From Deltaproteobacteria bacterium (lineage in GTDB: Bacteria > Desulfobacterota > Dissulfuribacteria > Dissulfuribacterales > DYLC01): DNA of 64,000 nt. Position 1 is the first letter of the stretch. Each line of letters begins with the position of its first letter. Of this stretch, positions 1 to 64,000 are shown in pieces. A program made the translations under genes and the position numbers. The stretch is taken from positions 485,081 through 549,080 of the forward strand of contig JAQVIJ010000001.1 in NCBI GenBank assembly GCA_028695735.1, written 5' to 3'. A model generated the notes under the pieces. That model saw only the letters and a program-made list of their open reading frames with translations. It had not been told where the DNA came from and did no database searches.

Positions 1-3000
1 GGTCCACCTGCACGTTCGCAAGAGGCCGCTTTTGCAGGTCAACAACAGCCAGCAGAATGCCGGCAGAGGCATCCACACCACCTCCCGGTGCGGTCGAAGA
101 AACCAGGGTTGCGTTGGGGGCTGCATAGAAGGTGACCACCTCTCTGTAACCGGCCTTGAGCGACAAACCGGCCTTCACCTGCGTTTCACGCCAGCCGCCC
201 GCAACTTGCCATGATATCTCAGCCGACACTGTCTGCGGTGACAGGCTGTCCTGTGCCCAGAGGCCGTTGACATCCGTCACCCCCTGGAATATGGCCTGAT
301 TCTGCGTGTTCAATATGCGCACGGTCACATTGGAGACAGGAAGACCGGTAAAACCATTCAAAACCTGCACCTTGACACCGCTCTTGATATCAACTCCACC
401 CCCACCGGAAGAACACGACACATAAGAAGGCCGCAGCACCGTGGGCACCACAGGCAATTTCAGGTTATAGGTAGGCCTCTGCCCCAATCCCAGGATAATA
501 TCCAGAACCATGCCCTGATAACCGGCGGGCAAGGCCTTGATTCGATATTTTCCAGGCAGATCATGGCTGAAAACGGCCTTGCCGGTCCCATCTGTGACCA
601 GATCCAGGACGACCCCATCCCCCAGGCTCTCCACCTTAAATTTGGTATTGGCAATGGGCATGCCTGCCCCGTCCTTGAGCACAAGGGCCGCACTCACCAG
701 GGATGGATTGTCGCCGGCCCCGTCCTGACGCACCACAGCAGTGCTGTTTGAGGCAAAATAGAGGCTATATCCGGCCACATTGTCACTGGGAATGCTGATG
801 GGTAGAAACTCCCTGACCTCCTGCCAGGTCAAATTGCCTGTAGCGGCAGAGGCAGGCACTGTTGCAGAGAGACGGATGCCGTATGCAGTGGATGCAGTAA
901 GCCCCATACCCTGATACCGTCCGGATACATCTGTCAAGCCTGATTGCACCACAGCGCCGTTGGTGAGCGTGTATATCTCCACCATGACCCCGGCGACGGG
1001 TTGACCTGTGTATGGGTTCAGGACATCTATGGCAAGACCAGGGCAGGTCTGGGAGGTATTGCCGCCGTTTACGGGAAGCAACTCTTCCGTCACCTGCGGA
1101 TTCAAAACCTGAGGCAACTGGACATAACGGGCCGACTGCTGCCCTGCAGCCAGGGTCAAATCAAATGTGACCCCCTCATAACCTGCCTTTGTAACGGCCA
1201 CGGAATACTGACCTGGATACAGGCCGCTTATTTCCACCTTGCCGGAGGAATTACTCACAAAATCCCCTATGACTGATTCGGCCTTGTAAAGCCTGACCAT
1301 AGCGCCCGAAAGCGCCTTTGCCGATGTATCGAAGACGGAGATACTCAAGCTGGCAGTGGAACTCGAATTAGATGGAACAGAGCCGTTTAGGCTGGATATA
1401 CCGGCATATTTCCCCAAAAACGAAAGAAACACCGGCAAAACCTTGCCCTGCACAATCTGATTGTAGGAGATGTCGATGTCCTGCCATGCCTGCCATGTCC
1501 CTCCATCAGGCCCGGGCTGACCAGGCGTAGCCACTCGCAGGGTATAGGCCCTGCCGGCAGGCAGCGGCGAAAGCACGGCCTTGCCGACGCCGTCCGTCAC
1601 TCCTGAGGCAGCCACTGTATCGGAAGACAAGGCGCTGACCTCCATGCCGGAAGCAGGGGCAAGGGTCAGGGCATCCCTGGCCTCCATGCGCAGACCAGTC
1701 GTCATCAGAGGATTGACCACCAGGTTCAGGGTTGTCTTGTCAAGGGTCAGAGAAAACTGATTGATCTCCGAGAACAACGAGCCTGTGTAGGCCACCCAGT
1801 AGAATTTGATCCCCTTTCTGACTCGGGCCACGCTGCAACAGCCGGTAATATCTGTCCGGCAGCCATAGGTACCCCGCAGATCCACGACCTGTGCATCCGC
1901 CACAGCCGTTCCGCTGCCGGACCCCTCCTTCACACATAGCTTCAGATTGCCATACTCATAGACATCCGTGCTGGGCGCAACCAGGGCCAAAATGCGCAGG
2001 GTGACATCAACTGTCTGGTCCTTTGGCACAGTCACCTGGTCTTGGGCAGGGTCGTAGGTCTCCTTTGAGGCCGTAAGGTCGTAGGTACCTGCATCCACGC
2101 CGTCAAATACACAGACACCGTCATCACCGGTAAAACAAGTGCCAAGGATATGCCCTGCCTGTCCATAGGTCACGGCAGCTCCGGCCACAGGCAGTGACGT
2201 GAGACTCTCCAGCACCTGCACACGAATAGCCCCAAGAATGCTTACAAGCACATCCTCATTCACACCAAAAACCGTCCAATCTGCGGCGCCATCCTTGGCA
2301 CCGTTTAAGGCAACTGCAAAAACGGCATGAATGCCGTCAGAAAAGGGCAGAGAAACATTGAGACCAGTAGCAAGCACCGGATCTGCCGGTGACGGCTCCA
2401 CAATGGAAAAGGGGTCCAGCCACGTAACACTGGAACTCGCGGACGCTGTGGCGGAGAGCTGCACAGGACTTGTATCGTAGCGTTTATTCCGCTCAGGGGC
2501 CGTAATGGAGATGTTCACAGGGCTATCCGAAAACACAGCCAGACCGCCGCCCGTGCGATAGAGTTCCAGATCCGCTGCACTTTTGTTGTTGGATATTACA
2601 GGAAGCTGAACAACACCTGTGGACGGCTTGGCCTTCCATTTGAAAAAGATGCGGCCTAACTCCTCTGCACCTGAGGTATTTACGGGCTGCTGAAAGGCAA
2701 AGGCCATTCTCATTGTCTTTAAGTAAGGCCTATCCTGGTCATAGACGGCATCCAACACAGATGCCATGTAAAAAAAGGTGGGTGTTGCAGTGGCAAGAGG
2801 GCCTTTGGAGAGCTTCACGCGATTGGAGGCCTCCAGGACAGGCTCTATATAACGGGTGTCCACCAGCACATCAAAGGAGCCTGTCTGAAGCCTCTCACCC
2901 TTTATCACGATGGGGATGCCGGCCTCGTCTCCTGTGTGGGCAGCGGTTGGGGCAAGAAAGAAAAGGTCTGTTCTTGCCCCTGCCTCCTGCACAAAACACA

Positions 3001-3049
3001 AGAGAAGCATCAGGATAAAGCCTGCCAACACAGCGCCCTGTCGCGACAT
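1..3049 (-). CDS. Large exported protein with repeated carboxypeptidase-regulatory-like (Ig-like) domains, 3' end beyond window
   Basis: Reading the minus strand from the ATG at 3049 gives an uninterrupted frame of 1016 codons that leaves the window. A strong Shine-Dalgarno (AGGAGGGG) lies about 8 bases upstream. The N-terminus is a signal peptide (MSRQGAVLAGFILMLLLCFV, then a QEAGA-like cleavage region). Residues about 27-190 look like a cohesin-type beta domain (tentative). From about residue 270 onward there are roughly seven repeats of the carboxypeptidase regulatory-like fold, each with a pattern like 'V.V....G.PV.GA.V......G...TD..G...F..L..G.Y.V...A.GY'. A few Cys occur in the first two repeats. 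Such domains are usually extracellular structural or adhesive modules; no enzyme is visible. It lies downstream of flgE, separated by a hairpin, so it may be an independent unit. Function unknown. Confidence 0.85.
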   Translation of the reverse strand, partial: MSRQGAVLAGFILMLLLCFVQEAGARTDLFFLAPTAAHTGDEAGIPIVIKGERLQTGSFDVLVDTRYIEPVLEASNRVKLSKGPLATATPTFFYMASVLDAVYDQDRPYLKTMRMAFAFQQPVNTSGAEELGRIFFKWKAKPSTGVVQLPVISNNKSAADLELYRTGGGLAVFSDSPVNISITAPERNKRYDTSPVQLSATASASSSVTWLDPFSIVEPSPADPVLATGLNVSLPFSDGIHAVFAVALNGAKDGAADWTVFGVNEDVLVSILGAIRVQVLESLTSLPVAGAAVTYGQAGHILGTCFTGDDGVCVFDGVDAGTYDLTASKETYDPAQDQVTVPKDQTVDVTLRILALVAPSTDVYEYGNLKLCVKEGSGSGTAVADAQVVDLRGTYGCRTDITGCCSVARVRKGIKFYWVAYTGSLFSEINQFSLTLDKTTLNLVVNPLMTTGLRMEARDALTLAPASGMEVSALSSDTVAASGVTDGVGKAVLSPLPAGRAYTLRVATPGQPGPDGGTWQAWQDIDISYNQIVQGKVLPVFLSFLGKYAGISSLNGSVPSNSSSTASLSISVFDTSAKALSGAMVRLYKAESVIGDFVSNSSGKVEISGLYPGQYSVAVTKAGYEGVTFDLTLAAGQQSARYVQLPQVLNPQVTEELLPVNGGNTSQTCPGLAIDVLNPYTGQPVAGVMVEIYTLTNGAVVQSGLTDVSGRYQGMGLTASTAYGIRLSATVPASAATGNLTWQEVREFLPISIPSDNVAGYSLYFASNSTAVVRQDGAGDNPSLVSAALVLKDGAGMPIANTKFKVESLGDGVVLDLVTDGTGKAVFSHDLPGKYRIKALPAGYQGMVLDIILGLGQRPTYNLKLPVVPTVLRPSYVSCSSGGGGVDIKSGVKVQVLNGFTGLPVSNVTVRILNTQNQAIFQGVTDVNGLWAQDSLSPQTVSAEISWQVAGGWRETQVKAGLSLKAGYREVVTFYAAPNATLVSSTAPGGGVDASAGILLAVVDLQKRPLANVQVD

Positions 3050-3079
3050 ATTCCACCCCTCCTTCAACAGAATCATTAC

Positions 3080-3132
3080 GGATCCCATGCGCCTACTTGG
3101 GCATAATGCACAAAACCATGCGCATGGGACCC
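3080..3132. repeat. Inverted repeat between flgE and the exported repeat protein
   Basis: Two 13-base arms, GGATCCCATGCGC (3080-3092) and GCGCATGGGACCC (3120-3132), pair with one mismatch around a 27-base loop. There is no clear U-tract on either side, so this is more a stable hairpin (mRNA end processing or partial termination after flgE) than a textbook Rho-independent terminator. Confidence 0.55.
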
Positions 3133-3145
3133 ATAATTCTCCACT

Positions 3146-4645
3146 TTATCTCTTCATGGCGATCAGTTCATTCAACATATCGTCTGTAGTGGTGATGAGC
3201 CTGGAATTGGCCTGAAATGCCCTCTGAGTGGTGATGAGCCTGACAAACTCGGTACTCAAATCCACTGTGGACTGCTCCAATGCGTTTGAAGCTATGGAAC
3301 CCAGACCGTTTGTGCGGGGCTGACCGGTTATCGGGGCCCCTGAAGTAGTCGTTTCCACAAACAGGCTCCCGCCCGCCTTGCCCAGGTCAGTGGGGCTGTT
3401 GAACCTTGCCAGAACGAGCTGGGCCAGGGAGATGATACGGCCATTGGAGTAATGACCGGATATCACACCCTCTGTGTTGACGCTCAATGACTCCAAAAAA
3501 CCAGGCCCGAAGCCGTTCTGGTCATAAAAGGTGGTGTTGGATCTATTGGCGTATTGAGTCGTGGTAATAGCCTCTGTGTTCCACTTGGTTATTGTGGGCG
3601 GCGTCGTAGTCCTATCCACGGTTGCATTGGCGCCGAAATTCAGCTCCATTATCTGAGCGGACACATCCTGATTGGTCGTTGGGTCGATGGTGCCGGTAGG
3701 CGGCATGAAAAAACCGACCAATTGCGGGTAATTATGGTTGCCGTATGTGGCATTTTCCCAAGCGCCGTTGTTATAACGCTGCACCAGACTGGTCTTGTCA
3801 CCAGGTGCGCCATATATGGCATCGATCTGGCCTTGGGGGGTGAAGGATATACATCCCTTCATCAACATGCCTGCCTGTGGCGTGCCGGCGGCGGCGCTCC
3901 TGTCATCCTGGGGATTTATGGTCACAAGAAACTCCCACTCCCTCTCGTTGGCTGTCCTGTCAAAATAGACCGTGAGATCATGGGTGTTGCCCAGACTGTC
4001 ATAGACGGTAAGCGTTGTCTTGTATTCATAATGTATATTGGGCGTAAGGGTGCCGGCCGCCTTGCCTGAAGTGGATGTCCAGTCGTCCTCCAGGGTGGCC
4101 GCGCTGATGGGGCTTGACACACGGCTGTCCAGATTCACCGCAACGGTGGCCAGATTGGTGGCCACAGGCGGGGATGAATTGTCTATCTGAATGCTATGTA
4201 TGGAGCCCACCACCTCCTCGGTGCCGTCCGGCTGTGTCTGCATCTGCCAACCCTGCACACGCAAACCTGCGGGATTCACCATATAGCCCTTTTGATCTAC
4301 TGTAAACTGGCCTGCCCTCGTAAAATACTTGCTGTTTTCTATCTTCGGATCGGTCACCTCGAAGAAGCCGTTGCCTGCAATGGCCAGGTCGGTGGGGGAT
4401 GCGGTGCTCTCAAATGACCCCTGGCTGAAAATAGATGATACATCGGACATAGCCGAGCCGCGACCGATCTGTGAGCTGCCGCGCGCCGTGTTGATGGTCT
4501 GGGCCATGATATCCTGAAAGGTGGTCCTGGCCCCCTTGAAACCTGTGGTATTGATATTGGCTATGTTATCGCCCATAACCTGCATGGCATTGCCGAGATT
4601 GACCAGTCCTGTTACGCCTGAATAAAGTGAGCTTGAAAGTCCCAT
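3146..4645 (-). CDS. flgE: Flagellar hook protein FlgE
   Basis: This 499-residue protein builds the flagellar hook, the universal joint between basal body and filament; it is exported by the flagellar type III system. The N-terminal rod/hook signature is clear at about residues 9-45 (SGVTGLVNLGNAMQVMGDNI, then ANINTTGFKGARTTF), and the C-terminal helix at about 460-497 carries the matching motif (STEFVRLITTQRAFQANSRL). The middle is the variable D1/D2 region. The length is within the normal FlgE range. The start has a good AAGGAGGA site. It is the last gene of a leftward fliK-flgD-flgE cluster, 32 bases after flgD, the usual hook-assembly order. Confidence 0.95.
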   Translation of the reverse strand: MGLSSSLYSGVTGLVNLGNAMQVMGDNIANINTTGFKGARTTFQDIMAQTINTARGSSQIGRGSAMSDVSSIFSQGSFESTASPTDLAIAGNGFFEVTDPKIENSKYFTRAGQFTVDQKGYMVNPAGLRVQGWQMQTQPDGTEEVVGSIHSIQIDNSSPPVATNLATVAVNLDSRVSSPISAATLEDDWTSTSGKAAGTLTPNIHYEYKTTLTVYDSLGNTHDLTVYFDRTANEREWEFLVTINPQDDRSAAAGTPQAGMLMKGCISFTPQGQIDAIYGAPGDKTSLVQRYNNGAWENATYGNHNYPQLVGFFMPPTGTIDPTTNQDVSAQIMELNFGANATVDRTTTPPTITKWNTEAITTTQYANRSNTTFYDQNGFGPGFLESLSVNTEGVISGHYSNGRIISLAQLVLARFNSPTDLGKAGGSLFVETTTSGAPITGQPRTNGLGSIASNALEQSTVDLSTEFVRLITTQRAFQANSRLITTTDDMLNELIAMKR

Positions 4646-4677
4646 AGTATCCTCCTTATATTATTATTTTATTGTTT

Positions 4678-5361
4678 TTACCAGATGCTGTCCACATCGG
4701 AGAGCGCAAGTTTCGGGCCCTCTTGCAGCCCAAGAGTAGGCAGACCGTCCTTGGCATAGACGAGATTCGCCACAGTGCCCGTGGTCCAGGTAGTTACGTT
4801 CACATTCTCTTTGTTCTCGTTTACGGCCTTGATGCTCACCGAGTACACACCGTCAGGCGCCTGCTCTCCGGCATCTGTAAGACCATCCCAATTGAGGTCA
4901 TGCATGCCCTTGGTCAATGCCCCCATATCCAGTGTGCGCACCACATTGCCCTTTGCATCCTTAATTACAGCCACAGCGCTCGCAGCATCTGCCGAAGCAT
5001 CCACCTGAAACTGACGATACGCACCGCCTCTCAAGTCCAGGAGACCGCCCTTGTAGCGCACCTCATGTCCGATATATGAAAGCGCGCTCAGATTATTTCT
5101 TTCCTGATCAGCGGAAACCAGCTTGGACATGGCGTCATTGTTCTTCTGAAGCAGGTCCACCATATTGAACTGGGCCATCTGCGTAGCCATCTCGGCGCTC
5201 TCCATGGGCTTGGTGGGGTCCTGAAACTGAAGCTGTGTAAGAAACAGTTTCATGAAATCATCCCTGCTCAGAGATCCTCGCTCCTTGGGATCCACATACT
5301 TGGGCTGCGTATCGGAACTGGTTGTGCCGCCTATGACATTGGTAATATTGGAAGTAACCAT
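4678..5361 (-). CDS. flgD: Flagellar hook-capping protein FlgD
   Basis: FlgD (227 residues) is the scaffold cap under which FlgE subunits polymerise, and it is discarded when the hook is complete. The conserved N-terminal segment at about residues 33-70 (DDFMKLFLTQLQFQDPTKPM, then ESAEMATQMAQF) is diagnostic. The C-terminal half holds the FlgD Ig/tudor-like region, including 'GMHDLNWDGLTDAGEQAPDG'. An AAGGAGAA Shine-Dalgarno precedes the ATG. It sits between fliK (23 bases upstream) and flgE, and is very likely co-transcribed with both. Confidence 0.95.
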   Translation of the reverse strand: MVTSNITNVIGGTTSSDTQPKYVDPKERGSLSRDDFMKLFLTQLQFQDPTKPMESAEMATQMAQFNMVDLLQKNNDAMSKLVSADQERNNLSALSYIGHEVRYKGGLLDLRGGAYRQFQVDASADAASAVAVIKDAKGNVVRTLDMGALTKGMHDLNWDGLTDAGEQAPDGVYSVSIKAVNENKENVNVTTWTTGTVANLVYAKDGLPTLGLQEGPKLALSDVDSIW

Positions 5362-5384
5362 GATTCTTCTCCTTCAGGACATCC

Positions 5385-7415
5385 TCATATGATCAGATGC
5401 AGTCTGCCGTTTGCATTGGATTTGAATATGGGCGCAGCCTGCCTTGTTTCCTCTTCGTCCACATTTTTTGCAGAAAACATGCCAGGCCAATCTCCTTTGA
5501 AGGATGCCCAGCGTTCTTGAGGGGTATTCTGCTGAAAACCCTGGTCCAAGGATGCAAAATCAGCAAATCCGCCGGCCTCCACCCTTAAAGTCGATACCTC
5601 CATGCCTTTTTGAACCAGCTGGCCACGCAGCTGCTCCATATGACCTTCCAAAACCGTGCGCACACTTGCATGTTCGGCCACAAAATTAACGGAAAGCTGA
5701 TTCCCGGAATCCAGCACCATATTCACTCGCACACGCCCCAGCTCCGGAGGGTCCAGATACAATACGACACGTCTGGGCAGTGTCTGACCCTGTTCCATGC
5801 CTTTTGTAATGATACTTTCTGCCTCTCTGGTAACGGCATGCACCGGCACATTTCTCCGGACAACCACCGTTTCCCTGGATTCCATTCTCTGCCCCCCTGT
5901 AATCTGCTGCAAATCCGGTGAGTTATTTGAGGGCATGTCCTCTATATCCTGTTCGAAAGGCCGTGAACTCTCATTTCCGGAGGTTCCGCCCTGCGAAAAG
6001 GCAAACGGCTCGACCTGACCCTGTCGGACATCCTTGTTTTCAGCGGGAGCCTGGGAAAGATCCTTGAGCGATTCCTTCAGGTCTGCAAAAACAGCCTGCT
6101 TTCCTCGTATATGGGCAGATTTTTCCTGGTTGACGCCTGGAACAGGCAGGGCCAGCGGCTCACCCTGTATCTGGGCATCGCTGTCATCACCGGCAGCCGT
6201 ATCCACCGCACCGACGATGGCTTTATTCACCGGCAGTTCCAGGGAATCGGCTGTTTTTATCTGATTGGAATCAGCGGATATCCCTGCAGAAACGGGCGGC
6301 TGCATCAGAAGTTCCAAAACAGAACGCAGATCTCTTGAATCCCCCTGCGAAACCGACGCGCGAAAACTCTCCAGCAAACCCGGCGGAAACAAACCCTCAA
6401 GCGAACTCGAAGACGATGACAACACTGAATCCGACCCCGATGAAGCGGATACAACGGCATCAGGCGCAACGGCAGGACCAACACCTGCAGAAACAGACGG
6501 CTGCACCAGAAGTTCCAAAACAGAACGCAGTTCTCCTGAATCCCGCTGCGAAACCGACGCGCGAAAACTCTCCAGCAAACCCGGCGGAAACAAACCCTCA
6601 AGCGAACTCGAAGACGATGACAACACTGAATCCGACCCCGATGAAGCGGGTGCAACGGCATCAGGCGCAACGGCAGGACCACTGGAATCAGCAGCAACCA
6701 TGGGTGACGGCTGGAAGGAAGTGGCCGGCCCGGCACTCACAGCGGCCTTTGAATCCATTGAATTGTCCTGAGAAACGGCCTTGCACCAGTTTACAGAGGC
6801 GGCCTGGGCACCTGTGTTCAGCCCCAAAACCGAGCTCCTGCCGGGACTCGCGGCCTGTGCCAACGGCCCGGCAAAGGACATGAGCCAGATGGCCAGGGCA
6901 AGCTTCTGGGCCTCCTGCATGTCCAATGGGCCTGCCTGGACATCCTCTGCATCGGCGGCCTGTGTCTCCACAGCAGGCGCAGCCTCCTCTGGCATGTCAT
7001 TGGAAAAGGTATTGTTGATTTGAAGCCGTTGCAAAACCAGCTGTAACTGTTTCAAATCGCCCTGATTCACCACATGCGCCAACATCTGCTGGACATCCTG
7101 AGGCAACTGCTGCACCAAAACAGCAAGTTGCTGTAACTGTCTTTCATCGGGCATCTGTGCCGTCTTTGCAGGGCCTGATGAAGGATCAACGCCGTTTGTA
7201 ATAGTGGAAGTCCCCTGCGCGGACGCAGGGCCTATATCTGATTGTTTTGAAGAGTTCCCGGACCTGGATACTGCATTGATTTTGGCCATGATATCCTGAA
7301 ACCCACCGCTTCGACCCAACAGGCTGGAATCCCCTGAGGGACCATGGGAATCAGGCATGACACCAGGACCTGCCAAAGACGGCGCATCCGTCAAAACTGG
7401 TAACGCATTCATCAT
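5385..7415 (-). CDS. fliK: Flagellar hook-length control protein FliK
   Basis: FliK (676 residues) is the molecular ruler that switches flagellar export from hook to filament subunits. The identifying part is the C-terminal hook-length domain at about residues 540-625 (VVLYLDPPELGRVRVNMVLD, then LSVNFVAEHASVRTVLEGHM, then EQLRGQLVQKGMEVSTLRVE). The long N-terminal part is low-complexity, rich in Ser, Ala, Gln and Pro, as expected for the ruler region. Within it a 67-residue unit is duplicated in tandem (listed separately), with a run of Ser residues in each copy. A GGAGG site lies 7 bases before the ATG. It leads the fliK-flgD-flgE operon. Confidence 0.93.
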   Translation of the reverse strand: MMNALPVLTDAPSLAGPGVMPDSHGPSGDSSLLGRSGGFQDIMAKINAVSRSGNSSKQSDIGPASAQGTSTITNGVDPSSGPAKTAQMPDERQLQQLAVLVQQLPQDVQQMLAHVVNQGDLKQLQLVLQRLQINNTFSNDMPEEAAPAVETQAADAEDVQAGPLDMQEAQKLALAIWLMSFAGPLAQAASPGRSSVLGLNTGAQAASVNWCKAVSQDNSMDSKAAVSAGPATSFQPSPMVAADSSGPAVAPDAVAPASSGSDSVLSSSSSSLEGLFPPGLLESFRASVSQRDSGELRSVLELLVQPSVSAGVGPAVAPDAVVSASSGSDSVLSSSSSSLEGLFPPGLLESFRASVSQGDSRDLRSVLELLMQPPVSAGISADSNQIKTADSLELPVNKAIVGAVDTAAGDDSDAQIQGEPLALPVPGVNQEKSAHIRGKQAVFADLKESLKDLSQAPAENKDVRQGQVEPFAFSQGGTSGNESSRPFEQDIEDMPSNNSPDLQQITGGQRMESRETVVVRRNVPVHAVTREAESIITKGMEQGQTLPRRVVLYLDPPELGRVRVNMVLDSGNQLSVNFVAEHASVRTVLEGHMEQLRGQLVQKGMEVSTLRVEAGGFADFASLDQGFQQNTPQERWASFKGDWPGMFSAKNVDEEETRQAAPIFKSNANGRLHLII
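6283..6681 (-). repeat. Tandem 201-bp duplication inside fliK
   Basis: Two adjacent copies with a 201-base (67-codon) period occupy about 6283-6483 and 6484-6681. Matching blocks include GTTCCAAAACAGAACGCAG at 6311 and again at 6512, and long identical stretches around 6350-6480 and 6551-6681. Each encodes the same Ser-rich segment ending in 'LEGLFPPGLLESFRASVSQ'. The copies are in frame, so the ruler region of FliK has been lengthened by one unit without disruption. The near identity suggests a recent duplication. Confidence 0.9.
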
Positions 7416-7516
7416 ATCTCTGCCTCCATGAATGGATAGTCATGGTTATCTCAGCAAGGCCTGTGCCATTCCCAGGTCTGGCAAGATGTAGTATTGCAAA
7501 AAGCCGCACTGCCTCA

Positions 7517-7545
7517 TTGACAAGCCCCGCTCTCTCTTATATAAA
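7517..7545 (+). promoter_or_regulatory. Sigma70-type promoter of tRNA-Pro
   Basis: A perfect -35 box TTGACA (7517-7522), a 17-base spacer and a -10 box TATAAA (7540-7545) end 10 bases before the tRNA-Pro gene, which fits transcription starting at or just before the mature 5' end. The promoter probably also serves the purine gene that follows. Confidence 0.6.
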
Positions 7546-7555
7546 GTTTCCAAGT

Positions 7556-7632
7556 CGGGACGTGGCTCAGTCTGGTAGAGCACAGCGTTCGGGACGCTGG
7601 GGTCGGAGGTTCGAATCCTCTCGTCCCGACCA
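7556..7632 (+). tRNA. tRNA-Pro (anticodon CGG)
   Basis: A full cloverleaf can be drawn: acceptor CGGGACG/CGTCCCG, D arm GCTCAGTCTGGTAGAGC, anticodon stem CAGCG/CGCTG with loop TTCGGGA (anticodon CGG), T arm GGAGG-TTCGAAT-CCTCT, discriminator A and an encoded CCA end. The C1-G72 pair and A73 are typical of bacterial tRNA-Pro. It lies 27 bases upstream of the IMP cyclohydrolase gene. Confidence 0.96.
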
Positions 7633-7659
7633 TTTTTCACCTTTGCAAGGAGTAATCCC

Positions 7660-8280
7660 ATGTTTATTCCCATAAAAAGGGCCTTGATCAGCGTAACGGA
7701 TAAAAACGGCATAGACACACTGGCAAAAGAACTCTCGGAAATGGGGGTCGAAATAGTCTCCACAGGCGGCACGGCCAAGGCCATTCGAGCTGCCGGAGTA
7801 CCGGTCAAGGACATATCCGAACTCACCGGTTTCCCCGAGATGATGGACGGCCGGGTCAAAACCCTTCACCCAAGGGTGCACGGCGGCATACTGGCTGTCA
7901 GAGAAAATTCTACCCATATGGAACAGATGCAGGCAAACGGCATATCCCCTATCGATCTGGTGGTCGTGAATCTGTATGCTTTTGAAAAAACAGTTGCAAA
8001 ACAGGGTGTTACCCTTTCAGAAGCCATAGAAAACATAGACATCGGCGGCCCTACCCTGTTGCGTTCCTCTGCGAAAAACTTCCGATATGTGACCGTAGTG
8101 GTAGATCCTGCTGATTACAGCCTGTTGCTGAAGGAGATGAAGGCCAACAACGGCGCCACCACACTGATCACTCGATTCAATCTGGCCCGCAAGGTATTCG
8201 CCACCACCGCCGCATACGACAAGGCTATAACGGCATATCTTGCCACCATCGACACATCCAAACAGGCAGAATTTGCCTAA
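7660..8280 (+). CDS. purH: Stand-alone IMP cyclohydrolase domain (PurH N-terminal half)
   Basis: IMP cyclohydrolase closes 5-formamidoimidazole-4-carboxamide ribotide to IMP, the last step of purine synthesis. The 206 residues match only the N-terminal MGS-like/cyclohydrolase half of PurH: '[17 protein letters not shown]' (about 30-46), '[20 protein letters not shown]' (about 59-78), '[16 protein letters not shown]' (about 124-139) and the domain's usual end around '[13 protein letters not shown]'. The AICAR transformylase half of normal bifunctional PurH is absent, and the next ORF is aroD, so the transformylase must be encoded elsewhere or replaced. A clean stop and a good AAGGAG site before the ATG argue against a recent truncation. 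The gene symbol refers to this half only. Confidence 0.85.
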
Positions 8281-8336
8281 CAGACAAGGGCACCTCGAAA
8301 GACATCCCTGAAGGGATTCATCTTCTCCCAGAAACC

Positions 8337-9074
8337 ATGATTGATTTGGGGCAAAAACCTTTTGTATGCGTTTCCTTGCCATGTGACACCGAAACATCCC
8401 TTTACAGCCTGCTAAAAAAGGCTGTTGAACAAAAGGCCGGTCTTGTGGAGATCCGCCTGGATTACCTTGCCGATCCCCACCGAATCGATCTGAGGGCATT
8501 ATGCCGTAACGCCCCTGTGCCGCTACTGTTCACCAACAGGGCCGCTTTCGAAGGAGGCCGCTTTCGCGGCGGAGAAGAAGAAAGGATAGCCCTTCTGGTC
8601 GATGCCATTGAGGCTGGCGCCGCTTGTGTGGATGTGGAACTCGCCACGGATCAAAACCTGCGCCGGCTGGTACAGACAAGGGCGCGAAAACATGGGTGCA
8701 CATACATCATATCCCATCATGACTTCGCCTGTACACCGGATCTGCACACCCTTCACAGGCTGCTGGCAGAGATGGAGATGACAGCCGCAGACATACTCAA
8801 ACTGGTAACCACCGCTATGAATGCAGATGATGTCAAACGGCTCCTCTCGCTGTATGAATGGCGGTCCAATGGCACTGAATCCCCTTTTGAACCGAATGAA
8901 ACCATGCAAAAGCACCTTATCGCCTTCTGCATGGGAGAAAGGGGACGTATGAGCCGGCTTTGCGCCCTGACCCTTGGTGCCGGCTTCACCTATGCCGCCC
9001 TTGAATCAGGCCATGAAACTGCTTCGGGACAACTTTCGATCTCCGAGGTGAGGAGATTTCTGGATTATTGGTAA
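8337..9074 (+). CDS. aroD: Type I 3-dehydroquinate dehydratase
   Basis: AroD converts 3-dehydroquinate to 3-dehydroshikimate in aromatic amino acid synthesis through a Schiff base. The 245-residue protein has the type I hallmarks: 'VEIRLDYL' early, the catalytic His pair in 'IISHHDF' (residues 127-128), the Schiff-base Lys155 in 'ADILKLVTT', and the C-terminal 'SGQLSI' loop. The Shine-Dalgarno is weak. It follows the cyclohydrolase gene by 56 bases and may share its transcript. A compact stand-alone AroD rather than an AroDE fusion. Confidence 0.92.
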   Translation: MIDLGQKPFVCVSLPCDTETSLYSLLKKAVEQKAGLVEIRLDYLADPHRIDLRALCRNAPVPLLFTNRAAFEGGRFRGGEEERIALLVDAIEAGAACVDVELATDQNLRRLVQTRARKHGCTYIISHHDFACTPDLHTLHRLLAEMEMTAADILKLVTTAMNADDVKRLLSLYEWRSNGTESPFEPNETMQKHLIAFCMGERGRMSRLCALTLGAGFTYAALESGHETASGQLSISEVRRFLDYW

Positions 9075-9218
9075 AACAGCCTGTTTTCCCTCTTGTTTTT
9101 TCCTTGAAAACAGTTAAACAATATGCAGATTGCCTTTCACCAACTAAATTGTAGGGGTACGTTGCCGCGTGCCCTATATCGGGCGCATGCAATGCGCCTC
9201 CACAGGGGTCTATAACCA

Positions 9219-10193
9219 TTGAAGAAATATCCTTTTATCCTGCTTCTGCTCGTCCTGTTTCATGTATCGGCGGCTGTCACTCGCGGGGAGGTCATCGACA
9301 GGGTCGTGGCGGTAGTCAACGATGATATCATTACACTCAGCGAGCTGGAGGGAAAGGCGGCCCAGATACTGAAACAGCTGCCCCAGGAACAGGCCAACGC
9401 CGCCCAGCTCGACACCCAAAAAAATGAACTGCTGGCCCAGGTGCTTCCCCAGCTCATAGATGAACACCTGGCGCAGGAAGAGATCAAAAAACTCCACATC
9501 GAGGTTTCGGACCAGGAAGTCGATGATTATATTGAAAGATTCGCCCAGATGAATAATCTGTCCGTGCCTGAGCTCAAAAAACGCATGGCGGCAGAGGGCA
9601 TCGACGACAAACTCTATCGCACTGAGATGCGTAAACAGATAGAAAGGCATAAATTAATCAATTCTCAAGTACGCTCCAAAATCGTCATAACAGACGAAGA
9701 AGTGCTGGCATATTGGAAAGAAAACAATCCCAAGACATCAACCGCCCAAGGCACTTCCATCTACCTCCAACACATCTGTATTCCCTATACACCAGAGACC
9801 AAACAGGAGGCCAGAACCAACGCAGAAAACGCTTGGAATGAATTAAAGAAGGGTAAACCATTTGAAGAGGTCGCCAAAATCTGGTCAATGGTGCCGTCCA
9901 AAACAGACGGAGGCAATCTGGGGGCCTTCACCGAAAAGGAACTGGCGCCCTTTATCAAAGAAGCCGTTTCTGGATTGAAACCAGGGGAATACAGCAGGGT
10001 AACCGATACTCCGGCAGGATTTCAGATATTCCGCATAAAGCCCATGAAATCCGAGGATAAAGCCGAGGCCGTCTCGGCTGACATCCCAAAGGAACAGATC
10101 AAGGAACTGCTGTTCCGCCAGAAGATCAACAAGCGATTTGAAGACTGGATGCGTGAACTCCGCTCCAAGGCCACTATTCGAATACTTTTATAG
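9219..10193 (+). CDS. SurA/PpiC-type periplasmic peptidyl-prolyl isomerase
   Basis: This predicted periplasmic folding factor (324 residues, TTG start) has a signal peptide (KKYPFILLLLVLFHVSAAV) and then the SurA N-terminal signature 'VIDRVVAVVNDDIITLSELE' (about 25-44). One parvulin PpiC domain follows at about residues 175-275, with 'GKPFEEVAKIWS' and 'GGNLGAF'. The family assists outer-membrane protein assembly. SurA of E. coli has two parvulin domains; a single one, as here, is common in Desulfobacterota. It is followed after 13 bases by a RodZ-like gene and then recO, a compact plus-strand unit. Confidence 0.85.
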   Translation: MKKYPFILLLLVLFHVSAAVTRGEVIDRVVAVVNDDIITLSELEGKAAQILKQLPQEQANAAQLDTQKNELLAQVLPQLIDEHLAQEEIKKLHIEVSDQEVDDYIERFAQMNNLSVPELKKRMAAEGIDDKLYRTEMRKQIERHKLINSQVRSKIVITDEEVLAYWKENNPKTSTAQGTSIYLQHICIPYTPETKQEARTNAENAWNELKKGKPFEEVAKIWSMVPSKTDGGNLGAFTEKELAPFIKEAVSGLKPGEYSRVTDTPAGFQIFRIKPMKSEDKAEAVSADIPKEQIKELLFRQKINKRFEDWMRELRSKATIRILL

Positions 10194-10206
10194 GAAAACC
10201 AGTTAG

Positions 10207-10587
10207 ATGGACGACCTTTCCCTTGGTGAATATCTGAGACAGGGCCGCAAAGAGATGGACCTGACCCTTGAAGAGGTCTCTCTTAATACCAACATCTCAA
10301 AAAAAATGCTGGAAGCCATGGAAAATGACTCCTGGCACGAGTTTCCTTCCGAGGTATTTTTGAAGCATTATCTCAAAAGATATACCGAATTTGTGGGGCT
10401 TGATTATAACGAAGCACACCTTTTATATCTTGAAAAGGTCAAAAACAACCTATCTCAACGACACACACTGGGATACGGCATAAAATGGTTCATAAGACCG
10501 TCCGTGTTTGAGATAAGACCCATTACAGCCGTGCTGCTGGCTGTTCTCATTCTGATGGGCGCATATTACATCTGGCTCCTGAAATAA
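10207..10587 (+). CDS. RodZ-like helix-turn-helix membrane protein
   Basis: The 126-residue product has a Cro/XRE-type helix-turn-helix at about residues 5-75, with 'LGEYLRQGRKEMDLTLEEVS' and the RodZ-type 'FLKHYLKRYTEFVGLDYNE', then one transmembrane segment near the C-terminus (ITAVLLAVLILMGAYYIWLL). That is the order of RodZ, which links MreB to the membrane, but the periplasmic domain of full RodZ is missing. It could be a minimal RodZ or a membrane-anchored regulator. It is 13 bases after the SurA-like gene and 3 bases before recO. Confidence 0.75.
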   Translation: MDDLSLGEYLRQGRKEMDLTLEEVSLNTNISKKMLEAMENDSWHEFPSEVFLKHYLKRYTEFVGLDYNEAHLLYLEKVKNNLSQRHTLGYGIKWFIRPSVFEIRPITAVLLAVLILMGAYYIWLLK

Positions 10588-10590
10588 CCC

Positions 10591-11439
10591 ATGGCCGATC
10601 CGATAGGACTATCCGCCATCATCCTTGCATCCGCAGACCTGGGAGAAAGCGATAAAATCATTACCTTTTATACGCGTGAAAACGGCAAGGAGCGGGCAGT
10701 GGCCAAAGGGGCCAAGCGGAGTCAAAAACGATTTCTGAACGCACTGGAACCCTTCACCTGCCTTTCGCTTCAACTTGCGCCGAACCGGAACGGCGGCCTC
10801 GCCCGCGTAGAAAGCGTCGATGTCCGGCACAGTTTCGATGCCATCAGGTTCAACACCCAGCACTTTATGTTTGCGACCCTTGCCTGCGAACTTACAGATA
10901 AATGGACAAAAGAAGGCGACCCTTGCCCCAGAATATTTCATCTGCTGCTTTGGCTGTTGCACAATCTGCACGGCGATGCAACCCGCTCGGGACAACACGC
11001 ACCGCCGGCAAAAACAGCCATGATCTTTTTTCAGATCAAACTGTTACAGTTTGTCGGCTATGCCCTGGAATGGAGCCGGTGCATGGTCTGTAAAGGCCTG
11101 CCTCAAGGCGGCCGGCCAGTGTATGTCTCTGAACGAGGGATTCTCTGCGCAGCCTGTCATACCGGTTCCGCCGATATTTGCGAGGCCTGCGCAGGGGCGG
11201 TAAGGGCCATTCAATACCTTCAGGAAAGGGAACACAGCGAAATACACCGATTGGTGCTCTCGGCGCCATTGTGGACAGAGATATGGACCATACTGGAACG
11301 GCTGCACAAAAGACATATCAGCCGACTCTCTCCGGCCCGAATACACACGTACGACATTCTGAGGACGCAAACAACGGCACCGCTGAATACGCCGCAACAA
11401 ATCTCCAACACCGCCATAACAGGAAACAGGGCGGCATAA
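10591..11439 (+). CDS. recO: DNA repair protein RecO
   Basis: RecO anneals single strands and helps RecR load RecA at gaps (RecFOR pathway). The 282-residue protein has the N-terminal OB fold ('AIILASADLGESDKIITFYT'), the basic 'KGAKRSQKRF' segment and the C-terminal zinc-binding region, here 'CMVCKG' and 'CAACH' with further Cys ('CEAC') following. RecF, which is often next to dnaN/gyrB, was not seen in the window. It converges on htpX with only 20 bases between stop codons. Confidence 0.9.
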   Translation: MADPIGLSAIILASADLGESDKIITFYTRENGKERAVAKGAKRSQKRFLNALEPFTCLSLQLAPNRNGGLARVESVDVRHSFDAIRFNTQHFMFATLACELTDKWTKEGDPCPRIFHLLLWLLHNLHGDATRSGQHAPPAKTAMIFFQIKLLQFVGYALEWSRCMVCKGLPQGGRPVYVSERGILCAACHTGSADICEACAGAVRAIQYLQEREHSEIHRLVLSAPLWTEIWTILERLHKRHISRLSPARIHTYDILRTQTTAPLNTPQQISNTAITGNRAA

Positions 11440-11459
11440 TCCTTCAAGGTTCCCTAAAC

Positions 11460-12326
11460 TCAAACCGTTCCGGCCAGCTCCCTGAGCCTCTGCACCCTTT
11501 CTGCAATAGGAGGATGTGTACTGAACAGCCCGGCTATACCTCCGCCGCTCAGAGGATTGACTATATACATCTGGGCTGTGGCAGGATTAACGTCCATGGG
11601 AAGCTGTCTGTTCCAGGACTCCAGCCTCTGAAGCGCTCCAGCCAGGGCCAATGGCCTGCCGCAGATGCGGGCTCCTGTCTCATCCGCCAGGAACTCCCTG
11701 CTTCGAGAGATGGCCATCTGAATCAGCATGGCGGCTATGGGTGCGACTATCATCATCACAACCGCTCCGATCACACCGCCCACACCGCCTCCGTCATCGT
11801 CATCCGAGGAACGGCCAAGACCACCAAACATCATGGCCCATTGCGCCATATTTGCCAGGTAGCTGATGGCGCCTGCAATCATGGCGGCTATGGAGCTGAT
11901 GAGGATATCCCGATTCTTGATGTGCCCCAGCTCATGGGCTATAACCCCTTCGAGTTCCTCCCGGGAAAGCAGCCGCATAATGCCGGCTGTCACCGCTACT
12001 GCGGCATGCTCCGGATTTCTGCCTGTGGCAAAGGCATTTGGTGTCTCTTCAGGTATGATATAAATCCGAGGCTTTGGAAGACCAGCCCTGAGTGCAAGAC
12101 CCTGCACAATGGCATGGAGCTCCGGATACTCTGACTCTGAAACAGGCTGTGCCCCGCTCATGGCCAGGGCGATCTTGTCACTAAACCAGTAAGCGGCCAG
12201 ATTCATGACACCTGCCATCACCAGCGCTATGGTCATGCCGCTTCTGCCTCCCACTGCCTGCCCGACTATCAGAAACAGGACCGTCATGGCGGTGAGCAAC
12301 AAGGTGGTTTTAAGGGTATTCAACAT
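11460..12326 (-). CDS. htpX: Membrane zinc metalloprotease HtpX
   Basis: HtpX (M48 family, 288 residues) is an inner-membrane protease that degrades misfolded membrane proteins with FtsH. It has two N-terminal transmembrane segments, the zinc motif '[13 protein letters not shown]' (about 133-145), two more hydrophobic segments, and '[11 protein letters not shown]', whose Glu is the third zinc ligand. Length and order match bacterial HtpX. It follows fbp on the minus strand by 112 bases. No heat-shock promoter was identified. Confidence 0.94.
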
Positions 12327-12438
12327 GCTTCACTCCTTGATTCCGATGTTTTTCAAAAAAGCCTGCGAGGCACAAGACCTTGGCATCAAAATTATGTGTC
12401 TTTTTTGTGCGATTGCAAGGCTCCCCAAGGTTACGGAA

Positions 12439-13449
12439 TCAAATCTGTCGCATCAGTCTGGTGGCAGTCTCCACATCCGCCTTGCTGCCTATGAACAAAG
12501 GCACCCGTTCATGCAGGGTCTTGGCCTGAATCTCAAGGATCCGCATGGCGCCGTCTGTTGCAGCTCCTCCGGCCTGCTCCGCCAAAAAGGCCAAGGGAAA
12601 GGCCTCGCACAGGATGCGAAGCTTGCCCCGAGGCTTTGCCGGGTCTTTTTTATCGGCAGGATACATGAAGATACCGCCTTCCAGGAGATTTCTGTGAAAA
12701 TCAGCCACCAGCGCGCCGATATAGCGGGCCCGATACGGCTTGCCCCGCTCGTTCTGATTCGACTTGAAAAAGGCCACTGTTTTTTTTGTCCTTTCATCCC
12801 AATACATCTCATTGGCTTCGTTGACAGAGTAGGTCTTGCCTCGCTCAGGCATGACTATCTTGGGATGGGACAGCAGGAACTCTCCCACGGAGGGATCGAG
12901 TGTAAACCCGGAAACCCCATCGCCGGTGGAATAGACCAGCATGGTACTGGGGCCGTAGAGAAAATAACCAGCGGCCACCTGCTCCAGCCCTGTTCTCAGA
13001 AAATCGGAAAGCCTGACGGTATCGCCCTCACTGACCTTGCGATAGATGGAAAAGATGGTCCCGATATTCACATTCACATCTATATTGGCCGACCCGTCCA
13101 GGGGGTCGAAGACCAGCAGATAACTGCCGCGCGGCATATCCTCAGGCACTTCGATAATATCTGCGTTTTCTTCAGAGGCCATGGCGCACAGGACACCGCA
13201 GCGCTGCATACGATATATGAGCACGCGATTGGCGAAATCATCCAACTTTCTCACCTGTTCGCCCTGTACATTGATGTCGCCGGTCAGGCCGAGAATATCC
13301 ACAAGGCCTGCCTTCTTGACCTCCCTGGCGATGATCTTCGCTGAAAATATCAATTCCGTCAGCAGTCTCGTAAACTGACCGGTCGCAGCCGGTGACTCCC
13401 TTTGGCTCAACAAAAGATGCTCCATGACACTTATGCCTATGCCTTCCAT
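12439..13449 (-). CDS. fbp: Class I fructose-1,6-bisphosphatase
   Basis: The enzyme hydrolyses fructose-1,6-bisphosphate to fructose-6-phosphate in gluconeogenesis. The 336-residue protein carries the class I signature '[20 protein letters not shown]' (metal-binding DPLDGS), an upstream 'ASEENAD' acidic site, and the C-terminal '[20 protein letters not shown]' region. Together with pgi elsewhere in the window it supports an active upper glycolysis/gluconeogenesis path. It is divergent from the lipoprotein gene at 13611. Confidence 0.95.
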
Positions 13450-13548
13450 TAGCGCCTCCTTGAAACCTATATTTAAAGATGTTTTATCGGCTCATCACAA
13501 ACAATGTCAAGGGATTTCTTCATTCAAATGCCTCAAAGCAAATCCTCC

Positions 13549-13577
13549 TTGACTTTATCGCATTACAGGTTTAATAA
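13549..13577 (+). promoter_or_regulatory. Possible sigma70 promoter of the glycine-zipper lipoprotein
   Basis: TTGACT (13549-13554), a 17-base spacer and TAATAA (13572-13577) lie 33 bases before the ATG at 13611, which also has a GGAGG ribosome site. The -10 match is moderate. Confidence 0.4.
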
Positions 13578-13610
13578 TTTCAAGATGCCATAATTTGGAG
13601 GCAATTCAGA

Positions 13611-14030
13611 ATGAAAGCCAAGATATTCAATAAAGTCATATCGTTTTTCACACTCTGCGCCATTTCGTGTTCCGTATGGGCATGCGCACAACCCACACAA
13701 TCCAACTATGAAGGTGCTGCTGTGGGTGCAGGCGTCGGCGCTGTCGCAGGCGCCCTGATAGACAAGAGAAATCCGTGGCGCGGGGCGGTGGTAGGCGGGG
13801 CATTGGGCGCTGTCGCAGGCGGTTCTCTTGCAGAGGTGTCTAAACGGGCCGCTTATGAAGCAAGGTCATCCAACCGCCCTGTCTATTACGAAAGGCAGAT
13901 GGACAACGGCGGATGGCAGCGCATAGAGGCCCAGCCGCAACCGCAATACAGCCGAAGCGGCAACCGCTGTGTATTGGTCAAAACCTTTGAAAACGGCCGC
14001 GTGGTGGACGAACACCTTTCCTGCGATTGA
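13611..14030 (+). CDS. Glycine-zipper lipoprotein
   Basis: The 139-residue protein begins with a lipoprotein signal whose lipobox is 'SVWAC', with Cys25 as the likely lipid-bearing residue. Residues about 35-75 are two glycine-zipper hairpins ('GAAVGAGVGAVAGALID' and 'GAVVGGALGAVAGGSLAE'), as in 17-kDa surface-antigen/Pcp-type outer-membrane lipoproteins. The C-terminal part ('WQRIEAQ.....NRCVLVKTFENGRVVDEHLSC') is a small beta region. Such proteins are outer-membrane associated; the exact role is unknown. It stands alone between fbp (divergent) and hisS. Confidence 0.75.
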   Translation: MKAKIFNKVISFFTLCAISCSVWACAQPTQSNYEGAAVGAGVGAVAGALIDKRNPWRGAVVGGALGAVAGGSLAEVSKRAAYEARSSNRPVYYERQMDNGGWQRIEAQPQPQYSRSGNRCVLVKTFENGRVVDEHLSCD

Positions 14031-14218
14031 TCTGGAATCAAAATCCCGAGTCTTTGAGGCCGTTCTTTATTCTTTAATTTTGTTCCGGTGTGTTGCGATC
14101 CTTCGTCCCCTTGAACAAGACTGACGAACAATGATAACAGATCGGCCAGTCTCTCCCTGAAAAGGAATCGCACCGGCCGGTTGGTTGTATTACAGGCAAG
14201 CGTCTTGAAAAAATTATG

Positions 14219-14247
14219 AGGGTCTATTCGCAAGATCGACCCTTTTT
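14219..14247 (+). terminator. Possible Rho-independent terminator upstream of hisS
   Basis: A 6-bp stem AGGGTC/GACCCT is followed by five T residues, 27 bases before the hisS start. It could end the lipoprotein transcript or act in the hisS leader. The stem is short, so confidence is low. Confidence 0.35.
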
Positions 14248-14273
14248 ATGTTTACAGCTCAGGAGAATATCAC

Positions 14274-15590
14274 TTGTTGACCGCAATCCGTGGATTCAAG
14301 GACATACTGCCCCAAAACAGCCTGTTGTGGGCTGTAATCGAGGACTTTGCCCGGCTGACATTTCGCTCCTTCGGTTTTCAGGAGATACGCACCCCCATAC
14401 TTGAAAAGACCGAGGTCTTCACTCGCGGCATCGGAGAGCACACGGACATCGTCGAAAAAGAGATGTACACCTTTACGGATCGAAACGGGGACTCCCTCAG
14501 CCTGCGTCCAGAGGCCACGGCCGGCATTCTGAGGGCAGTGCTCGAACACAATCTGCACAAGGAGGCAGGGCAGATTCGCGTCTTCACCCTTGGCCCTATG
14601 TTCCGGCATGAAAGACCGCAAAAGGGCAGGCTGCGGCAGTTTCATCAGATAGACATGGAAATACTGGGCCCTGCATCCCCCCTTGCAGATTTCGAGGTCA
14701 TCTGGATGGCCTGGTCCATAGTCAACGGCATTTATGAAAAGACCGCTCAAGGCAGCGAAAGGCCGGACCTGCGCCTGGAGATCAATTCATTGGGCTGCCC
14801 CTCCTGCAAACCCCATCACAGGGAAGACCTGCTCATTTTTCTGGAGAACAGGCGGGAACAACTCTGCCCTGACTGTCAGCGCAGGAGTCTGTCAAACCCC
14901 TTGCGGGTCTTTGACTGCAAGCTCGAGCAGTGCAAAAACGCACTGAAAGGCGCTCCGCTTTTGCGCAATTACATCTGCCCTGACTGCGTGGAACACCTGA
15001 AACTGGTTCAGGATGCCCTGCATGCGGTCAACATCCCGTTTGTAATCAATCCGCTGCTTGTAAGGGGGCTGGACTACTACAGCCGCACCACATTCGAGCT
15101 CATATCAAACGAACTGGGGGCACAGGGCACTGTTGCTGCCGGAGGCCGGTATGACGGGCTTGCGGAGCAGATGGGCGGGCCGCACCTGCCTGGTGTGGGC
15201 ATGGCCATAGGATGTGAACGTCTGTTGCTGCTGGCCGAGCAATGGGCTGAACAGCAACCTGTGTATGCCACGGATATCTTTGTGGCAGCCATGGGAGACA
15301 AGGCCATGCAAACGGCCCTGCCCTGGATCAAGGAACTCAGAAAAAACGGCGTAAGCGTGCTCATGCCCTATGAATCCAAGGGGTTGAAGGCTCTTTTGAA
15401 GGCCGCAGACCGACACAATGCAACATTCGCCCTGATTCTGGGTGAAAGTGAGCTTCAAGGACGCAAGGCCGTACTCAAGGACCTTCACTCTCACACACAG
15501 ACGGAAATCGCCTTTGAATCGCTTTTGCCCGAACTCCTCGACATACTGAAAATCGCAAAAAGGACATCAAATAACGCATGGAAACCATAA
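14274..15590 (+). CDS. hisS: Histidyl-tRNA synthetase
   Basis: HisS charges tRNA-His. The 438-residue class II enzyme starts at a TTG with AGGAG 8 bases upstream and begins '[12 protein letters not shown]'. Motif 2 ('[16 protein letters not shown]'), the histidine motif ('[15 protein letters not shown]') and 'AAGGRYDGL' are all present, followed by the C-terminal anticodon-binding domain. Its 3' end overlaps aspS by 13 bases, so the two synthetases are translationally coupled, an arrangement common in many bacteria. Confidence 0.96.
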
Positions 15591-17359
15591 AAGGGATGAA
15601 ACGGACACACAATTGTGCAAGTCTTACAGCCGACACCATCGGACAGAAGGTAGTGCTCATGGGCTGGGTGCTGAGAAGACGGGACCACGGAGGTCTCATC
15701 TTCATAGACCTGCGGGACAGATATGGCATAACCCAACTGGTCTTCGAGCCAGAGACAGCACCGGAGGTGCATGAAAAGGCCCACGCCCTGCGAAGTGAGT
15801 ATGTCATGGCCGTGCGTGGCGAGGTGCGCAGGAGGCCAGAGGGCATGGAAAACCCCAAACTCAAGACCGGCATGATAGAAGTCCTGTGCACGGAACTGCG
15901 CATTCTCAACACCTCCCGCACTCCGGTCTTTCCTCTGGACGAAGAGATAGACGTGGCCGAGACCAACAGGCTGCATTACCGTTATCTGGACCTGAGAAGA
16001 CCCCAGATGGTGGCCAATCTCACTCTGCGTCACATTGTCTGCCAGGCCATGCGGGAGTATCTAAATGCACGGGATTTTCTTGAGATCGAAACCCCCATGC
16101 TCACACGCAGCACGCCCGAGGGTGCCCGTGATTATCTGGTCCCCAGCCGTGTAAATCCCGGCTGTTTCTACGCACTGCCCCAGTCCCCGCAGCTCTACAA
16201 GCAGATACTCATGATCTCCGGCATGGAACGCTACTATCAAATCGTCAGATGCTTTCGTGATGAGGACTTGCGGGCGGACAGACAGCCCGAGTTCACGCAG
16301 CTCGACATGGAGATGTCCTTTGTAGAAGAAGAGGATGTCATCGAGCTCATCGAGGGCCTGATTCGCCATATCTTTCAAAAAGGGCTGGACAAGGCCGTCT
16401 CAACGCCGTTTCCAAGGCTTACATATCAAGAGGCCATGGAACGCTTCGGCACCGACAGACCTGACCTGCGTTTTGGAATGGAGCTGTGCAACCTCACCGG
16501 CATCGCCAAGGCCTGTAATTTCACTGTGTTCCGGACAGCAGCCGAATCGGGCGGGCTTGTAAAGGCCATAAACGCCAAATCCATGGGCGATCTGAGCCGC
16601 AAGGAGATAGACGAGCTCACGGAATTCGCCGTGTCTCTGGGTGCAAAGGGTCTGGCCTGGGTCAAGATGAAGGAGGACGGCTCCTGGCAGTCGCCCATAG
16701 CCAAGTTCTTCACACAGGACGAGATCGCTTCCATCAACGAAATTTTGAACGCAAAACCCAACGACATCCTGTTCTTCGGAGCGGATCAGGCCGCTGTGGT
16801 GAACAAGGTGCTCGGCGAGCTGCGGCTGGAACTGGCCAGGCGAAGAAACCTTTTATCCAAAGACGAACTCAAGTTTTTATGGGTGACGGACTTCCCTCTA
16901 TTGGAGTTCGATACCGAGGCCGGCAGATATGTGGCGGTGCATCACCCCTTCACCTCGCCAAAGGAGGAGGACATACCGCTCCTGGAAAGTGATCCGGGAC
17001 GTGTAAGGGCAAGGGCATACGACCTGGTCCTGAACGGCATAGAGGTTGGCGGAGGCAGCATTCGCATTCATCTGCCTCAGCTGCAAAAGCGGCTATTCGA
17101 GCTCTTGGCCATTACCAATGAAGAGGCCCAGGAAAAATTCGGTTTCCTGATAGACGCTCTGGAATTCGGCGCCCCGCCGCACGGAGGTATAGCCTTCGGA
17201 TTAGACAGACTGGTTATGCTCATGGCCGGAGTCAGCACCATTCGAGACGTCATAGCCTTTCCCAAGACACAAAAGGCCCAGTGCCTGCTCACAAATGCGC
17301 CGTCCCGGGTCAGCCACACACAACTAGCCGAGCTGTATATCAAGCCGGGCTGGATATAA
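15578..17359 (+). CDS. aspS: Aspartyl-tRNA synthetase
   Basis: AspS (593 residues) charges tRNA-Asp. It has the N-terminal OB-fold anticodon domain ('[20 protein letters not shown]'), '[13 protein letters not shown]', class II motif 2 ('[18 protein letters not shown]'), the bacterial GAD insertion and motif 3 ('[15 protein letters not shown]'). The length is typical of bacterial AspRS. Whether it also charges tRNA-Asn cannot be judged here. It overlaps hisS by 13 bases and precedes an HMGL-type gene by 14 bases. Confidence 0.96.
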
Positions 17360-17373
17360 AAAAGGAGAAAAAC

Positions 17374-19206
17374 ATGGCCAAATGGAACCCCAACAAAAAG
17401 CTCCTGGAAGCAACACCCAATCGACAGACATATAAACTACATGACCCGCAGGAACCCGATCTCCTGCGGGACATCTTCCCCTATACCGAGGTCTGCAGGA
17501 CACCGTTCGACCATGTGCATGTCATACCCGAGCCATGTGATGAGATGCTCATTACAGATACCACATTTCGCGACGGCCAACAGGCCAGGCCTCCCTATTC
17601 CGTACAGCAGATCAGCACCATCTTTGATTTTCTGCACCGCATGAGCGGGCCCAACGGCGTAATCCGTCAGGCGGAGTTCTTTCTTTACACACAAAAGGAC
17701 AAGGAAGCGGTCTGGGTGTGCAGGGAAAAAGGCTATAAATTTCCAGAGATAACCGGCTGGATTCGGGCCAACAAGGCCGACCTGCAGCTGGTAAAGGAGA
17801 TGGGGCTCAAGGAAACAGGGATTCTCACCTCCATATCCGATTATCACATCTTTCTAAAGCTCAAAAAGACCAGGGCAAAGGCCTTGGAGGATTACCTGTC
17901 CATTGTAAAGGCATGTCTGGAAGAGGGCATCACGCCCCGTTGCCACTTCGAGGACATCACCAGGGCCGATATTCACGGCTTCTGTGTGCCATTTGCCATA
18001 GAGCTCATGAAACTACGGGAGGAAAGCGGCATAGACATCAAGATTCGGCTCTGCGATACCCTGGGCTATGGTGTGCCATATCCTGGTTCAGCCCTGCCCA
18101 GGAGTGTGGGCAGAATAGTACATGCCATGATACAGGATGCCGGTGTACCTGGTTATTTACTGGAGTGGCACGGGCACAACGACTTTCACAAGGCCCTAAT
18201 CAACGCCTCCACCGCCTGGCTCTATGGCTGCGGGGCCGTAAACGGCACGATTCTGGGCTTCGGTGAACGCACAGGCAATACACCCATAGAGGCATTGCTC
18301 ATCGAGCGCATATCCCTCAGGGGTTCACAGGACGGCATCGACACGCGGGCTATCACAGAAATGGCTGAATACTTCGAAAAGGAACTGCACGTCCACATCC
18401 CCCGCAACTATCCCATTGTTGGAGCCGATTCCACCGCCACATCCGCCGGTATCCATGTAGACGGCCTGCTCAAAAACGAAGAGATATACAACATCTTCGA
18501 CACAGCTCGCATCTTGGGCCGCCCTATCTCTGTCATAGTTTCAGACAAGTCCGGGACAGCTGGTATCGCCCACTGGGTCAACACCAAGCTGAAACTGAAG
18601 GGCGAGCGGGCTATCGACAAGAAACATCCAGGAATCGTCAAGATATACAAAAAGGTCATGCAGGAATATGAAAACAACCGCATAACCTCCATGTCAGACG
18701 ACGAAATCGAACTATTGGCCAGAAAATACCTGCCGGAGTTCTTCCCATCCGGATTCGCCAGGCTTGAGGCCAAGGCCAGGGAGCTGGCACTGCACCTGGC
18801 CGAGGAACTGGTGGAACAACCAGCCATTCGCTCCATGGAACCTACCCAGATCGAACCTGTGCTGACCAAAACCCTGGAGGAAAACCCGTTTATTCAATTT
18901 TTATATGTGGTCAATACCGAAGGAAAGAAGATCACCCGTAACATCACGCACCTCAAATACAAGAGCCAATATGCCACGCACCTTTTAGACGAGGACTTCT
19001 CTGACCGCTCATGGTTCATAGAACCCATGCAGGACGGCAAAAGCCATGTGTCTCCGTTTTATACCTCCAAGATCACAGGCGCCCTCTGCATCACTGTTTC
19101 CGCTCCAATTCGAAACGAAACCGATGAAATAATAGGTATAATGGGAATCGACATCAAATTTGAAGACCTTGCGAAGATGGAACAGGAGGATCCCTCTGCC
19201 GAATAA
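17374..19206 (+). CDS. HMGL-family acyltransferase (isopropylmalate/citrate synthase-like) with C-terminal Cache-like sensor domain
   Basis: Residues about 50-330 form an HMGL-like TIM barrel of the 2-isopropylmalate/homocitrate/Re-citrate synthase superfamily: 'ITDTTFRDGQQARPPYS' (metal Asp and Arg), 'RLCDTLGYGVPYPG', the metal-binding 'WHGHNDFHKA' and 'GFGERTGNTPIEALL'. The last ~100 residues look different: 'IQFLYVVNTEGKKITRNI', 'DRSWFIEPMQDGK', 'VSPFYTSKITGALCITVSAP' and 'IIGIMGIDIKFEDL' are the pattern of a Cache/PDC ligand-sensor domain. The start at 17374 is chosen because AAGGAG lies 6 bases upstream; the in-frame extension to 17281 would overlap aspS. The acyl acceptor is not certain: Re-citrate synthase and 2-isopropylmalate synthase are both possible. 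Confidence 0.75.
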   Translation: MAKWNPNKKLLEATPNRQTYKLHDPQEPDLLRDIFPYTEVCRTPFDHVHVIPEPCDEMLITDTTFRDGQQARPPYSVQQISTIFDFLHRMSGPNGVIRQAEFFLYTQKDKEAVWVCREKGYKFPEITGWIRANKADLQLVKEMGLKETGILTSISDYHIFLKLKKTRAKALEDYLSIVKACLEEGITPRCHFEDITRADIHGFCVPFAIELMKLREESGIDIKIRLCDTLGYGVPYPGSALPRSVGRIVHAMIQDAGVPGYLLEWHGHNDFHKALINASTAWLYGCGAVNGTILGFGERTGNTPIEALLIERISLRGSQDGIDTRAITEMAEYFEKELHVHIPRNYPIVGADSTATSAGIHVDGLLKNEEIYNIFDTARILGRPISVIVSDKSGTAGIAHWVNTKLKLKGERAIDKKHPGIVKIYKKVMQEYENNRITSMSDDEIELLARKYLPEFFPSGFARLEAKARELALHLAEELVEQPAIRSMEPTQIEPVLTKTLEENPFIQFLYVVNTEGKKITRNITHLKYKSQYATHLLDEDFSDRSWFIEPMQDGKSHVSPFYTSKITGALCITVSAPIRNETDEIIGIMGIDIKFEDLAKMEQEDPSAE

Positions 19207-20875
19207 CAAAACAGGTGGCCGCGGTCGTGCACACCTGTCACACGAAGAAACAGGGGCCATTCACAAGACATGGGGGCGCACCAAAAAATCGCGGGATGTA
19301 ACCTCAGTCGCACTCATCTTTCCCAATACATATGCAGTAGGTATGTCAAATCTCGGGCTGCAAACCCTTTATGCAGCCCTGAACGCACAAAATGGAATCG
19401 CGGCTGAAAGATTCTTTTATAATGAGGGCTTCGCATGGCAATCGGAAGAAAGCGGAAGACCACTGAAGGACTTTCAGATTCTGCTGTTTTCCGTCAGTTT
19501 TGAGTCGGATTATTTAAACATTCTTCGCGGCATAGCGGCCTGCGGCCTTTCTCCCCTGGCTGCCGGTAGAGAAAATGAAAAAGGGCCCCTCGTGTTGGCC
19601 GGCGGGGTCGCCACCTTCATCAATCCGGAACCCATAGCGCCATTCATAGACGCCTTTCTGCTGGGGGAATTCGAGGCCATCTCTCCGGATCTCCTGCCCA
19701 TTCTCCATGACCTGGCTGCGATACAGACCACCCGAAAGGCCCGGCTCGATCTCCTGGCCCGACAATGTCATTGTGTCTATATCCCGAACCGTTTTCCCCC
19801 GGCAACAACACCGGCACGGCAGATGCAACCCGTTGAAACAGTACCCCATACACAGATCATCTCCAGGGATGCGGCCTTCTCCAACATGTTTTTGCTGGAA
19901 TTGGCCAGGGGATGCGGCAAAGGATGCCGTTTCTGCGCAGCCGGCTTCGTTTACAGGCCTGCGCGGCCATGGCCCCAGGAAGCGCTGCTTTCCACTCTGA
20001 GCCGCATCAAAGGAACCGATAGAATCGGGCTGGTAGGACTGGAGTTCCTTCAGAGGGAGGGCATCAATCATATCTGCGAGACCCTGCTGAATCAAGGGAT
20101 GCGCCTTGCCTTCTCATCCATGCGCATAGACAGCCTGACCGACGCCTTCATAGAGGTGCTTGTAAGATCACACATAGCCACAGCCACCATAGCACCGGAG
20201 GCTGGCTCGGAACGAATGCGGGCCATCATAAACAAAAATCTGACGGAAGCGGTCATTCTTTCCGGCATCGAACGGCTGGCCTCAGCCGGAATCCTCAACT
20301 TCAAGCTATATTTCATGTACGGCCTGCCATTTGAAACACCTGAAGACATGGAGGCCCTGGTCAATCTTGTAAAACGGGTAAAGGAAATCATAACCCCCAT
20401 CGGCAAGAAACGGAAACACCTGGGAAATATAACCGTATCAGCCGGCACCTTTGTGCCAAAGGCATGGACACCCTTTCAATGGGCTGATTTTGTTGATGAA
20501 AAAACACATAGAACCCACAGAGACATCCTGATAAAAGGGCTTTCAGCCATGCCGAATGTGCAATTGCGGCTGGATTCCCTGCGTTCTGCAAGTATTCAGG
20601 CCATATTGAGCAGGGGAGATCGCAGCCTTGCCCCCATTCTGCAAGATGTAGCCTTAAATGCCACGCCGTGGCGCAAGGCGTTCAAAAACCATAAGGATAA
20701 GGTCATGGCCGCAACCTTTCTGCTCGGCAGGGATACAGACGCACCGCTGCCGTGGGAAAGCGTGTCCCACGGCGTCACCAGGGATTTTCTACAAAAGGAA
20801 TGGGCCAGGGCCAGGGCAGCCCAGGGCAGCCCTTCTTGTATGCCCGGTTGCAGACGCTGCGGGGCATGTCATTGA
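19160..20875 (+). CDS. Radical SAM protein (B12-binding-like N-terminus), uncharacterised
   Basis: A 571-residue radical SAM enzyme with the [4Fe-4S] motif 'RGCGKGCRFCAAGF' (CxxxCxxC) at about residues 250-263. The N-terminal ~200 residues resemble the cobalamin-binding-like domain of COG1032 proteins ('FPNTYAVGMSNLGLQTLYAAL', then a buried 'LAGGVATFINPEPIAPFIDA'). The C-terminus ends in a second Cys cluster, 'SCMPGCRRCGACH', which could hold another metal site. The only available in-frame start is a TTG at 19160, overlapping the preceding gene by 47 bases. The substrate is unknown; this family is usually annotated only as radical SAM. Confidence 0.8.
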   Translation: MKTLRRWNRRIPLPNNKTGGRGRAHLSHEETGAIHKTWGRTKKSRDVTSVALIFPNTYAVGMSNLGLQTLYAALNAQNGIAAERFFYNEGFAWQSEESGRPLKDFQILLFSVSFESDYLNILRGIAACGLSPLAAGRENEKGPLVLAGGVATFINPEPIAPFIDAFLLGEFEAISPDLLPILHDLAAIQTTRKARLDLLARQCHCVYIPNRFPPATTPARQMQPVETVPHTQIISRDAAFSNMFLLELARGCGKGCRFCAAGFVYRPARPWPQEALLSTLSRIKGTDRIGLVGLEFLQREGINHICETLLNQGMRLAFSSMRIDSLTDAFIEVLVRSHIATATIAPEAGSERMRAIINKNLTEAVILSGIERLASAGILNFKLYFMYGLPFETPEDMEALVNLVKRVKEIITPIGKKRKHLGNITVSAGTFVPKAWTPFQWADFVDEKTHRTHRDILIKGLSAMPNVQLRLDSLRSASIQAILSRGDRSLAPILQDVALNATPWRKAFKNHKDKVMAATFLLGRDTDAPLPWESVSHGVTRDFLQKEWARARAAQGSPSCMPGCRRCGACH

Positions 20876-20883
20876 GATGGAAA

Positions 20884-21690
20884 CTACAGCGCTGCGTGGA
20901 CTCCCATAGTCCGATAGATATGCCGTCTGAGCACGGCTAAATCACCCTTCGTGAAATCCCTTGGATGCGGGTAACCGAGGGACAAGACCTCTTTTACGCT
21001 GGTCGGGCGTTCGGTAAAAAGCACGATCTGATCGGCAAGTTGTATGGCCTCGTCTATATCGTGAGTGATGAAAAGAATTGTTGTTGGAAACATGGCATGC
21101 ACGTTGAGCATTTCCTCGCGCATCTGCAGCCTGGTAACGAAGTCCAGCGCCCCAAACGGCTCATCCATGAACAGGATGTCCGGATTGGCGATAAGTGCCC
21201 TGGCCACCTCCGCCCTGCGTCTCATACCGCCTGACAATTCATGGGGATAATATCCACCGAAACCCTTTAGACCCACCATCTCCAGATATTCCAGCACCAG
21301 CTCATGCCTTTTTTGTGAGTCCTTCAGATTTCTGATACCAAGTTCGATATTCTCATAGGCTGTGAACCAAGGGAAAAGGCCATCCTCCTGAAAAACAAAG
21401 ATGTGTTTTGGATTTGGTCCACACACAGGGTCTCCATCCACCAACACCTCGCCCCTGCTTGGTGTGTCAAAACCTGCAATGATGCGAAGCAGGGTGGACT
21501 TGCCGCAACCGGACGGCCCGAGAAAACAGGTGAAACTGCGGGCTGGCACAGCAAAATTCAGATCAGTCAGTACATGTCTGTCAGAAATACTGTCCAGGGC
21601 CGCCTCTGAGGATGTCTCTTCATAAACCTTGTAAAGCCCGCATATCTCCACCTTGTTCAATGACTGTGGCCTCACGCTGGACTGGTTCAT
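20884..21690 (-). CDS. ABC transporter ATP-binding protein, NitT/TauT family
   Basis: The ATPase of a nitrate/sulfonate/taurine-type importer. It shows Walker A 'GPSGCGKST', Q loop 'FVFQEDGLFPW', the signature 'LSGGMRRRAEVARALIANPD' and Walker B 'ILFMDEPFGALD' with 'THDIDEA'. I start it at 21690 (MNQSSVRPQ), where its ATG overlaps the stop of the permease gene as ATGA; the longer frame to 21888 lies wholly inside the permease and lacks homology. The product is 268 residues, normal for SsuB/TauB-like ATPases. Confidence 0.9.
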   Translation of the reverse strand: MNQSSVRPQSLNKVEICGLYKVYEETSSEAALDSISDRHVLTDLNFAVPARSFTCFLGPSGCGKSTLLRIIAGFDTPSRGEVLVDGDPVCGPNPKHIFVFQEDGLFPWFTAYENIELGIRNLKDSQKRHELVLEYLEMVGLKGFGGYYPHELSGGMRRRAEVARALIANPDILFMDEPFGALDFVTRLQMREEMLNVHAMFPTTILFITHDIDEAIQLADQIVLFTERPTSVKEVLSLGYPHPRDFTKGDLAVLRRHIYRTMGVHAAL

Positions 21691-22475
21691 TGCTTCAACC
21701 TCTTCCAGCGAACTGACGGCAGTCTCTCCAGCTGCCGGACAAGGTTGTCCAGAAGCAGGCCGATGAAACCGATCACGAGCATACCACCGAGGACCTGATC
21801 CATTCGCAGGGAATTTCTGGCATCCACGATGAGATACCCAAGTCCATTCTTGACAGCTATCATCTCTGCAGCCACGATAACCAGCCATGCGGTGCCGAGT
21901 GTTATGCGAAGCCCTGTGATGATCTCCGGCAGCGCGGCCTGAAGTATTATGCGGCTGTAGAATTCGTGGCCGGTAATACCGAAATTGGAAGCGGCATAGA
22001 GGTAAGTTGGATTGATGCCGGCCACACCACTCGTTGTAAAAAGCACCATTGGGAAAAATACAGCCAGAAAGATCAAGAAAATGGCAGGGTTATCCCCTAT
22101 GCCAAACCACAGAAGGGCGATTGGTATCCATGCCAATGGAGAAATGGGGCGCATGAATTGAATAACAGGATTTACCGCCATGCGCCAGAATGGTTTTGTG
22201 CCTAAAAAAATGCCCAAGGGCACGGCCAGCGCCACTGCCAACAGATAACCCCAGGTTACACGAAACAGACTGGCCACTATATAATCCAGAAGCCTGCCGT
22301 CACGTATCAGCTCCCAAAGCCCTCTCAGTACCTGCATGACACCCGGAAAACGCTCCGGCTTGACATCAAAAACATGCACCGCCGTCTCCCACAGCGCCAT
22401 TATGAAAAAAGACAGCAAAAAGGCGCTCCAGCGCACGGCAAACCAGTTTCTCAAACCCTGTCCGTTGAGACTCAC
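21687..22475 (-). CDS. ABC transporter permease, NitT/TauT family
   Basis: A 262-residue inner-membrane permease with about six hydrophobic segments and the EAA-type loop region ('FYSRIILQAALPEIITGLRI'), as in SsuC/TauC. It is joined to its neighbours by 4-base ATGA overlaps on both sides (ATPase downstream, binding protein upstream), so the three genes form one tightly coupled importer operon. The substrate is not shown by the sequence. Confidence 0.9.
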   Translation of the reverse strand: MSLNGQGLRNWFAVRWSAFLLSFFIMALWETAVHVFDVKPERFPGVMQVLRGLWELIRDGRLLDYIVASLFRVTWGYLLAVALAVPLGIFLGTKPFWRMAVNPVIQFMRPISPLAWIPIALLWFGIGDNPAIFLIFLAVFFPMVLFTTSGVAGINPTYLYAASNFGITGHEFYSRIILQAALPEIITGLRITLGTAWLVIVAAEMIAVKNGLGYLIVDARNSLRMDQVLGGMLVIGFIGLLLDNLVRQLERLPSVRWKRLKQ

Positions 22476-23452
22476 TGTTTTTTCTCCGTAATAAGCGATG
22501 TATCGAGAAGACCGTTCACATTCAAGACACCCTTCAACAAACCCCTTTTTATCATGGCGGCAGCCATGGCGTCTATTTCCTGCCTTTTAGGCATAAGATC
22601 GTTATACAGCACTCGATCCGGTTGCGATAAAAGCACGCGCTCAAGAAGGGACACAGGAAGCCCGTAGAACCTGGCCCCGATGGCCGCCGCATTCATGCGA
22701 TGGGCCTCAATCCAGGCGCCGTTGGCGTAAAACGCCCTTACCAACCTGCCTACATCGTCTTTTCGCCTTTGCAGCACATCATCCCTCACCACCAGCACGC
22801 TGGAGATAAAGCCCGGTCTTACATCCTTCATGAGGTACAGGATCCTTCCGGAGCCGTTCAGCTCTCCCGCGGCTGCATAGGGCTCTCCGACGATATAGGC
22901 ATCCACAGCGCCCATAGCCAGGCTGGACGGCATATCCGGAGGCGGCATCTCCACCAGATTGACATTGTCGGCTGGAATCCCCGCCTGTTCAAGGAGATCC
23001 AGAAGGGTCAGATACTGATTGCTGAAACGGATGGGAATGGCGATGGTCTTGTGTTCCAGCCAATCGATGCCGGCATTGGGCGCATTCCCGCGCACCATCA
23101 GGCCTGTGCCGTTTCGATGGCCAAGCATCACCAGTTTTATGGGGAAACCCTGCTGATACAGCGTGATGGCAAGGGGGGCCAAAATGAAGGCCATGTCCAG
23201 CTCGCCGCTCTTCAACGCCTCACACATCTCAGGCCAGGCTGTAAACCTGACTGGTTTGAAGGGTATGTCTTTATTTAGCTCATAGGTGACAGGACACAAC
23301 AGGTGACAGGTTATGGGCAAAAAACCCACTCTTAACACATGCCCTGCAAAGGGTTTCCCATTGCGCCATATGTGAAGACCTGATATGAATATGACCCATA
23401 TCAGAACCGCAAGAACGATCCTTTGACCGGCACTCACATCCTTCATATTCAT
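22472..23452 (-). CDS. ABC transporter substrate-binding protein, NitT/TauT family
   Basis: The 326-residue solute-binding component (NMT1/SsuA-like fold): 'LRVGFLPITCHLLCPVTYEL' opens lobe one, with 'MCEALKSGELDMAFILAPLA' and 'MGAVDAYIVGEPYAA' as family motifs. The N-terminal hydrophobic stretch (IVLAVLIWVIFISGLHIW) lacks an obvious cleavage site or lipobox, so the protein may stay membrane-anchored. 'ILAPLA' and 'GEPYA' resemble CmpA/NrtA-type binders, but neither nitrate, bicarbonate, sulfonate nor a thiamine precursor can be ruled out. First gene of the importer operon, divergent from queC. Confidence 0.85.
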   Translation of the reverse strand: MNMKDVSAGQRIVLAVLIWVIFISGLHIWRNGKPFAGHVLRVGFLPITCHLLCPVTYELNKDIPFKPVRFTAWPEMCEALKSGELDMAFILAPLAITLYQQGFPIKLVMLGHRNGTGLMVRGNAPNAGIDWLEHKTIAIPIRFSNQYLTLLDLLEQAGIPADNVNLVEMPPPDMPSSLAMGAVDAYIVGEPYAAAGELNGSGRILYLMKDVRPGFISSVLVVRDDVLQRRKDDVGRLVRAFYANGAWIEAHRMNAAAIGARFYGLPVSLLERVLLSQPDRVLYNDLMPKRQEIDAMAAAMIKRGLLKGVLNVNGLLDTSLITEKKQ

Positions 23453-23532
23453 CGGTACACATCCATGTTGTTGAAGATATGTCTTCTATTGCGGTCTTGA
23501 CTTATCATGTTAAAAATTTACCATAACATTTC

Positions 23533-24234
23533 ATGAAAACACAAGTACAAACCACATCAAAGAAACCTGAAGGCACCGCCATCTGTCTGGTAAGCGGAGG
23601 CATGGACAGCTGTGTGTGTGCTGCGATAGCAGTAAGCAGACACAGGGAAACCGCCTTTCTGCACGTCAACTACGGACAGCGCACGGAACGGACTGAACTC
23701 GAGGCCTTCCAGCGCATAGCAGCCCATTACGGCATAACAAAACAACTGACAGCCGACATCAGTTATCTTGCAGAGATAGGCGGTTCGGCCCTTACAGACA
23801 GGCGAATAGAAGTACCCACAACCAATATGGAAAACAATATGATTCCAGCCACATACGTTCCATTCCGCAATACGCACCTGATAGCCATAGCTGTTTCATG
23901 GGCAGAGGTCATCGGCGCCGGCTACATCTACATCGGAGCAACCGAGGTGGACAACTCAGGTTATCCCGATTGCCGGGCCGCCTATTTCAAGGCATTTAAC
24001 AGGCTCATACAGGCAGGCACTAGGCCCGAGACCCGCATAGAGATAATAACGCCTTTATTACACATGACAAAACGCGAGGTGGTGTTGACCGGCATACAAC
24101 TTCAAGCCCCTCTGCATCTCACATGGTCATGCTATAAAAACGAAAAACTGGCCTGTGGCCGCTGCGACTCATGCCGGTTAAGGCTGAAAGGATTTGAGGA
24201 AGCAGGAGTAAAGGACCCAATCCCCTATGAATAA
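23533..24234 (+). CDS. queC: 7-cyano-7-deazaguanine synthase QueC
   Basis: QueC converts 7-carboxy-7-deazaguanine to preQ0, a precursor of queuosine in tRNA. The 233-residue protein has the PP-loop ATPase motif 'CLVSGGMDSCVCAA' (about 18-31), 'YVPFRNTHLIAIA' and the C-terminal zinc site 'CYKNEKLACGRCDSCRLRLKGF'-type spacing (split here only for length). It begins a three-gene plus-strand unit, with its 3' end overlapping the next gene by 8 bases. The partners queD, queE and folE are not in the window. Confidence 0.95.
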   Translation: MKTQVQTTSKKPEGTAICLVSGGMDSCVCAAIAVSRHRETAFLHVNYGQRTERTELEAFQRIAAHYGITKQLTADISYLAEIGGSALTDRRIEVPTTNMENNMIPATYVPFRNTHLIAIAVSWAEVIGAGYIYIGATEVDNSGYPDCRAAYFKAFNRLIQAGTRPETRIEIITPLLHMTKREVVLTGIQLQAPLHLTWSCYKNEKLACGRCDSCRLRLKGFEEAGVKDPIPYE

Positions 24235-24676
24235 AACAGAAAAAAACGGCAATCCCAACAAGATCGCGACAGCGCCTGTCTTCAAATGTCAGATGTGCGG
24301 CCACTGTTGCCACGGTGAAAGCACAGTCTCCATGACCGAGACGGAACAAAAGGCCATTTCAGCAGCACTTGGCATTCCGGTTGCGGAATTGCTTCAAAAG
24401 TACTGCGTAGTCCTGAAAAATCGCGTGGAAATGAAGACCATTGACGGGCATTGCATCTTCTATGGAGAGGATGGCAGGTGTCAAATCCATGAAGTCAAGC
24501 CGTTTCCGTGCAGACAATGGCCGCTGCATCCCAGTATCCTCGGTGATTCTGCTGCATGGGAGGCCATTTCCAGGGATTGCCCGGGGTTCAGAAAAGACAT
24601 AACATACGATGATGTCTGTGACTGGCTAAAGGGAGCCCTGAAAAAAGAAGGCTTCTCAGGAGGAACAACAAGATGA
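24227..24676 (+). CDS. YkgJ-family cysteine-cluster protein
   Basis: This 149-residue protein has the CxxCxxCC-type cluster 'CQMCGHCCHG' near residue 20, then 'GHCIFYGEDGRCQIHEVKPF' and 'PCRQWP', the conserved layout of the YkgJ (UPF0153) family, which is thought to bind zinc or an Fe-S cluster. The function of the family is not established. It overlaps queC by 8 bases and the following small gene by 4 bases, so co-translation is likely. Confidence 0.85.
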   Translation: MNKTEKNGNPNKIATAPVFKCQMCGHCCHGESTVSMTETEQKAISAALGIPVAELLQKYCVVLKNRVEMKTIDGHCIFYGEDGRCQIHEVKPFPCRQWPLHPSILGDSAAWEAISRDCPGFRKDITYDDVCDWLKGALKKEGFSGGTTR

Positions 24677-24876
24677 TCACCATGAAATCCGTTCTTGAAT
24701 TCAAGGAATATCTGGAAAGCGGAAGGTGGGAAGAGGATTTCGGCTATCGCACACCGGACGGACAGGCGGAGATGCTGGACCTCCTTGAAAATATCTTCGT
24801 TATCTGCGAAAAGGCGGATGAAATACTGACGAAAAGACTCTACAAACAGATGGGGGAACAGGCTGCCCAGGTGTGA
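24673..24876 (+). CDS. Small conserved-looking hypothetical protein
   Basis: A 67-residue acidic protein (MITMKSVLEFKEYLESGRWE and so on) with predicted helices and no Cys. Its ATG overlaps the stop of the YkgJ-like gene by 4 bases, supporting expression as the third member of the queC unit. I do not recognise a family. The 'DLLENIFVICEKADEIL' helix could be an interaction surface. Confidence 0.65.
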   Translation: MITMKSVLEFKEYLESGRWEEDFGYRTPDGQAEMLDLLENIFVICEKADEILTKRLYKQMGEQAAQV

Positions 24877-24894
24877 AGGTACTGCCTGTATGTG

Positions 24895-24982
24895 AGCATT
24901 TTCCGCCCCTGTCTGCGTGCAACGCACAGGAAGGGACGGGCAACGCAGTTATGAGCGAGAGGGCAATTTTTCGAGCTTCCCT
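24895..24982. repeat. Copy of a MITE-like dispersed repeat (left end missing)
   Basis: This copy keeps the internal core 'GCAACGCAGTTATGAGCG' and the right terminus ATTTTTCGAGCTTCCCT (24966-24982) shared with the elements at 26618-26752 and 29810-29884. The matching left terminus is not found, so it looks truncated. It also contains a hairpin sequence (CCTGTCTGCGTGC, 24908-24920) that recurs at 57005-57031. It abuts the 3' end of parB. Confidence 0.6.
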
Positions 24983-25826
24983 AAAGGGATAAGGCTCTCA
25001 TCAATACGTCAAATTCCTCGGTGTTGCGATAATACAGCTCCAACCTTCCACCCCTTCCCTTATGCACAATGTTGACCTTGAGTCCCAACCTCTGAGACAG
25101 CTCATCAGCCAGGCGCTGAATGTCCGGGTCTGAAACCTTCCTGTTTTGCCGCCCGGTCTTTTTGTTGAGCCGCCTGGCCGCCTCCTCGGCTTGACGCACA
25201 GAAAGACCCTTTGACACAATCTGATTGCGCAAAAACTCCCTCTCGGCCTCGTTGTCCAGCATCAGCAGGGCGCGGGCGTGTCCTGTGTTGAGATTGCCGT
25301 CGATCAAGTCCTGTTGCATCGCAGGCTGAAGCTGAAGCAGACGCATGATATTGGTTATGGTGGAACGCTCCTTGCCCACACGGGTGGCCACATCCTCCTG
25401 TGTAAGGCCCAGTTCGTCTATCAGGCGTCTGTAGGCCATGGCCTCTTCAATAGGATTCAGATCTTCCCGCTGCACATTCTCTATGAGGGCCAATTCCATG
25501 GCCTCCGGCGGGCTGACATCCTTGACCACCACAGGCACCGCCTTTAGACCAGCGGCCTGGGCCGCCCTCCACCGCCTTTCACCTGCGATGAGCTCATAGC
25601 CATTTTCAATCTCTCTGACCACCAGGGGCTGCAATATGCCCTTTTCAGCTATGGATTGGGCCAGGCCTTGAAGGGTGACTGGATCGATATTTTTGCGGGG
25701 CTGCAATGGATTTGGGTGTATCTTCTCAATGGGACAGATAAAAAAGCCTGGGCGGCCTGTATCATAGGTATCTATATCGGGAAGCAGGGCGCCGAGGCCC
25801 TTTCCAAGCACATTCTTAGCTGTCAT
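24981..25826 (-). CDS. parB: Chromosome-partitioning protein ParB
   Basis: ParB (281 residues) binds parS sites near the origin, spreads as a CTP-dependent clamp and organises chromosome segregation with ParA. The N-terminal domain has the Box I/II motifs 'LQPLVVREIENGYELIAGER' and 'RRWRAAQAAG' (CTP-binding GERR), then 'ALIENVQREDLNPIEEA' and the helix-turn-helix 'LTQEDVATRVGKERSTITNI'. The C-terminal ~50 residues form the dimerisation domain. A perfect parS site is present at 37834 in this window. The gene overlaps parA by 11 bases. Confidence 0.96.
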   Translation of the reverse strand: MTAKNVLGKGLGALLPDIDTYDTGRPGFFICPIEKIHPNPLQPRKNIDPVTLQGLAQSIAEKGILQPLVVREIENGYELIAGERRWRAAQAAGLKAVPVVVKDVSPPEAMELALIENVQREDLNPIEEAMAYRRLIDELGLTQEDVATRVGKERSTITNIMRLLQLQPAMQQDLIDGNLNTGHARALLMLDNEAEREFLRNQIVSKGLSVRQAEEAARRLNKKTGRQNRKVSDPDIQRLADELSQRLGLKVNIVHKGRGGRLELYYRNTEEFDVLMRALSL

Positions 25827-26598
25827 GTTGCATCCTGTTCAGAAATTCCTGGGACAGGGCCGCATAGCCCTCTGCTCCCCTGGACTTTGGATCATATAGG
25901 AAGATAGGTTTACCATGACTGGGACTCTCGCTCAATCGAATATTGCGGGGAATAACCGTGTCATAGACCAACGATTTAAAATGATTCCGCACATCTGAAG
26001 CCACCTGAACCGAAAGACGCATTCTGTGATCCGCCATTGTCAAAAGGATGCCCTCTATATAGAGCCTTGGATTGAAGTTGTGTTTCACAAGCCGGATGGT
26101 CTTCAGGAGATGGCTAAGTCCTTCCAGGGCATAATACTCGCACTGCAGGGGAATCAGGACGGAATCCGCTGAAACCAGGGCATTTATGGTCATGAGACCA
26201 AGAGAGGGAGGGCAGTCGATGAGGATAAAGTCGTAATCCTGAAGGGCCGAGAACATGGTCTTCAAAACGAATTCCCTGTTGGTTTTTGCGGCCAGTTCCA
26301 TCTCCACCCCCACCAGGTCCGTAGTGGCTGGCAGCAGGTGCAGGTTTGGCACACCGGTAGTGCGCACGATGTCGCGAATATCCACCTTCCCGGCCACAGC
26401 GCAGTAGAGACAGGCCCCGGCCACAGCCGTTAGATCAAAACCCAAACCACTGGTGGCATTGGCCTGGGCGTCACAATCAGCCAGAAGCACGCGCTTACTC
26501 AGCATGGCAAGGCCCGCAGCCAGGTTTATGGCTGTGGTGGTCTTGCCGACCCCGCCCTTTTGATTGGCTATACAGATGATTCGAGTCTTATTGGCCAT
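25816..26598 (-). CDS. parA: Chromosome-partitioning ATPase ParA (Soj)
   Basis: ParA (260 residues) is the deviant Walker-A ATPase that moves ParB-bound origins over the nucleoid. It has 'IANQKGGVGKTTTAINLAAG' at the N-terminus, Walker A' 'FILIDCPPSLGLMT' and 'LIPLQCEYYALEGLSHLL', as in chromosomal Soj proteins. It lies directly upstream of parB (11-base overlap) on the minus strand and about 9-10 kb left of the proposed origin. That is consistent with a chromosomal, not plasmid, partition system. Confidence 0.96.
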   Translation of the reverse strand: MANKTRIICIANQKGGVGKTTTAINLAAGLAMLSKRVLLADCDAQANATSGLGFDLTAVAGACLYCAVAGKVDIRDIVRTTGVPNLHLLPATTDLVGVEMELAAKTNREFVLKTMFSALQDYDFILIDCPPSLGLMTINALVSADSVLIPLQCEYYALEGLSHLLKTIRLVKHNFNPRLYIEGILLTMADHRMRLSVQVASDVRNHFKSLVYDTVIPRNIRLSESPSHGKPIFLYDPKSRGAEGYAALSQEFLNRMQHDS

Positions 26599-26617
26599 GT
26601 CTGTCCTGATATGACAT

Positions 26618-26752
26618 AAGGGAGCCTTGAAAAATAAACCATTACCGTAACACGTTCCCGTCCCTCACCCTTATACCCTCACCAAGATGTGAGCATTGTT
26701 CGCCGGCAAGCAACGCAGTTGTGAATGAAGATTCTAATTTTTCGAGACTCCC
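26618..26752. repeat. MITE-like element with terminal inverted repeats
   Basis: A ~135-bp non-coding element upstream of parA. The left terminus AAGGGAGCCTTGAAAAAT (26618-26635) and the right terminus ATTTTTCGAGACTCCC (26737-26752) are inverted repeats (13 of 16 positions). The core includes 'ATGTGAGCATTGTTCGCC' and 'GCAACGCAGTTGTGAATG', shared with the copies at 24895 and 29810. It contains no transposase, so it would be a non-autonomous element. Confidence 0.65.
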
Positions 26753-26768
26753 ATAAGGCAATTTAAGG

Positions 26769-27008
26769 TTATTTTTGCTCACAAGAGAGCTCTGTTATGG
26801 ATTTCACACCCATTTTGTGTAAAAATATGGCCATGGGACAAAAACCTGTAAAGGCGAAGATCAGCAGATTGACTCCCACCAGCAGGGGAAGCACAAGCCA
26901 ATACCGGTGCACAAAAAAACCCAGAATCACGCCTGTAAGCACCACCACTCCGGCTATAAGCCATATAATACGTTCCAGATACCATACATCCGTTTTTGCC
27001 AGATACAT
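26769..27008 (-). CDS. DUF2892-type small membrane protein
   Basis: A 79-residue inner-membrane protein with two transmembrane helices (IIWLIAGVVVLTGVILGFFV and WLVLPLLVGVNLLIFAFTGF) and the family end 'FCPMAIFLHKMGVK', characteristic of DUF2892/YgaP-like proteins. Some relatives are fused to rhodanese domains and linked to sulfur or cyanide handling, but no rhodanese is present here. It lies downstream of the potassium channel gene and may share its transcript. Confidence 0.8.
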   Translation of the reverse strand: MYLAKTDVWYLERIIWLIAGVVVLTGVILGFFVHRYWLVLPLLVGVNLLIFAFTGFCPMAIFLHKMGVKSITELSCEQK

Positions 27009-27054
27009 AAACAGCCTCCTTGAATCAAATCAGGGTTTCTTCCGTTAAAGGGTT

Positions 27055-28051
27055 TTAGCCAGACACCATTGCACTAAATTTGTTCAGGCTTTCACTGGAG
27101 CCAAGGACGACTACCAAATCGCCTTTCTGAAAGACATAATCCGGATGCACACTGGACATTACTGCGTCGGCCTTGCGTTTTACGGTCAGCAGAGTGGCAC
27201 CGGTCCGTTCCCTGATGCCGATTTCCTTCAGGGTTCTACCCACCAGAACGGACGAATCTCCGATCTCATACTGTTCCACGGAAAGATCAAAATCCGCACT
27301 GTGCACCGCCAGGTCCAAAAACTCTATGACAGTCGGCTTCAGAATCGCCATTCCCATGCGCCTTGCACCTATTTCATAAGGAGAAATGACCTTGTTAGCT
27401 CCAGCCTGATAGATACGGCGTTCCGCCTTACGGTCACTGGCCCTGGCTATTATAAAAACCGAGGGATTCAACAGGCGGGCCGTCAGGGTAATATAAACAT
27501 TGTCTGCATCCGATTGCAGCACACACAATGCCTCGCGCCCTGGATATGCCGGCATGCTGCAATACCTCCTCGCTGGTGGCATCCCCCACTATGACGAGAT
27601 AACCTGCCTCCTCCAGTTCCGAGATCACCGTGGCATTGGACTCTATCACCACGGCAGGAATACCTTCACGGAGCAACATCTCCAAAATGGTCCTGCCGAT
27701 TCGGCCGCAGCCACATATGATAAAATGGTTTTCTAATTTTGAAATGGCCTTTTGCATTCGTCTCTGATTGAATATGTCCTTTATTCTGCCCTCTACAGCA
27801 GCCTCAGTCAACACATTTATGGAATAGGCGAAGAAACCCACTCCCATGACTATAATGGCCATAGTAAACTCCCTGCCTGCATCGGAAAGGGGTTTCAACT
27901 CGCCATAACCTATGGTAGCCACAGTTATAACCGTCATATAGAGGGCGTCGAGGGGGCGCCAGCCCTCTATGAATATATAACCCAAAGTGCCTGTGGACAA
28001 AAGCGCCACCAGCATTAAAGCAATCCAAAAAAGCTTATGCTTGATCTCCAT
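27055..28051 (-). pseudogene. Potassium channel with TrkA-N/TrkA-C (RCK) domains, interrupted by a frameshift
   Basis: The first frame (28051 to 27434) encodes a two-helix ion channel: TM1 'LFWIALMLVALLSTGTLGYI', selectivity filter 'TVATIGYGE', TM2 'FTMAIIVMGVGFFAYSINVL', then the Rossmann TrkA-N domain 'NHFIICGCGRIGRTILEMLL' up to 'ARGIVCA'. The second frame (down to 27055) continues the same family without a break in sense, 'LQSDADNVYITLTARLLNPS', ending in the TrkA-C domain. The join is at a (CA)4 run on the plus strand, 27520-27527 (TG run on the coding strand): adding one TG unit restores 'GIVCVLQSDADN'. So the simplest reading is a 2-base deletion. Either the gene is broken, or it is phase-variable, or the base call is wrong. 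Confidence 0.85.
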
Positions 28052-28071
28052 AGAACTGACCTGGCAATCTT

Positions 28072-29757
28072 CTACAAGCGCGCCGCCCTCAAAAACACCT
28101 TACTGAAACTCCTCAGACCCATTCTATAATCCGCCGGCAGATGAATATGAATGACCCTTTTCCCCACATCTGAAAGGGCCTGAAAATCCCCGACTGCCTG
28201 GGCAAACTGAATATGCCAGAAAGAGGCATCGAAACCAGGCACAGATGGATACTCAGCCTCTTTTTGTCGAGTAAAGATGATGAAGGCCGAGCTCATGGGC
28301 CCCCCCTTGTGCACCTGGCCCGTGGAATGCAGATAACGGGGACCGTATCCAAATGTAGTGGCAAACCCCCGTTCCTGTCGAATAAAATGACGCATCTCTG
28401 AAATTATCTCATCGACCTCGGAATCATAGGGCAGATAGGCCAGAAAACCCAAATAACCCCATGAAGGCAGTGCCAGAAAGGTATCCCTCATGGCACGAGA
28501 AAGCCCCTTCATGGATGCAGCAAGCATCTCGGATGTCCTGAAGTTGAACTGACTCGTTGGATCCACCCAGAACTCCATATCAAAACTGCCCTTTTTTACA
28601 TACCCGTTCAACACCTCGGATGTCTTTTGTTTGGCCGACAGGACATTGGGTTCATCAAATGGATTGATGCCAAGGAAATGGCCCGTCAATGCCACCGCCA
28701 TCTCCCAGAGGAAAAACATTCCAAATAAATCCATACGATCCTGTAATTGCATCAAATATACGGGAAAATCAGCACGTTGTAACTCATCCACAAAACTATC
28801 GAGGCTGTCCTCAACAGGGGTATCCTTCATTCTGAAATAGATAAACATCCGCTCCGCACCATAAAAACCGGGGATGCCGGTGGTTTCCCCGATTATCGGC
28901 ACCAAACCCACGGTTTCCTTGCCGGTGCTTTCAGCCACAAGCTGCTCCAGCCACAGCCCGAAACTGCGGACAGGCGCATCGAAAAACATGGTCAGCTTAT
29001 CCTTGTTCTGCACGCCGTACTCGGAAAGAAATGTGGCAAGTCTGGAGGCAGGATTCAGGTCCCAGTCCGGCACCCTGCATTGTGCAATGACTTCTTCCGC
29101 AATTGATACAGCCTGTTTCAGTGGGATTCCGATAATTGCAGCGGCAACCAGCCCGAACACAGAAAGCGCCGAATACCTGCCACCCACGCCTGATTCACCA
29201 CTGAATATATGAGAAAATCCGTGTTCAGAGGCAAATGTCTCCAGAGCTGTGCCGGAATCGGTAATTGCTGCGAAAAAATCACCTGCATTGCCTTGGCCGT
29301 GCAGGTCCACGACCTTCTGCCAGAAAAAGGCCAGGTGTGCACGGGTTTCAAGGGTTGTTCCTGATTTGCTGGCCACCACAAAAAAGGTTTTTTTCTTCGA
29401 CAACTCATCAGCATATCGCTGCACCACTACCGGATCTGTGGTGTCCAGCACACACAACTCTGGATATCCCTTCTGTACACCAAACACATCGACCAACACC
29501 TGGGCGCAGAGACTTGACCCTCCCATACCCAGCCAGATCACACGTTCTATGTTTATAGAACGTAATTTATCTGCAAAATCAATAAGTTCGGTCAGATTTG
29601 GCTTGATTCTTTCAAGACAATCCAGCCATCCCAATCTATTCATGATAGATTCCTGGACATTGGCGTCATTGCTCCAAAGAGATGCATCCTTACTCCAAAA
29701 GCGCTGAAGCAGTTGTGTTTTGTCTGCGGCATCGATATGAGATGGTCTATAAAACAT
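28072..29757 (-). CDS. pgi: Glucose-6-phosphate isomerase
   Basis: Pgi interconverts glucose-6-phosphate and fructose-6-phosphate. The 561-residue protein shows the SIS-fold motifs 'RVIWLGMGGSSLCAQVLVDV' and 'FVVASKSGTTLETRAHLAFF'. Its sequence is of the type found as the C-terminal half of transaldolase-Pgi fusions rather than the E. coli type (from memory of the family, not a search). The C-terminal end includes 'HKGGPMSSAFIIFTRQKEAE'. An AAGGAGGG site precedes the ATG. It is the first gene of a leftward group with the channel and DUF2892 genes. Confidence 0.88.
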   Translation of the reverse strand: MFYRPSHIDAADKTQLLQRFWSKDASLWSNDANVQESIMNRLGWLDCLERIKPNLTELIDFADKLRSINIERVIWLGMGGSSLCAQVLVDVFGVQKGYPELCVLDTTDPVVVQRYADELSKKKTFFVVASKSGTTLETRAHLAFFWQKVVDLHGQGNAGDFFAAITDSGTALETFASEHGFSHIFSGESGVGGRYSALSVFGLVAAAIIGIPLKQAVSIAEEVIAQCRVPDWDLNPASRLATFLSEYGVQNKDKLTMFFDAPVRSFGLWLEQLVAESTGKETVGLVPIIGETTGIPGFYGAERMFIYFRMKDTPVEDSLDSFVDELQRADFPVYLMQLQDRMDLFGMFFLWEMAVALTGHFLGINPFDEPNVLSAKQKTSEVLNGYVKKGSFDMEFWVDPTSQFNFRTSEMLAASMKGLSRAMRDTFLALPSWGYLGFLAYLPYDSEVDEIISEMRHFIRQERGFATTFGYGPRYLHSTGQVHKGGPMSSAFIIFTRQKEAEYPSVPGFDASFWHIQFAQAVGDFQALSDVGKRVIHIHLPADYRMGLRSFSKVFLRAARL

Positions 29758-29780
29758 GAAAACCCTCCTTAATTTTTTAT

Positions 29781-29810
29781 ATTATAAATCGTACATTATT
29801 CATTTTTGAA
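29781..29810 (-). promoter_or_regulatory. Putative promoter of pgi
   Basis: On the minus strand TTCAAA (29810-29805), an 18-base spacer and a perfect TATAAT (29786-29781) lie 24 bases before the pgi ATG. The -35 box touches the end of the MITE-like element at 29810, so insertion of that element may have set the present promoter boundary. Confidence 0.4.
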
Positions 29811-29884
29811 GGTAGCCTTGAAAAATCAGAATGTTTTTCGAGCAACGCAGTTGTGAGCGAAAGGGCAATTTTTCAATGCTACCT
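29810..29884. repeat. MITE-like element, short copy with near-perfect terminal inverted repeats
   Basis: A 75-bp element. Left end AGGTAGCCTTGAAAAAT (29810-29826) and right end ATTTTTCAATGCTACCT (29868-29884) are inverted repeats matching at 16 of 17 positions. The core 'GCAACGCAGTTGTGAGCG' is shared with the copies at 24895 and 26618. The better terminal symmetry suggests it is the least decayed of the three copies. Confidence 0.7.
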
Positions 29885-29908
29885 GAAATTATACTCTAAA
29901 AATACGCC

Positions 29909-29936
29909 AAAATATCTAATTTAGCAAAGATATTTT
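29909..29936. repeat. Short AT-rich inverted repeat upstream of the zinc-ribbon gene
   Basis: AAAATATCT (29909-29917) and AGATATTTT (29928-29936) are perfect 9-base inverted arms around a 10-base spacer. It could be an operator for the zinc-ribbon/ATP-grasp pair, or the residue of an AT-rich spacer; nothing else supports a function. Confidence 0.35.
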
Positions 29937-30109
29937 CTAAATTTGTTCCGGCCGCCCGAATATCTCCTGATGCCATGCAATAAAAATAATGCGGTTAAAA
30001 TACAATCTCTGGATTTTTGCGGTTTGAACGATTATATTTCATTTGGTTCAATGCCGGATCGAAAACAATCCGTTCACAGCGCCACAATGAGCCCACAGAA
30101 GGAGCCCAC

Positions 30110-30406
30110 ATGGTAATAACATCAAAAACAAGGTCCCGAAAGGAAGGAACACGTTTTTTCAAATGCCCAAGACCTGTTCCAGCGGTCAACAACCGCATAA
30201 TCTGTCCCAGGTGCGGCAACGATCGCTATTTTCATGAAATAGCGGAAGACGTCACTATAACAACACAATATATACAGAATGCAGATGGAAGCTTTACTCC
30301 ACAAAGTGACGAATCCAATATAATGGGCGACATAAAACTGTTTTGTTCCAAATGCCAAACCGATTTGACAGAATTTCATACACAATTTGTGGAAATGCTT
30401 TTTTAA
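30110..30406 (+). CDS. Small zinc-ribbon protein, uncharacterised
   Basis: A 98-residue protein with two Cys pairs, 'ICPRCGND' (about 31-38) and 'LFCSKCQTD' (about 76-84), the pattern of a zinc ribbon, separated by a ~40-residue beta-rich insert (DVTITTQYIQNADGSFT). I start at 30110 because AAGGAG lies 5 bases upstream; the in-frame start at 30017 has no such site. The N-terminus is basic. It directly precedes an ATP-grasp gene (5 bases between the stop and the ATG at 30412) and is probably co-expressed. It may bind a nucleic acid or protein partner; no known family function is assigned. Confidence 0.7.
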   Translation: MVITSKTRSRKEGTRFFKCPRPVPAVNNRIICPRCGNDRYFHEIAEDVTITTQYIQNADGSFTPQSDESNIMGDIKLFCSKCQTDLTEFHTQFVEMLF

Positions 30407-30411
30407 TACAG

Positions 30412-31194
30412 ATGTACAATATAATCAGAACAAATGAGGAATTCAGGGCAAAATTTCATGAATTGAGTTCCTCAGACGTAATAATAGGTTGCCTGAACAT
30501 AAAACCTTCAGAAGAATATATTTTCACTGATTTATTATCAAGGGGGGTTGTTTTATTCCCATCGGCATTGTCACAACAACTGACCCGATCGAAATGCTTT
30601 CAAGCTGCTGTCTTCACAAAATACATGGTACACCTAACAACCGTAATAAGGGATAAAAACGATATACTTTCCGCAATAACAATTTATAATTCGCTGAAAA
30701 TAAACAAGGTTATAACAAAACAGGACAGGGCAAACTGCGGCCTTGGAATAAATCTATGGTCCTCAATAGAGGACATTTACAATAGTGTTTCCTTTGGACA
30801 TATTAAATTCCCATTTGTTTTACAACCCTTCATAGAAAATGTACTTGATGTCAGAATAATTATTCTGGGTAATTATTTAGAGGCATATTGGAGAAAAAAT
30901 GACAATAATATAAGAAACAATATTTCAAGAGGGGGGGACAGCGGAATATATGATTTGCCTGAAAATGCATTGATGTTATGCAAGGAAATAATGCAAAGAG
31001 GCCAATTCCCATACGCCCACATCGACTTAATGATCACACCCAGAAACGAGATTTTCTTTTCAGAAATAGCATTGAGAGGCGGCATAAAAGGGGCTCAAAT
31101 ATCTCCGGCCACTTACGTAAAACAAATCAAAAAACTTGAAGATTTATTCATTGCGTCCTGCAACGACATCTCTGCATCCACAAACAGAACATAA
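30412..31194 (+). CDS. ATP-grasp protein, RimK-like, substrate unknown
   Basis: A 260-residue protein with the C-terminal ATP-grasp layout: 'KVITKQDRANCGLGI' (phosphate-binding Lys region), 'FPFVLQPFIENVLDVRIIIL' (the D-x-R motif of RimK-type ligases), 'YWRKNDNNIRNNISRGGD' (the R..N-x-S-x-GG loop) and 'DLMITPRNEIFFSEIALRGG' (metal-binding region). RimK-type enzymes form amide bonds on proteins or peptides. No Shine-Dalgarno precedes the ATG at 30412, so coupling to the zinc-ribbon gene is likely; an in-frame start at 30343 is possible but overlaps that gene. The acceptor is unknown. AT-rich like its neighbours. Confidence 0.72.
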   Translation: MYNIIRTNEEFRAKFHELSSSDVIIGCLNIKPSEEYIFTDLLSRGVVLFPSALSQQLTRSKCFQAAVFTKYMVHLTTVIRDKNDILSAITIYNSLKINKVITKQDRANCGLGINLWSSIEDIYNSVSFGHIKFPFVLQPFIENVLDVRIIILGNYLEAYWRKNDNNIRNNISRGGDSGIYDLPENALMLCKEIMQRGQFPYAHIDLMITPRNEIFFSEIALRGGIKGAQISPATYVKQIKKLEDLFIASCNDISASTNRT

Positions 31195-31225
31195 ATTAAC
31201 AAAAGTTTCCCATAAAAGAAACAGA

Positions 31226-32284
31226 TTATATGTGTGGCTCTTCTATTTCATAAATTTTTGTTATACCAGACACAGAGGCATCTTCCGATCTTTCGGTTAC
31301 AATCAGGATCATTTTCCCGTTCAGCACACTAAAACCTGATATTTTGCCATTCATTTTTATCGATACTGGTTCAATGGCATAGCTGTCGCCATTCGAAAAC
31401 AATTTAAAGAGTGATATTTTATCAGATGGCTGCTGTTGTGATTCGTTGGTGGCAAGCCAAAACGATTTGTTATTTGTTTTTGGTGAATCCACAACTGCTA
31501 TTTTGATATTCAAAAAAGAGGCTGGATCGTTAATTGTAATCACTTTTTTCGACCAAATCAGTTTATTTGATTCATATACCTTCAGCATCCCTGATCTATC
31601 AAGAAATATCGTCTCTTTTATATCGTTATGATTTAAATCAACAAAAGCAAACAGATTCATTACAGCATCCATTGGAATAATGGCTTTTTCGTTGATAAAC
31701 ACCATACCATTGTCATCCGGCTTAACTATAAAAAAAACATTTCCAAACCTATTCCTGACATCAAACCTCTGGGCAATCAGGGTGCCATCATTAAGAAAGT
31801 TCAGCCACATATTTATGTTATCCTGAACCAATCGTAATGTATTGCCATCAAAACGTAAAAGACATGACTCAAGTCCAACATCATGAATCAGGATATTTAC
31901 AGCAACCCATCCGGTATCAGGGGATACAGAAAACGAAACAGGGGTTCCAAACCCTGAAAATCTGTAAAAAAACGGTTTTGCAGCCTGTTTATAAGGAGCG
32001 ACATAGACTCCTGATGGCAGCAGATAAACAATTTCATACAATCCGTCACCGTTTAAATCAACAACCGAGGCGGATATAATGTCATGATTTAACAACCCCA
32101 CAGGTTTTCCGGAATATTCAATTGACAAGCCACCCTGTTCCATGGGGCTTGAATCAATTCTGACAGGATTGCCGGAAACATTCTGATCTGTATCAGAGAA
32201 TACATAACTCACACAAAACAATTCCGATAAAATCAAAAAAAGTCCAATCTTAAATATGGTTATTTGATTTAATCTGCTGAACAT
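31226..32284 (-). CDS. Exported protein with FG-GAP/VCBS-like repeats
   Basis: A 352-residue product with a signal peptide (IFKIGLFLILSELFCVSYVF). It has calcium-binding-like 'VVDLNGDGLYEIVYL' and 'FVDLNHNDIKETIFLD' units, as in FG-GAP/VCBS beta-propeller repeats. The start at 32284 is preferred to 32305 because AGAGG lies 6 bases upstream; the longer form overlaps gyrB. It is a probable periplasmic or outer-membrane beta-propeller, role unknown. It is convergent with the ATP-grasp gene and lies 10 bases beyond the gyrB stop. Confidence 0.65.
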   Translation of the reverse strand: MFSRLNQITIFKIGLFLILSELFCVSYVFSDTDQNVSGNPVRIDSSPMEQGGLSIEYSGKPVGLLNHDIISASVVDLNGDGLYEIVYLLPSGVYVAPYKQAAKPFFYRFSGFGTPVSFSVSPDTGWVAVNILIHDVGLESCLLRFDGNTLRLVQDNINMWLNFLNDGTLIAQRFDVRNRFGNVFFIVKPDDNGMVFINEKAIIPMDAVMNLFAFVDLNHNDIKETIFLDRSGMLKVYESNKLIWSKKVITINDPASFLNIKIAVVDSPKTNNKSFWLATNESQQQPSDKISLFKLFSNGDSYAIEPVSIKMNGKISGFSVLNGKMILIVTERSEDASVSGITKIYEIEEPHI

Positions 32285-32294
32285 ATAACCTCTT

Positions 32295-34718
<2,424 letters not shown>

Positions 34719-35870
34719 TTATATTATAATTGGCATAAATATACTTAAAAAACCTTCGTCCTCTGAACCAGTTATTAAACATGGACTTTTTGAGTTGTTA
34801 ATTGTTAAATTAATATTTTTTGATCTCATTACAGATAATATATTCAATACAAACCTTCCATTGAAAACTATTTCTGTAAAATTAGCATTTTCTACATTTA
34901 CAGGTATTGTTTCTTTTGCTCTTCCTGTTTCATTTTGTAGTGTTTCAAGTTCAAGGATATCATTGTTTAGTTTTATTTTTATTGAATCATAAACATCATT
35001 CGTTAATATGGTTAATCTTTTTAGTGTGTTAATAAGTTTTAACCTATCTATTGTTATTGAATTGTTTTTATTTTCTGGAATTATAGCTCTATAAGGAGGA
35101 AATTTATCATCTATTAATCTAATTGTGATATTTTCATTTTCGCCTTCTGTCAATACAAAAAGAAATTTATCTTGTATTGCTATATTTATAGATTTACATC
35201 TATCAAGTATCTTTTTTAATTCACTTGCTCCTTTTTTAGGAATAATAATAGGTTTTTCTAATTCAAAATCAGAATCAATAATTTTATCTATTAAACTTAG
35301 TCTTAAACTGTCTGAACTTACCATTCTTATCTTTTTTAAATTATTTTCATTTATTACTTCAAAATTAATCCCTGTTAAGCCTATTTTAGTTTTTGCATCA
35401 TCAGATGCTATTGAAAATATAGTTTTATCTATCATTTCTTTTAATATAGATGATTCTATTGATAGAAATTTTTCGTTTGTATATTTTATAAATCTTGGAA
35501 ATTCATCAGCAGGAAGACCAGCTATTTCATATTCCATCTCTTCATTATCTGTTTCTGTATTATTTTCAGATTTTATTTTTATCCAGAAATTATCACTTTC
35601 TTCTATTCTTATATTTTCAAAAGGTAATTCTTTAGTTAATTCATATATCTTTTTAGGATCTAATAATATAGAACCTTCTTTTTTTATATCACAAGAAAGT
35701 TTTGTTTGATAACTTATCTCAAGATCTGTTGCCTCAATGATTAATTTAGCATCGTTTGTATATAAAAGTATATTTTTTAAAACAGACATGGTGGTTTTTT
35801 TATCTATAAAATTTTGTGCACAAGAAAGTGCTTCCAATAAATCGGTTCTTTTTACTATTAATTCAATCAT
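34719..35870 (-). CDS. dnaN: DNA polymerase III beta subunit (sliding clamp)
   Basis: DnaN (383 residues) is the ring-shaped clamp that tethers DNA polymerase to DNA. All three clamp domains can be followed: 'LSCAQNFIDKKTTMSVLKNI' and 'LLYTNDAKLIIEATDLEISY' in domain 1, 'GLPADEFPRF' and 'FSIASDDAKTKIGLTGINFE' leading into domain 2, and 'SEDEGFLSIFMPI' at the C-terminus. The gene is extremely AT-rich (a 60-base line at 35161 has 11 G/C) with heavy Ile, Asn, Lys and Ser use. An AGGAG site precedes the ATG. It begins the leftward dnaN-gyrB pair and diverges from the methyltransferase gene across the proposed origin. Confidence 0.95.
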   Translation of the reverse strand: MIELIVKRTDLLEALSCAQNFIDKKTTMSVLKNILLYTNDAKLIIEATDLEISYQTKLSCDIKKEGSILLDPKKIYELTKELPFENIRIEESDNFWIKIKSENNTETDNEEMEYEIAGLPADEFPRFIKYTNEKFLSIESSILKEMIDKTIFSIASDDAKTKIGLTGINFEVINENNLKKIRMVSSDSLRLSLIDKIIDSDFELEKPIIIPKKGASELKKILDRCKSINIAIQDKFLFVLTEGENENITIRLIDDKFPPYRAIIPENKNNSITIDRLKLINTLKRLTILTNDVYDSIKIKLNNDILELETLQNETGRAKETIPVNVENANFTEIVFNGRFVLNILSVMRSKNINLTINNSKSPCLITGSEDEGFLSIFMPIII

Positions 35871-36129
35871 TTTATATCTCCTATATTAGATAATAAAAAT
35901 AAACCCTGTTAATTTTGTTGAAAAACAAATAACCATTTGATTTTTAAACAAAAATACATCACATTTAATTGTATATTTCTGTTGTTTTTTGTTAAAATTA
36001 AAAAATCAAAGACATCAACAGTTCTAAACAATATCTTTTTGACATGAAATCAACAATACTATATAGTTGTTTTAAAGGTTCCTTTTTAGATAATTTTGTC
36101 CTTCAATGCCTTAAATATAACATAATTTC
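35871..36129. other. Candidate chromosomal replication origin (oriC) region
   Basis: This 259-bp gap between divergent dnaN and the MidA-like gene is very AT-rich, with long A and T runs that could act as an unwinding region. Two weak DnaA-box-like motifs occur, ACATCAACA (36012-36020) and AAATCAACA (36047-36055), each 7 of 9 to TTATCAACA; no strong box was seen. The main support is outside it: base skew changes sign about here, coding orientation diverges, dnaN and gyrB are adjacent, and parS and parAB are near. The exact edges are unknown, and the origin could extend into the AT-rich dnaN gene. Confidence 0.6.
36039..36067 (+). promoter_or_regulatory. Sigma70-type promoter for the midA-like operon
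   Basis: A perfect -35 TTGACA (36039-36044), a 17-base spacer and -10 TATAGT (36062-36067) point rightward, 62 bases before the ATG at 36130. One DnaA-like motif lies within the spacer, which would allow control by DnaA if the motif is real. Confidence 0.6.
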
Positions 36130-37257
36130 ATGAAAATATCAGCACTTAAAGAAAGAATAGTCGAAAAAATAAAAACAAAAGGTCCCATTGCCTTCCAGGA
36201 ATTCATGCGAATGTGCCTGTATGACAAGGACTTCGGCTATTATACAAAACCCGACAGAATCGGAATCAAGGGTGATTATATCACAAGCTCACACTGTTCC
36301 CCTTTATTTTCCAGATTGCTTGCCAATCAATTTATAGAATTTTGGGAGCTATTGGGAAAAGGGAATTTTTGTCTTGTGGAAATGGGGGCTGGGGCTGGTT
36401 TTTCCGCCAAAGACATTCTGAATTATATAAGGCCTCATCCTTTTTATGAAAAGATAAGATATGTCATCATCGAACAAAACGAGGCTGCAAAAGAGACTCA
36501 TAAGCGATTATTGTCTGATTTTTTGAACAAAATTACCTGGCTTGATTCATTGGAGGATTTGAATGAGTTCACTGGTTGTGTCTTTTCAAATGAGCTCTTG
36601 GACGCCTTTCCCGTGCATGTGATTCAAAAGGACTCTTCTCAATTCCATGAGATTTATGTGGATTTCAACGGCCGGGAATTGTGTGAAAAGACAGGGCCGC
36701 TCAGTTCTGTTGCCTTACAAGAATATGTCTTAAACCATGTTCCCTCTGATTTGCCCAATGGCTACAGAACCGAGGTGAATCTGGCTATTCAACCCTGGCT
36801 CTCAGCCATCGCAGCACGCATGATAAGCGGTTTTGTTTTGACGATAGATTATGGACATTCTGCCAATGAGTTCTTTGACTTAAGTAGAAACAGGGGGACA
36901 TTGATGTCTTATGTGTCCCACCGAACCTCCGAAGACCTCTTTGCCTGCCCAGGAGAACAGGATATAACCGCTCATGTAAATTTTTCTGATCTAAATCGAG
37001 TGGGTTTACAATTGGGGTTTTCTACCATAGGTTATGCCCAGCAGTGGGCATTTTTGGGCAGCCTGGACTTTGAAAAGACCTTAAAGGACACATACCCAAA
37101 TCTCACACCATTTTCTCCTGAGATGGCTGGTATAAAGATGTTGATCTTTCCACAGGGCATGGGAACAAGTCACAAGGTCATGGTTCAAGCGAAGGATGTA
37201 AAAATCAACGGGAAAATCAAGGGATTTTTGTTACAAAACAGAATGGATAGGCTATGA
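36130..37257 (+). CDS. SAM-dependent methyltransferase, MidA/NDUFAF7 family
   Basis: A 375-residue class I methyltransferase of COG1565. Family marks include 'FMRMCLYDKDFGYYTKPDRI' near the N-terminus, the SAM-binding 'LVEMGAGAGFSAKDIL', 'FSNELLDAFPVHVI', and the later 'FVLTIDYGHSANEFF'. The mitochondrial relative NDUFAF7 methylates an arginine of complex I subunit NDUFS2; the bacterial substrate is generally unassigned. It begins a rightward operon with the HAD and KptA-like genes and overlaps the next gene by 4 bases (ATGA). Confidence 0.88.
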   Translation: MKISALKERIVEKIKTKGPIAFQEFMRMCLYDKDFGYYTKPDRIGIKGDYITSSHCSPLFSRLLANQFIEFWELLGKGNFCLVEMGAGAGFSAKDILNYIRPHPFYEKIRYVIIEQNEAAKETHKRLLSDFLNKITWLDSLEDLNEFTGCVFSNELLDAFPVHVIQKDSSQFHEIYVDFNGRELCEKTGPLSSVALQEYVLNHVPSDLPNGYRTEVNLAIQPWLSAIAARMISGFVLTIDYGHSANEFFDLSRNRGTLMSYVSHRTSEDLFACPGEQDITAHVNFSDLNRVGLQLGFSTIGYAQQWAFLGSLDFEKTLKDTYPNLTPFSPEMAGIKMLIFPQGMGTSHKVMVQAKDVKINGKIKGFLLQNRMDRL

Positions 37258-37883
37258 GATATAAAGTGGCTGTTTTTGACTGTGACGGTGTCTTGATCAA
37301 CTCCGAGACATCCAATCTCTTCTACTACAATGAATTATTGAGGAGAATGGGGCGTTTTCCCTTGACTCAAGAGGAATTTGCCTTTGTGCATTCCCACACA
37401 GCAGAGGAGTCTGTGGTATATCTTTTTAGGGAGGAATTGGGCTTTTCCTCTGATCTCATAGACAAGGCCTTGATGGAGATGAAAAACATTCCATATGCCA
37501 ACTATCTGGATTTGTTGGAGTTGGAGCCAGGTGTGGTGGAGACATTACAACAGATTCGGCCACCCATAAAAACAGCTATTTTCACCAATCGCACCACTAC
37601 AATGCCCCGAATTACACAGCGATTTGGTTTTGATGCCCTTTTTGATTCCATTAAGACCGCATTGGATGTAAAAAGACCCAAACCAGACCCTTCTGGTCTG
37701 ATGGAATTGATGGAGTTTTTTGGTGTAACAGCAAGGGATGTGGTTTATGTGGGGGATTCCAGAGTGGATGAATTGGTTGCAAAGGCAGTGGGGGTTGACT
37801 TTTTTGCCTATAAAAACAAGGAATTAAAGGCAATGTTTCACGTGAAACATTTTAGTGAAATAGGGGGGTTGCTTTTGTGTTGA
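37254..37883 (+). CDS. HAD-superfamily phosphatase (phosphoglycolate phosphatase-like)
   Basis: A 209-residue HAD hydrolase. Motif I 'FDCDGVLINSET' (nucleophile Asp), motif II 'IFTNRTTT', motif III Lys in 'KRPKPDP', and motif IV 'VYVGDSRVDELVAKAVGV' are all present, with a helical cap between motifs I and II, as in Gph/PGP-type enzymes. The substrate is not certain. The C-terminal tail encodes MFHVKH from a perfect parS palindrome (37834-37849), so part of this tail may be kept for DNA function rather than protein function. It overlaps both neighbours by a few bases. Confidence 0.85.
   Translation: MRYKVAVFDCDGVLINSETSNLFYYNELLRRMGRFPLTQEEFAFVHSHTAEESVVYLFREELGFSSDLIDKALMEMKNIPYANYLDLLELEPGVVETLQQIRPPIKTAIFTNRTTTMPRITQRFGFDALFDSIKTALDVKRPKPDPSGLMELMEFFGVTARDVVYVGDSRVDELVAKAVGVDFFAYKNKELKAMFHVKHFSEIGGLLLC
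37832..37851. promoter_or_regulatory. parS partition site (ParB-binding palindrome)
   Basis: TGTTTCACGTGAAACA (37834-37849) is exactly the canonical bacterial parS 16-mer; it extends to a perfect 20-bp palindrome with AA/TT flanks. ParB of the same window (24981-25826) is its expected ligand. It lies inside the HAD phosphatase gene, about 1.8 kb right of the proposed origin. I saw no second exact copy in the window. Confidence 0.93.
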
Positions 37884-38626
37884 AAAATGAGTTGAAGCTG
37901 AACAAGCTGCTCAAGGCCATGCTCTCTGTGTGCCCTGATGCCTACGGGCTTGTGTTAAATGAAGAGGGTCGAATCTCCATAAAGGAGTTGCATCGGGCCG
38001 TGATTCAGGAAGAATCCTTTGGTTATGTGACCCCCATCTCTTTGACGCGATTTTTTGAAATGAATAGTGACTGTTATGAGGTCTTCAATGGAATGGTGAG
38101 GTGGAAGGGTCTTTTGGTTGTGCCACCTCTGAGAGAGGAGTCTCCGCCGAGTGTTTTATATGTGGCGGTAGCCGAAAATGTCTATGAGGTTGTTAAAAGA
38201 CATGGCCTAAAAGGTATAAATGGAAGAGTGGCCATGTTTGTCTCGGGGGAGTTGGCTATGTCTGTGGCAAAACGAAGATATCAAAGCCCTGTGTTGTTAA
38301 AGGTGATAACTCAAAGGGCCATGGACCGGGGTTGTCATTTTTATTTGTATGGAGAACAGATTTATTTGTGTGATTATGTCCCTGCCGATGCCATCGTCTT
38401 TCCCTTGTTGTCTGTGAGCGCTCAAGGGGTTGCCAAGACATTAAAGAAGTCCAAGTCCTCTGAAAAAAAGAAAACAGAAGACGATGTCGTGGCAGCCGGT
38501 GGCTTCTTTTTAAAAATAGATTCAGTTGCTGACTCAGAGTCAGGCCGCAAGCGAAGGCAGAATAAAAAACAAGACCCTGATTGGAAGATTGCAAGAAGAA
38601 ACAGCCGCAGGGGTGGTGTTTTTTAA
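37877..38626 (+). CDS. KptA/Tpt1-like protein (degenerate RNA 2'-phosphotransferase fold)
   Basis: The 249-residue product (GTG start, 7-base overlap with the HAD gene) follows the KptA order. It has an N-terminal winged-helix-like half ('LLKAMLSVCPDAYGLVLNEE', then 'GRISIKELHRAVIQEE'), a catalytic-half start 'VLYVAVAENVYEVVKRHGLK', then 'VAMFVSGELAMSVAKRRYQS' and 'GCHFYLYGEQIYLCDYVPAD'. KptA removes 2'-phosphates from RNA with NAD. However, the usual 'LRH' and 'QGHS' catalytic motifs are not visible: the LRH position reads 'LSVC' and the QGHS region reads 'KGLLVVPPL'. A basic, Lys/Arg-rich tail (last ~60 residues) may bind nucleic acid. Either a diverged enzyme or a binding protein. Confidence 0.6.
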   Translation: MLKNELKLNKLLKAMLSVCPDAYGLVLNEEGRISIKELHRAVIQEESFGYVTPISLTRFFEMNSDCYEVFNGMVRWKGLLVVPPLREESPPSVLYVAVAENVYEVVKRHGLKGINGRVAMFVSGELAMSVAKRRYQSPVLLKVITQRAMDRGCHFYLYGEQIYLCDYVPADAIVFPLLSVSAQGVAKTLKKSKSSEKKKTEDDVVAAGGFFLKIDSVADSESGRKRRQNKKQDPDWKIARRNSRRGGVF

Positions 38627-38732
38627 AATTAGGCGCTTCCATATTTTTGGGTTTTGTTTTAATGTTGTGCAGGCATTTACAGTTGCTATTGTTTTCTTGT
38701 ATTTTTATCTCTCTTTCTTGTTCTTATAATGC

Positions 38733-38808
<76 letters not shown>

Positions 38809-38830
38809 TTTTTTTGAAGGATTCAACGAT

Positions 38831-40519
38831 ATGCATCAGTTATTGAAGACAGAACCGTGCAGTATGTTACTTCTTGGAAACGAGGCCATTGTAAGGGGGG
38901 CATTAGAGGCAGGCGTTCGGGTTTCCGCAGCCTATCCTGGAACCCCCTCCTCTGAAATAGGCAATAACCTCTTTCAAATCCATTCGGAATGCCCTGAGCT
39001 GGTATATTTTGAGTTTTCTGTCAATGAAAAGGTGGCTATGGAGGTGGCCGCTGCGGCGGCTGCAGCAGGGCTCAGAAGCCTTACCTGTATGAAACATGTG
39101 GGAATGAATGTGGCATCGGACGCCATGATGAGCCTTGCCTATGTGGGGGTAGGGGCTGGTATGGTGATTGTCTGTGCCGATGACCCATCCATACATTCCA
39201 GTCAAAACGAGCAAGACAATAGATTTTATGGAAAGATGTCCTTTTTGCCCATTTTGGAGTCTTCTTCTCCTCAAGAGGCAAAGGACTTGGTCAAAAGGGC
39301 ATTTGAACTCTCTGAGGCCCTGGAACTGCCTGTAATTCTGCGCACCACTACTCGTACGGCCCATGTGCGAGGCCCTGTGCAGCTCGAAGCCCTACCTGAT
39401 GCCCCAAAGGGGCTGGGCAGGTTTCAGAAGGATGCAAGGCGTTGGGTCTTGGTGCCAGGGACTGCCAGGTTGAGACGAAAGGTCCTGCTGGAGCGTTTTG
39501 AACAGGCCGGCGCCATAAGTGAAGGCTTTGAGTTTAATGAAATAATTGGTAGCGGTGATGTGGGGATAGTGGCCTCGGGTGTATCCCGTGGATATGTGTG
39601 GGATGCCCTTCATGACATGGATTGCACAAATCAGGTCTCCTTTCTTTCCCTTGTCATGACACATCCCTTGCCAGAAAAGACCATAGTAAATTTTGCCCAA
39701 AACAAAAAAATGCTCCTGGTTGTAGAGGAGTTGGAGCCGTTTTTAGAGGAAGAAATTCGAGGTGTTTTACAAAAAAATGGCGTTACAACCCCTGTTTATG
39801 GCAAAAATGGCGCATATCTGCCTCGCATGTCGGAGTTCAATCCTGCCCAGGTAAGGGCTGCCATAGCTAAGTTCTTGGGCCATTCATTGGTTCAGCAAGG
39901 GCCATTGCAACTCCCTGATATGCCGCCGCTTCCCATGAGGCCTCCTGCCCTGTGTAAGGGCTGTCCCCATACTGAAACCTATAACCTCATAAAAGAGGTG
40001 GTGCATGATTTGGGCTTGAATGAGGATGTGCTCTATCCCACTGATATAGGTTGTTACACCCTCGGAGTCATGCCACCCATTCAAATGGCGGATTACCTTA
40101 TTTGTATGGGCTCAAGCGTGGGGAGCTCTGCGGGGTTTTCTGTCTCAACCCATCAAAAGATCATATCGTTTATCGGGGATTCCACATTCTTCCATTCAGG
40201 GGTGTCTTCCCTCATAAACGCAGTACACCAGGGCCATCGCTTTTGTCTGGTTATTCTGGACAACTCCACCACCGCCATGACAGGTCATCAACCCAACCCA
40301 GGGATTCAATATGTGCCGCCTGAATACAAGAAGACTCGAGTGCCCATTGAGCAGGTGGTCAGGGGCTGTGGTGTGCAACATGTGTTTAAAATAAATCCGC
40401 ACAAAAAGGACGAGTCATTACCGGTGGTTAGAGAGGCCCTTTCCTTGAATGAATTGGTGGTGATCATATCCGAGTCCCCCTGCATTCTATATGCAAAAAA
40501 GGTAGGAGGAAGAAGATGA
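38831..40519 (+). CDS. iorA: Indolepyruvate:ferredoxin oxidoreductase alpha subunit, without ferredoxin domain
   Basis: IorA oxidatively decarboxylates arylpyruvates to aryl-acetyl-CoA with thiamine diphosphate and ferredoxin. The 562-residue protein (start 38831, GAAGGA upstream) has the N-terminal pyrimidine domain ('AYPGTPSSEIGNNLF', 'NEKVAMEVAAAAAAAGLRSL') and the ThDP-binding half ('ALCKGCPHTETYNLIKE', 'GDSTFFHSGVSSLINAVHQG', 'LDNSTTAMTGHQPNPG'). It ends soon after 'ISESPCILYAKK', where typical IorA continues into a two-[4Fe-4S] ferredoxin domain; that domain is missing, and the stop overlaps iorB by ATGA. Electron transfer must therefore use a separate partner. An apparent longer frame from 38729 runs through the tRNA and is rejected. 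Confidence 0.88.
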   Translation: MHQLLKTEPCSMLLLGNEAIVRGALEAGVRVSAAYPGTPSSEIGNNLFQIHSECPELVYFEFSVNEKVAMEVAAAAAAAGLRSLTCMKHVGMNVASDAMMSLAYVGVGAGMVIVCADDPSIHSSQNEQDNRFYGKMSFLPILESSSPQEAKDLVKRAFELSEALELPVILRTTTRTAHVRGPVQLEALPDAPKGLGRFQKDARRWVLVPGTARLRRKVLLERFEQAGAISEGFEFNEIIGSGDVGIVASGVSRGYVWDALHDMDCTNQVSFLSLVMTHPLPEKTIVNFAQNKKMLLVVEELEPFLEEEIRGVLQKNGVTTPVYGKNGAYLPRMSEFNPAQVRAAIAKFLGHSLVQQGPLQLPDMPPLPMRPPALCKGCPHTETYNLIKEVVHDLGLNEDVLYPTDIGCYTLGVMPPIQMADYLICMGSSVGSSAGFSVSTHQKIISFIGDSTFFHSGVSSLINAVHQGHRFCLVILDNSTTAMTGHQPNPGIQYVPPEYKKTRVPIEQVVRGCGVQHVFKINPHKKDESLPVVREALSLNELVVIISESPCILYAKKVGGRR

Positions 40520-41109
40520 AGAGAATGAGGTTGTTGTTTGTGGGGGTTGGAGGCCAGGGGACCCTGCTGGCATCCCGTCTTTTGGGCGAGGCTTGCATAA
40601 AAGAGGGCATTCCTGTGTTGTTGAGTGAGGTACATGGCATGGCCCAACGCGGGGGTGTAGTGGAGTCAACTGTGATGTTGGGGGGCCTGAAAAGCCCTTT
40701 GATCTCTCCTGGAGAAGCGGATGTGCTCATAGGTTTTGAGCCCCTTGAAACCTTGAGGGCCATTTCCTATTGCAACCAGAATTCTGTTGTCATTACCAGC
40801 CTTTCACCCATAGTGCCCAATGTGGTGAAATTGGGTGCCGCACAGTATCCGGATGTCTCAAGTGTCTTTGAGAGGATACGGAGTGGGGTGTCGGGTTTTT
40901 ATGCCTGTGATGCAGAGGAGCTGGCAACCAAGGCGGGAAGCCCCAAATCTGTCAATGTGTTGTTGCTGGGTATGCTCATGGGAACAGGCCTTGTTCCTGT
41001 CTCTTTGGAGAGTATGGAGGAGACCATTAAAACACAGGTAAAACCCAAGACCGTGGAGGCCAACCTAAAGGCATTTCGCACAGGGGTTGAGCTGGTTTCT
41101 GGTAAATGA
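40516..41109 (+). CDS. iorB: Indolepyruvate:ferredoxin oxidoreductase beta subunit
   Basis: IorB (197 residues) is the gamma-type domain partner of IorA. It begins 'RLLFVGVGGQGTLLASRLLG' and continues 'VLLSEVHGMAQRGGVVESTV', the family signature. Length is typical. It overlaps iorA by 4 bases and the following lipoprotein gene by 4 bases. Together the pair indicates anaerobic aromatic amino acid degradation or, in reverse, synthesis from aryl acids. Confidence 0.93.
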   Translation: MKRMRLLFVGVGGQGTLLASRLLGEACIKEGIPVLLSEVHGMAQRGGVVESTVMLGGLKSPLISPGEADVLIGFEPLETLRAISYCNQNSVVITSLSPIVPNVVKLGAAQYPDVSSVFERIRSGVSGFYACDAEELATKAGSPKSVNVLLLGMLMGTGLVPVSLESMEETIKTQVKPKTVEANLKAFRTGVELVSGK

Positions 41110-41393
41110 AAATGAATTTGACTCGGCTTCGCATTCTCGTTATTTGTTTGTGTATGTTGGTGCTGACCTCTCTGGTGGCATGTACAGAGGGTCAGCGCAA
41201 GGACTTGAAGCATTTCAAGTCTGATGTCATCGGCCTGAAGCGGCGTATCACGCTTTTTGATAACAACGGAAAGCCCATCAAAACATGGGAGGGCAGGTTT
41301 AAGGTGGAGGTGATAGGTGGTTTTGCCTCCTTCATTGATGACAATGGCAAGGATGTCAAGGTAAGCGGTACGGTTGTGATAGAAGAGTTCTGA
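41106..41393 (+). CDS. Small putative lipoprotein
   Basis: A 95-residue protein with a signal sequence and lipobox 'TSLVAC' (Cys at about 26), then a beta-rich domain: 'FKSDVIGLKRRITLFDNNGK', 'KTWEGRFKVEVIGGFASFID' and 'GTVVIEEF'. This short 'SDxxGLxRxxTLxDxxGK' pattern looks like a conserved family of unknown function. Its ATG overlaps the iorB stop by 4 bases, so it is translated with iorAB, though a functional tie is not obvious. Confidence 0.72.
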   Translation: MKMNLTRLRILVICLCMLVLTSLVACTEGQRKDLKHFKSDVIGLKRRITLFDNNGKPIKTWEGRFKVEVIGGFASFIDDNGKDVKVSGTVVIEEF

Positions 41394-41398
41394 TAAAA

Positions 41399-41959
41399 AT
41401 GATGAGGCCTGGGCTGAAGACCATTTTAGAGGCCATGCTGTTTGTGGCGGAAAGGCCCCTGACCCCCCAGGAATTACATGGCCTGCTTCCGGAGTTTTCC
41501 AAGGGGGAAATTAGGGATTCCCTGCGAATCTTACAGGCAGAGTACGAACAGAATGGCCGTGGTTGGGAGTTAAAGGAGGTAGGAGGTGCCTTTCGTCTGC
41601 AATCCAGGAGTGATTTAAAGGAATGGGTGTTGCGGTTAAAAGGGGTATGCGCCCAGAGATTGAGTCGAGGCGCCCTGGAGACACTGTCGATCATTGCATA
41701 TAAACAACCTGTTTCGCGGGCCGAAATAGAATACATTCGCGGTGTGGATGTAAGCGCCAACTTACGGGTTTTATTAGATAAGAAGTTTATAAAGATAGCA
41801 GGTAGAAAGGACACCCCTGGTCGTCCCCTGATCTATGGCACAACTAAGTATTTTTTGGAATTTTTTGGTTTGAGGGACATATCCGATCTTCCGGCCCTGA
41901 GCGAACTGGAGGATTCAGGGGCTTCCTCGCCGATTGTTTTGAATTATGTTGTAAATTGA
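41399..41959 (+). CDS. scpB: Segregation and condensation protein B
   Basis: ScpB (186 residues) is the winged-helix subunit of the SMC-ScpAB condensin that compacts newly replicated origins. It has 'ILEAMLFVAERPLTPQELHG', 'GGAFRLQSRSDLKEWV', 'LSRGALETLSIIAYKQPVSR' and 'IRGVDVSANLRVLLDKKFIK', all typical. Its partner scpA, often adjacent, is not in the window. Location close to parS and the proposed origin fits its role. It is 5 bases after the lipoprotein gene, the last gene of the iorAB group. Confidence 0.94.
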   Translation: MMRPGLKTILEAMLFVAERPLTPQELHGLLPEFSKGEIRDSLRILQAEYEQNGRGWELKEVGGAFRLQSRSDLKEWVLRLKGVCAQRLSRGALETLSIIAYKQPVSRAEIEYIRGVDVSANLRVLLDKKFIKIAGRKDTPGRPLIYGTTKYFLEFFGLRDISDLPALSELEDSGASSPIVLNYVVN

Positions 41960-41969
41960 ATGGGATTTG

Positions 41970-42032
41970 CTTCAAAGAGGTTTCAAAAATGTTCTTTTGT
42001 AAGATGGTGCATTTTTTGGAATCTCTTTGAAG
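41970..42032. repeat. Long imperfect inverted repeat between scpB and an exported-protein gene
   Basis: CTTCAAAGAGGTTTCAAAAA (from 41970) pairs with the complement of TTTTTTGGAATCTCTTTGAA (to 42031), giving a stem of about 20 bp with two mismatches and one bulge, around a ~20-base loop. It lies 21 bases before the next gene. No T-tract follows, so a plain terminator is unlikely. Confidence 0.5.
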
Positions 42033-42053
42033 ACAGTATAAAAAGGAAGGGAG

Positions 42054-42602
42054 ATGTATATGAGAATGAAAAAGGTGATTTGTTGTGTGGCGTCTGCTGT
42101 TTCAATTGCGTTATTTTCCTTTGATGTCTCTGCCGGTCAGATTACTGAAAAGGATATCGCAAACGCCCAGCAGAAATGGGGGGACTGTATAGTCCAGATT
42201 GGAAAGGCATCTACTGAAAAGGGTGATTACAAGGCTGTGGCCGAAAAGTGTGTCACTGATCTGTACGCCTATGACACAGGCACGGTGCTTTTCAAGCCAA
42301 CCAAGGCGTCTGAAAAACAGTTCCGTTCAACCAAAAAAGAGGCATTGTCTTATTTCGTGACCGGTGATGTGCCTGAAGACCATGGTTTCGCCCTGCAGCC
42401 CTGGTCAAAGGTGCGTTTCGAGCCTGCCGGAACCATTATCGACAGTGATTCGGCTATAACCATGGGCAATTACTATTTCACGGACGCCAAGACCGGCAAA
42501 GAGGTAAAGGTGGAATACACCTTTGGATATAAAGAGGGTAAGGATGGAAAATTATTGATAAATCTCCATCATTCGTCGTTGCCCTATACTCCTGTTCATT
42601 GA
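42054..42602 (+). CDS. Exported SnoaL/NTF2-like protein
   Basis: A 182-residue protein with a signal peptide (ICCVASAVSIALFSFDVSAG). The mature part reads 'DIANAQQKWGDCIVQIGKAS', 'DLYAYDTGTVLFKPTKA', 'EALSYFVTGD', 'WSKVRFEPAGTIIDSDSAIT' and 'KVEYTFGYKEGKDGKLLINL'. That is the pattern of a periplasmic SnoaL/ketosteroid-isomerase-like family that is often mislabelled as phosphoribosyl-AMP cyclohydrolase; I see none of the HisI motifs. Role unknown. It is followed by a strong terminator. Confidence 0.7.
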   Translation: MYMRMKKVICCVASAVSIALFSFDVSAGQITEKDIANAQQKWGDCIVQIGKASTEKGDYKAVAEKCVTDLYAYDTGTVLFKPTKASEKQFRSTKKEALSYFVTGDVPEDHGFALQPWSKVRFEPAGTIIDSDSAITMGNYYFTDAKTGKEVKVEYTFGYKEGKDGKLLINLHHSSLPYTPVH

Positions 42603-42626
42603 TTTTGGGAATTTCCCGTATTGTTG

Positions 42627-42666
42627 TATAGGGGCGTAGTGGTTATCTGCGCCCCTATATTTTTTT
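42627..42666 (+). terminator. Rho-independent terminator after the SnoaL-like gene
   Basis: TATAGGGGCG (42627-42636) pairs perfectly with CGCCCCTATA (42650-42659), with partial further pairing in the loop, followed by a run of T residues (42660-42666). The GGGGCG palindrome resembles the repeats in the iron-gene region. Confidence 0.85.
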
Positions 42667-42678
42667 GTGGACACGGTC

Positions 42679-44379
42679 TTATCTTGCCACGAGACCTTTA
42701 TTTGGTCTGTATTTGAGATCGATGATGAGATTTTCTTTTTCCGAAGCGGTGTTGTTTTCCCACTGCATTTCCTGTCCTGAGCATCGAATGATGATTTTTC
42801 CGTATATGCCCAGATATCCAGTTATTTTTATCTGAATTTGTTGCAGGTTCTGTTCGATAGCGACCAACTGGCTTTCTATTGAATGCAGATCGGCAAGGAT
42901 TTCATTTTGTTCTGCGAATATCTTCAGAATGGCAAGTAATCCCTTGCCAAGGGCGAAAAATCGTTTGCCGTAATTCTGCATCCAGGCGGTTACCATTTGA
43001 TTGGCCTGTTCGGTGGAACATTTTTTCTTCAGGATATGACTTAGCACTCCATAAACAGCTTGGGTTGCATCCCTTGCTTCAGGATCTGATTCCGCCGCTG
43101 TTTTAAGGTTTTCTGTCTTTTCATAGAGCGTGGCCAGTTTTTCCTGTAATTCTTCAGTGTTGTCCGTATATATCAGGCTGATTGCTTCCCGTTTCTCTTC
43201 CAGCGAGGTCTTTTCATCAAAAAGTTCTCTGCCTATGTTCAATTCCACTATATTTCTGATGTTGACCCGTTCCAGAAACACCTGATTGGCTGACATGGCT
43301 ACAAATCCCATCAAGGAGTCCCAATAGGAGCCTGTGCGGTTGACGTGAATCTGTGGGGCTGTGAGATCGACCCTGAGCATGTCTTTCATGATGACTGCTG
43401 ATGTGTTGACGTGTATGCGGGCATTATAAATGGATTCAGTCAGGAGATTTCCGGCAATCTCTATGGACAATGTTAAGGGGGCTGTGGTTATGGAATTGGA
43501 TACATGCACTCCGGGCCCTTCTATCACGCCTCTGACCTCAAGGGAACCTCCAAACACAAAATGTGATTTTCCGCGCATGGCCCCGTTTACTACCATGGTG
43601 GGTGGACAGTTGAAAGTGGTTTTTTCGTCGCACGTAACGCAGTCGATTTCTTCTATCTCCAGTCTGTTTTTTACATCCAACCCTATGATTTTGTGGGTAT
43701 CTTGAAGATAGCTGAGTGTCGGAAGAATCACGCCCTTGTCCATGGCTATTAGTTCGTCGCACTCCTGCCCATCCTCTGCAAGGATCCTTTTTGTTTTTAT
43801 GCCATCCCCGATCAGGAGCTCATGAGGGGCGCCTGAAGGGGCTTCTATTTTTTGACCTGAAACCGTTACGCCTGGAATGCCTTGTGTGGGCAGAAACAGT
43901 TTGCCTATGATCTGGTTGGCGGCGGCTTCTGGCAAGGAGATGATGTCTGCAAAGCTCAGGTGATCCAGATGGTATCTTTTGGTGGTATCGAACTTGAAAG
44001 TAGGAGTGAAAAAACCGTCTTTGCCTGGAACAGGGGCATGTCCAGCTATGAGGAGTATCTTTTTGCCAGGAGACAGGTCCATTATGACCCGTCTTGGCTT
44101 GAGTCCTTCCGTCATATTCGCTGCCTCAAACGAGTATGGGCCTGGCCGGAATGCCCGAATGCCATCGGCTATGTTCTTCGGTAATTTTATTTTATATGAA
44201 TGGAGAACAAGTCCTAACGCTTGTGTCAAAATATTGACATCGGTTTCCCAAATATTCGGGGTCTCCATGATTGTACGTATGATCGCAGCACCATAAAATT
44301 CTTCTGTTACGGTCTTCAATATGGCGTCAGCCATGGAAAGAACGCTATTTGTAGTGCTTTTTGTCCCAGTGTTGTTCAT
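42679..44379 (-). CDS. FapA-like (DUF342) polymer-scaffold protein
   Basis: The 566-residue product has the FapA/DUF342 layout: an N-terminal domain, then a right-handed beta-helix with regular 'NGAMRGKSHFVFGGSLEVRG', 'VIEGPGVHVSNSI', 'EIAGNLLTESIYNARIHVNT' rungs at about 260-370, and a C-terminal coiled-coil ('EELQEKLATLYEKTENLKTA', 'SIESQLVAIEQNLQQIQIKI'). I start at the ATG at 44379; the longer frame needs a TTG at 44418. Such proteins are linked to cell-surface or polar structures in other bacteria, with no settled function. It converges on the SnoaL-like gene. Confidence 0.75.
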   Translation of the reverse strand: MNNTGTKSTTNSVLSMADAILKTVTEEFYGAAIIRTIMETPNIWETDVNILTQALGLVLHSYKIKLPKNIADGIRAFRPGPYSFEAANMTEGLKPRRVIMDLSPGKKILLIAGHAPVPGKDGFFTPTFKFDTTKRYHLDHLSFADIISLPEAAANQIIGKLFLPTQGIPGVTVSGQKIEAPSGAPHELLIGDGIKTKRILAEDGQECDELIAMDKGVILPTLSYLQDTHKIIGLDVKNRLEIEEIDCVTCDEKTTFNCPPTMVVNGAMRGKSHFVFGGSLEVRGVIEGPGVHVSNSITTAPLTLSIEIAGNLLTESIYNARIHVNTSAVIMKDMLRVDLTAPQIHVNRTGSYWDSLMGFVAMSANQVFLERVNIRNIVELNIGRELFDEKTSLEEKREAISLIYTDNTEELQEKLATLYEKTENLKTAAESDPEARDATQAVYGVLSHILKKKCSTEQANQMVTAWMQNYGKRFFALGKGLLAILKIFAEQNEILADLHSIESQLVAIEQNLQQIQIKITGYLGIYGKIIIRCSGQEMQWENNTASEKENLIIDLKYRPNKGLVAR

Positions 44380-44779
44380 CTTGCCGCGTCTGTACCTTGT
44401 TTTGTGATAAAAAGACAATAAGACTTAAGATAACTGGATTTGATTATAGTGCAATATTTTTGCCATAAATGTTGATGCAGAATACCCCTTTTTGCGATTT
44501 TCAGCACTCATGCCTTGTCTTCCCTGAATGCGAGATAATGAAAGGGCACATACCCTTTATGCGGCGTTTGAGAGCTTGCGCATACTTGAATAAAGCAAAA
44601 AGGCACTGGGCGGCAGCAGTGGTGAAACATTTGTTCCATGCGGCGCATAACTGCCAGGAAGGGTGGTACAGTAAAAAATTCAATGACAGGTTATTCTATA
44701 TGTATTATGATAACAAATTGGGATAATTGTTCATTTCTTGTAAAGTTGTCCATTAAGATCGCCCCAGGAGGCTGATCCC
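44380..44779. other. Intergenic region upstream of the acylation operon
   Basis: About 400 bases between two divergent genes. Short ORFs occur on both strands (for example 44469-44726 plus, 85 codons; 44501-44683 minus, 60 codons), but neither shows a ribosome site or a recognisable sequence, and they overlap one another. A CAGGAGG site lies before the ATG at 44780. I identify no RNA gene or repeat. Confidence 0.55.
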
Positions 44780-47509
44780 ATGACCATGCAGTCCCTTCAA
44801 TACCTGTTCAGTCCCCGTAGTATTGCCATTCTTGGGCTTGAGGCCAAAGAAGAGCCCTTTGTGTCCGCAGGTAGGATATTGCTGCAAAATATCGTTACAT
44901 CTGGGTTTGAAGGGGTTGTTTATCCAATTCACAGCTCAAAAGAGGCGATGTCGGGAATCTCAACTCTGCCGACCGTGAAGGATATTGTCAAGCCGGTTGA
45001 CCTGGCTGTTTTGTCTGGTCCTCCTGAGGAGTGGCCGGGGCAGGTGGCCGAATGCGGCGAAAAGGCGGTGCGGTCCATTATGATTCTGGGCAGTGACTTC
45101 AGGCATCGCGTCAATGAGCCGGATAAATTGCTACTTCAGCTGAAGAGACTCTGTTCCAAATACGATATCAGGCTTCTCGGCCCCAATACAATGGGATTTA
45201 TCAGGCCGAGGCTGGGGCTCAATGTGAGTACCGGCAGACAAGGTGTCAGATCAGGGGGCCTTGCCTTCGTATCCCAGAGTTCCACTCTGGCGGCAGGCGT
45301 CCTTGACTATGCCATCGCAAAACACATCGGTTTCAGTTCCTTTATTTCCCTTGGCAGTCAGATGAATGTGGATTTTGCGGATCTCCTGGATTTTTTGAGC
45401 ATAGATCCGGATACCAAGGCCATTGTGCTATATATGGAGCACATAGAAAACGGCCGTAAGTTTGTGGGGGCTGCCAGGGCCTTTGCCAGGGCCAAGCCCC
45501 TGATGGTGGTCAAGGGTGGCAGGTATTTCGATGCCACAAAGTTGACGGCCAGGGAGGCTGATCTCTTTGATTCCGACGCCGTCTATGATGCTGTTTTCAA
45601 AAGGGCCGGCATGGTGCGTGTGGATGATGTGCTGGAACTCTTTCATCTCTCGGAATCCCTGGGCCGTTCCGTGCTGCCCAAGGGCAATCGTCTGCTTATT
45701 GTAACCAATGCAGGCGGGCCTTCGGTCATGGCCGTTGATATGCTGTTGAAGCTGGGAGGTTCTTTGGCAAGGCTTTCCGGTCAGACGGTGACAAGGCTCA
45801 ATCAGGTCCTGCCCTTTCACTGGAGCGGCGGAAACCCTGTGGACATACTGTCTGATGCAGGACCGGACAGATTTGAAAAGGCCCTGGATATCTGCATGGC
45901 GGAGACCGAGGCGGATGGCGTTCTGGTAATACTTACTCCGCAATTTCTTACCAAGCCCATGGAAATGGCGCAAATCCTGGTCAAAATCACCTCCAGTACC
46001 ACAAGGAAAACCATCCTGGCCTGCTGGATGGGATCCGGCGATTTTGCGGAGGCAAGGGATTTTCTGGACAGGAACGGCATTCCCACCTTCGTGACTCCGG
46101 AACATGCTGTAAAGAGCTTTCTCTATATGCACACCTATGGCCAGAACAACCGTCTGCTCTCTGAGACGCCTGCCAATATCCTGGAGGATTTTTTCCCCGA
46201 TTCCGGCAGGGTGGAGCAGATCTTCAACGATGCCATTCGTGACGGCAGGCATGTGCTTTACGAAAGGGAGGCCAAGGCGGTTTTGGCTGCCTACGGCATT
46301 TCGTCCCCTCCCATCTTTTTGGCGTCATCTCCTGCGGAGGCCATTTCATATGCCGAGGAGTTAGGGGTTCCTGTGGCCCTCAAGGTGGAATCCCCTTCTG
46401 TCCTGCACAAGACAGAGGTGGGAGGAGTAAAATTACACCTGCGCAAACTGGAGATAGAAGAGGTCTTTGAGCAGATTGTGAAGACCTTCAGGCGATTGAG
46501 GCCGGATGGGGTGTTAAAGGGCATAACCGTGCAGCCCATGGCCCTCTGGCCGGGTTTTGAGTTGGCCATAGGCATGAGAAAGGATCCGGTGTTTGGTTCA
46601 GTCATCCTCTTTGGTGCAGGCGGCAGGCTGTTGAACGCCATGCAGGACTGCTCCATAGCGCTGCCACCCCTTAACCAAACCCTGGCCAGACGTCTTCTGG
46701 GAGACACCCGCATCTATCACTACCTCAAGGACAACGCCCATCCAAGGCCGTGTCTGCCTTTGCTGGAAAAGACCCTTCTCCGCTTTTCGCAGCTCGTGGT
46801 GGATTTTCCCCAAATTCAGGAAATCGATATCAATCCTTTTTTCCTCGGAGAGCTTACCGGACTCTGTTTAGACGCCAAGATCATACTGGAGCCTGACACC
46901 AAGCCTGATATTCACAGGGCTCAGGGGGCCTGTTGCCCTCAAAACCTGGTTATCTGTCCCTATCCGTGTCATTATGTGGATATCATGACCATGCGGGACG
47001 GAACGCCCTATCTGATTCGGCCCATAAAGCCGGAGGATGAGCCCCTGATGTATGAATTGTTCTCCACCTTTTCGCCTGAGACCATTCGCATGCGTTTTTT
47101 TCAGCACATCACCTCCATTTCCCATGAGCAGATGGCCCGTTACTGCCAGATCGATTATGATAGAGAGATAGCCCTGGTGGCCACCATAACAGAGGATGAC
47201 AAGGAGCACATCATCGGTGTGGGCCGGCTGACGATTCTGCCGGATCGGGAGCGTGCGGAGTTTGCAGTGGTGGTGGGAGACCCCTGGCACGGACAGGGTG
47301 TCGGCAAAAAACTCATGGGGGTCTGCATAGAGGTGGCCATGGGTCAGGGCATAAAACAGATCTTCATGGATGTCTTGAGAGAAAACGGCGCCATGAGAGG
47401 GCTGGCAGCCAGGTTTGGTTTTGAAGAGGTGAAACACGAGGATGAGGAGTTGTTGCGCTATGTGCTCGACCTCTCTAAACCCGCAAGAAAAAAGCGGAAA
47501 AATCAGTGA
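44780..47509 (+). CDS. Protein lysine acyltransferase, ACD-like domain fused to GNAT (PatZ type)
   Basis: The 909-residue protein has an N-terminal CoA-binding/ligase region like ADP-forming acyl-CoA synthetases (about 1-460), an ATP-grasp region ('VALKVESPSVLHKTEVGGVK', about 480-700) and a C-terminal GNAT acetyltransferase domain (about 735-895; 'VVGDPWHGQGVGKKLMGVCI' is the acetyl-CoA loop). That order is the PatZ/Pat protein acetyltransferase. At the position of the active ligase's catalytic His (SHTG) this protein reads 'KLTAREADL', so the ligase part is probably regulatory only. It leads an operon with a deacetylase 8 bases downstream. Likely targets are acyl-CoA ligases. Confidence 0.88.
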   Translation: MTMQSLQYLFSPRSIAILGLEAKEEPFVSAGRILLQNIVTSGFEGVVYPIHSSKEAMSGISTLPTVKDIVKPVDLAVLSGPPEEWPGQVAECGEKAVRSIMILGSDFRHRVNEPDKLLLQLKRLCSKYDIRLLGPNTMGFIRPRLGLNVSTGRQGVRSGGLAFVSQSSTLAAGVLDYAIAKHIGFSSFISLGSQMNVDFADLLDFLSIDPDTKAIVLYMEHIENGRKFVGAARAFARAKPLMVVKGGRYFDATKLTAREADLFDSDAVYDAVFKRAGMVRVDDVLELFHLSESLGRSVLPKGNRLLIVTNAGGPSVMAVDMLLKLGGSLARLSGQTVTRLNQVLPFHWSGGNPVDILSDAGPDRFEKALDICMAETEADGVLVILTPQFLTKPMEMAQILVKITSSTTRKTILACWMGSGDFAEARDFLDRNGIPTFVTPEHAVKSFLYMHTYGQNNRLLSETPANILEDFFPDSGRVEQIFNDAIRDGRHVLYEREAKAVLAAYGISSPPIFLASSPAEAISYAEELGVPVALKVESPSVLHKTEVGGVKLHLRKLEIEEVFEQIVKTFRRLRPDGVLKGITVQPMALWPGFELAIGMRKDPVFGSVILFGAGGRLLNAMQDCSIALPPLNQTLARRLLGDTRIYHYLKDNAHPRPCLPLLEKTLLRFSQLVVDFPQIQEIDINPFFLGELTGLCLDAKIILEPDTKPDIHRAQGACCPQNLVICPYPCHYVDIMTMRDGTPYLIRPIKPEDEPLMYELFSTFSPETIRMRFFQHITSISHEQMARYCQIDYDREIALVATITEDDKEHIIGVGRLTILPDRERAEFAVVVGDPWHGQGVGKKLMGVCIEVAMGQGIKQIFMDVLRENGAMRGLAARFGFEEVKHEDEELLRYVLDLSKPARKKRKNQ

Positions 47510-47516
47510 GCCGGCT

Positions 47517-48491
47517 ATGCCTGATTTCAAGACCATTACAATCGTCAATTCCCCCTTTTATTTGAGGCATGACACCGGCAGTAACCACCCTGAGTCTTCA
47601 GAGCGCATGACCGCTGTGATGAACAGATTGTTGAGTGAGGGAGGCGCAAAATCAGGCTTGGGGCTGCCCTTGAGGCTCATTCCTCCACGCATGGCTGAAC
47701 GGGAGGATGTGGTCTCTTTGCATACAGAAAATTACCTGATGCGCTTTGAGGAGGCCTGTCTTTCAGGCAAGGAATGGTTGGGCCATTCCGACAATCGCAT
47801 CTCTTATGATTCCTATGAGGCGGCCTTTTTATCCGCAGGTGCAGGCCTGACCGCCATAGATTTTTTGGAAAATGGCTCCAAAGACCCCATCTTTTGCTGT
47901 GTGAGACCCCCTGGCCACCATGCCGAGGCGGCCCTGGCCCTTGGCTTTTGTTTTTTGAACAATGTGGCCATAGCCGCTCGATATTGGCAGAGGCGCTATG
48001 GCAGAAAGAGGATATTTATTCTGGACTTTGATGCCCATCATGGAAACGGCATTCAGGAGTTTTTTGATGAGGATTCTTCCGTATTTTATGTGAGCATTCA
48101 CGAACACCCCACCTTCAGTTTCCCTGGAACTGGCTGGGCCAATGACACAGGCACAGGGGCGGGCACAGGCTTTACCCTTAACATTCCCTTGGCCCCTGGC
48201 TCCAGTGATGATGTCGTAATCAAGGCCATGGAATCGCAGGTGAAACCTGCCTTGACTGCCTTTCAGCCCGATGCCATGCTGGTTGCAGCGGGCTTTGACG
48301 GGCATAGCCTGGATGATATGTCAGGCCTTGCCTACTCCACGCGATTGTATGCAAAATTGGGCAGTTATCTGTCGGTTTGGGCCGGTATATGTGAGGATAG
48401 ACTCGTGTCTATTTTGGAAGGCGGCTATCACTTGGAGGCATTGGCTGCCGGTGTGGAGGCCTATCTGATGGGCCTGGCCCTAAAGGTTTAA
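47517..48491 (+). CDS. Class II histone-deacetylase-family protein (AcuC-like deacetylase)
   Basis: A 324-residue zinc deacylase. Family motifs: 'HPESSERMTAVMNRLL', 'CVRPPGHHAEAALALGFCFL', 'ILDFDAHHGNGIQEFF' (zinc ligands Asp and His) and 'VAAGFDGHSLDDM'. It begins at 47517; the longer frame to 47442 overlaps the upstream gene. Placed directly after an acetyltransferase, it is the natural reverse enzyme, as AcuC is to AcuA in Bacillus. Acetoin utilisation itself is not implied. Nine bases separate it from the next gene. Confidence 0.9.
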   Translation: MPDFKTITIVNSPFYLRHDTGSNHPESSERMTAVMNRLLSEGGAKSGLGLPLRLIPPRMAEREDVVSLHTENYLMRFEEACLSGKEWLGHSDNRISYDSYEAAFLSAGAGLTAIDFLENGSKDPIFCCVRPPGHHAEAALALGFCFLNNVAIAARYWQRRYGRKRIFILDFDAHHGNGIQEFFDEDSSVFYVSIHEHPTFSFPGTGWANDTGTGAGTGFTLNIPLAPGSSDDVVIKAMESQVKPALTAFQPDAMLVAAGFDGHSLDDMSGLAYSTRLYAKLGSYLSVWAGICEDRLVSILEGGYHLEALAAGVEAYLMGLALKV

Positions 48492-48500
48492 GGAGGCGCT

Positions 48501-49154
48501 ATGTTTGTAAAGGACTATATGACGCACAATCCGGTTACAGTCACGCCTGATCGCTCCATTTCTGAGGTCAGGGACCTGCTGCGCAACAAGGGTTTTAGGC
48601 ATGTGCCCGTAGTAGATGCAGATGGCAGGCTTTTGGGAGTGGTGACTGATAGGGATATCAGATCCGCCTTTCCTTCGTTTTTGGCCTCAAATGAAGAGAG
48701 TAAAGGGCAATGGGAACGCATAGCCCGCACGCCTGTGGAGGCAATCATGTCCACCAATGTGGTCTCTCTAACCGGCGATGCCACTCTGGACGATGCCCTT
48801 TTGATCCTTGACAAAAAGAAGGTGGGGGCAGTGCCGGTGGTAAATGAAGACAAGCGGGTTGTGGGCGTCTTTTCCATTCGGGACCTGATGCGGGCATACA
48901 GCCAGCTTTTTGGCCTGGCGGAAAAGGGTAGTGTGCTCATTGTATTGAAAAACAGAAATGAGATTGACAGCCTGAGCCGAATCCTTCAGGCCCTTGAGGC
49001 CCACAATATCCTCTGCACTCGGGTTGTGCGACCCATTGCTTCAGCGTATATCTATCTGCGGGTACAGACCTTCAATCTACATGCGGTATATGCCATTCTC
49101 AGACAGGCTGGTTTTGAACCTGTCATTGGGGCAGGAATCAGTCAGGAGGGATAA
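48501..49154 (+). CDS. CBS-domain protein with C-terminal ACT-like domain (AcuB-like)
   Basis: The 217-residue protein has two CBS motifs ('FVKDYMTHNPVTVTPDRSIS', and 'PVEAIMSTNVVSLTGDATLD' then 'DALLILDKKKVGAVPVVNED'), which commonly bind adenine nucleotides, followed by an ACT-like C-terminal domain (about 145-217). This is the composition of Bacillus AcuB. Here it lies between a deacetylase and an ADP-forming acetate-CoA ligase, so it may sense the adenylate pool and adjust ligase acetylation. A strong AAGGAGG precedes the ATG. Confidence 0.85.
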   Translation: MFVKDYMTHNPVTVTPDRSISEVRDLLRNKGFRHVPVVDADGRLLGVVTDRDIRSAFPSFLASNEESKGQWERIARTPVEAIMSTNVVSLTGDATLDDALLILDKKKVGAVPVVNEDKRVVGVFSIRDLMRAYSQLFGLAEKGSVLIVLKNRNEIDSLSRILQALEAHNILCTRVVRPIASAYIYLRVQTFNLHAVYAILRQAGFEPVIGAGISQEG

Positions 49155-51245
49155 ATGCTAAAGGCCCTTTTCAGACCCAATGCCATTGCCCTTGTGGGCG
49201 CCTCCACTCAACCAGGCAAACTGGGTTATGAGATTTTAAACAATCTGATACAGTCAGGCTACACCGGTCCAATATATCCCATAAACCCAAAGGCAACGAC
49301 CATTCTGGGCCTTCAGTGTTTTCCCAGTATTCAGGCGGTTCCAGGCCATGTGGATCTGGCCGTCATAGCCATACCTGCTGCCTGTGTGCTGGAGACCCTG
49401 AAGGCATGCGGAGAGGCTGGAGTCAAGGCTGGAATCGTCATCTCCGCAGGTTTTCGAGAAACAGGGCATGAGGGGTTGATGGCGGAGATGGAGATGGCCA
49501 GGCTCGCTGAGGCATATGGCATGGTCATCGTGGGGCCCAATTGTCTTGGCGTAATGGATACCTTCACTCCCATGAACGCCTCCTTTGCAGCAGATATGGC
49601 CTTGCCGGGCGGCATCGCCTTCATGTCCCAGTCAGGGGCTGTGTGCACCGCTGTCCTGGATATGTCCTTGGCCATGGGCCTGGGGTTTTCCAAATTTGTA
49701 AGCCTGGGCAATAAGGCCCACCTAAATGAGCTGCATTTTCTGGAGGCATGGAAGGAGGATGCAGAATCTAAAGTAGTCATGGCCTATCTGGAGGGTATCT
49801 CTGATGGCAGAAGGTTTGTGGATGCTGCGCGAGTCTTCACCAAACACAAACCCCTTGTCGCTATCAAGGCAGGTGTCACAAATGCCGGTTCAAAGGCGGT
49901 GAGTTCCCACACCGGCACATTGGCTGGCAGTGAAAAGGCATATCACGCCGCCTTTATGCAGTCAGGCGTGATACGTGTGGGGTCTATTGAAGAGCTGTTG
50001 GACATCTCCAGGATCTTTGCAATGCAGCCGCTGCCCAGGACCGATGACATGGCCATTCTCACCAACGCCGGGGGTCCGGGCATTTTGGCCACAGATGCCA
50101 TGGAGCGGGCCGGTTTGCGCCTGGCATCCCTGTCAAAGGACACGATGGATGCGCTTGCAGCGCAACTGCCTGCCGCCGCCAGTGTGTTGAATCCTGTGGA
50201 CATCTTGGGAGATGCCAGGGCTGATCGTTATCGTCAGGCCCTTTCTGTCTTGCTGAAGGACGAGAATGTTGCTGCGGTCCTGGTGCTTCTGACACCTCAG
50301 ATCATGACGGAGATAGAAGAGACCGCCAGGTTGGTGGCCGAGCTCGGCAAGGTGTCTGATAAGGCTGTGGTGGCCTGTTTCATGGGGGAAAAACGGGTGC
50401 AGCCGGGCCGCGACCTGCTTTCATCGGGCGGGATCCCCAATTATCCCTCTCCTGATCGGGCAGTGCGCGGACTCAAGGCCATGTGCATGTATCGTGACTG
50501 GCAGACCAGACCCCTTCCAATCTTTCCTTCATTCGATCTGGACAGAGGCAGGTTGCGGGACCTCTTCGATACAGCCAAAAGGGAAAACAGGCTCGAAATG
50601 GGAGAGACCGAGGCAAGGGCCGTGCTGGAGGCATGCAATGTGCGGGCACCGGCCTCTATGCTCTGCGCATCCCCTGACGAGGCAGCGGATTTTGCGGATT
50701 CCATCGGATATCCGGTGGTTCTGAAGATCGCCTCTCCTGATATTCTGCACAAGACCGACATCGGCGGAGTGCGCATGAATCTCTTGTCCGCATCAGCGGT
50801 GAGGGATGCCTTTGAGCTCATTACCTTACGTGCCAGCCGCACACTGCCTGAGGCCGAGATATGGGGTTGTTTAGTGCAGAAGCAGATCATGGGGGATGTG
50901 GAGGTGATCGTGGGTATGCACAGGGACCCCCAATTCGGGCCCCTTGTGATGTTCGGGCTGGGCGGAATATATGTGGAGACCCTCAAGGACATCTCATTTC
51001 GATTGGCACCCTTTTCTCAAGAGGAGGCCAAGGAGATGATTGCAGAGGTGCGTTCCTCCGGCATCCTCTATGGCGTAAGGGGGCGCAAGCGCAAGGACAT
51101 AGAGGCCTTGGTGGAGGTGCTCTTGAAGGTCTCTCATCTGGTGACGGAATTTCCTGAGATCGTTGAGATGGATATCAATCCCCTCATGGTATTTGATGAA
51201 GGCCGTGGTGTGATGGCCCTGGATATGCGGCTGGTGATCTCTTGA
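49155..51245 (+). CDS. ADP-forming acetate-CoA ligase, fused alpha-beta
   Basis: The enzyme makes acetate plus ATP from acetyl-CoA, ADP and phosphate (or the reverse). The 696-residue chain has the CoA-binding domain ('AIALVGASTQPGKLGYEILN'), the ligase domain with catalytic His252 in 'SSHTGTLAGSEKA', and the C-terminal ATP-grasp domain ('VVLKIASPDILHKTDIGGVR', 'VEVIVGMHRDPQFGPLVMFG', 'VEMDINPLMVF'). It therefore keeps the active His that the GNAT-fused paralogue at 44780 lacks. Its ATG follows the preceding stop with no gap (TAAATG). This is the probable metabolic target of the operon. Confidence 0.92.
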   Translation: MLKALFRPNAIALVGASTQPGKLGYEILNNLIQSGYTGPIYPINPKATTILGLQCFPSIQAVPGHVDLAVIAIPAACVLETLKACGEAGVKAGIVISAGFRETGHEGLMAEMEMARLAEAYGMVIVGPNCLGVMDTFTPMNASFAADMALPGGIAFMSQSGAVCTAVLDMSLAMGLGFSKFVSLGNKAHLNELHFLEAWKEDAESKVVMAYLEGISDGRRFVDAARVFTKHKPLVAIKAGVTNAGSKAVSSHTGTLAGSEKAYHAAFMQSGVIRVGSIEELLDISRIFAMQPLPRTDDMAILTNAGGPGILATDAMERAGLRLASLSKDTMDALAAQLPAAASVLNPVDILGDARADRYRQALSVLLKDENVAAVLVLLTPQIMTEIEETARLVAELGKVSDKAVVACFMGEKRVQPGRDLLSSGGIPNYPSPDRAVRGLKAMCMYRDWQTRPLPIFPSFDLDRGRLRDLFDTAKRENRLEMGETEARAVLEACNVRAPASMLCASPDEAADFADSIGYPVVLKIASPDILHKTDIGGVRMNLLSASAVRDAFELITLRASRTLPEAEIWGCLVQKQIMGDVEVIVGMHRDPQFGPLVMFGLGGIYVETLKDISFRLAPFSQEEAKEMIAEVRSSGILYGVRGRKRKDIEALVEVLLKVSHLVTEFPEIVEMDINPLMVFDEGRGVMALDMRLVIS

Positions 51246-51311
51246 TGGAGTTGCCTGAATAAATCCCTATCAGCAGGCCTGTGTGCCTGCCCTATATGAC
51301 TTGGAGGAAGT

Positions 51312-52373
51312 ATGGCAAAGACTCTCTATGTGACATCTACACAGAATTTTTCCGGCAAAAGTGCCTTTTGTATCGGCCTGTTGAGACATTTTCAGGCCCA
51401 AGGGCTTAAAATAGGTTACATGAAGCCGTTCAGTGCCACAGCCAGGGTGGTGGATGGTTATCTGGTGGACGAGGATACGGTTTTTCTCAGAAACACATTT
51501 GGCATACAGGACCCTTTGAACATGATGTCGCCCGTGATTTTTAGCTCTCAGCTTCTGCAAGATGCCCTAAAACAGAGAGAGAATCCGCAGCCGGCGGTGC
51601 TCAAGACCTTTGAGACCCTGTGTACCAGTAAGGATGTCATGGTGGTGGAGGGCGGTGCCAATCTGCGGGAGGGCTGGATCTTCAATCTCTCTCCCTGTCA
51701 GGTTGCCCCCCTGTTTGACTCAAGGGTGCTGATTGTGACGCCGTTTGATTCGGAGTTGCAGTGCGTGGATGATCTGATCACGGCCCGGGTGCGGTTTGGC
51801 GACCGGCTCCTGGGGGCCGTTATCAATCGAGTGCCCAGACATCAGCTTTCGTGGGTCAATGAACTGGTGAGGCCATTTTTTGAGGCAGAGGGCCTGCCTG
51901 TGCTGGCTGTGCTCCCCAAGGAAAAGACCCTGTTATCCATAAGCGTCAGGGACCTGGTAAACGGACTGGCTGGCGAGGTGCTCTGTGCTCGCGACAGGCA
52001 GGAGGAACTGGTGGAAAACCTGCTGGTGGGCGCCATGAGCGTGGACAATGCCCTAAAATATTTTAGGCGCAAGCCCAACAAGGCCATCATCACCGGCGGA
52101 GACAGGCCGGATATTCAGCTTGCCGCCCTGGAGACCTCCACCAAGTGCATCATACTCACCGGCAACATACGTCCCAATCCCTTGATTCTGGGAAAGGCCG
52201 AGGACGCAGGTGTACCCATTATTCTAACTCAACACGATACCATGACGGCAGTGGAGATCATCGAGGGCTTTTTCGGCAAGACCCGTTTTCACCAGACTCA
52301 GAAGATACAGCGTTTCGAGGCCTTGATGCAGGAGCACATGGACTTCGAGCGGCTAAACAGGTTGATGCAGTAA
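51312..52373 (+). CDS. DRTGG-domain P-loop protein, like the N-terminal half of phosphotransacetylase
   Basis: The 353-residue protein has a BioD/CobQ-like P-loop domain ('TSTQNFSGKSAFCIGLLRHF', about residues 6-25, and 'VVEGGANLREGWIFNL'), followed by a DRTGG domain (about 220-320; 'AIITGGDRPDIQLAALETST', 'PIILTQHDTMTAVEIIEGFF'). The same two domains precede the catalytic part in long-form Pta, but no Pta catalytic domain follows here. It may therefore be a regulatory subunit or sensor for acetyl-phosphate/acetyl-CoA metabolism. It lies 66 bases after the ligase gene, the last gene of the group. Confidence 0.8.
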   Translation: MAKTLYVTSTQNFSGKSAFCIGLLRHFQAQGLKIGYMKPFSATARVVDGYLVDEDTVFLRNTFGIQDPLNMMSPVIFSSQLLQDALKQRENPQPAVLKTFETLCTSKDVMVVEGGANLREGWIFNLSPCQVAPLFDSRVLIVTPFDSELQCVDDLITARVRFGDRLLGAVINRVPRHQLSWVNELVRPFFEAEGLPVLAVLPKEKTLLSISVRDLVNGLAGEVLCARDRQEELVENLLVGAMSVDNALKYFRRKPNKAIITGGDRPDIQLAALETSTKCIILTGNIRPNPLILGKAEDAGVPIILTQHDTMTAVEIIEGFFGKTRFHQTQKIQRFEALMQEHMDFERLNRLMQ

Positions 52374-52403
52374 CTCTATATAGGGACCCTCTAAAAAGAG
52401 GCG

Positions 52404-53087
52404 CTACTCCGCTTTCAATAAAATGGTGTCAGCAGCGGCGATATTGTTTATATGTGTCACCTCTTCGAGCAAGCCGCTTTGCAGGGTATATATCCAACCA
52501 TGGATGGTCAGCTGTTGTCCTTTTTGCCAGGCTGAGCGAATGGATGCTATCTGAGCAAGCTGTTTTGTCTGCTCAATGACATTTAGTCTCACCAAGGCGT
52601 TTACCTGTTCGTGAAAAGGCAATTCCTTGAGTGTGGCCATGTGTTTGATGAAGAGCCTTTGAATGGGTCTTACCCAATGGGATACAAGTTCCGGGGCATC
52701 ACCCCGAATGGCGGCCTTGACGCCTCCACAATCAGAATGCCCTACAACCAGTATGTGCTGAACCCTCAGGACTGTTATGGCAAATTCTATCACCGACAGG
52801 CAGTTCATGTCCGCTGCCTGTATCTGATTTGCTATATTCCTGTGTACGAATACCTCACCCGGCTGCATGCCTATAAGCTGATTGGCGGGGACGCGTGCAT
52901 CTGAGCAACCTATCCAGAGCAGTGAAGGTGCATGGATTTGCGATAATTTTTCAAAGAATTCTGGATTGTTTTTCTGAATTTCCGTTGCCCAGAGACGATT
53001 GTTAAACAATGCCGTCTCTATCAGGTCAACTGGTCTATCAGCGGATTGTGTCACTGTTTTGGCTCCTCTGTGAGTAGGACAGGGCAT
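52404..53087 (-). CDS. Beta-class carbonic anhydrase
   Basis: The enzyme interconverts CO2 and bicarbonate. The 227-residue protein has the beta-class zinc motif 'WIGCSDARVPANQLIGMQPG' (Cys, and the Asp-Arg dyad) and 'ILVVGHSDCGGVKAAI' (His and Cys ligands). The annotated start at 53087 gives a slightly long N-terminus (MPCPTHRGAKTVTQS); a later start is possible. It overlaps the end of the Nudix gene by a base, so the two are probably co-transcribed. It converges on the DRTGG gene. Confidence 0.93.
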   Translation of the reverse strand: MPCPTHRGAKTVTQSADRPVDLIETALFNNRLWATEIQKNNPEFFEKLSQIHAPSLLWIGCSDARVPANQLIGMQPGEVFVHRNIANQIQAADMNCLSVIEFAITVLRVQHILVVGHSDCGGVKAAIRGDAPELVSHWVRPIQRLFIKHMATLKELPFHEQVNALVRLNVIEQTKQLAQIASIRSAWQKGQQLTIHGWIYTLQSGLLEEVTHINNIAAADTILLKAE

Positions 53088-53518
53088 TAAATGCCCTGAA
53101 GTTCGACTATCTCTTCAATAATGCGCAGTGTGTTCCTTTCAAAGGGCAGCGCATGTAGTTCCTGAATGGTCAGCCAGCGCGCCTCCAGGGCATCATCTTG
53201 CGGCATGGGCTGGCCACTCAGGTATTCCGCCAGGACATAGAGAATGGTGTAGTGAAACCGCACTCGATTGCTCGCATCTCGATAGATGGCATCCACTGCG
53301 GTCAAAAAACGCACAGGCCTCACCTGTATGCCCGTCTCCTCCAGGGTTTCCCGTATGACTGCCTCAAAGACGGTCTCGCCCAACTGAACGCTTCCACCGG
53401 GCAATGCCCAGGTGTTTTCAGCCGGCGGATTTCTTCGCTGGACAGCCAAAACCCTGTCTCCCTGAAATACAGCCGCGGCCACGGCCAGGTGAGGCACTGA
53501 TGGATATTCCCGTGTCAT
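53087..53518 (-). CDS. Nudix hydrolase
   Basis: A 143-residue Nudix pyrophosphohydrolase with the intact Nudix box 'GGSVQLGETVFEAVIRETLE' followed by ETGI. It acts on some nucleoside diphosphate derivative; 'LAVQRRNPPAENTWALPG' is typical of ADP-ribose/MutT-type members, but the substrate cannot be read from sequence. It lies 5 bases after the outer-membrane protein gene and touches the carbonic anhydrase gene. Confidence 0.9.
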   Translation of the reverse strand: MTREYPSVPHLAVAAAVFQGDRVLAVQRRNPPAENTWALPGGSVQLGETVFEAVIRETLEETGIQVRPVRFLTAVDAIYRDASNRVRFHYTILYVLAEYLSGQPMPQDDALEARWLTIQELHALPFERNTLRIIEEIVELQGI

Positions 53519-53523
53519 GTTGT

Positions 53524-54312
53524 TTAGAATCGGTAGGTCAGCCCGGCAAGTAGGGTATAGTCGGTCTCGACATCATTTAAGCCGAATTTTACGCCGGCAT
53601 CCAGGTCCAGGTCTTCATTGACTGAATAAACCACCCCTCCCAATAAAAAGGCAGGGTCTGTATTAGAATCCCTTTCTGGATTGGTTTCAATACCTGTGTT
53701 GGCCACCAGTTTCAGGTTCTCCATGACCTCCCATTCTGCAGCAATGGAGGCATGCCAGATGTCTTCTCGTTCATTCAGGCAGTTTTCACTGCGTTTATAG
53801 CCCAAATTTGTATGAAATGTGAACGGCTTTATTTCCTGAGTGCCGATGAGAAACAGGCTGTAGCCTACCTTTCCAGCCCCAAGCCCTTTGTCCTCATCGC
53901 CGGTGGGCAAAATGATGCCTGGTTTGATGGCCAGGCTTGACCCTTCATGTTCCCAGAAGCGCCATTTGGCCTCCAATGTGGCATCGCTAAGGCCGTTTTC
54001 CCTGGCGGTGGTGAGGCCGTTTTCCTCGCCTTTGGTCCATAGATAAGGCGTGGTAAGGACCAGATCAATCTCATTTGTAATTCCGTAGGACAGGGTGGCC
54101 CCCAGCTGCCACTCCTTTTCCTTTACAGAGACTCCATCAAGGCGTTCCTTGTCGTAATTGTATTCTCCATTGACCTCCAATTGAGTCTTTCCCTTGCCCT
54201 GCACGCCGGTATCGTCTGTGATGAGTGGGTGCATGGCATTGGCTGGCAATGCCTGAATGGCCAGAAGTGTTGCGGCTACAAAAACGCCCTTGGCAGTGTG
54301 TGAAAGCTTCAT
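53524..54312 (-). CDS. Outer-membrane beta-barrel protein, transporter-like
   Basis: The 262-residue product has a signal peptide (GVFVAATLLAIQALPANAMH) and then alternating amphipathic strands typical of an outer-membrane barrel ('KTQLEVNGEYNYDKERLDGV', 'EIDLVLTTPYLWTKGEENGL', 'LKLVANTGIETNPERDSNTD'), ending in the aromatic 'TYRF' expected for BAM recognition. It resembles the 'MetA-pathway/transporter' outer-membrane family. It begins 83 bases after feoB, so it may be expressed with the iron genes, but a role in iron uptake is not shown. Confidence 0.75.
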   Translation of the reverse strand: MKLSHTAKGVFVAATLLAIQALPANAMHPLITDDTGVQGKGKTQLEVNGEYNYDKERLDGVSVKEKEWQLGATLSYGITNEIDLVLTTPYLWTKGEENGLTTARENGLSDATLEAKWRFWEHEGSSLAIKPGIILPTGDEDKGLGAGKVGYSLFLIGTQEIKPFTFHTNLGYKRSENCLNEREDIWHASIAAEWEVMENLKLVANTGIETNPERDSNTDPAFLLGGVVYSVNEDLDLDAGVKFGLNDVETDYTLLAGLTYRF

Positions 54313-54394
54313 CTTTACCTCCTATTATTATGTTTTTTTGAAAAGTAACACAAATTTGATTTCATGGCAATTCATGAGATATTCGAATATCGAG

Positions 54395-56572
54395 TTAGCC
54401 CCCTACGAATCCATAAATCCCACCGCCGATCTTTTGAATACCAAAGGCCACGATCCAGGCCAGGACAATTAGATAGGATATGGCAAAACCCGCCCAGCCC
54501 AGTGAGCCTGTCTCGCGCCAGATGGTGACGATGGTCACCATGCACGGCACATAGATGAGCACAAAGGCCATAAATGCCAGGGCAGTGACCGGTGTCATAC
54601 CGCTTTTTTTCAGCGCCGCCTGAAGTCCGGAGAGGTCTTCTTCCTCATTGGCCTTGGCCTGATACAGCACGCCCATGGTGCTCACCACCACCTCCTTGGC
54701 CACAAAGCCTGTGAGCAGGCTGACACCCAGCTTCCAGTCAAAGCCCAGGGGCCGAATCACAGGTTCAATGGCCTGCCCGATTCTGCCGATGTAGCTGGCC
54801 TGAAGCCGCTCCGCCGCCTCCTTTTGCTCGATGTTTGCTATCTCTTCCTTGACGGCCCTTGAGTCCTCTTCAGAAAGGCCGCTCTGGGCCAGTCTTTCTT
54901 CCAGAGTGGCCTTGGCGGCCTCGTAATCCATGCTAAGGGGCACATCCTTGGGGAATGCGCCTAAAAACCAGATGATCACCGAAAAGACCAGGACCACGCC
55001 GCCCATCTTCTGTAGATATGCCTTGGCCTTGTCCCATGCATGTATGATGAGGCCCTTGAAGGTAGGCATGCGGTAAGGCGGCAGCTCCATGACAAAGGGC
55101 GTGGCCTCACCTCTAAAGATGGTCTTGCTGAAGATGCGGCCCATGAGCACCGCAATGCCTACTCCCAAAAGATAGATGCCGAATATGATGTTTCCTGCAT
55201 GTTTAGGGAAAAAGGTGCCAGCCACCAGCACATAGACAGGAAGCCTGGCGGAACAGCTCATGAGGGGATTGAGCAGAATGGTGAGTATGCGATCCCGCCT
55301 GCTCTCCAATGTCCTGGCCGCCATAATGGCCGAGACATTACATCCAAAGCCCATGACAAATGGAATGAAGGACTTTCCATGAAGGCCCAAAAGGTGCATC
55401 ACCCTGTCCATCAAAAAGGCGGCCCTTGCCATGTAGCCCGTATCCTCCAGCAGGCTGATGCCCATAAACAGTATTACGATATTGGGCAGAAATACCACCA
55501 CCCCGCCCACGCCGCTTATCACACCGTCTATTATCATCTCCTTTGCAAGGCCATCGGGGAGGACATGGCCCATGACATCGGCTATAAATGCAACGCCTGC
55601 CTCGATCCAGGACTGGGGATACTCTCCCAGAATGAAGGTGCTCTGAAACAGCAGGTACATGAAGAAGAGCAGGATGGGCAGGCCCAGAAGCCGGTTGGTG
55701 AGGACCCGGTCGATCTCATAACTCATGTCCCTTTTGGCCACTGCAGAGAGCTTGACCGTCTCCTTGAGCGCCCCTGAAATAAAACCGTATCTGGCCTCTG
55801 TGATGATTACATCTGCTTCATCCTCGAACAGTTCTTTTATGTGTGTTCGGGAGGCCTCTGCCTGTTTCAGGACCATGTCCCCTTTGGGACAGGAAGCCAG
55901 CTCCTTAATAACCAGGGGGTCATTCTCCAAAAGCTTTATGGCGCTCCATCGAGGGTAGTATCTTGCTGCAAATTCAGGCGTTTTTCCCTTTAGCACCCCC
56001 TTGATGGTCTGAATTTCCTCTTCTATTTCAGGGCCGTAATTGATATGGATGTGTCGGGACACGGAGTCCGCGCCCTCTACAACCTCTCTGACCTTGTCCA
56101 GGAGTTCCTCAATGCCGATGCCCTTGGTGCCGACGGTCTGAACAATGGGGACCCCCAGGAGCCTGGCCAGTTGTTCGTAGTCTATGAGCAGCCCCTTGTC
56201 CTTGGCCATGTCCACCATGTTCATGGCAAAGACCAGCCGGATATTGAGTTCGATGAGCTGGCAGGCCAGATAGAGATTCCGCTCCAGGTTTGAGGCGTCC
56301 AGCACGGCCACCACCACATCAGGATGCTCTTTCAGAATAAAGTCCCGTGAGACCACCTCTTCCATGGAGTAGGCGGTGAGGGAATAGATGCCAGGCAGAT
56401 CCACCACAGTAAATTGTATCCCCTTGTGTTCTCTCACGCCTTCCTTTTTTTCCACCGTGACACCGGCCCAGTTGCCCACCTTTTGTCTGGCCCCTGTGAG
56501 CTGATTGAAGATGGTGGTCTTGCCTGCATTGGGATTTCCCGCAAGGGCCATTGTTATGTGTTTTGAAGCCAT
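54395..56572 (-). CDS. feoB: Ferrous iron transport protein B
   Basis: FeoB (725 residues) is the inner-membrane Fe(II) importer with an N-terminal G domain. The G1 motif 'GNPNAGKTTIFNQLTG', the G3 'VVDLPGIYSLTAYS' and 'FAMNMVDMAKDKG' (G4-like, NMVD) are clear; the C-terminal membrane part has the Gate repeats ('FIPFVMGFGCNVSAIMAART' and 'LLTGFVAKEVVVSTMGVLYQ'). Length and layout are typical. It lies downstream of feoA, separated by 94 bases that hold a palindromic repeat. Confidence 0.96.
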   Translation of the reverse strand: MASKHITMALAGNPNAGKTTIFNQLTGARQKVGNWAGVTVEKKEGVREHKGIQFTVVDLPGIYSLTAYSMEEVVSRDFILKEHPDVVVAVLDASNLERNLYLACQLIELNIRLVFAMNMVDMAKDKGLLIDYEQLARLLGVPIVQTVGTKGIGIEELLDKVREVVEGADSVSRHIHINYGPEIEEEIQTIKGVLKGKTPEFAARYYPRWSAIKLLENDPLVIKELASCPKGDMVLKQAEASRTHIKELFEDEADVIITEARYGFISGALKETVKLSAVAKRDMSYEIDRVLTNRLLGLPILLFFMYLLFQSTFILGEYPQSWIEAGVAFIADVMGHVLPDGLAKEMIIDGVISGVGGVVVFLPNIVILFMGISLLEDTGYMARAAFLMDRVMHLLGLHGKSFIPFVMGFGCNVSAIMAARTLESRRDRILTILLNPLMSCSARLPVYVLVAGTFFPKHAGNIIFGIYLLGVGIAVLMGRIFSKTIFRGEATPFVMELPPYRMPTFKGLIIHAWDKAKAYLQKMGGVVLVFSVIIWFLGAFPKDVPLSMDYEAAKATLEERLAQSGLSEEDSRAVKEEIANIEQKEAAERLQASYIGRIGQAIEPVIRPLGFDWKLGVSLLTGFVAKEVVVSTMGVLYQAKANEEEDLSGLQAALKKSGMTPVTALAFMAFVLIYVPCMVTIVTIWRETGSLGWAGFAISYLIVLAWIVAFGIQKIGGGIYGFVGG

Positions 56573-56640
56573 TTATCCTCCTTTGTATAGCCAAATAGTT
56601 TTTGGTTTGCCAAACTTATATCGCAAAAAAAATAGGGCAA

Positions 56641-56672
56641 ATGTAGGGGCGACAGGCCGGTCGCCTCTACTC
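56641..56672. repeat. Palindromic GTAGGGGCGAC repeat between feoB and feoA
   Basis: ATGTAGGGGCGACAGG followed by CCGGTCGCCTCTAC makes a near-perfect palindrome covering the end of feoA (its stop lies at 56667). It is a mutated copy of the exact palindrome at 57043-57074. In an mRNA reading feoA-feoB it would fold between the two genes. Confidence 0.75.
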
Positions 56673-56882
56673 CACCCGTATCTTTTGGGCCATGCCCCGG
56701 CCAAGTATCATTTTAGACCCATTTTTTTCGAAAATAACAGGCCCTTCCGGCACATTTTGCAGAATCTTCAGCCTTGTTCCAGGAAAGATCCCCAGCTCTA
56801 AAATACGTCGATACATCTCACAGCCGGAATCGATGTGCTTGACTGTGGCGATAGCTCCATTTTTTACATCTGATAGGTACAT
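56667..56882 (-). CDS. feoA: Ferrous iron transport protein A
   Basis: FeoA (71 residues) is the small SH3-like cytosolic partner of FeoB. It shows 'LSDVKNGAIATVKHIDSGCE', 'RRILELGIFPGTRLKILQNV' and 'ILGRGMAQKIRV', the usual FeoA pattern. The Shine-Dalgarno AGGGGA lies within the end of a small upstream frame. It is transcribed toward feoB. Its last codons overlap the palindromic repeat at 56641, so the repeat may have altered its C-terminus. Confidence 0.92.
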   Translation of the reverse strand: MYLSDVKNGAIATVKHIDSGCEMYRRILELGIFPGTRLKILQNVPEGPVIFEKNGSKMILGRGMAQKIRVE

Positions 56883-56884
56883 GA

Positions 56885-56998
56885 TTATTTCCCCTGCCCT
56901 CTAAACGGGCAATTACGTCTGCACAACAGACAGGTCAGCCCGCCTTTTGTGCAGCGGTGAGTTTTTATACAATATAATGGCCTTAAAGTCATCGTCAT
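56885..56998 (-). CDS. Possible small Cys-rich peptide upstream of feoA
   Basis: A 37-codon frame (ATG at 56998) ends two bases before the feoA ATG. It encodes a basic peptide with five Cys, including CLLCRRNC near the end (CxxC-xxx-C spacing). Small Cys-rich proteins accompany FeoB in some bacteria, but this one has no obvious ribosome site and its 5' end lies in a repeat. The frame stays open upstream through the repeat to 57190. It could be chance. Confidence 0.3.
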   Translation of the reverse strand: MTMTLRPLYCIKTHRCTKGGLTCLLCRRNCPFRGQGK

Positions 56999-57122
56999 TG
57001 CGAGCCTGTCTGCGTGCAAGGCACAGGCAGGGTGGCTAGCCGATGTAGGGGCGACCGGCCGGTCGCCCCTACATTCTTTTGCGCAGAGGATTGCTGCGCC
57101 GCCTGCGGCGGCTCGCAATGAC
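56994..57122. repeat. Dispersed palindromic repeat element with nested 32-bp palindrome
   Basis: The element is bounded by the inverted repeats GTCATTGCGAGCC (56994-57006) and GGCTCGCAATGAC (57110-57122). Inside are a hairpin CCTGTCTGCGTGC/GGCACAGGCAGG (57005-57031) and a perfect 32-bp palindrome (57043-57074; half-site ATGTAGGGGCGACCGG). TCATTGCGAGC-type ends are common in REP/MITE-like repeats of several phyla. It lies between dtxR and feoA and contains no gene of its own. Confidence 0.85.
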
Positions 57123-57131
57123 ACGGGATGG

Positions 57132-57854
57132 TCATTCGTTCTGGATTTCGATAGAGACATGGCTGGATTCCTCCTTCCGCAAGGATACATGGTATCCCTT
57201 TATGAGCAGCTCCTGTGGGTCAGTAAGGGGAGCGGTCTTGATGAATTCCACTGTTGCGCCCTTGGTAAAGCCCATCTCCCGAAGCCGTTTTGCCAGATTG
57301 CCTCTGGCATTTAGGCGTAATACCGTGGCCCTCTGGCCTGGCATCAACTGATCCAGTGTGGTAACAGAGGGTGTTTTTTGTGTGGAATCGTTGTTGAATC
57401 GGCCTGTTTCCGTCTGTTTGGGGCAGAAATAGCCTTTTTCAGGGGAAAAGCTAAAACCTGCCTTTTGACAGGCTGACATGAAGACGGTCAGGGCCTCAAA
57501 GCGTTCCAGCATCTCGGATGTGACCATGTGTTCCATGGTGCAGGCCATTTTATCGGCCATTTCCTCGTGGAAGGCCAGGACAGTATGAAAAAAGGCCCTC
57601 AGGGATTCATGCCGCCTAATCACATCCACTGCCAGGCTGCGGCCTGTGTCCGTGAGGGTGATGACATCGTAGGGCGCATAATTGACCATGCCCTTTTGTG
57701 CCAGCATCTTCAATGCGCCTGTCACAGAAGAGTTGTTGACCTTTAGTGCCTTGGCAATGTCCTTGGCCTTGGCAGCCCCTTTTTGAGAGATGATGCGCAA
57801 AATGGCCTCTAAATAATCCTCAAGGCTTGCGCTGAGTGGCATTGTGGTGGTCAT
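57132..57854 (-). CDS. DtxR/MntR-family metal-dependent repressor
   Basis: The 240-residue regulator has an N-terminal winged helix ('LEDYLEAILRIISQKGAAKA', 'VNNSSVTGALKMLAQKGMVN'), the metal-binding dimerisation region ('RHESLRAFFHTVLAFHEEMA', 'MEHMVTSEMLERFEAL') and a C-terminal FeoA/SH3-like domain ('LDQLMPGQRATVLRLNARGN' to 'EFIKTAPL'). Its placement just upstream of feoAB argues for Fe(II)- rather than Mn(II)-responsive control. A GGGAGG site precedes the ATG. Confidence 0.9.
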   Translation of the reverse strand: MTTTMPLSASLEDYLEAILRIISQKGAAKAKDIAKALKVNNSSVTGALKMLAQKGMVNYAPYDVITLTDTGRSLAVDVIRRHESLRAFFHTVLAFHEEMADKMACTMEHMVTSEMLERFEALTVFMSACQKAGFSFSPEKGYFCPKQTETGRFNNDSTQKTPSVTTLDQLMPGQRATVLRLNARGNLAKRLREMGFTKGATVEFIKTAPLTDPQELLIKGYHVSLRKEESSHVSIEIQNE

Positions 57855-57868
57855 AAGAGCCTCCCAAG

Positions 57869-57911
57869 AATTTTTAGGTATGGCTGATATTTTATGGCTT
57901 TCCTAAAAAAT
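57869..57911. promoter_or_regulatory. Candidate operator upstream of the dtxR-like gene
   Basis: AATTTTTAGG (57869-57878) and CCTAAAAAAT (57902-57911) form an inverted repeat of about 9 bp, 15-57 bases before the dtxR ATG; the spacer holds a direct repeat TATGGC. It could be an autoregulatory site, but it does not match the classic DtxR box. Confidence 0.3.
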
Positions 57912-58164
57912 GTCAAGATCAAAAGACCATGCAAAAACAGGGGATGCAATAATTGCTATATGTGCAAAAAATGCATGATGAACAGGCCTGAAGAGTGCAA
58001 AGAAATTGTCCATGGTTCGCCAGGATGCTGAATAGAGGCCATGATACCTGCCTCAAATCCGCTTATTTGGCGCTTTTTGAAGGGATTATTGTGTTGGCAT
58101 GTGGCTTGCAAAAGCTATATTCGAACAAAGACAACTTCATAACCCTCCCAACCCTCCTCTCCAT

Positions 58165-58203
58165 AAAGGCCTTCTTAACTAATCATTAGGAAGGCCTTTT
58201 TTA
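58165..58203. terminator. Bidirectional Rho-independent terminator
   Basis: AAAGGCCTTC (58165-58174) and GAAGGCCTTT (58190-58199) are perfect 10-base arms with a 15-base loop. The right side carries T residues, and the left side A residues as needed for the other direction. Confidence 0.8.
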
Positions 58204-58237
58204 TGATGTTAAATAGGGGTGTAAAGGCAGACAGTCA

Positions 58238-58702
58238 ATGCGGCATGTAAGACATCTTGTTTTTGGAACCATTTCATTCGTTGTCCTGTCATTACAAGCT
58301 GTCACTTTTCCTTCTTTAGCTCCGGCTGCCCCTGAAATTATTCCGCAATACGATGAAAATACTGAGATCGTCCTGCTCGGTGAGGTGATCGGCTCCGATG
58401 TGGACAGCGATCTAAACCTTCGATATCTGGACATCAATGCATCCAGGCGGCGTTATCGAGTCTTTCTGGCGCCTGAATGGTTTATAGTCAAACATCATGT
58501 GCCCTGTATTCTGGGGGGCATCGTGGAGGTGGTGGGTTCCAAATTCTATTGCAATGAGGGTACGCTGTCCATTCTGGCCAAGCATATCCGGTACCTCCCC
58601 TCTGGAAAGACATTGGTGCTCAGGGATGCAGCGAGCCGTCCCATCTGGCGTCAGGGGCATGACTGGGGCACATGTATTCGCTATTTGCCCAAATCCCAAT
58701 GA
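58238..58702 (+). CDS. Small exported protein, uncharacterised
   Basis: A 154-residue product with a signal-like N-terminus (LVFGTISFVVLSLQAVTFPS, then LAPAAP). The mature part reads 'IVLLGEVIGSDVDSDLNLRY', 'CILGGIVEVVGSKFYCNEGT' and 'LSILAKHIRYLPSGKTLVLR', which suggests a compact beta (OB-like) fold with two Cys. I do not recognise a named family. Its stop codon overlaps the ATG of the next gene (ATGA), so the two are co-translated. Confidence 0.65.
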   Translation: MRHVRHLVFGTISFVVLSLQAVTFPSLAPAAPEIIPQYDENTEIVLLGEVIGSDVDSDLNLRYLDINASRRRYRVFLAPEWFIVKHHVPCILGGIVEVVGSKFYCNEGTLSILAKHIRYLPSGKTLVLRDAASRPIWRQGHDWGTCIRYLPKSQ

Positions 58703-59262
58703 ATGCCTTGAGAAGGTCCATTTTAATGCGCCGCGATGAGGTGCCTGAAGACCTGCGTATGTCTTGGTCTCGTGCCATATGCAGTCAACTTCAAGGGCTT
58801 TTGGCCGAAAAGGCGCTTCATTTTCCCATGTTTTATGTCTCTTTTAGAAGCGAGGTGGCCACTCATGACCTCATTCGTTCCAGATTGGAGCAGGGGCTGT
58901 TTGTGGCGGTGCCCATTACACATTTGGCCACTCACACACTGGAGCCCAGGCGTATAACCCACTGGGGGCAGTTGGTCCCAGGGGTATACGGCATTCTGGA
59001 ACCCGATGCCCAAATCACGGGGCCTGCACCACCGCAAGAGCTAAGCGCCGTCATCGTGCCTGGTTCGGTCTTTGATCTGTCAGGCGGCAGATATGGATAC
59101 GGCGGCGGGTATTACGACCGTTTTTTAATGAATGCTGCGCCCCAGGCGGTGCGCATTGGCCTGGCCTTTGAGCTTCAGGTATTGGAGGCTATTGCCTTGG
59201 CACGGCACGACCAGCGCATGAACTGGATCATTACAGAGAACCGGACGATAGGGCCCTTTTAA
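58699..59262 (+). CDS. 5-formyltetrahydrofolate cyclo-ligase
   Basis: The enzyme (188 residues from the ATG at 58699) closes 5-formyl-THF to methenyl-THF using ATP. Family motifs are 'MFYVSFRSEVATHDLI', 'PGVYGILEPDA' and the signature 'GGRYGYGGGYYDRFL' near the C-terminus. The start is taken at 58699, where it overlaps the upstream stop by 4 bases; an in-frame start at 58672 lies inside that gene. Its 3' end overlaps pyrF on the other strand by 32 bases. Confidence 0.9.
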   Translation: MNALRRSILMRRDEVPEDLRMSWSRAICSQLQGLLAEKALHFPMFYVSFRSEVATHDLIRSRLEQGLFVAVPITHLATHTLEPRRITHWGQLVPGVYGILEPDAQITGPAPPQELSAVIVPGSVFDLSGGRYGYGGGYYDRFLMNAAPQAVRIGLAFELQVLEAIALARHDQRMNWIITENRTIGPF

Positions 59263-59944
59263 TCTCCTCCTGTATGGCTGTGACCGCCTTTAATGGGTCA
59301 GGGGCCTTGCTGATGGGCCTGCCGATGACCAGGTAGTCAGCGCCCTTTGAAATGGCATAGGAGGGTGTGGCGATGCGCCTCTGGTCATTTATGCCCTGGG
59401 CATCATTCATGCGTATTCCGGGTGTCACCAAAAAGAATTCATTCCCGAGACTGCTTCTGAGCAGCCCTGCCTCCTGGGCAGATGCCACCACGCCGCTGCA
59501 ACCCAGTTCAATGGCCTGACGGCCGCGTCTCAGCACCAGTTCCTCCACCGATATGCCTGCTCCTGTTTCTCGCAGGTCGTTTTCAGCCATGGAGGTGAGC
59601 ACGGTTACGGCCAGGAGGTTTATATCCTCCTGAGCAGCCACCGCCGCCTCCACTATATCCCGATTGCCGTGAATGGTGGCAAAGGTGATGCCCCTGCCGT
59701 TTAATTGCCTGACGGCTAAATGAACGGTCTGGGGTATGTCAAAGAATTTCAGGTCCAGCATGACCCTATGGCCCTTTTTCAGTATGTAATCGATTATGGG
59801 CCAGCCCCCTGCCAAAAAGAGCTGTAGGCCGACCTTGAAAAAACGGACGGGTCCTGTCAGGAGGTCAATCCATTTTTGCGCCTCAAGGGTTGTTGCAAAA
59901 TCCAGGGCGAATATGATGCGTTCTGTGGCAGGAATTGCTTTCAT
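59231..59944 (-). CDS. pyrF: Orotidine 5'-phosphate decarboxylase
   Basis: PyrF (237 residues) makes UMP from OMP, the last step of pyrimidine synthesis. The catalytic motif 'VMLDLKFFDIPQTV' (Asp-Lys-x-x-Asp pattern) is present, with 'FALDFATTLEAQKWIDLL' at the N-terminus and 'DYLVIGRPISKAPDPLKAVT' (phosphate-binding) near the end. It overlaps the upstream TPR gene by 4 bases, so it is translated as part of the selA-TPR-pyrF group. Confidence 0.95.
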   Translation of the reverse strand: MKAIPATERIIFALDFATTLEAQKWIDLLTGPVRFFKVGLQLFLAGGWPIIDYILKKGHRVMLDLKFFDIPQTVHLAVRQLNGRGITFATIHGNRDIVEAAVAAQEDINLLAVTVLTSMAENDLRETGAGISVEELVLRRGRQAIELGCSGVVASAQEAGLLRSSLGNEFFLVTPGIRMNDAQGINDQRRIATPSYAISKGADYLVIGRPISKAPDPLKAVTAIQEEIKRALSSGSL

Positions 59945-62082
59945 GGCATGGTTTCTGTCTTTCTTTTCAGATTTGCGAGCATTTTATGCAGTCTTCTGGA
60001 GCTGGTCAGGAGTTCAGCCTGTTTCAGGAGCCTCCGGGCGGTCCTGGAGTCACCTTCCGCGGTCATGTAGCCCTTGGCCAGAAAAAACAGTATCTCCGCA
60101 TCATACGGAGTGCGTACAAGGGCCTTGTTCAGATTTTCCTTGGCATAGCTCCAATTGCCTTTTTCCAGACCCAGCCTGCCTTGCAGTTTGAAAAAGGCGG
60201 CCGGCAATTCACTCAGACCTTTCGTCATAAAAGGGGCAAGCAGGCCCATGGCGGCGTTTGTATCCTGTTTTTCAAATAGGCAGTTGGCCAGTTTTATTGT
60301 GATGTGAATGTCTTCGGGGGCAAGTTTTGCGGCCTTTCTGAGCAGTTCTTCCGCCTTGTCGAACTGTTTTGTCTCCAGCAGTATGCCGCTCAGATTGTAA
60401 TATGCCATTACATCCTCGGGGAATTGCTGCAATGCCTGCTCGAAGCAGCGGACAGCGGCCGCCCTTCTGCCTGTCTGCTGCAGCGTGATACCCAGGCTGT
60501 TCAACAGCGCCGGCGTAACAACTGACCGCCGGTCCATGCCGTTTCCATGCCGTCTGTCCTGACGCGATGCAAGACTCAGGGCCTTTTTGAACATCTTGCA
60601 GGCTGCGTTCATATCACCCATGGCAAACAGCTCGTCTCCTGCCACATGCAGGGTAAGCGCGTCGAAAACAGCCTTTTTTAGGGTCTGCCCCCTCTCATGC
60701 CGGCCGTTTTCATGGAAGATATTGTGTGATTCCGGAAGCAGGGATGCGTGCAGACAGGCATAGACCGCGGCTGCGGCCGGACTCGACATGCCAGCCGCTT
60801 TTAATGCAGCGCCCTCATATGCAATGCCCATTACAATGTGATCGAGCTCCGGCAAGCCCATGACAGCCTTTTCAAGGGGTTGCACAAAGGCATCGCCTGT
60901 TTCCGTATGGCTGATTATAAAGGCGCTTTCCTGCCCCGACGGGATTGTCTGCCAGAAAGCGGGCAGACGTGACATCAGTTTTTCCATGCCTGCCTCCATG
61001 TCCGCACCGCCTGAGATGAACGCCGTCGCCCTTATCCTGTCGGGCAGGGACGTTATGCGTCGAAGGGCACCGCTCATGTCTTGTGCGCCGGTCTTTCGCT
61101 GCAACACGGCCGTATCCATACTGGAAAAGATATGTGCCCCCAGTTGTCTTGCAAGGAATTCCGTCTGCAGAATAAACGGCAGGGACAGGCAGATATTTTT
61201 GTCAAAATGCAGATAAACTGAAAGGGTGTCGGCAACGGCACAGGGGACGCTTTGCCAGAAGCGTTTCAGACCCGATGCCAATCCGTCATATTTGGGTGTG
61301 AGTTCTCCGGCATGACTGGCTCGGTCCTTGTGGAAAATGGCGAACCATGCCTCGTTCCTGTCTCCGCCAAGATATTTCAGCCTGACGGCCGGCCAGAGGC
61401 GCAGGCAGACGGCACGGGCTTTTGAACCAAAAACCATCGCCTCGCAGGAGGTTGCATTCCATTCACTTTCAGAAGGGCCATGGGTTTGCGAGACATGCAC
61501 TACGGCGGTGAAGGCCCCGTCTGTCTGCATCTTTTTCAGAAAATATTGTAAAAAAGGGGGGTAAACAGCTCCATCTGCATCTTTTTGGGATATCAGGGCC
61601 TGCTGAAAGGTTTTTTGCACAAGAAGCTGGATATAATCCTGTAATAACTGCAACCACCTGCCGGCCTCTTCCAGATTGATCAGGCGGTTGACACCTTGAA
61701 TGGCCAGAACGCCCAGTATTCGTGAGAGGAGGGCACTGGAATCAGTCTTGCCGTCCTTTGTGCAACAGCAATGACCGCTATCTGCTTGTATGGGCAGAAA
61801 GACATTGTGTCCTATGGCATCCCAGAAGGGTTGTTTTGCGCACAGGGCGTCTGCTATCCGTTTCCGCTGTCTATCGGAAAGGCCGAACAGCTTCGTGCAG
61901 GCAGACAGGGGAATCTCCATGCCCGTTTCATTCACCATATTTTGTAAGGGTGTTCTGGCATCGCAAGGGAGCCAGTGCAGTGTCTCGAAGGACAGGGTTG
62001 TTTGCAGTGTCTTTTGGACAAGGGGCAGGATGCAGGCCAGGTCGCCTTGTTCCATACCTGTCCACGAGATATGCTCATTCAT
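59941..62082 (-). CDS. Large protein with C-terminal TPR repeats
   Basis: The 713-residue product has at least four to five tetratricopeptide repeats at about 460-690 ('LNSLGITLQQTGRRAAAVRC', 'AYYNLSGILLETKQFDKAEE', 'ITIKLANCLFEKQDTNAAMG', 'YAKENLNKALVRTPYDAEIL'). The N-terminal ~450 residues are not TPR. A segment 'YLGGDRNEAWFAIF' (about 250) resembles the GGDEF turn of diguanylate cyclases, but the rest of that domain is not clear, so this is tentative. There is no signal peptide. It overlaps selA by 8 bases and pyrF by 4. Function unknown. Confidence 0.65.
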   Translation of the reverse strand: MNEHISWTGMEQGDLACILPLVQKTLQTTLSFETLHWLPCDARTPLQNMVNETGMEIPLSACTKLFGLSDRQRKRIADALCAKQPFWDAIGHNVFLPIQADSGHCCCTKDGKTDSSALLSRILGVLAIQGVNRLINLEEAGRWLQLLQDYIQLLVQKTFQQALISQKDADGAVYPPFLQYFLKKMQTDGAFTAVVHVSQTHGPSESEWNATSCEAMVFGSKARAVCLRLWPAVRLKYLGGDRNEAWFAIFHKDRASHAGELTPKYDGLASGLKRFWQSVPCAVADTLSVYLHFDKNICLSLPFILQTEFLARQLGAHIFSSMDTAVLQRKTGAQDMSGALRRITSLPDRIRATAFISGGADMEAGMEKLMSRLPAFWQTIPSGQESAFIISHTETGDAFVQPLEKAVMGLPELDHIVMGIAYEGAALKAAGMSSPAAAAVYACLHASLLPESHNIFHENGRHERGQTLKKAVFDALTLHVAGDELFAMGDMNAACKMFKKALSLASRQDRRHGNGMDRRSVVTPALLNSLGITLQQTGRRAAAVRCFEQALQQFPEDVMAYYNLSGILLETKQFDKAEELLRKAAKLAPEDIHITIKLANCLFEKQDTNAAMGLLAPFMTKGLSELPAAFFKLQGRLGLEKGNWSYAKENLNKALVRTPYDAEILFFLAKGYMTAEGDSRTARRLLKQAELLTSSRRLHKMLANLKRKTETMP

Positions 62083-63499
62083 GGGCCGCTTCCATTATGT
62101 TGCGCAGTGCCTCGGCCACCACACGCAGGTCCTTGGGCTGCAGCGTGCGCACATCCAGGAGTATGAGGTCCTTTTCCACCCTGACAAGAATGGGGTATTC
62201 GTTGTTTCGCAACAGCTCCTCCATGCGGGCTGCCGAGATTTGAAGCTGGGCAGGGTCTATGGCCACGGCATAGGACTGCAGGCGTTCTGCTGGAATGGCC
62301 CCGCCGCCCACTCGGGCCTCGGTGGTCACGATGCGAGGCAAGAGGTTGGAAAGCCCGAGGCGTTTTAGAAGATTGCACAGCGTGACGGCCCTTTTTTTCA
62401 GTTGTTCAGGCGAGGCAGTGAGCATGGACAGGGTGGGCAGCAGTTCCACGGCCTTGTCCACGTCCCGATAGCACATGAGCACTGCCTCCAGACCTGCCAG
62501 AGTGAGCTTGTCTATGCGCAGGGCCCGGTTGAGGGGGTTCTTTTTGATGCGGTTTACCAGGTCCCCTCTTCCCACTATGACGCCTGCCTGTGGCCCTCCT
62601 AAGAGCTTGTCTCCGCTAAAGCTCACGAGGTCAGCGCCCTTTTGTATGGAGTCCTGTACCGTGGGCTCGTAGTGCATGCCAAAGCGTGAAAAATCCACGA
62701 AGGTGCCGCTTCCCAGGTCTTCATACAGGGGTATTCCATGGGATTTGGCCAGCCCTGCCAGGTCCTGCAAATCCACGGCCTTGGTAAAGCCTCCTATGTA
62801 AAAATTGCTCTGATGCACCTTCATGAGCAGGGCCGTCTCTGAAGAGATGGCGTTTTGATAGTCGGCCAGGTGTGTGCGGTTGGTGGTGCCCACCTCCCTT
62901 AAAATGGCCCCGCTTCTGGCCATGACATCTGGAATGCGAAAGGCGCCGCCGATCTCCACCAGCTCCCCTCGGGATACAATGACCTCCTTACCCTTGGCCA
63001 GGGTGTCCAGGGTGATGAGCACGGCTGCGGCGTTGTTGTTCACCACCAGTGCGGCCTCCACTCCCAAAAGCTCGCACAAAATGGCCTCCACATGGCTGTA
63101 GCGGCTGCCCCTTTTGCCTGCCATCAGGTCGTATTCCAAGTTGGAATAGCCCTCTGCTATGCGGCACATGGCCTCCAGCACAAAGCGTGGCAGGGGCGAA
63201 CGGCCTAAGTTGGTGTGTATGACCACGCCTGTGGCGTTTACAACAGGTCTTAAAGACGGCCTCTCCAGCTCCCTTATGATGTCCTCTATGCGTCTTAAAA
63301 TGGAGGTCTTGTTGGCAAGTCTTTCGGTTGCCTCTGGTAGATGGGACAAATCCGTTTGTAAAATGGCCTCTCGGGCCTCGGAGATGGCCTGACGAGCGGC
63401 CTTGAGCCGTATGGAATATGGGTGATTGAAAGGCAAAAGTGGCAATAGCTCATCTATTTTGGGGAGTTTTCGTAAAAAATCCTGTATATTCTCTGTCAT
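62075..63499 (-). CDS. selA: L-seryl-tRNA(Sec) selenium transferase
   Basis: SelA converts Ser-tRNA(Sec) to Sec-tRNA(Sec) using selenophosphate and PLP. The 474-residue protein has the N-terminal 'RPVVNATGVVIHTNLGRSPL' and the PLP-Lys motif 'LVSFSGDKLLGGPQAGVIVG'. I start at 63499 (MTENIQDFL), where its ATG and the rlmH ATG (63498) share one CATG; an in-frame start at 63535 would overlap rlmH more. Presence of selA predicts selenoproteins in this genome; selB and selD are not in the window and I did not find an obvious selenoprotein here. Confidence 0.93.
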   Translation of the reverse strand: MTENIQDFLRKLPKIDELLPLLPFNHPYSIRLKAARQAISEAREAILQTDLSHLPEATERLANKTSILRRIEDIIRELERPSLRPVVNATGVVIHTNLGRSPLPRFVLEAMCRIAEGYSNLEYDLMAGKRGSRYSHVEAILCELLGVEAALVVNNNAAAVLITLDTLAKGKEVIVSRGELVEIGGAFRIPDVMARSGAILREVGTTNRTHLADYQNAISSETALLMKVHQSNFYIGGFTKAVDLQDLAGLAKSHGIPLYEDLGSGTFVDFSRFGMHYEPTVQDSIQKGADLVSFSGDKLLGGPQAGVIVGRGDLVNRIKKNPLNRALRIDKLTLAGLEAVLMCYRDVDKAVELLPTLSMLTASPEQLKKRAVTLCNLLKRLGLSNLLPRIVTTEARVGGGAIPAERLQSYAVAIDPAQLQISAARMEELLRNNEYPILVRVEKDLILLDVRTLQPKDLRVVAEALRNIMEAAHE

Positions 63500-63947
63500 G
63501 ACACACATTACCTTTTTGTGGGTAGAAAAGACCAAGCTCGCCTGGATGCGGGCAGGGATCGAATTTTATCAAAAGAGGCTTGAACGCTATGTGCGCCTCA
63601 GTGTGAAGGAGGTGCCTGGCTCAGCCGATGTGAAGACAGAAGGCGCTGCCCTTTTAAGGGCCATACCCAAGGGCAGCCTGGTGGTGGCCCTGGATGTGCG
63701 AGGCGACTTCCTGGACTCCCCTGGGCTGGCCCGACTCCTTGCAGCCTGGGAGACGGCCGGGCATTCCCACCTTTGCTTTATTGTGGGCGGGGCATACGGC
63801 CTCTCTCAGGAGGTATTGCAAAGGGCACATCGCAGGCTCTCCCTCTCTTCCCTTACCTTCACTCACGACATGAGCCGCCTGATTCTCATGGAGCAGCTCT
63901 ACCGTGCCTATTCCATCAAGGCAGGCTCACCCTATCACCATGAATAG
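63498..63947 (+). CDS. rlmH: 23S rRNA pseudouridine-1915 N3-methyltransferase RlmH
   Basis: RlmH (149 residues) methylates pseudouridine 1915 of 23S rRNA in the 70S ribosome. It is a SPOUT enzyme: 'HITFLWVEKTKLAWMRAGIE' at the N-terminus, 'LVVALDVRGDFLDSPGLARL', and the knot motif 'LCFIVGGAYGLSQEVLQRAH' then 'LTFTHDMSRLILMEQLYRAY'. Length matches the family. The start at 63498 is where the homology begins; the longer frame lies inside selA. It is divergent from selA with a shared start palindrome. Confidence 0.93.
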   Translation: MTHITFLWVEKTKLAWMRAGIEFYQKRLERYVRLSVKEVPGSADVKTEGAALLRAIPKGSLVVALDVRGDFLDSPGLARLLAAWETAGHSHLCFIVGGAYGLSQEVLQRAHRRLSLSSLTFTHDMSRLILMEQLYRAYSIKAGSPYHHE

Positions 63948-63952
63948 GCCCT

Positions 63953-64000
63953 CTACACCGACTCCACAGCCGTCACACCAGGCACCTCTGCCTTTATGTA
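63953..64000 (-). CDS. C-terminal fragment of a NifU-like domain protein
   Basis: The last 48 bases, read on the minus strand, encode YIKAEVPGVTAVESV and a stop. This resembles the end of the NifU C-terminal (Nfu) Fe-S scaffold domain. Only 15 residues are visible, so the call is weak. Confidence 0.35.
   Translation of the reverse strand, partial: YIKAEVPGVTAVESV

Follow-up and report, generated by a model that had tools for sequence, protein, structure and literature searches.

In the module of the basal unwinding system (BUS), a GC-rich spacer of 4 bp on average joins two DnaA boxes to at least three trios with a central A (PMC8287927), and Synechococcus elongatus possesses one skew-defined oriC adjoining dnaN (PMC7198777). 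We found no described replication origin for the order Dissulfuribacterales in the literature. Here we analyzed a window of 64 kb (the whole stretch of DNA, C2:485081-549080) from a draft genome of a sulfur-cycling member of this order (G000; 2.22 Mb in 9 contigs), in which an earlier note had proposed an origin in the gap between the divergent dnaN and midA genes. The gap resembles BUS origins of the Bacillus subtilis type (PMC8287927) in bearing tandem boxes, a short GC-rich spacer and DnaA-trios just upstream of dnaN, but differs in that dnaA is not adjacent, the core of the boxes is YAACA instead of NCACA, and the module here is a predicted one. As in S. elongatus, there is one skew-defined origin candidate next to dnaN, albeit in another phylum and with other neighbours, namely the midA-HAD pair diverging from dnaN-gyrB, and the box in the window differs from the cyanobacterial TTTTCCACA (PMC10225481). 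The proposed position agrees with the sampled skew, with a closed relative, with conserved synteny and a conserved box/trio module, and with a parS that is unique in the genome and has parAB nearby, and we regard the gap at 35,871-36,129 as oriC, in which replication would initiate, with a probability of about 0.93. What was read directly from the DNA is the skew switch, the lack of a second one in the sampled genome, the conserved synteny and box/trio block, and parS.

The gap and its immediate neighbours are as follows, the family matches agreeing with the earlier naming of dnaN, gyrB and the divergent midA.

32,295-34,700, minus strand: gyrB (TIGR01059, 4e-293)
34,719-35,870, minus strand: dnaN, sliding clamp (TIGR00663, 1.4e-69; GC3 0.11)
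35,871-36,129, no strand: candidate oriC, the dnaN-midA divergent intergenic region (259 bp, 21% GC; skew switch, synteny)
36,130-37,257, plus strand: midA-like methyltransferase (Methyltransf_28; PF02636, 4.7e-63)
37,254-37,883, plus strand: HAD-family hydrolase, with parS near its 3' end (PF13419, 1e-26)

The arrangement in which HAD-midA and dnaN-gyrB diverge from the gap was kept in every relative with a contig spanning the site, the exception being G011, in which a midA match was absent between HAD and dnaN. Other Desulfobacterota, Binatia and Bdellovibrio share the dnaN-gyrB order and an origin-type gap just upstream of dnaN. In 36 of the loci fetched from those lineages, however, dnaA is positioned directly upstream of dnaN, while in the window the divergent midA-HAD pair replaces it and dnaA is far away. 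With dnaA at that position in the outgroups, it is simplest to suppose that the origin remained beside dnaN and dnaA moved away. The AT-rich genes located left of gyrB (30,017-32,305), which encode a RimK-like ATP-grasp protein and a protein of 359 aa with no significant family match, were not seen beside gyrB in the relatives.

The earlier note had rested its proposal on hand-counted bases, and all eight of its 60-base lines proved exact or one base out on recount. Its rule of more C than G on the left and more G than C on the right held for the 60-base plus-strand lines on either side of the gap (364 vs 198 lines on the left; 261 with G>C vs 177 with C>G on the right). The cumulative GC-skew minimum of the 64-kb window fell at 36,328, near the dnaN/midA divergence as had been claimed and ~200 bp right of the gap. 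When the sequence was shuffled 10,000 times in blocks of 600 bp, no shuffle matched the detrended depth of -937, and the deepest reached -611. The skew had also been said to hold whatever the gene strand, and the third-position plus-strand skew indeed had the same sign for plus and minus genes on each side (-0.145 and -0.115, respectively, left of the gap; +0.082 and +0.069, respectively, right of it). Since the third-position skew flips for genes on both strands, the switch follows the direction of replication, not that of transcription. The right-hand skew was near zero from 52 kb on inside the window and positive again past the window end.

A position of the minimum 200 bp right of the gap could be taken to mean that replication starts in the neighbourhood but outside the gap, for instance within midA or, as parAB are commonly near origins, close to the parAB genes 10 kb to the left. 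We consider this very unlikely; skew minima are accurate to ~1 kilobase only, the sign changes from the bin of 34-36 kb to that of 36-38 kb, and it is the gap that holds the conserved boxes and AT-rich intergenic DNA.

The genome-wide skew was computed on sampled stretches amounting to ~38% of the 2.22 Mb, the window counted, and this check for a minimum elsewhere found the sole lasting minus-to-plus switch of the sampled ~38% in the window. All sampled stretches of C2 left of the window had negative skew and all of those right of it positive skew, the sign being kept for ~500 kb leftward and ~190 kb rightward. The other contigs had positive skew, with a few sampled stretches near zero or slightly negative. 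In the sampled part of this draft genome, the candidate thus coincides with the global GC-skew minimum, and a closed relative agrees: in G006 (taken as Dissulfurimicrobium hydrothermale Sh68, order Dissulfuribacterales; a single contig of 2,025,450 bp), the skew turns from negative to positive around dnaN (439-440 kb) and back to negative near 1.47 Mb, antipodal to dnaN. No skew maximum, or terminus, was located in the sampled ~38% of the 9-contig draft, and a contig break may coincide with it. None of the sampled contigs other than C2 had a lasting negative-skew stretch; either the contig orientations are non-random or the replichores seem highly unequal.

The gap has the composition of an AT-rich unwinding element (21% GC vs ~51% for the genome), and the orthologous gap has a GC content of 35% or less in 18 of 19 relatives. 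A trough of GC3, for which the cause may be mutational, selective or recombinational, is centred on dnaN, the GC3 of which is 0.11 in the window, 0.12 in D. hydrothermale and 0.15 in G008, against medians of 0.60-0.66 for the surrounding genes; troughs of 0.11-0.15 thus occur in genomes of ~50% GC, and the trough is absent in the GC-rich genome of G004. Compared with every other gene within 10 kb, dnaN had the lowest GC3 in 14 of 20 Dissulfuribacterales genomes vs 10 of 21 outgroup loci, with a median drop of 0.18 vs 0.07. No literature on origin-proximal AT enrichment was found, most subscription journals being outside the reach of the search. The AT-rich stretch at 29.6-36.2 kb might be regarded as a recent foreign insert that distorts the composition and yields the skew switch as a by-product, as GC falls from 52% to 23% and other low-GC stretches exist elsewhere in the genome. 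Nevertheless, an insert does not account for a skew sign persisting over the sampled C2 distances given above, dnaN and gyrB lie in conserved synteny and are AT-rich in most relatives too, and the account of the skew is contradicted by D. hydrothermale, in which the skew minimum likewise falls at the dnaN-midA pair. We therefore find an insert barely credible.

The features predicted within the gap are listed below.

35,885-35,952, minus strand: conserved block (nhmmer E 3.9e-6)
35,916-35,924, minus strand: predicted DnaA box 1, TTTTCAACA (motif TTWTYAACA)
35,907-35,915, minus strand: predicted DnaA box 2, AAATTAACA, abutting box 1 head-to-tail at zero gap
35,903-35,906, minus strand: GC-rich spacer GGGT between boxes and trios, 4 bp, as the published average (PMC8287927)
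35,891-35,902, minus strand: DnaA-trio-like repeat TTA TTT TTA TTA, predicted unwinding start (plus strand 3'-AAT AAA AAT AAT-5')
36,011-36,061, plus strand: two degenerate direct repeats with an ATCAACA core at 36,011-36,026 and 36,046-36,061, 35 nt apart (repeat search)
36,039-36,067, plus strand: midA promoter-like site TTGACA-17-TATAGT (11/12 consensus match; weak evidence)

The earlier note had mentioned two weak DnaA-like motifs; DnaA-like sites are present, but "weak" understated a tandem pair at 35,907-35,924, which constitutes a cluster of DnaA boxes as in an oriC. Toward dnaN on the minus strand, box 1, box 2, GGGT and the trios follow one another and then give way to the dnaN leader. 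Under the published rules for BUS (PMC8287927: boxes with up to 2 mismatches, a spacer of 0-16 bp, and at least three trios with a central A), the stretch at 35,924-35,891 qualifies by sequence as an unwinding module. The spacing of the two boxes recurs in many relatives, e.g., TTTTTAACA AAATTAACA in G022, and the tandem-box pattern, which drew partly on the window sequence besides the relatives, occurred once in the 2.22-Mb genome with 1 mismatch allowed. An nhmmer profile built from the relatives minus the window's own family had its sole significant match in the window at 35,952-35,885, the next match having an E of 4.2. The box-box-spacer-trio layout was found toward dnaN in 14 of 29 gaps and on the opposite strand in 1 of 29, and shuffles gave a mean of 0.98 and a maximum of 5 of 29 gaps. 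In family f9, as in some others, the module is weak, and the half of the gap nearer midA is poorly conserved. The ATCAACA repeats in that half each have 2 mismatches from TTWTYAACA and are possible weak DnaA sites.

The boxes depart from the canonical TTWTNCACA in lacking C at position 6. In 29 origin gaps of Dissulfuribacterales, TTWTYAACA was observed 39 times vs 3.4 expected (~11-fold), and upstream of 30 dnaA genes 41 times vs 2.2 expected; the corresponding figures for TTWTNCACA were 6 vs 1.6 and 6 vs 2.2, and there was no exact TTATCCACA box in the 29 origin gaps. Thus, the predicted DnaA box of Dissulfuribacterales is TTWTYAACA, not TTWTNCACA. It would be a clade-specific box, and origin finders set to TTATCCACA would score such origins poorly. 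A search of the literature, beyond the reach of which most subscription journals lay, did not find TTTTCAACA described as a "DnaA box". The presence of TTWTYAACA upstream of dnaA, where autoregulation is expected, and a promoter-like match overlapping the boxes would also suit sites that serve as operators for the control of dnaN by DnaA, with replication starting without them. This is highly improbable in our view, as the skew switch and parS independently place the origin here, and boxes, spacer and trios together form an unwinding layout that an operator does not need.

The absence of dnaA and recF from the cluster, reported earlier, was confirmed on both counts. The dnaA gene was found on another contig (C8:314763) in a positive-skew region with no skew switch, and dnaA is unlinked from dnaN in Dissulfuribacterales. 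The candidate is therefore not adjacent to dnaA, an association that is common but not universal, and the S. elongatus precedent indicates that such adjacency is not a defining requirement of oriC. For recF, no match above the family cut-off was detected anywhere in the genome, and the gene may have been lost rather than moved. The present results assign an origin to Dissulfuribacterales and remove dnaA as an origin marker there.

All 31 DnaA sequences examined for the order carry (F/L)-x-(R/K)-DHATV (FGRDHATV in the window's genome), whereas dnaN-linked DnaA typically has FGG(K/R)DH(S/T)TV; the turn before the recognition helix is one residue shorter in the former. The order's DnaA has Ala where residue 435 stands in E. 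coli, a position for which a role in box preference had already been suspected (PMC5043019). A tree of 59 DnaA proteins placed the order inside a clade of 32 (support 100/99), with every dnaN-linked DnaA in the tree falling outside it. Dissulfuribacterales mostly carry the divergent DnaA only, and both types are present in four other Desulfobacterota (G052, G076, G109, and G117). The two types in some Desulfobacterota, together with the divergent clade, make it plausible that the usual dnaN-linked DnaA was lost in Dissulfuribacterales and a second, divergent DnaA took over, with the origin staying beside dnaN and being re-tuned to match as the boxes drifted from YCACA to YAACA. We put this forward tentatively, at slightly less than even odds, and duplication, transfer or simple divergence could plausibly explain the divergent DnaA as well. 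If such a swap of initiators is true, Desulfobacterota, some with both DnaA types, offer a natural system for the co-change of origin and initiator.

Two broader generalizations were not borne out. Across the phylum, the short turn does not strictly go together with the YAACA box, as short-turn lineages outside the order have mixed boxes, TTATCCACA included, and Bdellovibrio, despite its canonical DnaA, has TTTTCAACA upstream of dnaA. An origin at dnaN in all lineages possessing the divergent DnaA alone was not supported either, as dnaN of G126 lies inside a negative-skew stretch; in G051 and G074, the skew was too weak to place the origin relative to dnaN. G074, a closed relative from another order, possesses two dnaN-like genes (C1:921987 and 1526598). 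Besides the usual set, G002 has a second dnaA beside a second dnaN (C81:2991-5308), representing either contamination or a second such locus.

Genes and a site for origin segregation were also identified in the window.

24,981-25,826, minus strand: parB (TIGR00180, 1.3e-52; the sole ParB_N match in the genome)
25,816-26,598, minus strand: parA (ParA-type ATPase matches; overlaps the parB start)
37,834-37,849, no strand: parS, TGTTTCACGTGAAACA, a perfect classic site inside the HAD gene, 1.9 kb from the candidate origin
41,399-41,959, plus strand: scpB, origin-proximal SMC-complex subunit (TIGR00281, 1e-37)

The parS site TGTTTCACGTGAAACA is the sole copy in the genome with up to 2 mismatches allowed, and in 14 genomes of the order, the window's genome included, dnaN has a parS no more than 3 kb away, at ~2 kb. 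With parS close to the candidate oriC and parAB 10 kb left of the gap, the region has the makeup of a ParABS-type origin domain. As for the mechanism, DnaA binding, unwinding and firing would all take place at the gap: DnaA made from its distant locus would bind the tandem boxes at 35,924-35,907, then assemble on the trio strand at 35,902-35,891, open the AT-rich DNA toward dnaN and load the helicase. Two forks would then depart in opposite directions, and parS, ParAB and SMC-ScpB would carry the new origins apart. The candidate is ordinary as an origin and becomes a variant through its DnaA, which is divergent, unlinked and has a box of its own. Right of the HAD gene, a tRNA-Arg(CCG) at 38,729-38,808 overlaps the called start of the indolepyruvate oxidoreductase ORF, the true start of which is probably further right.
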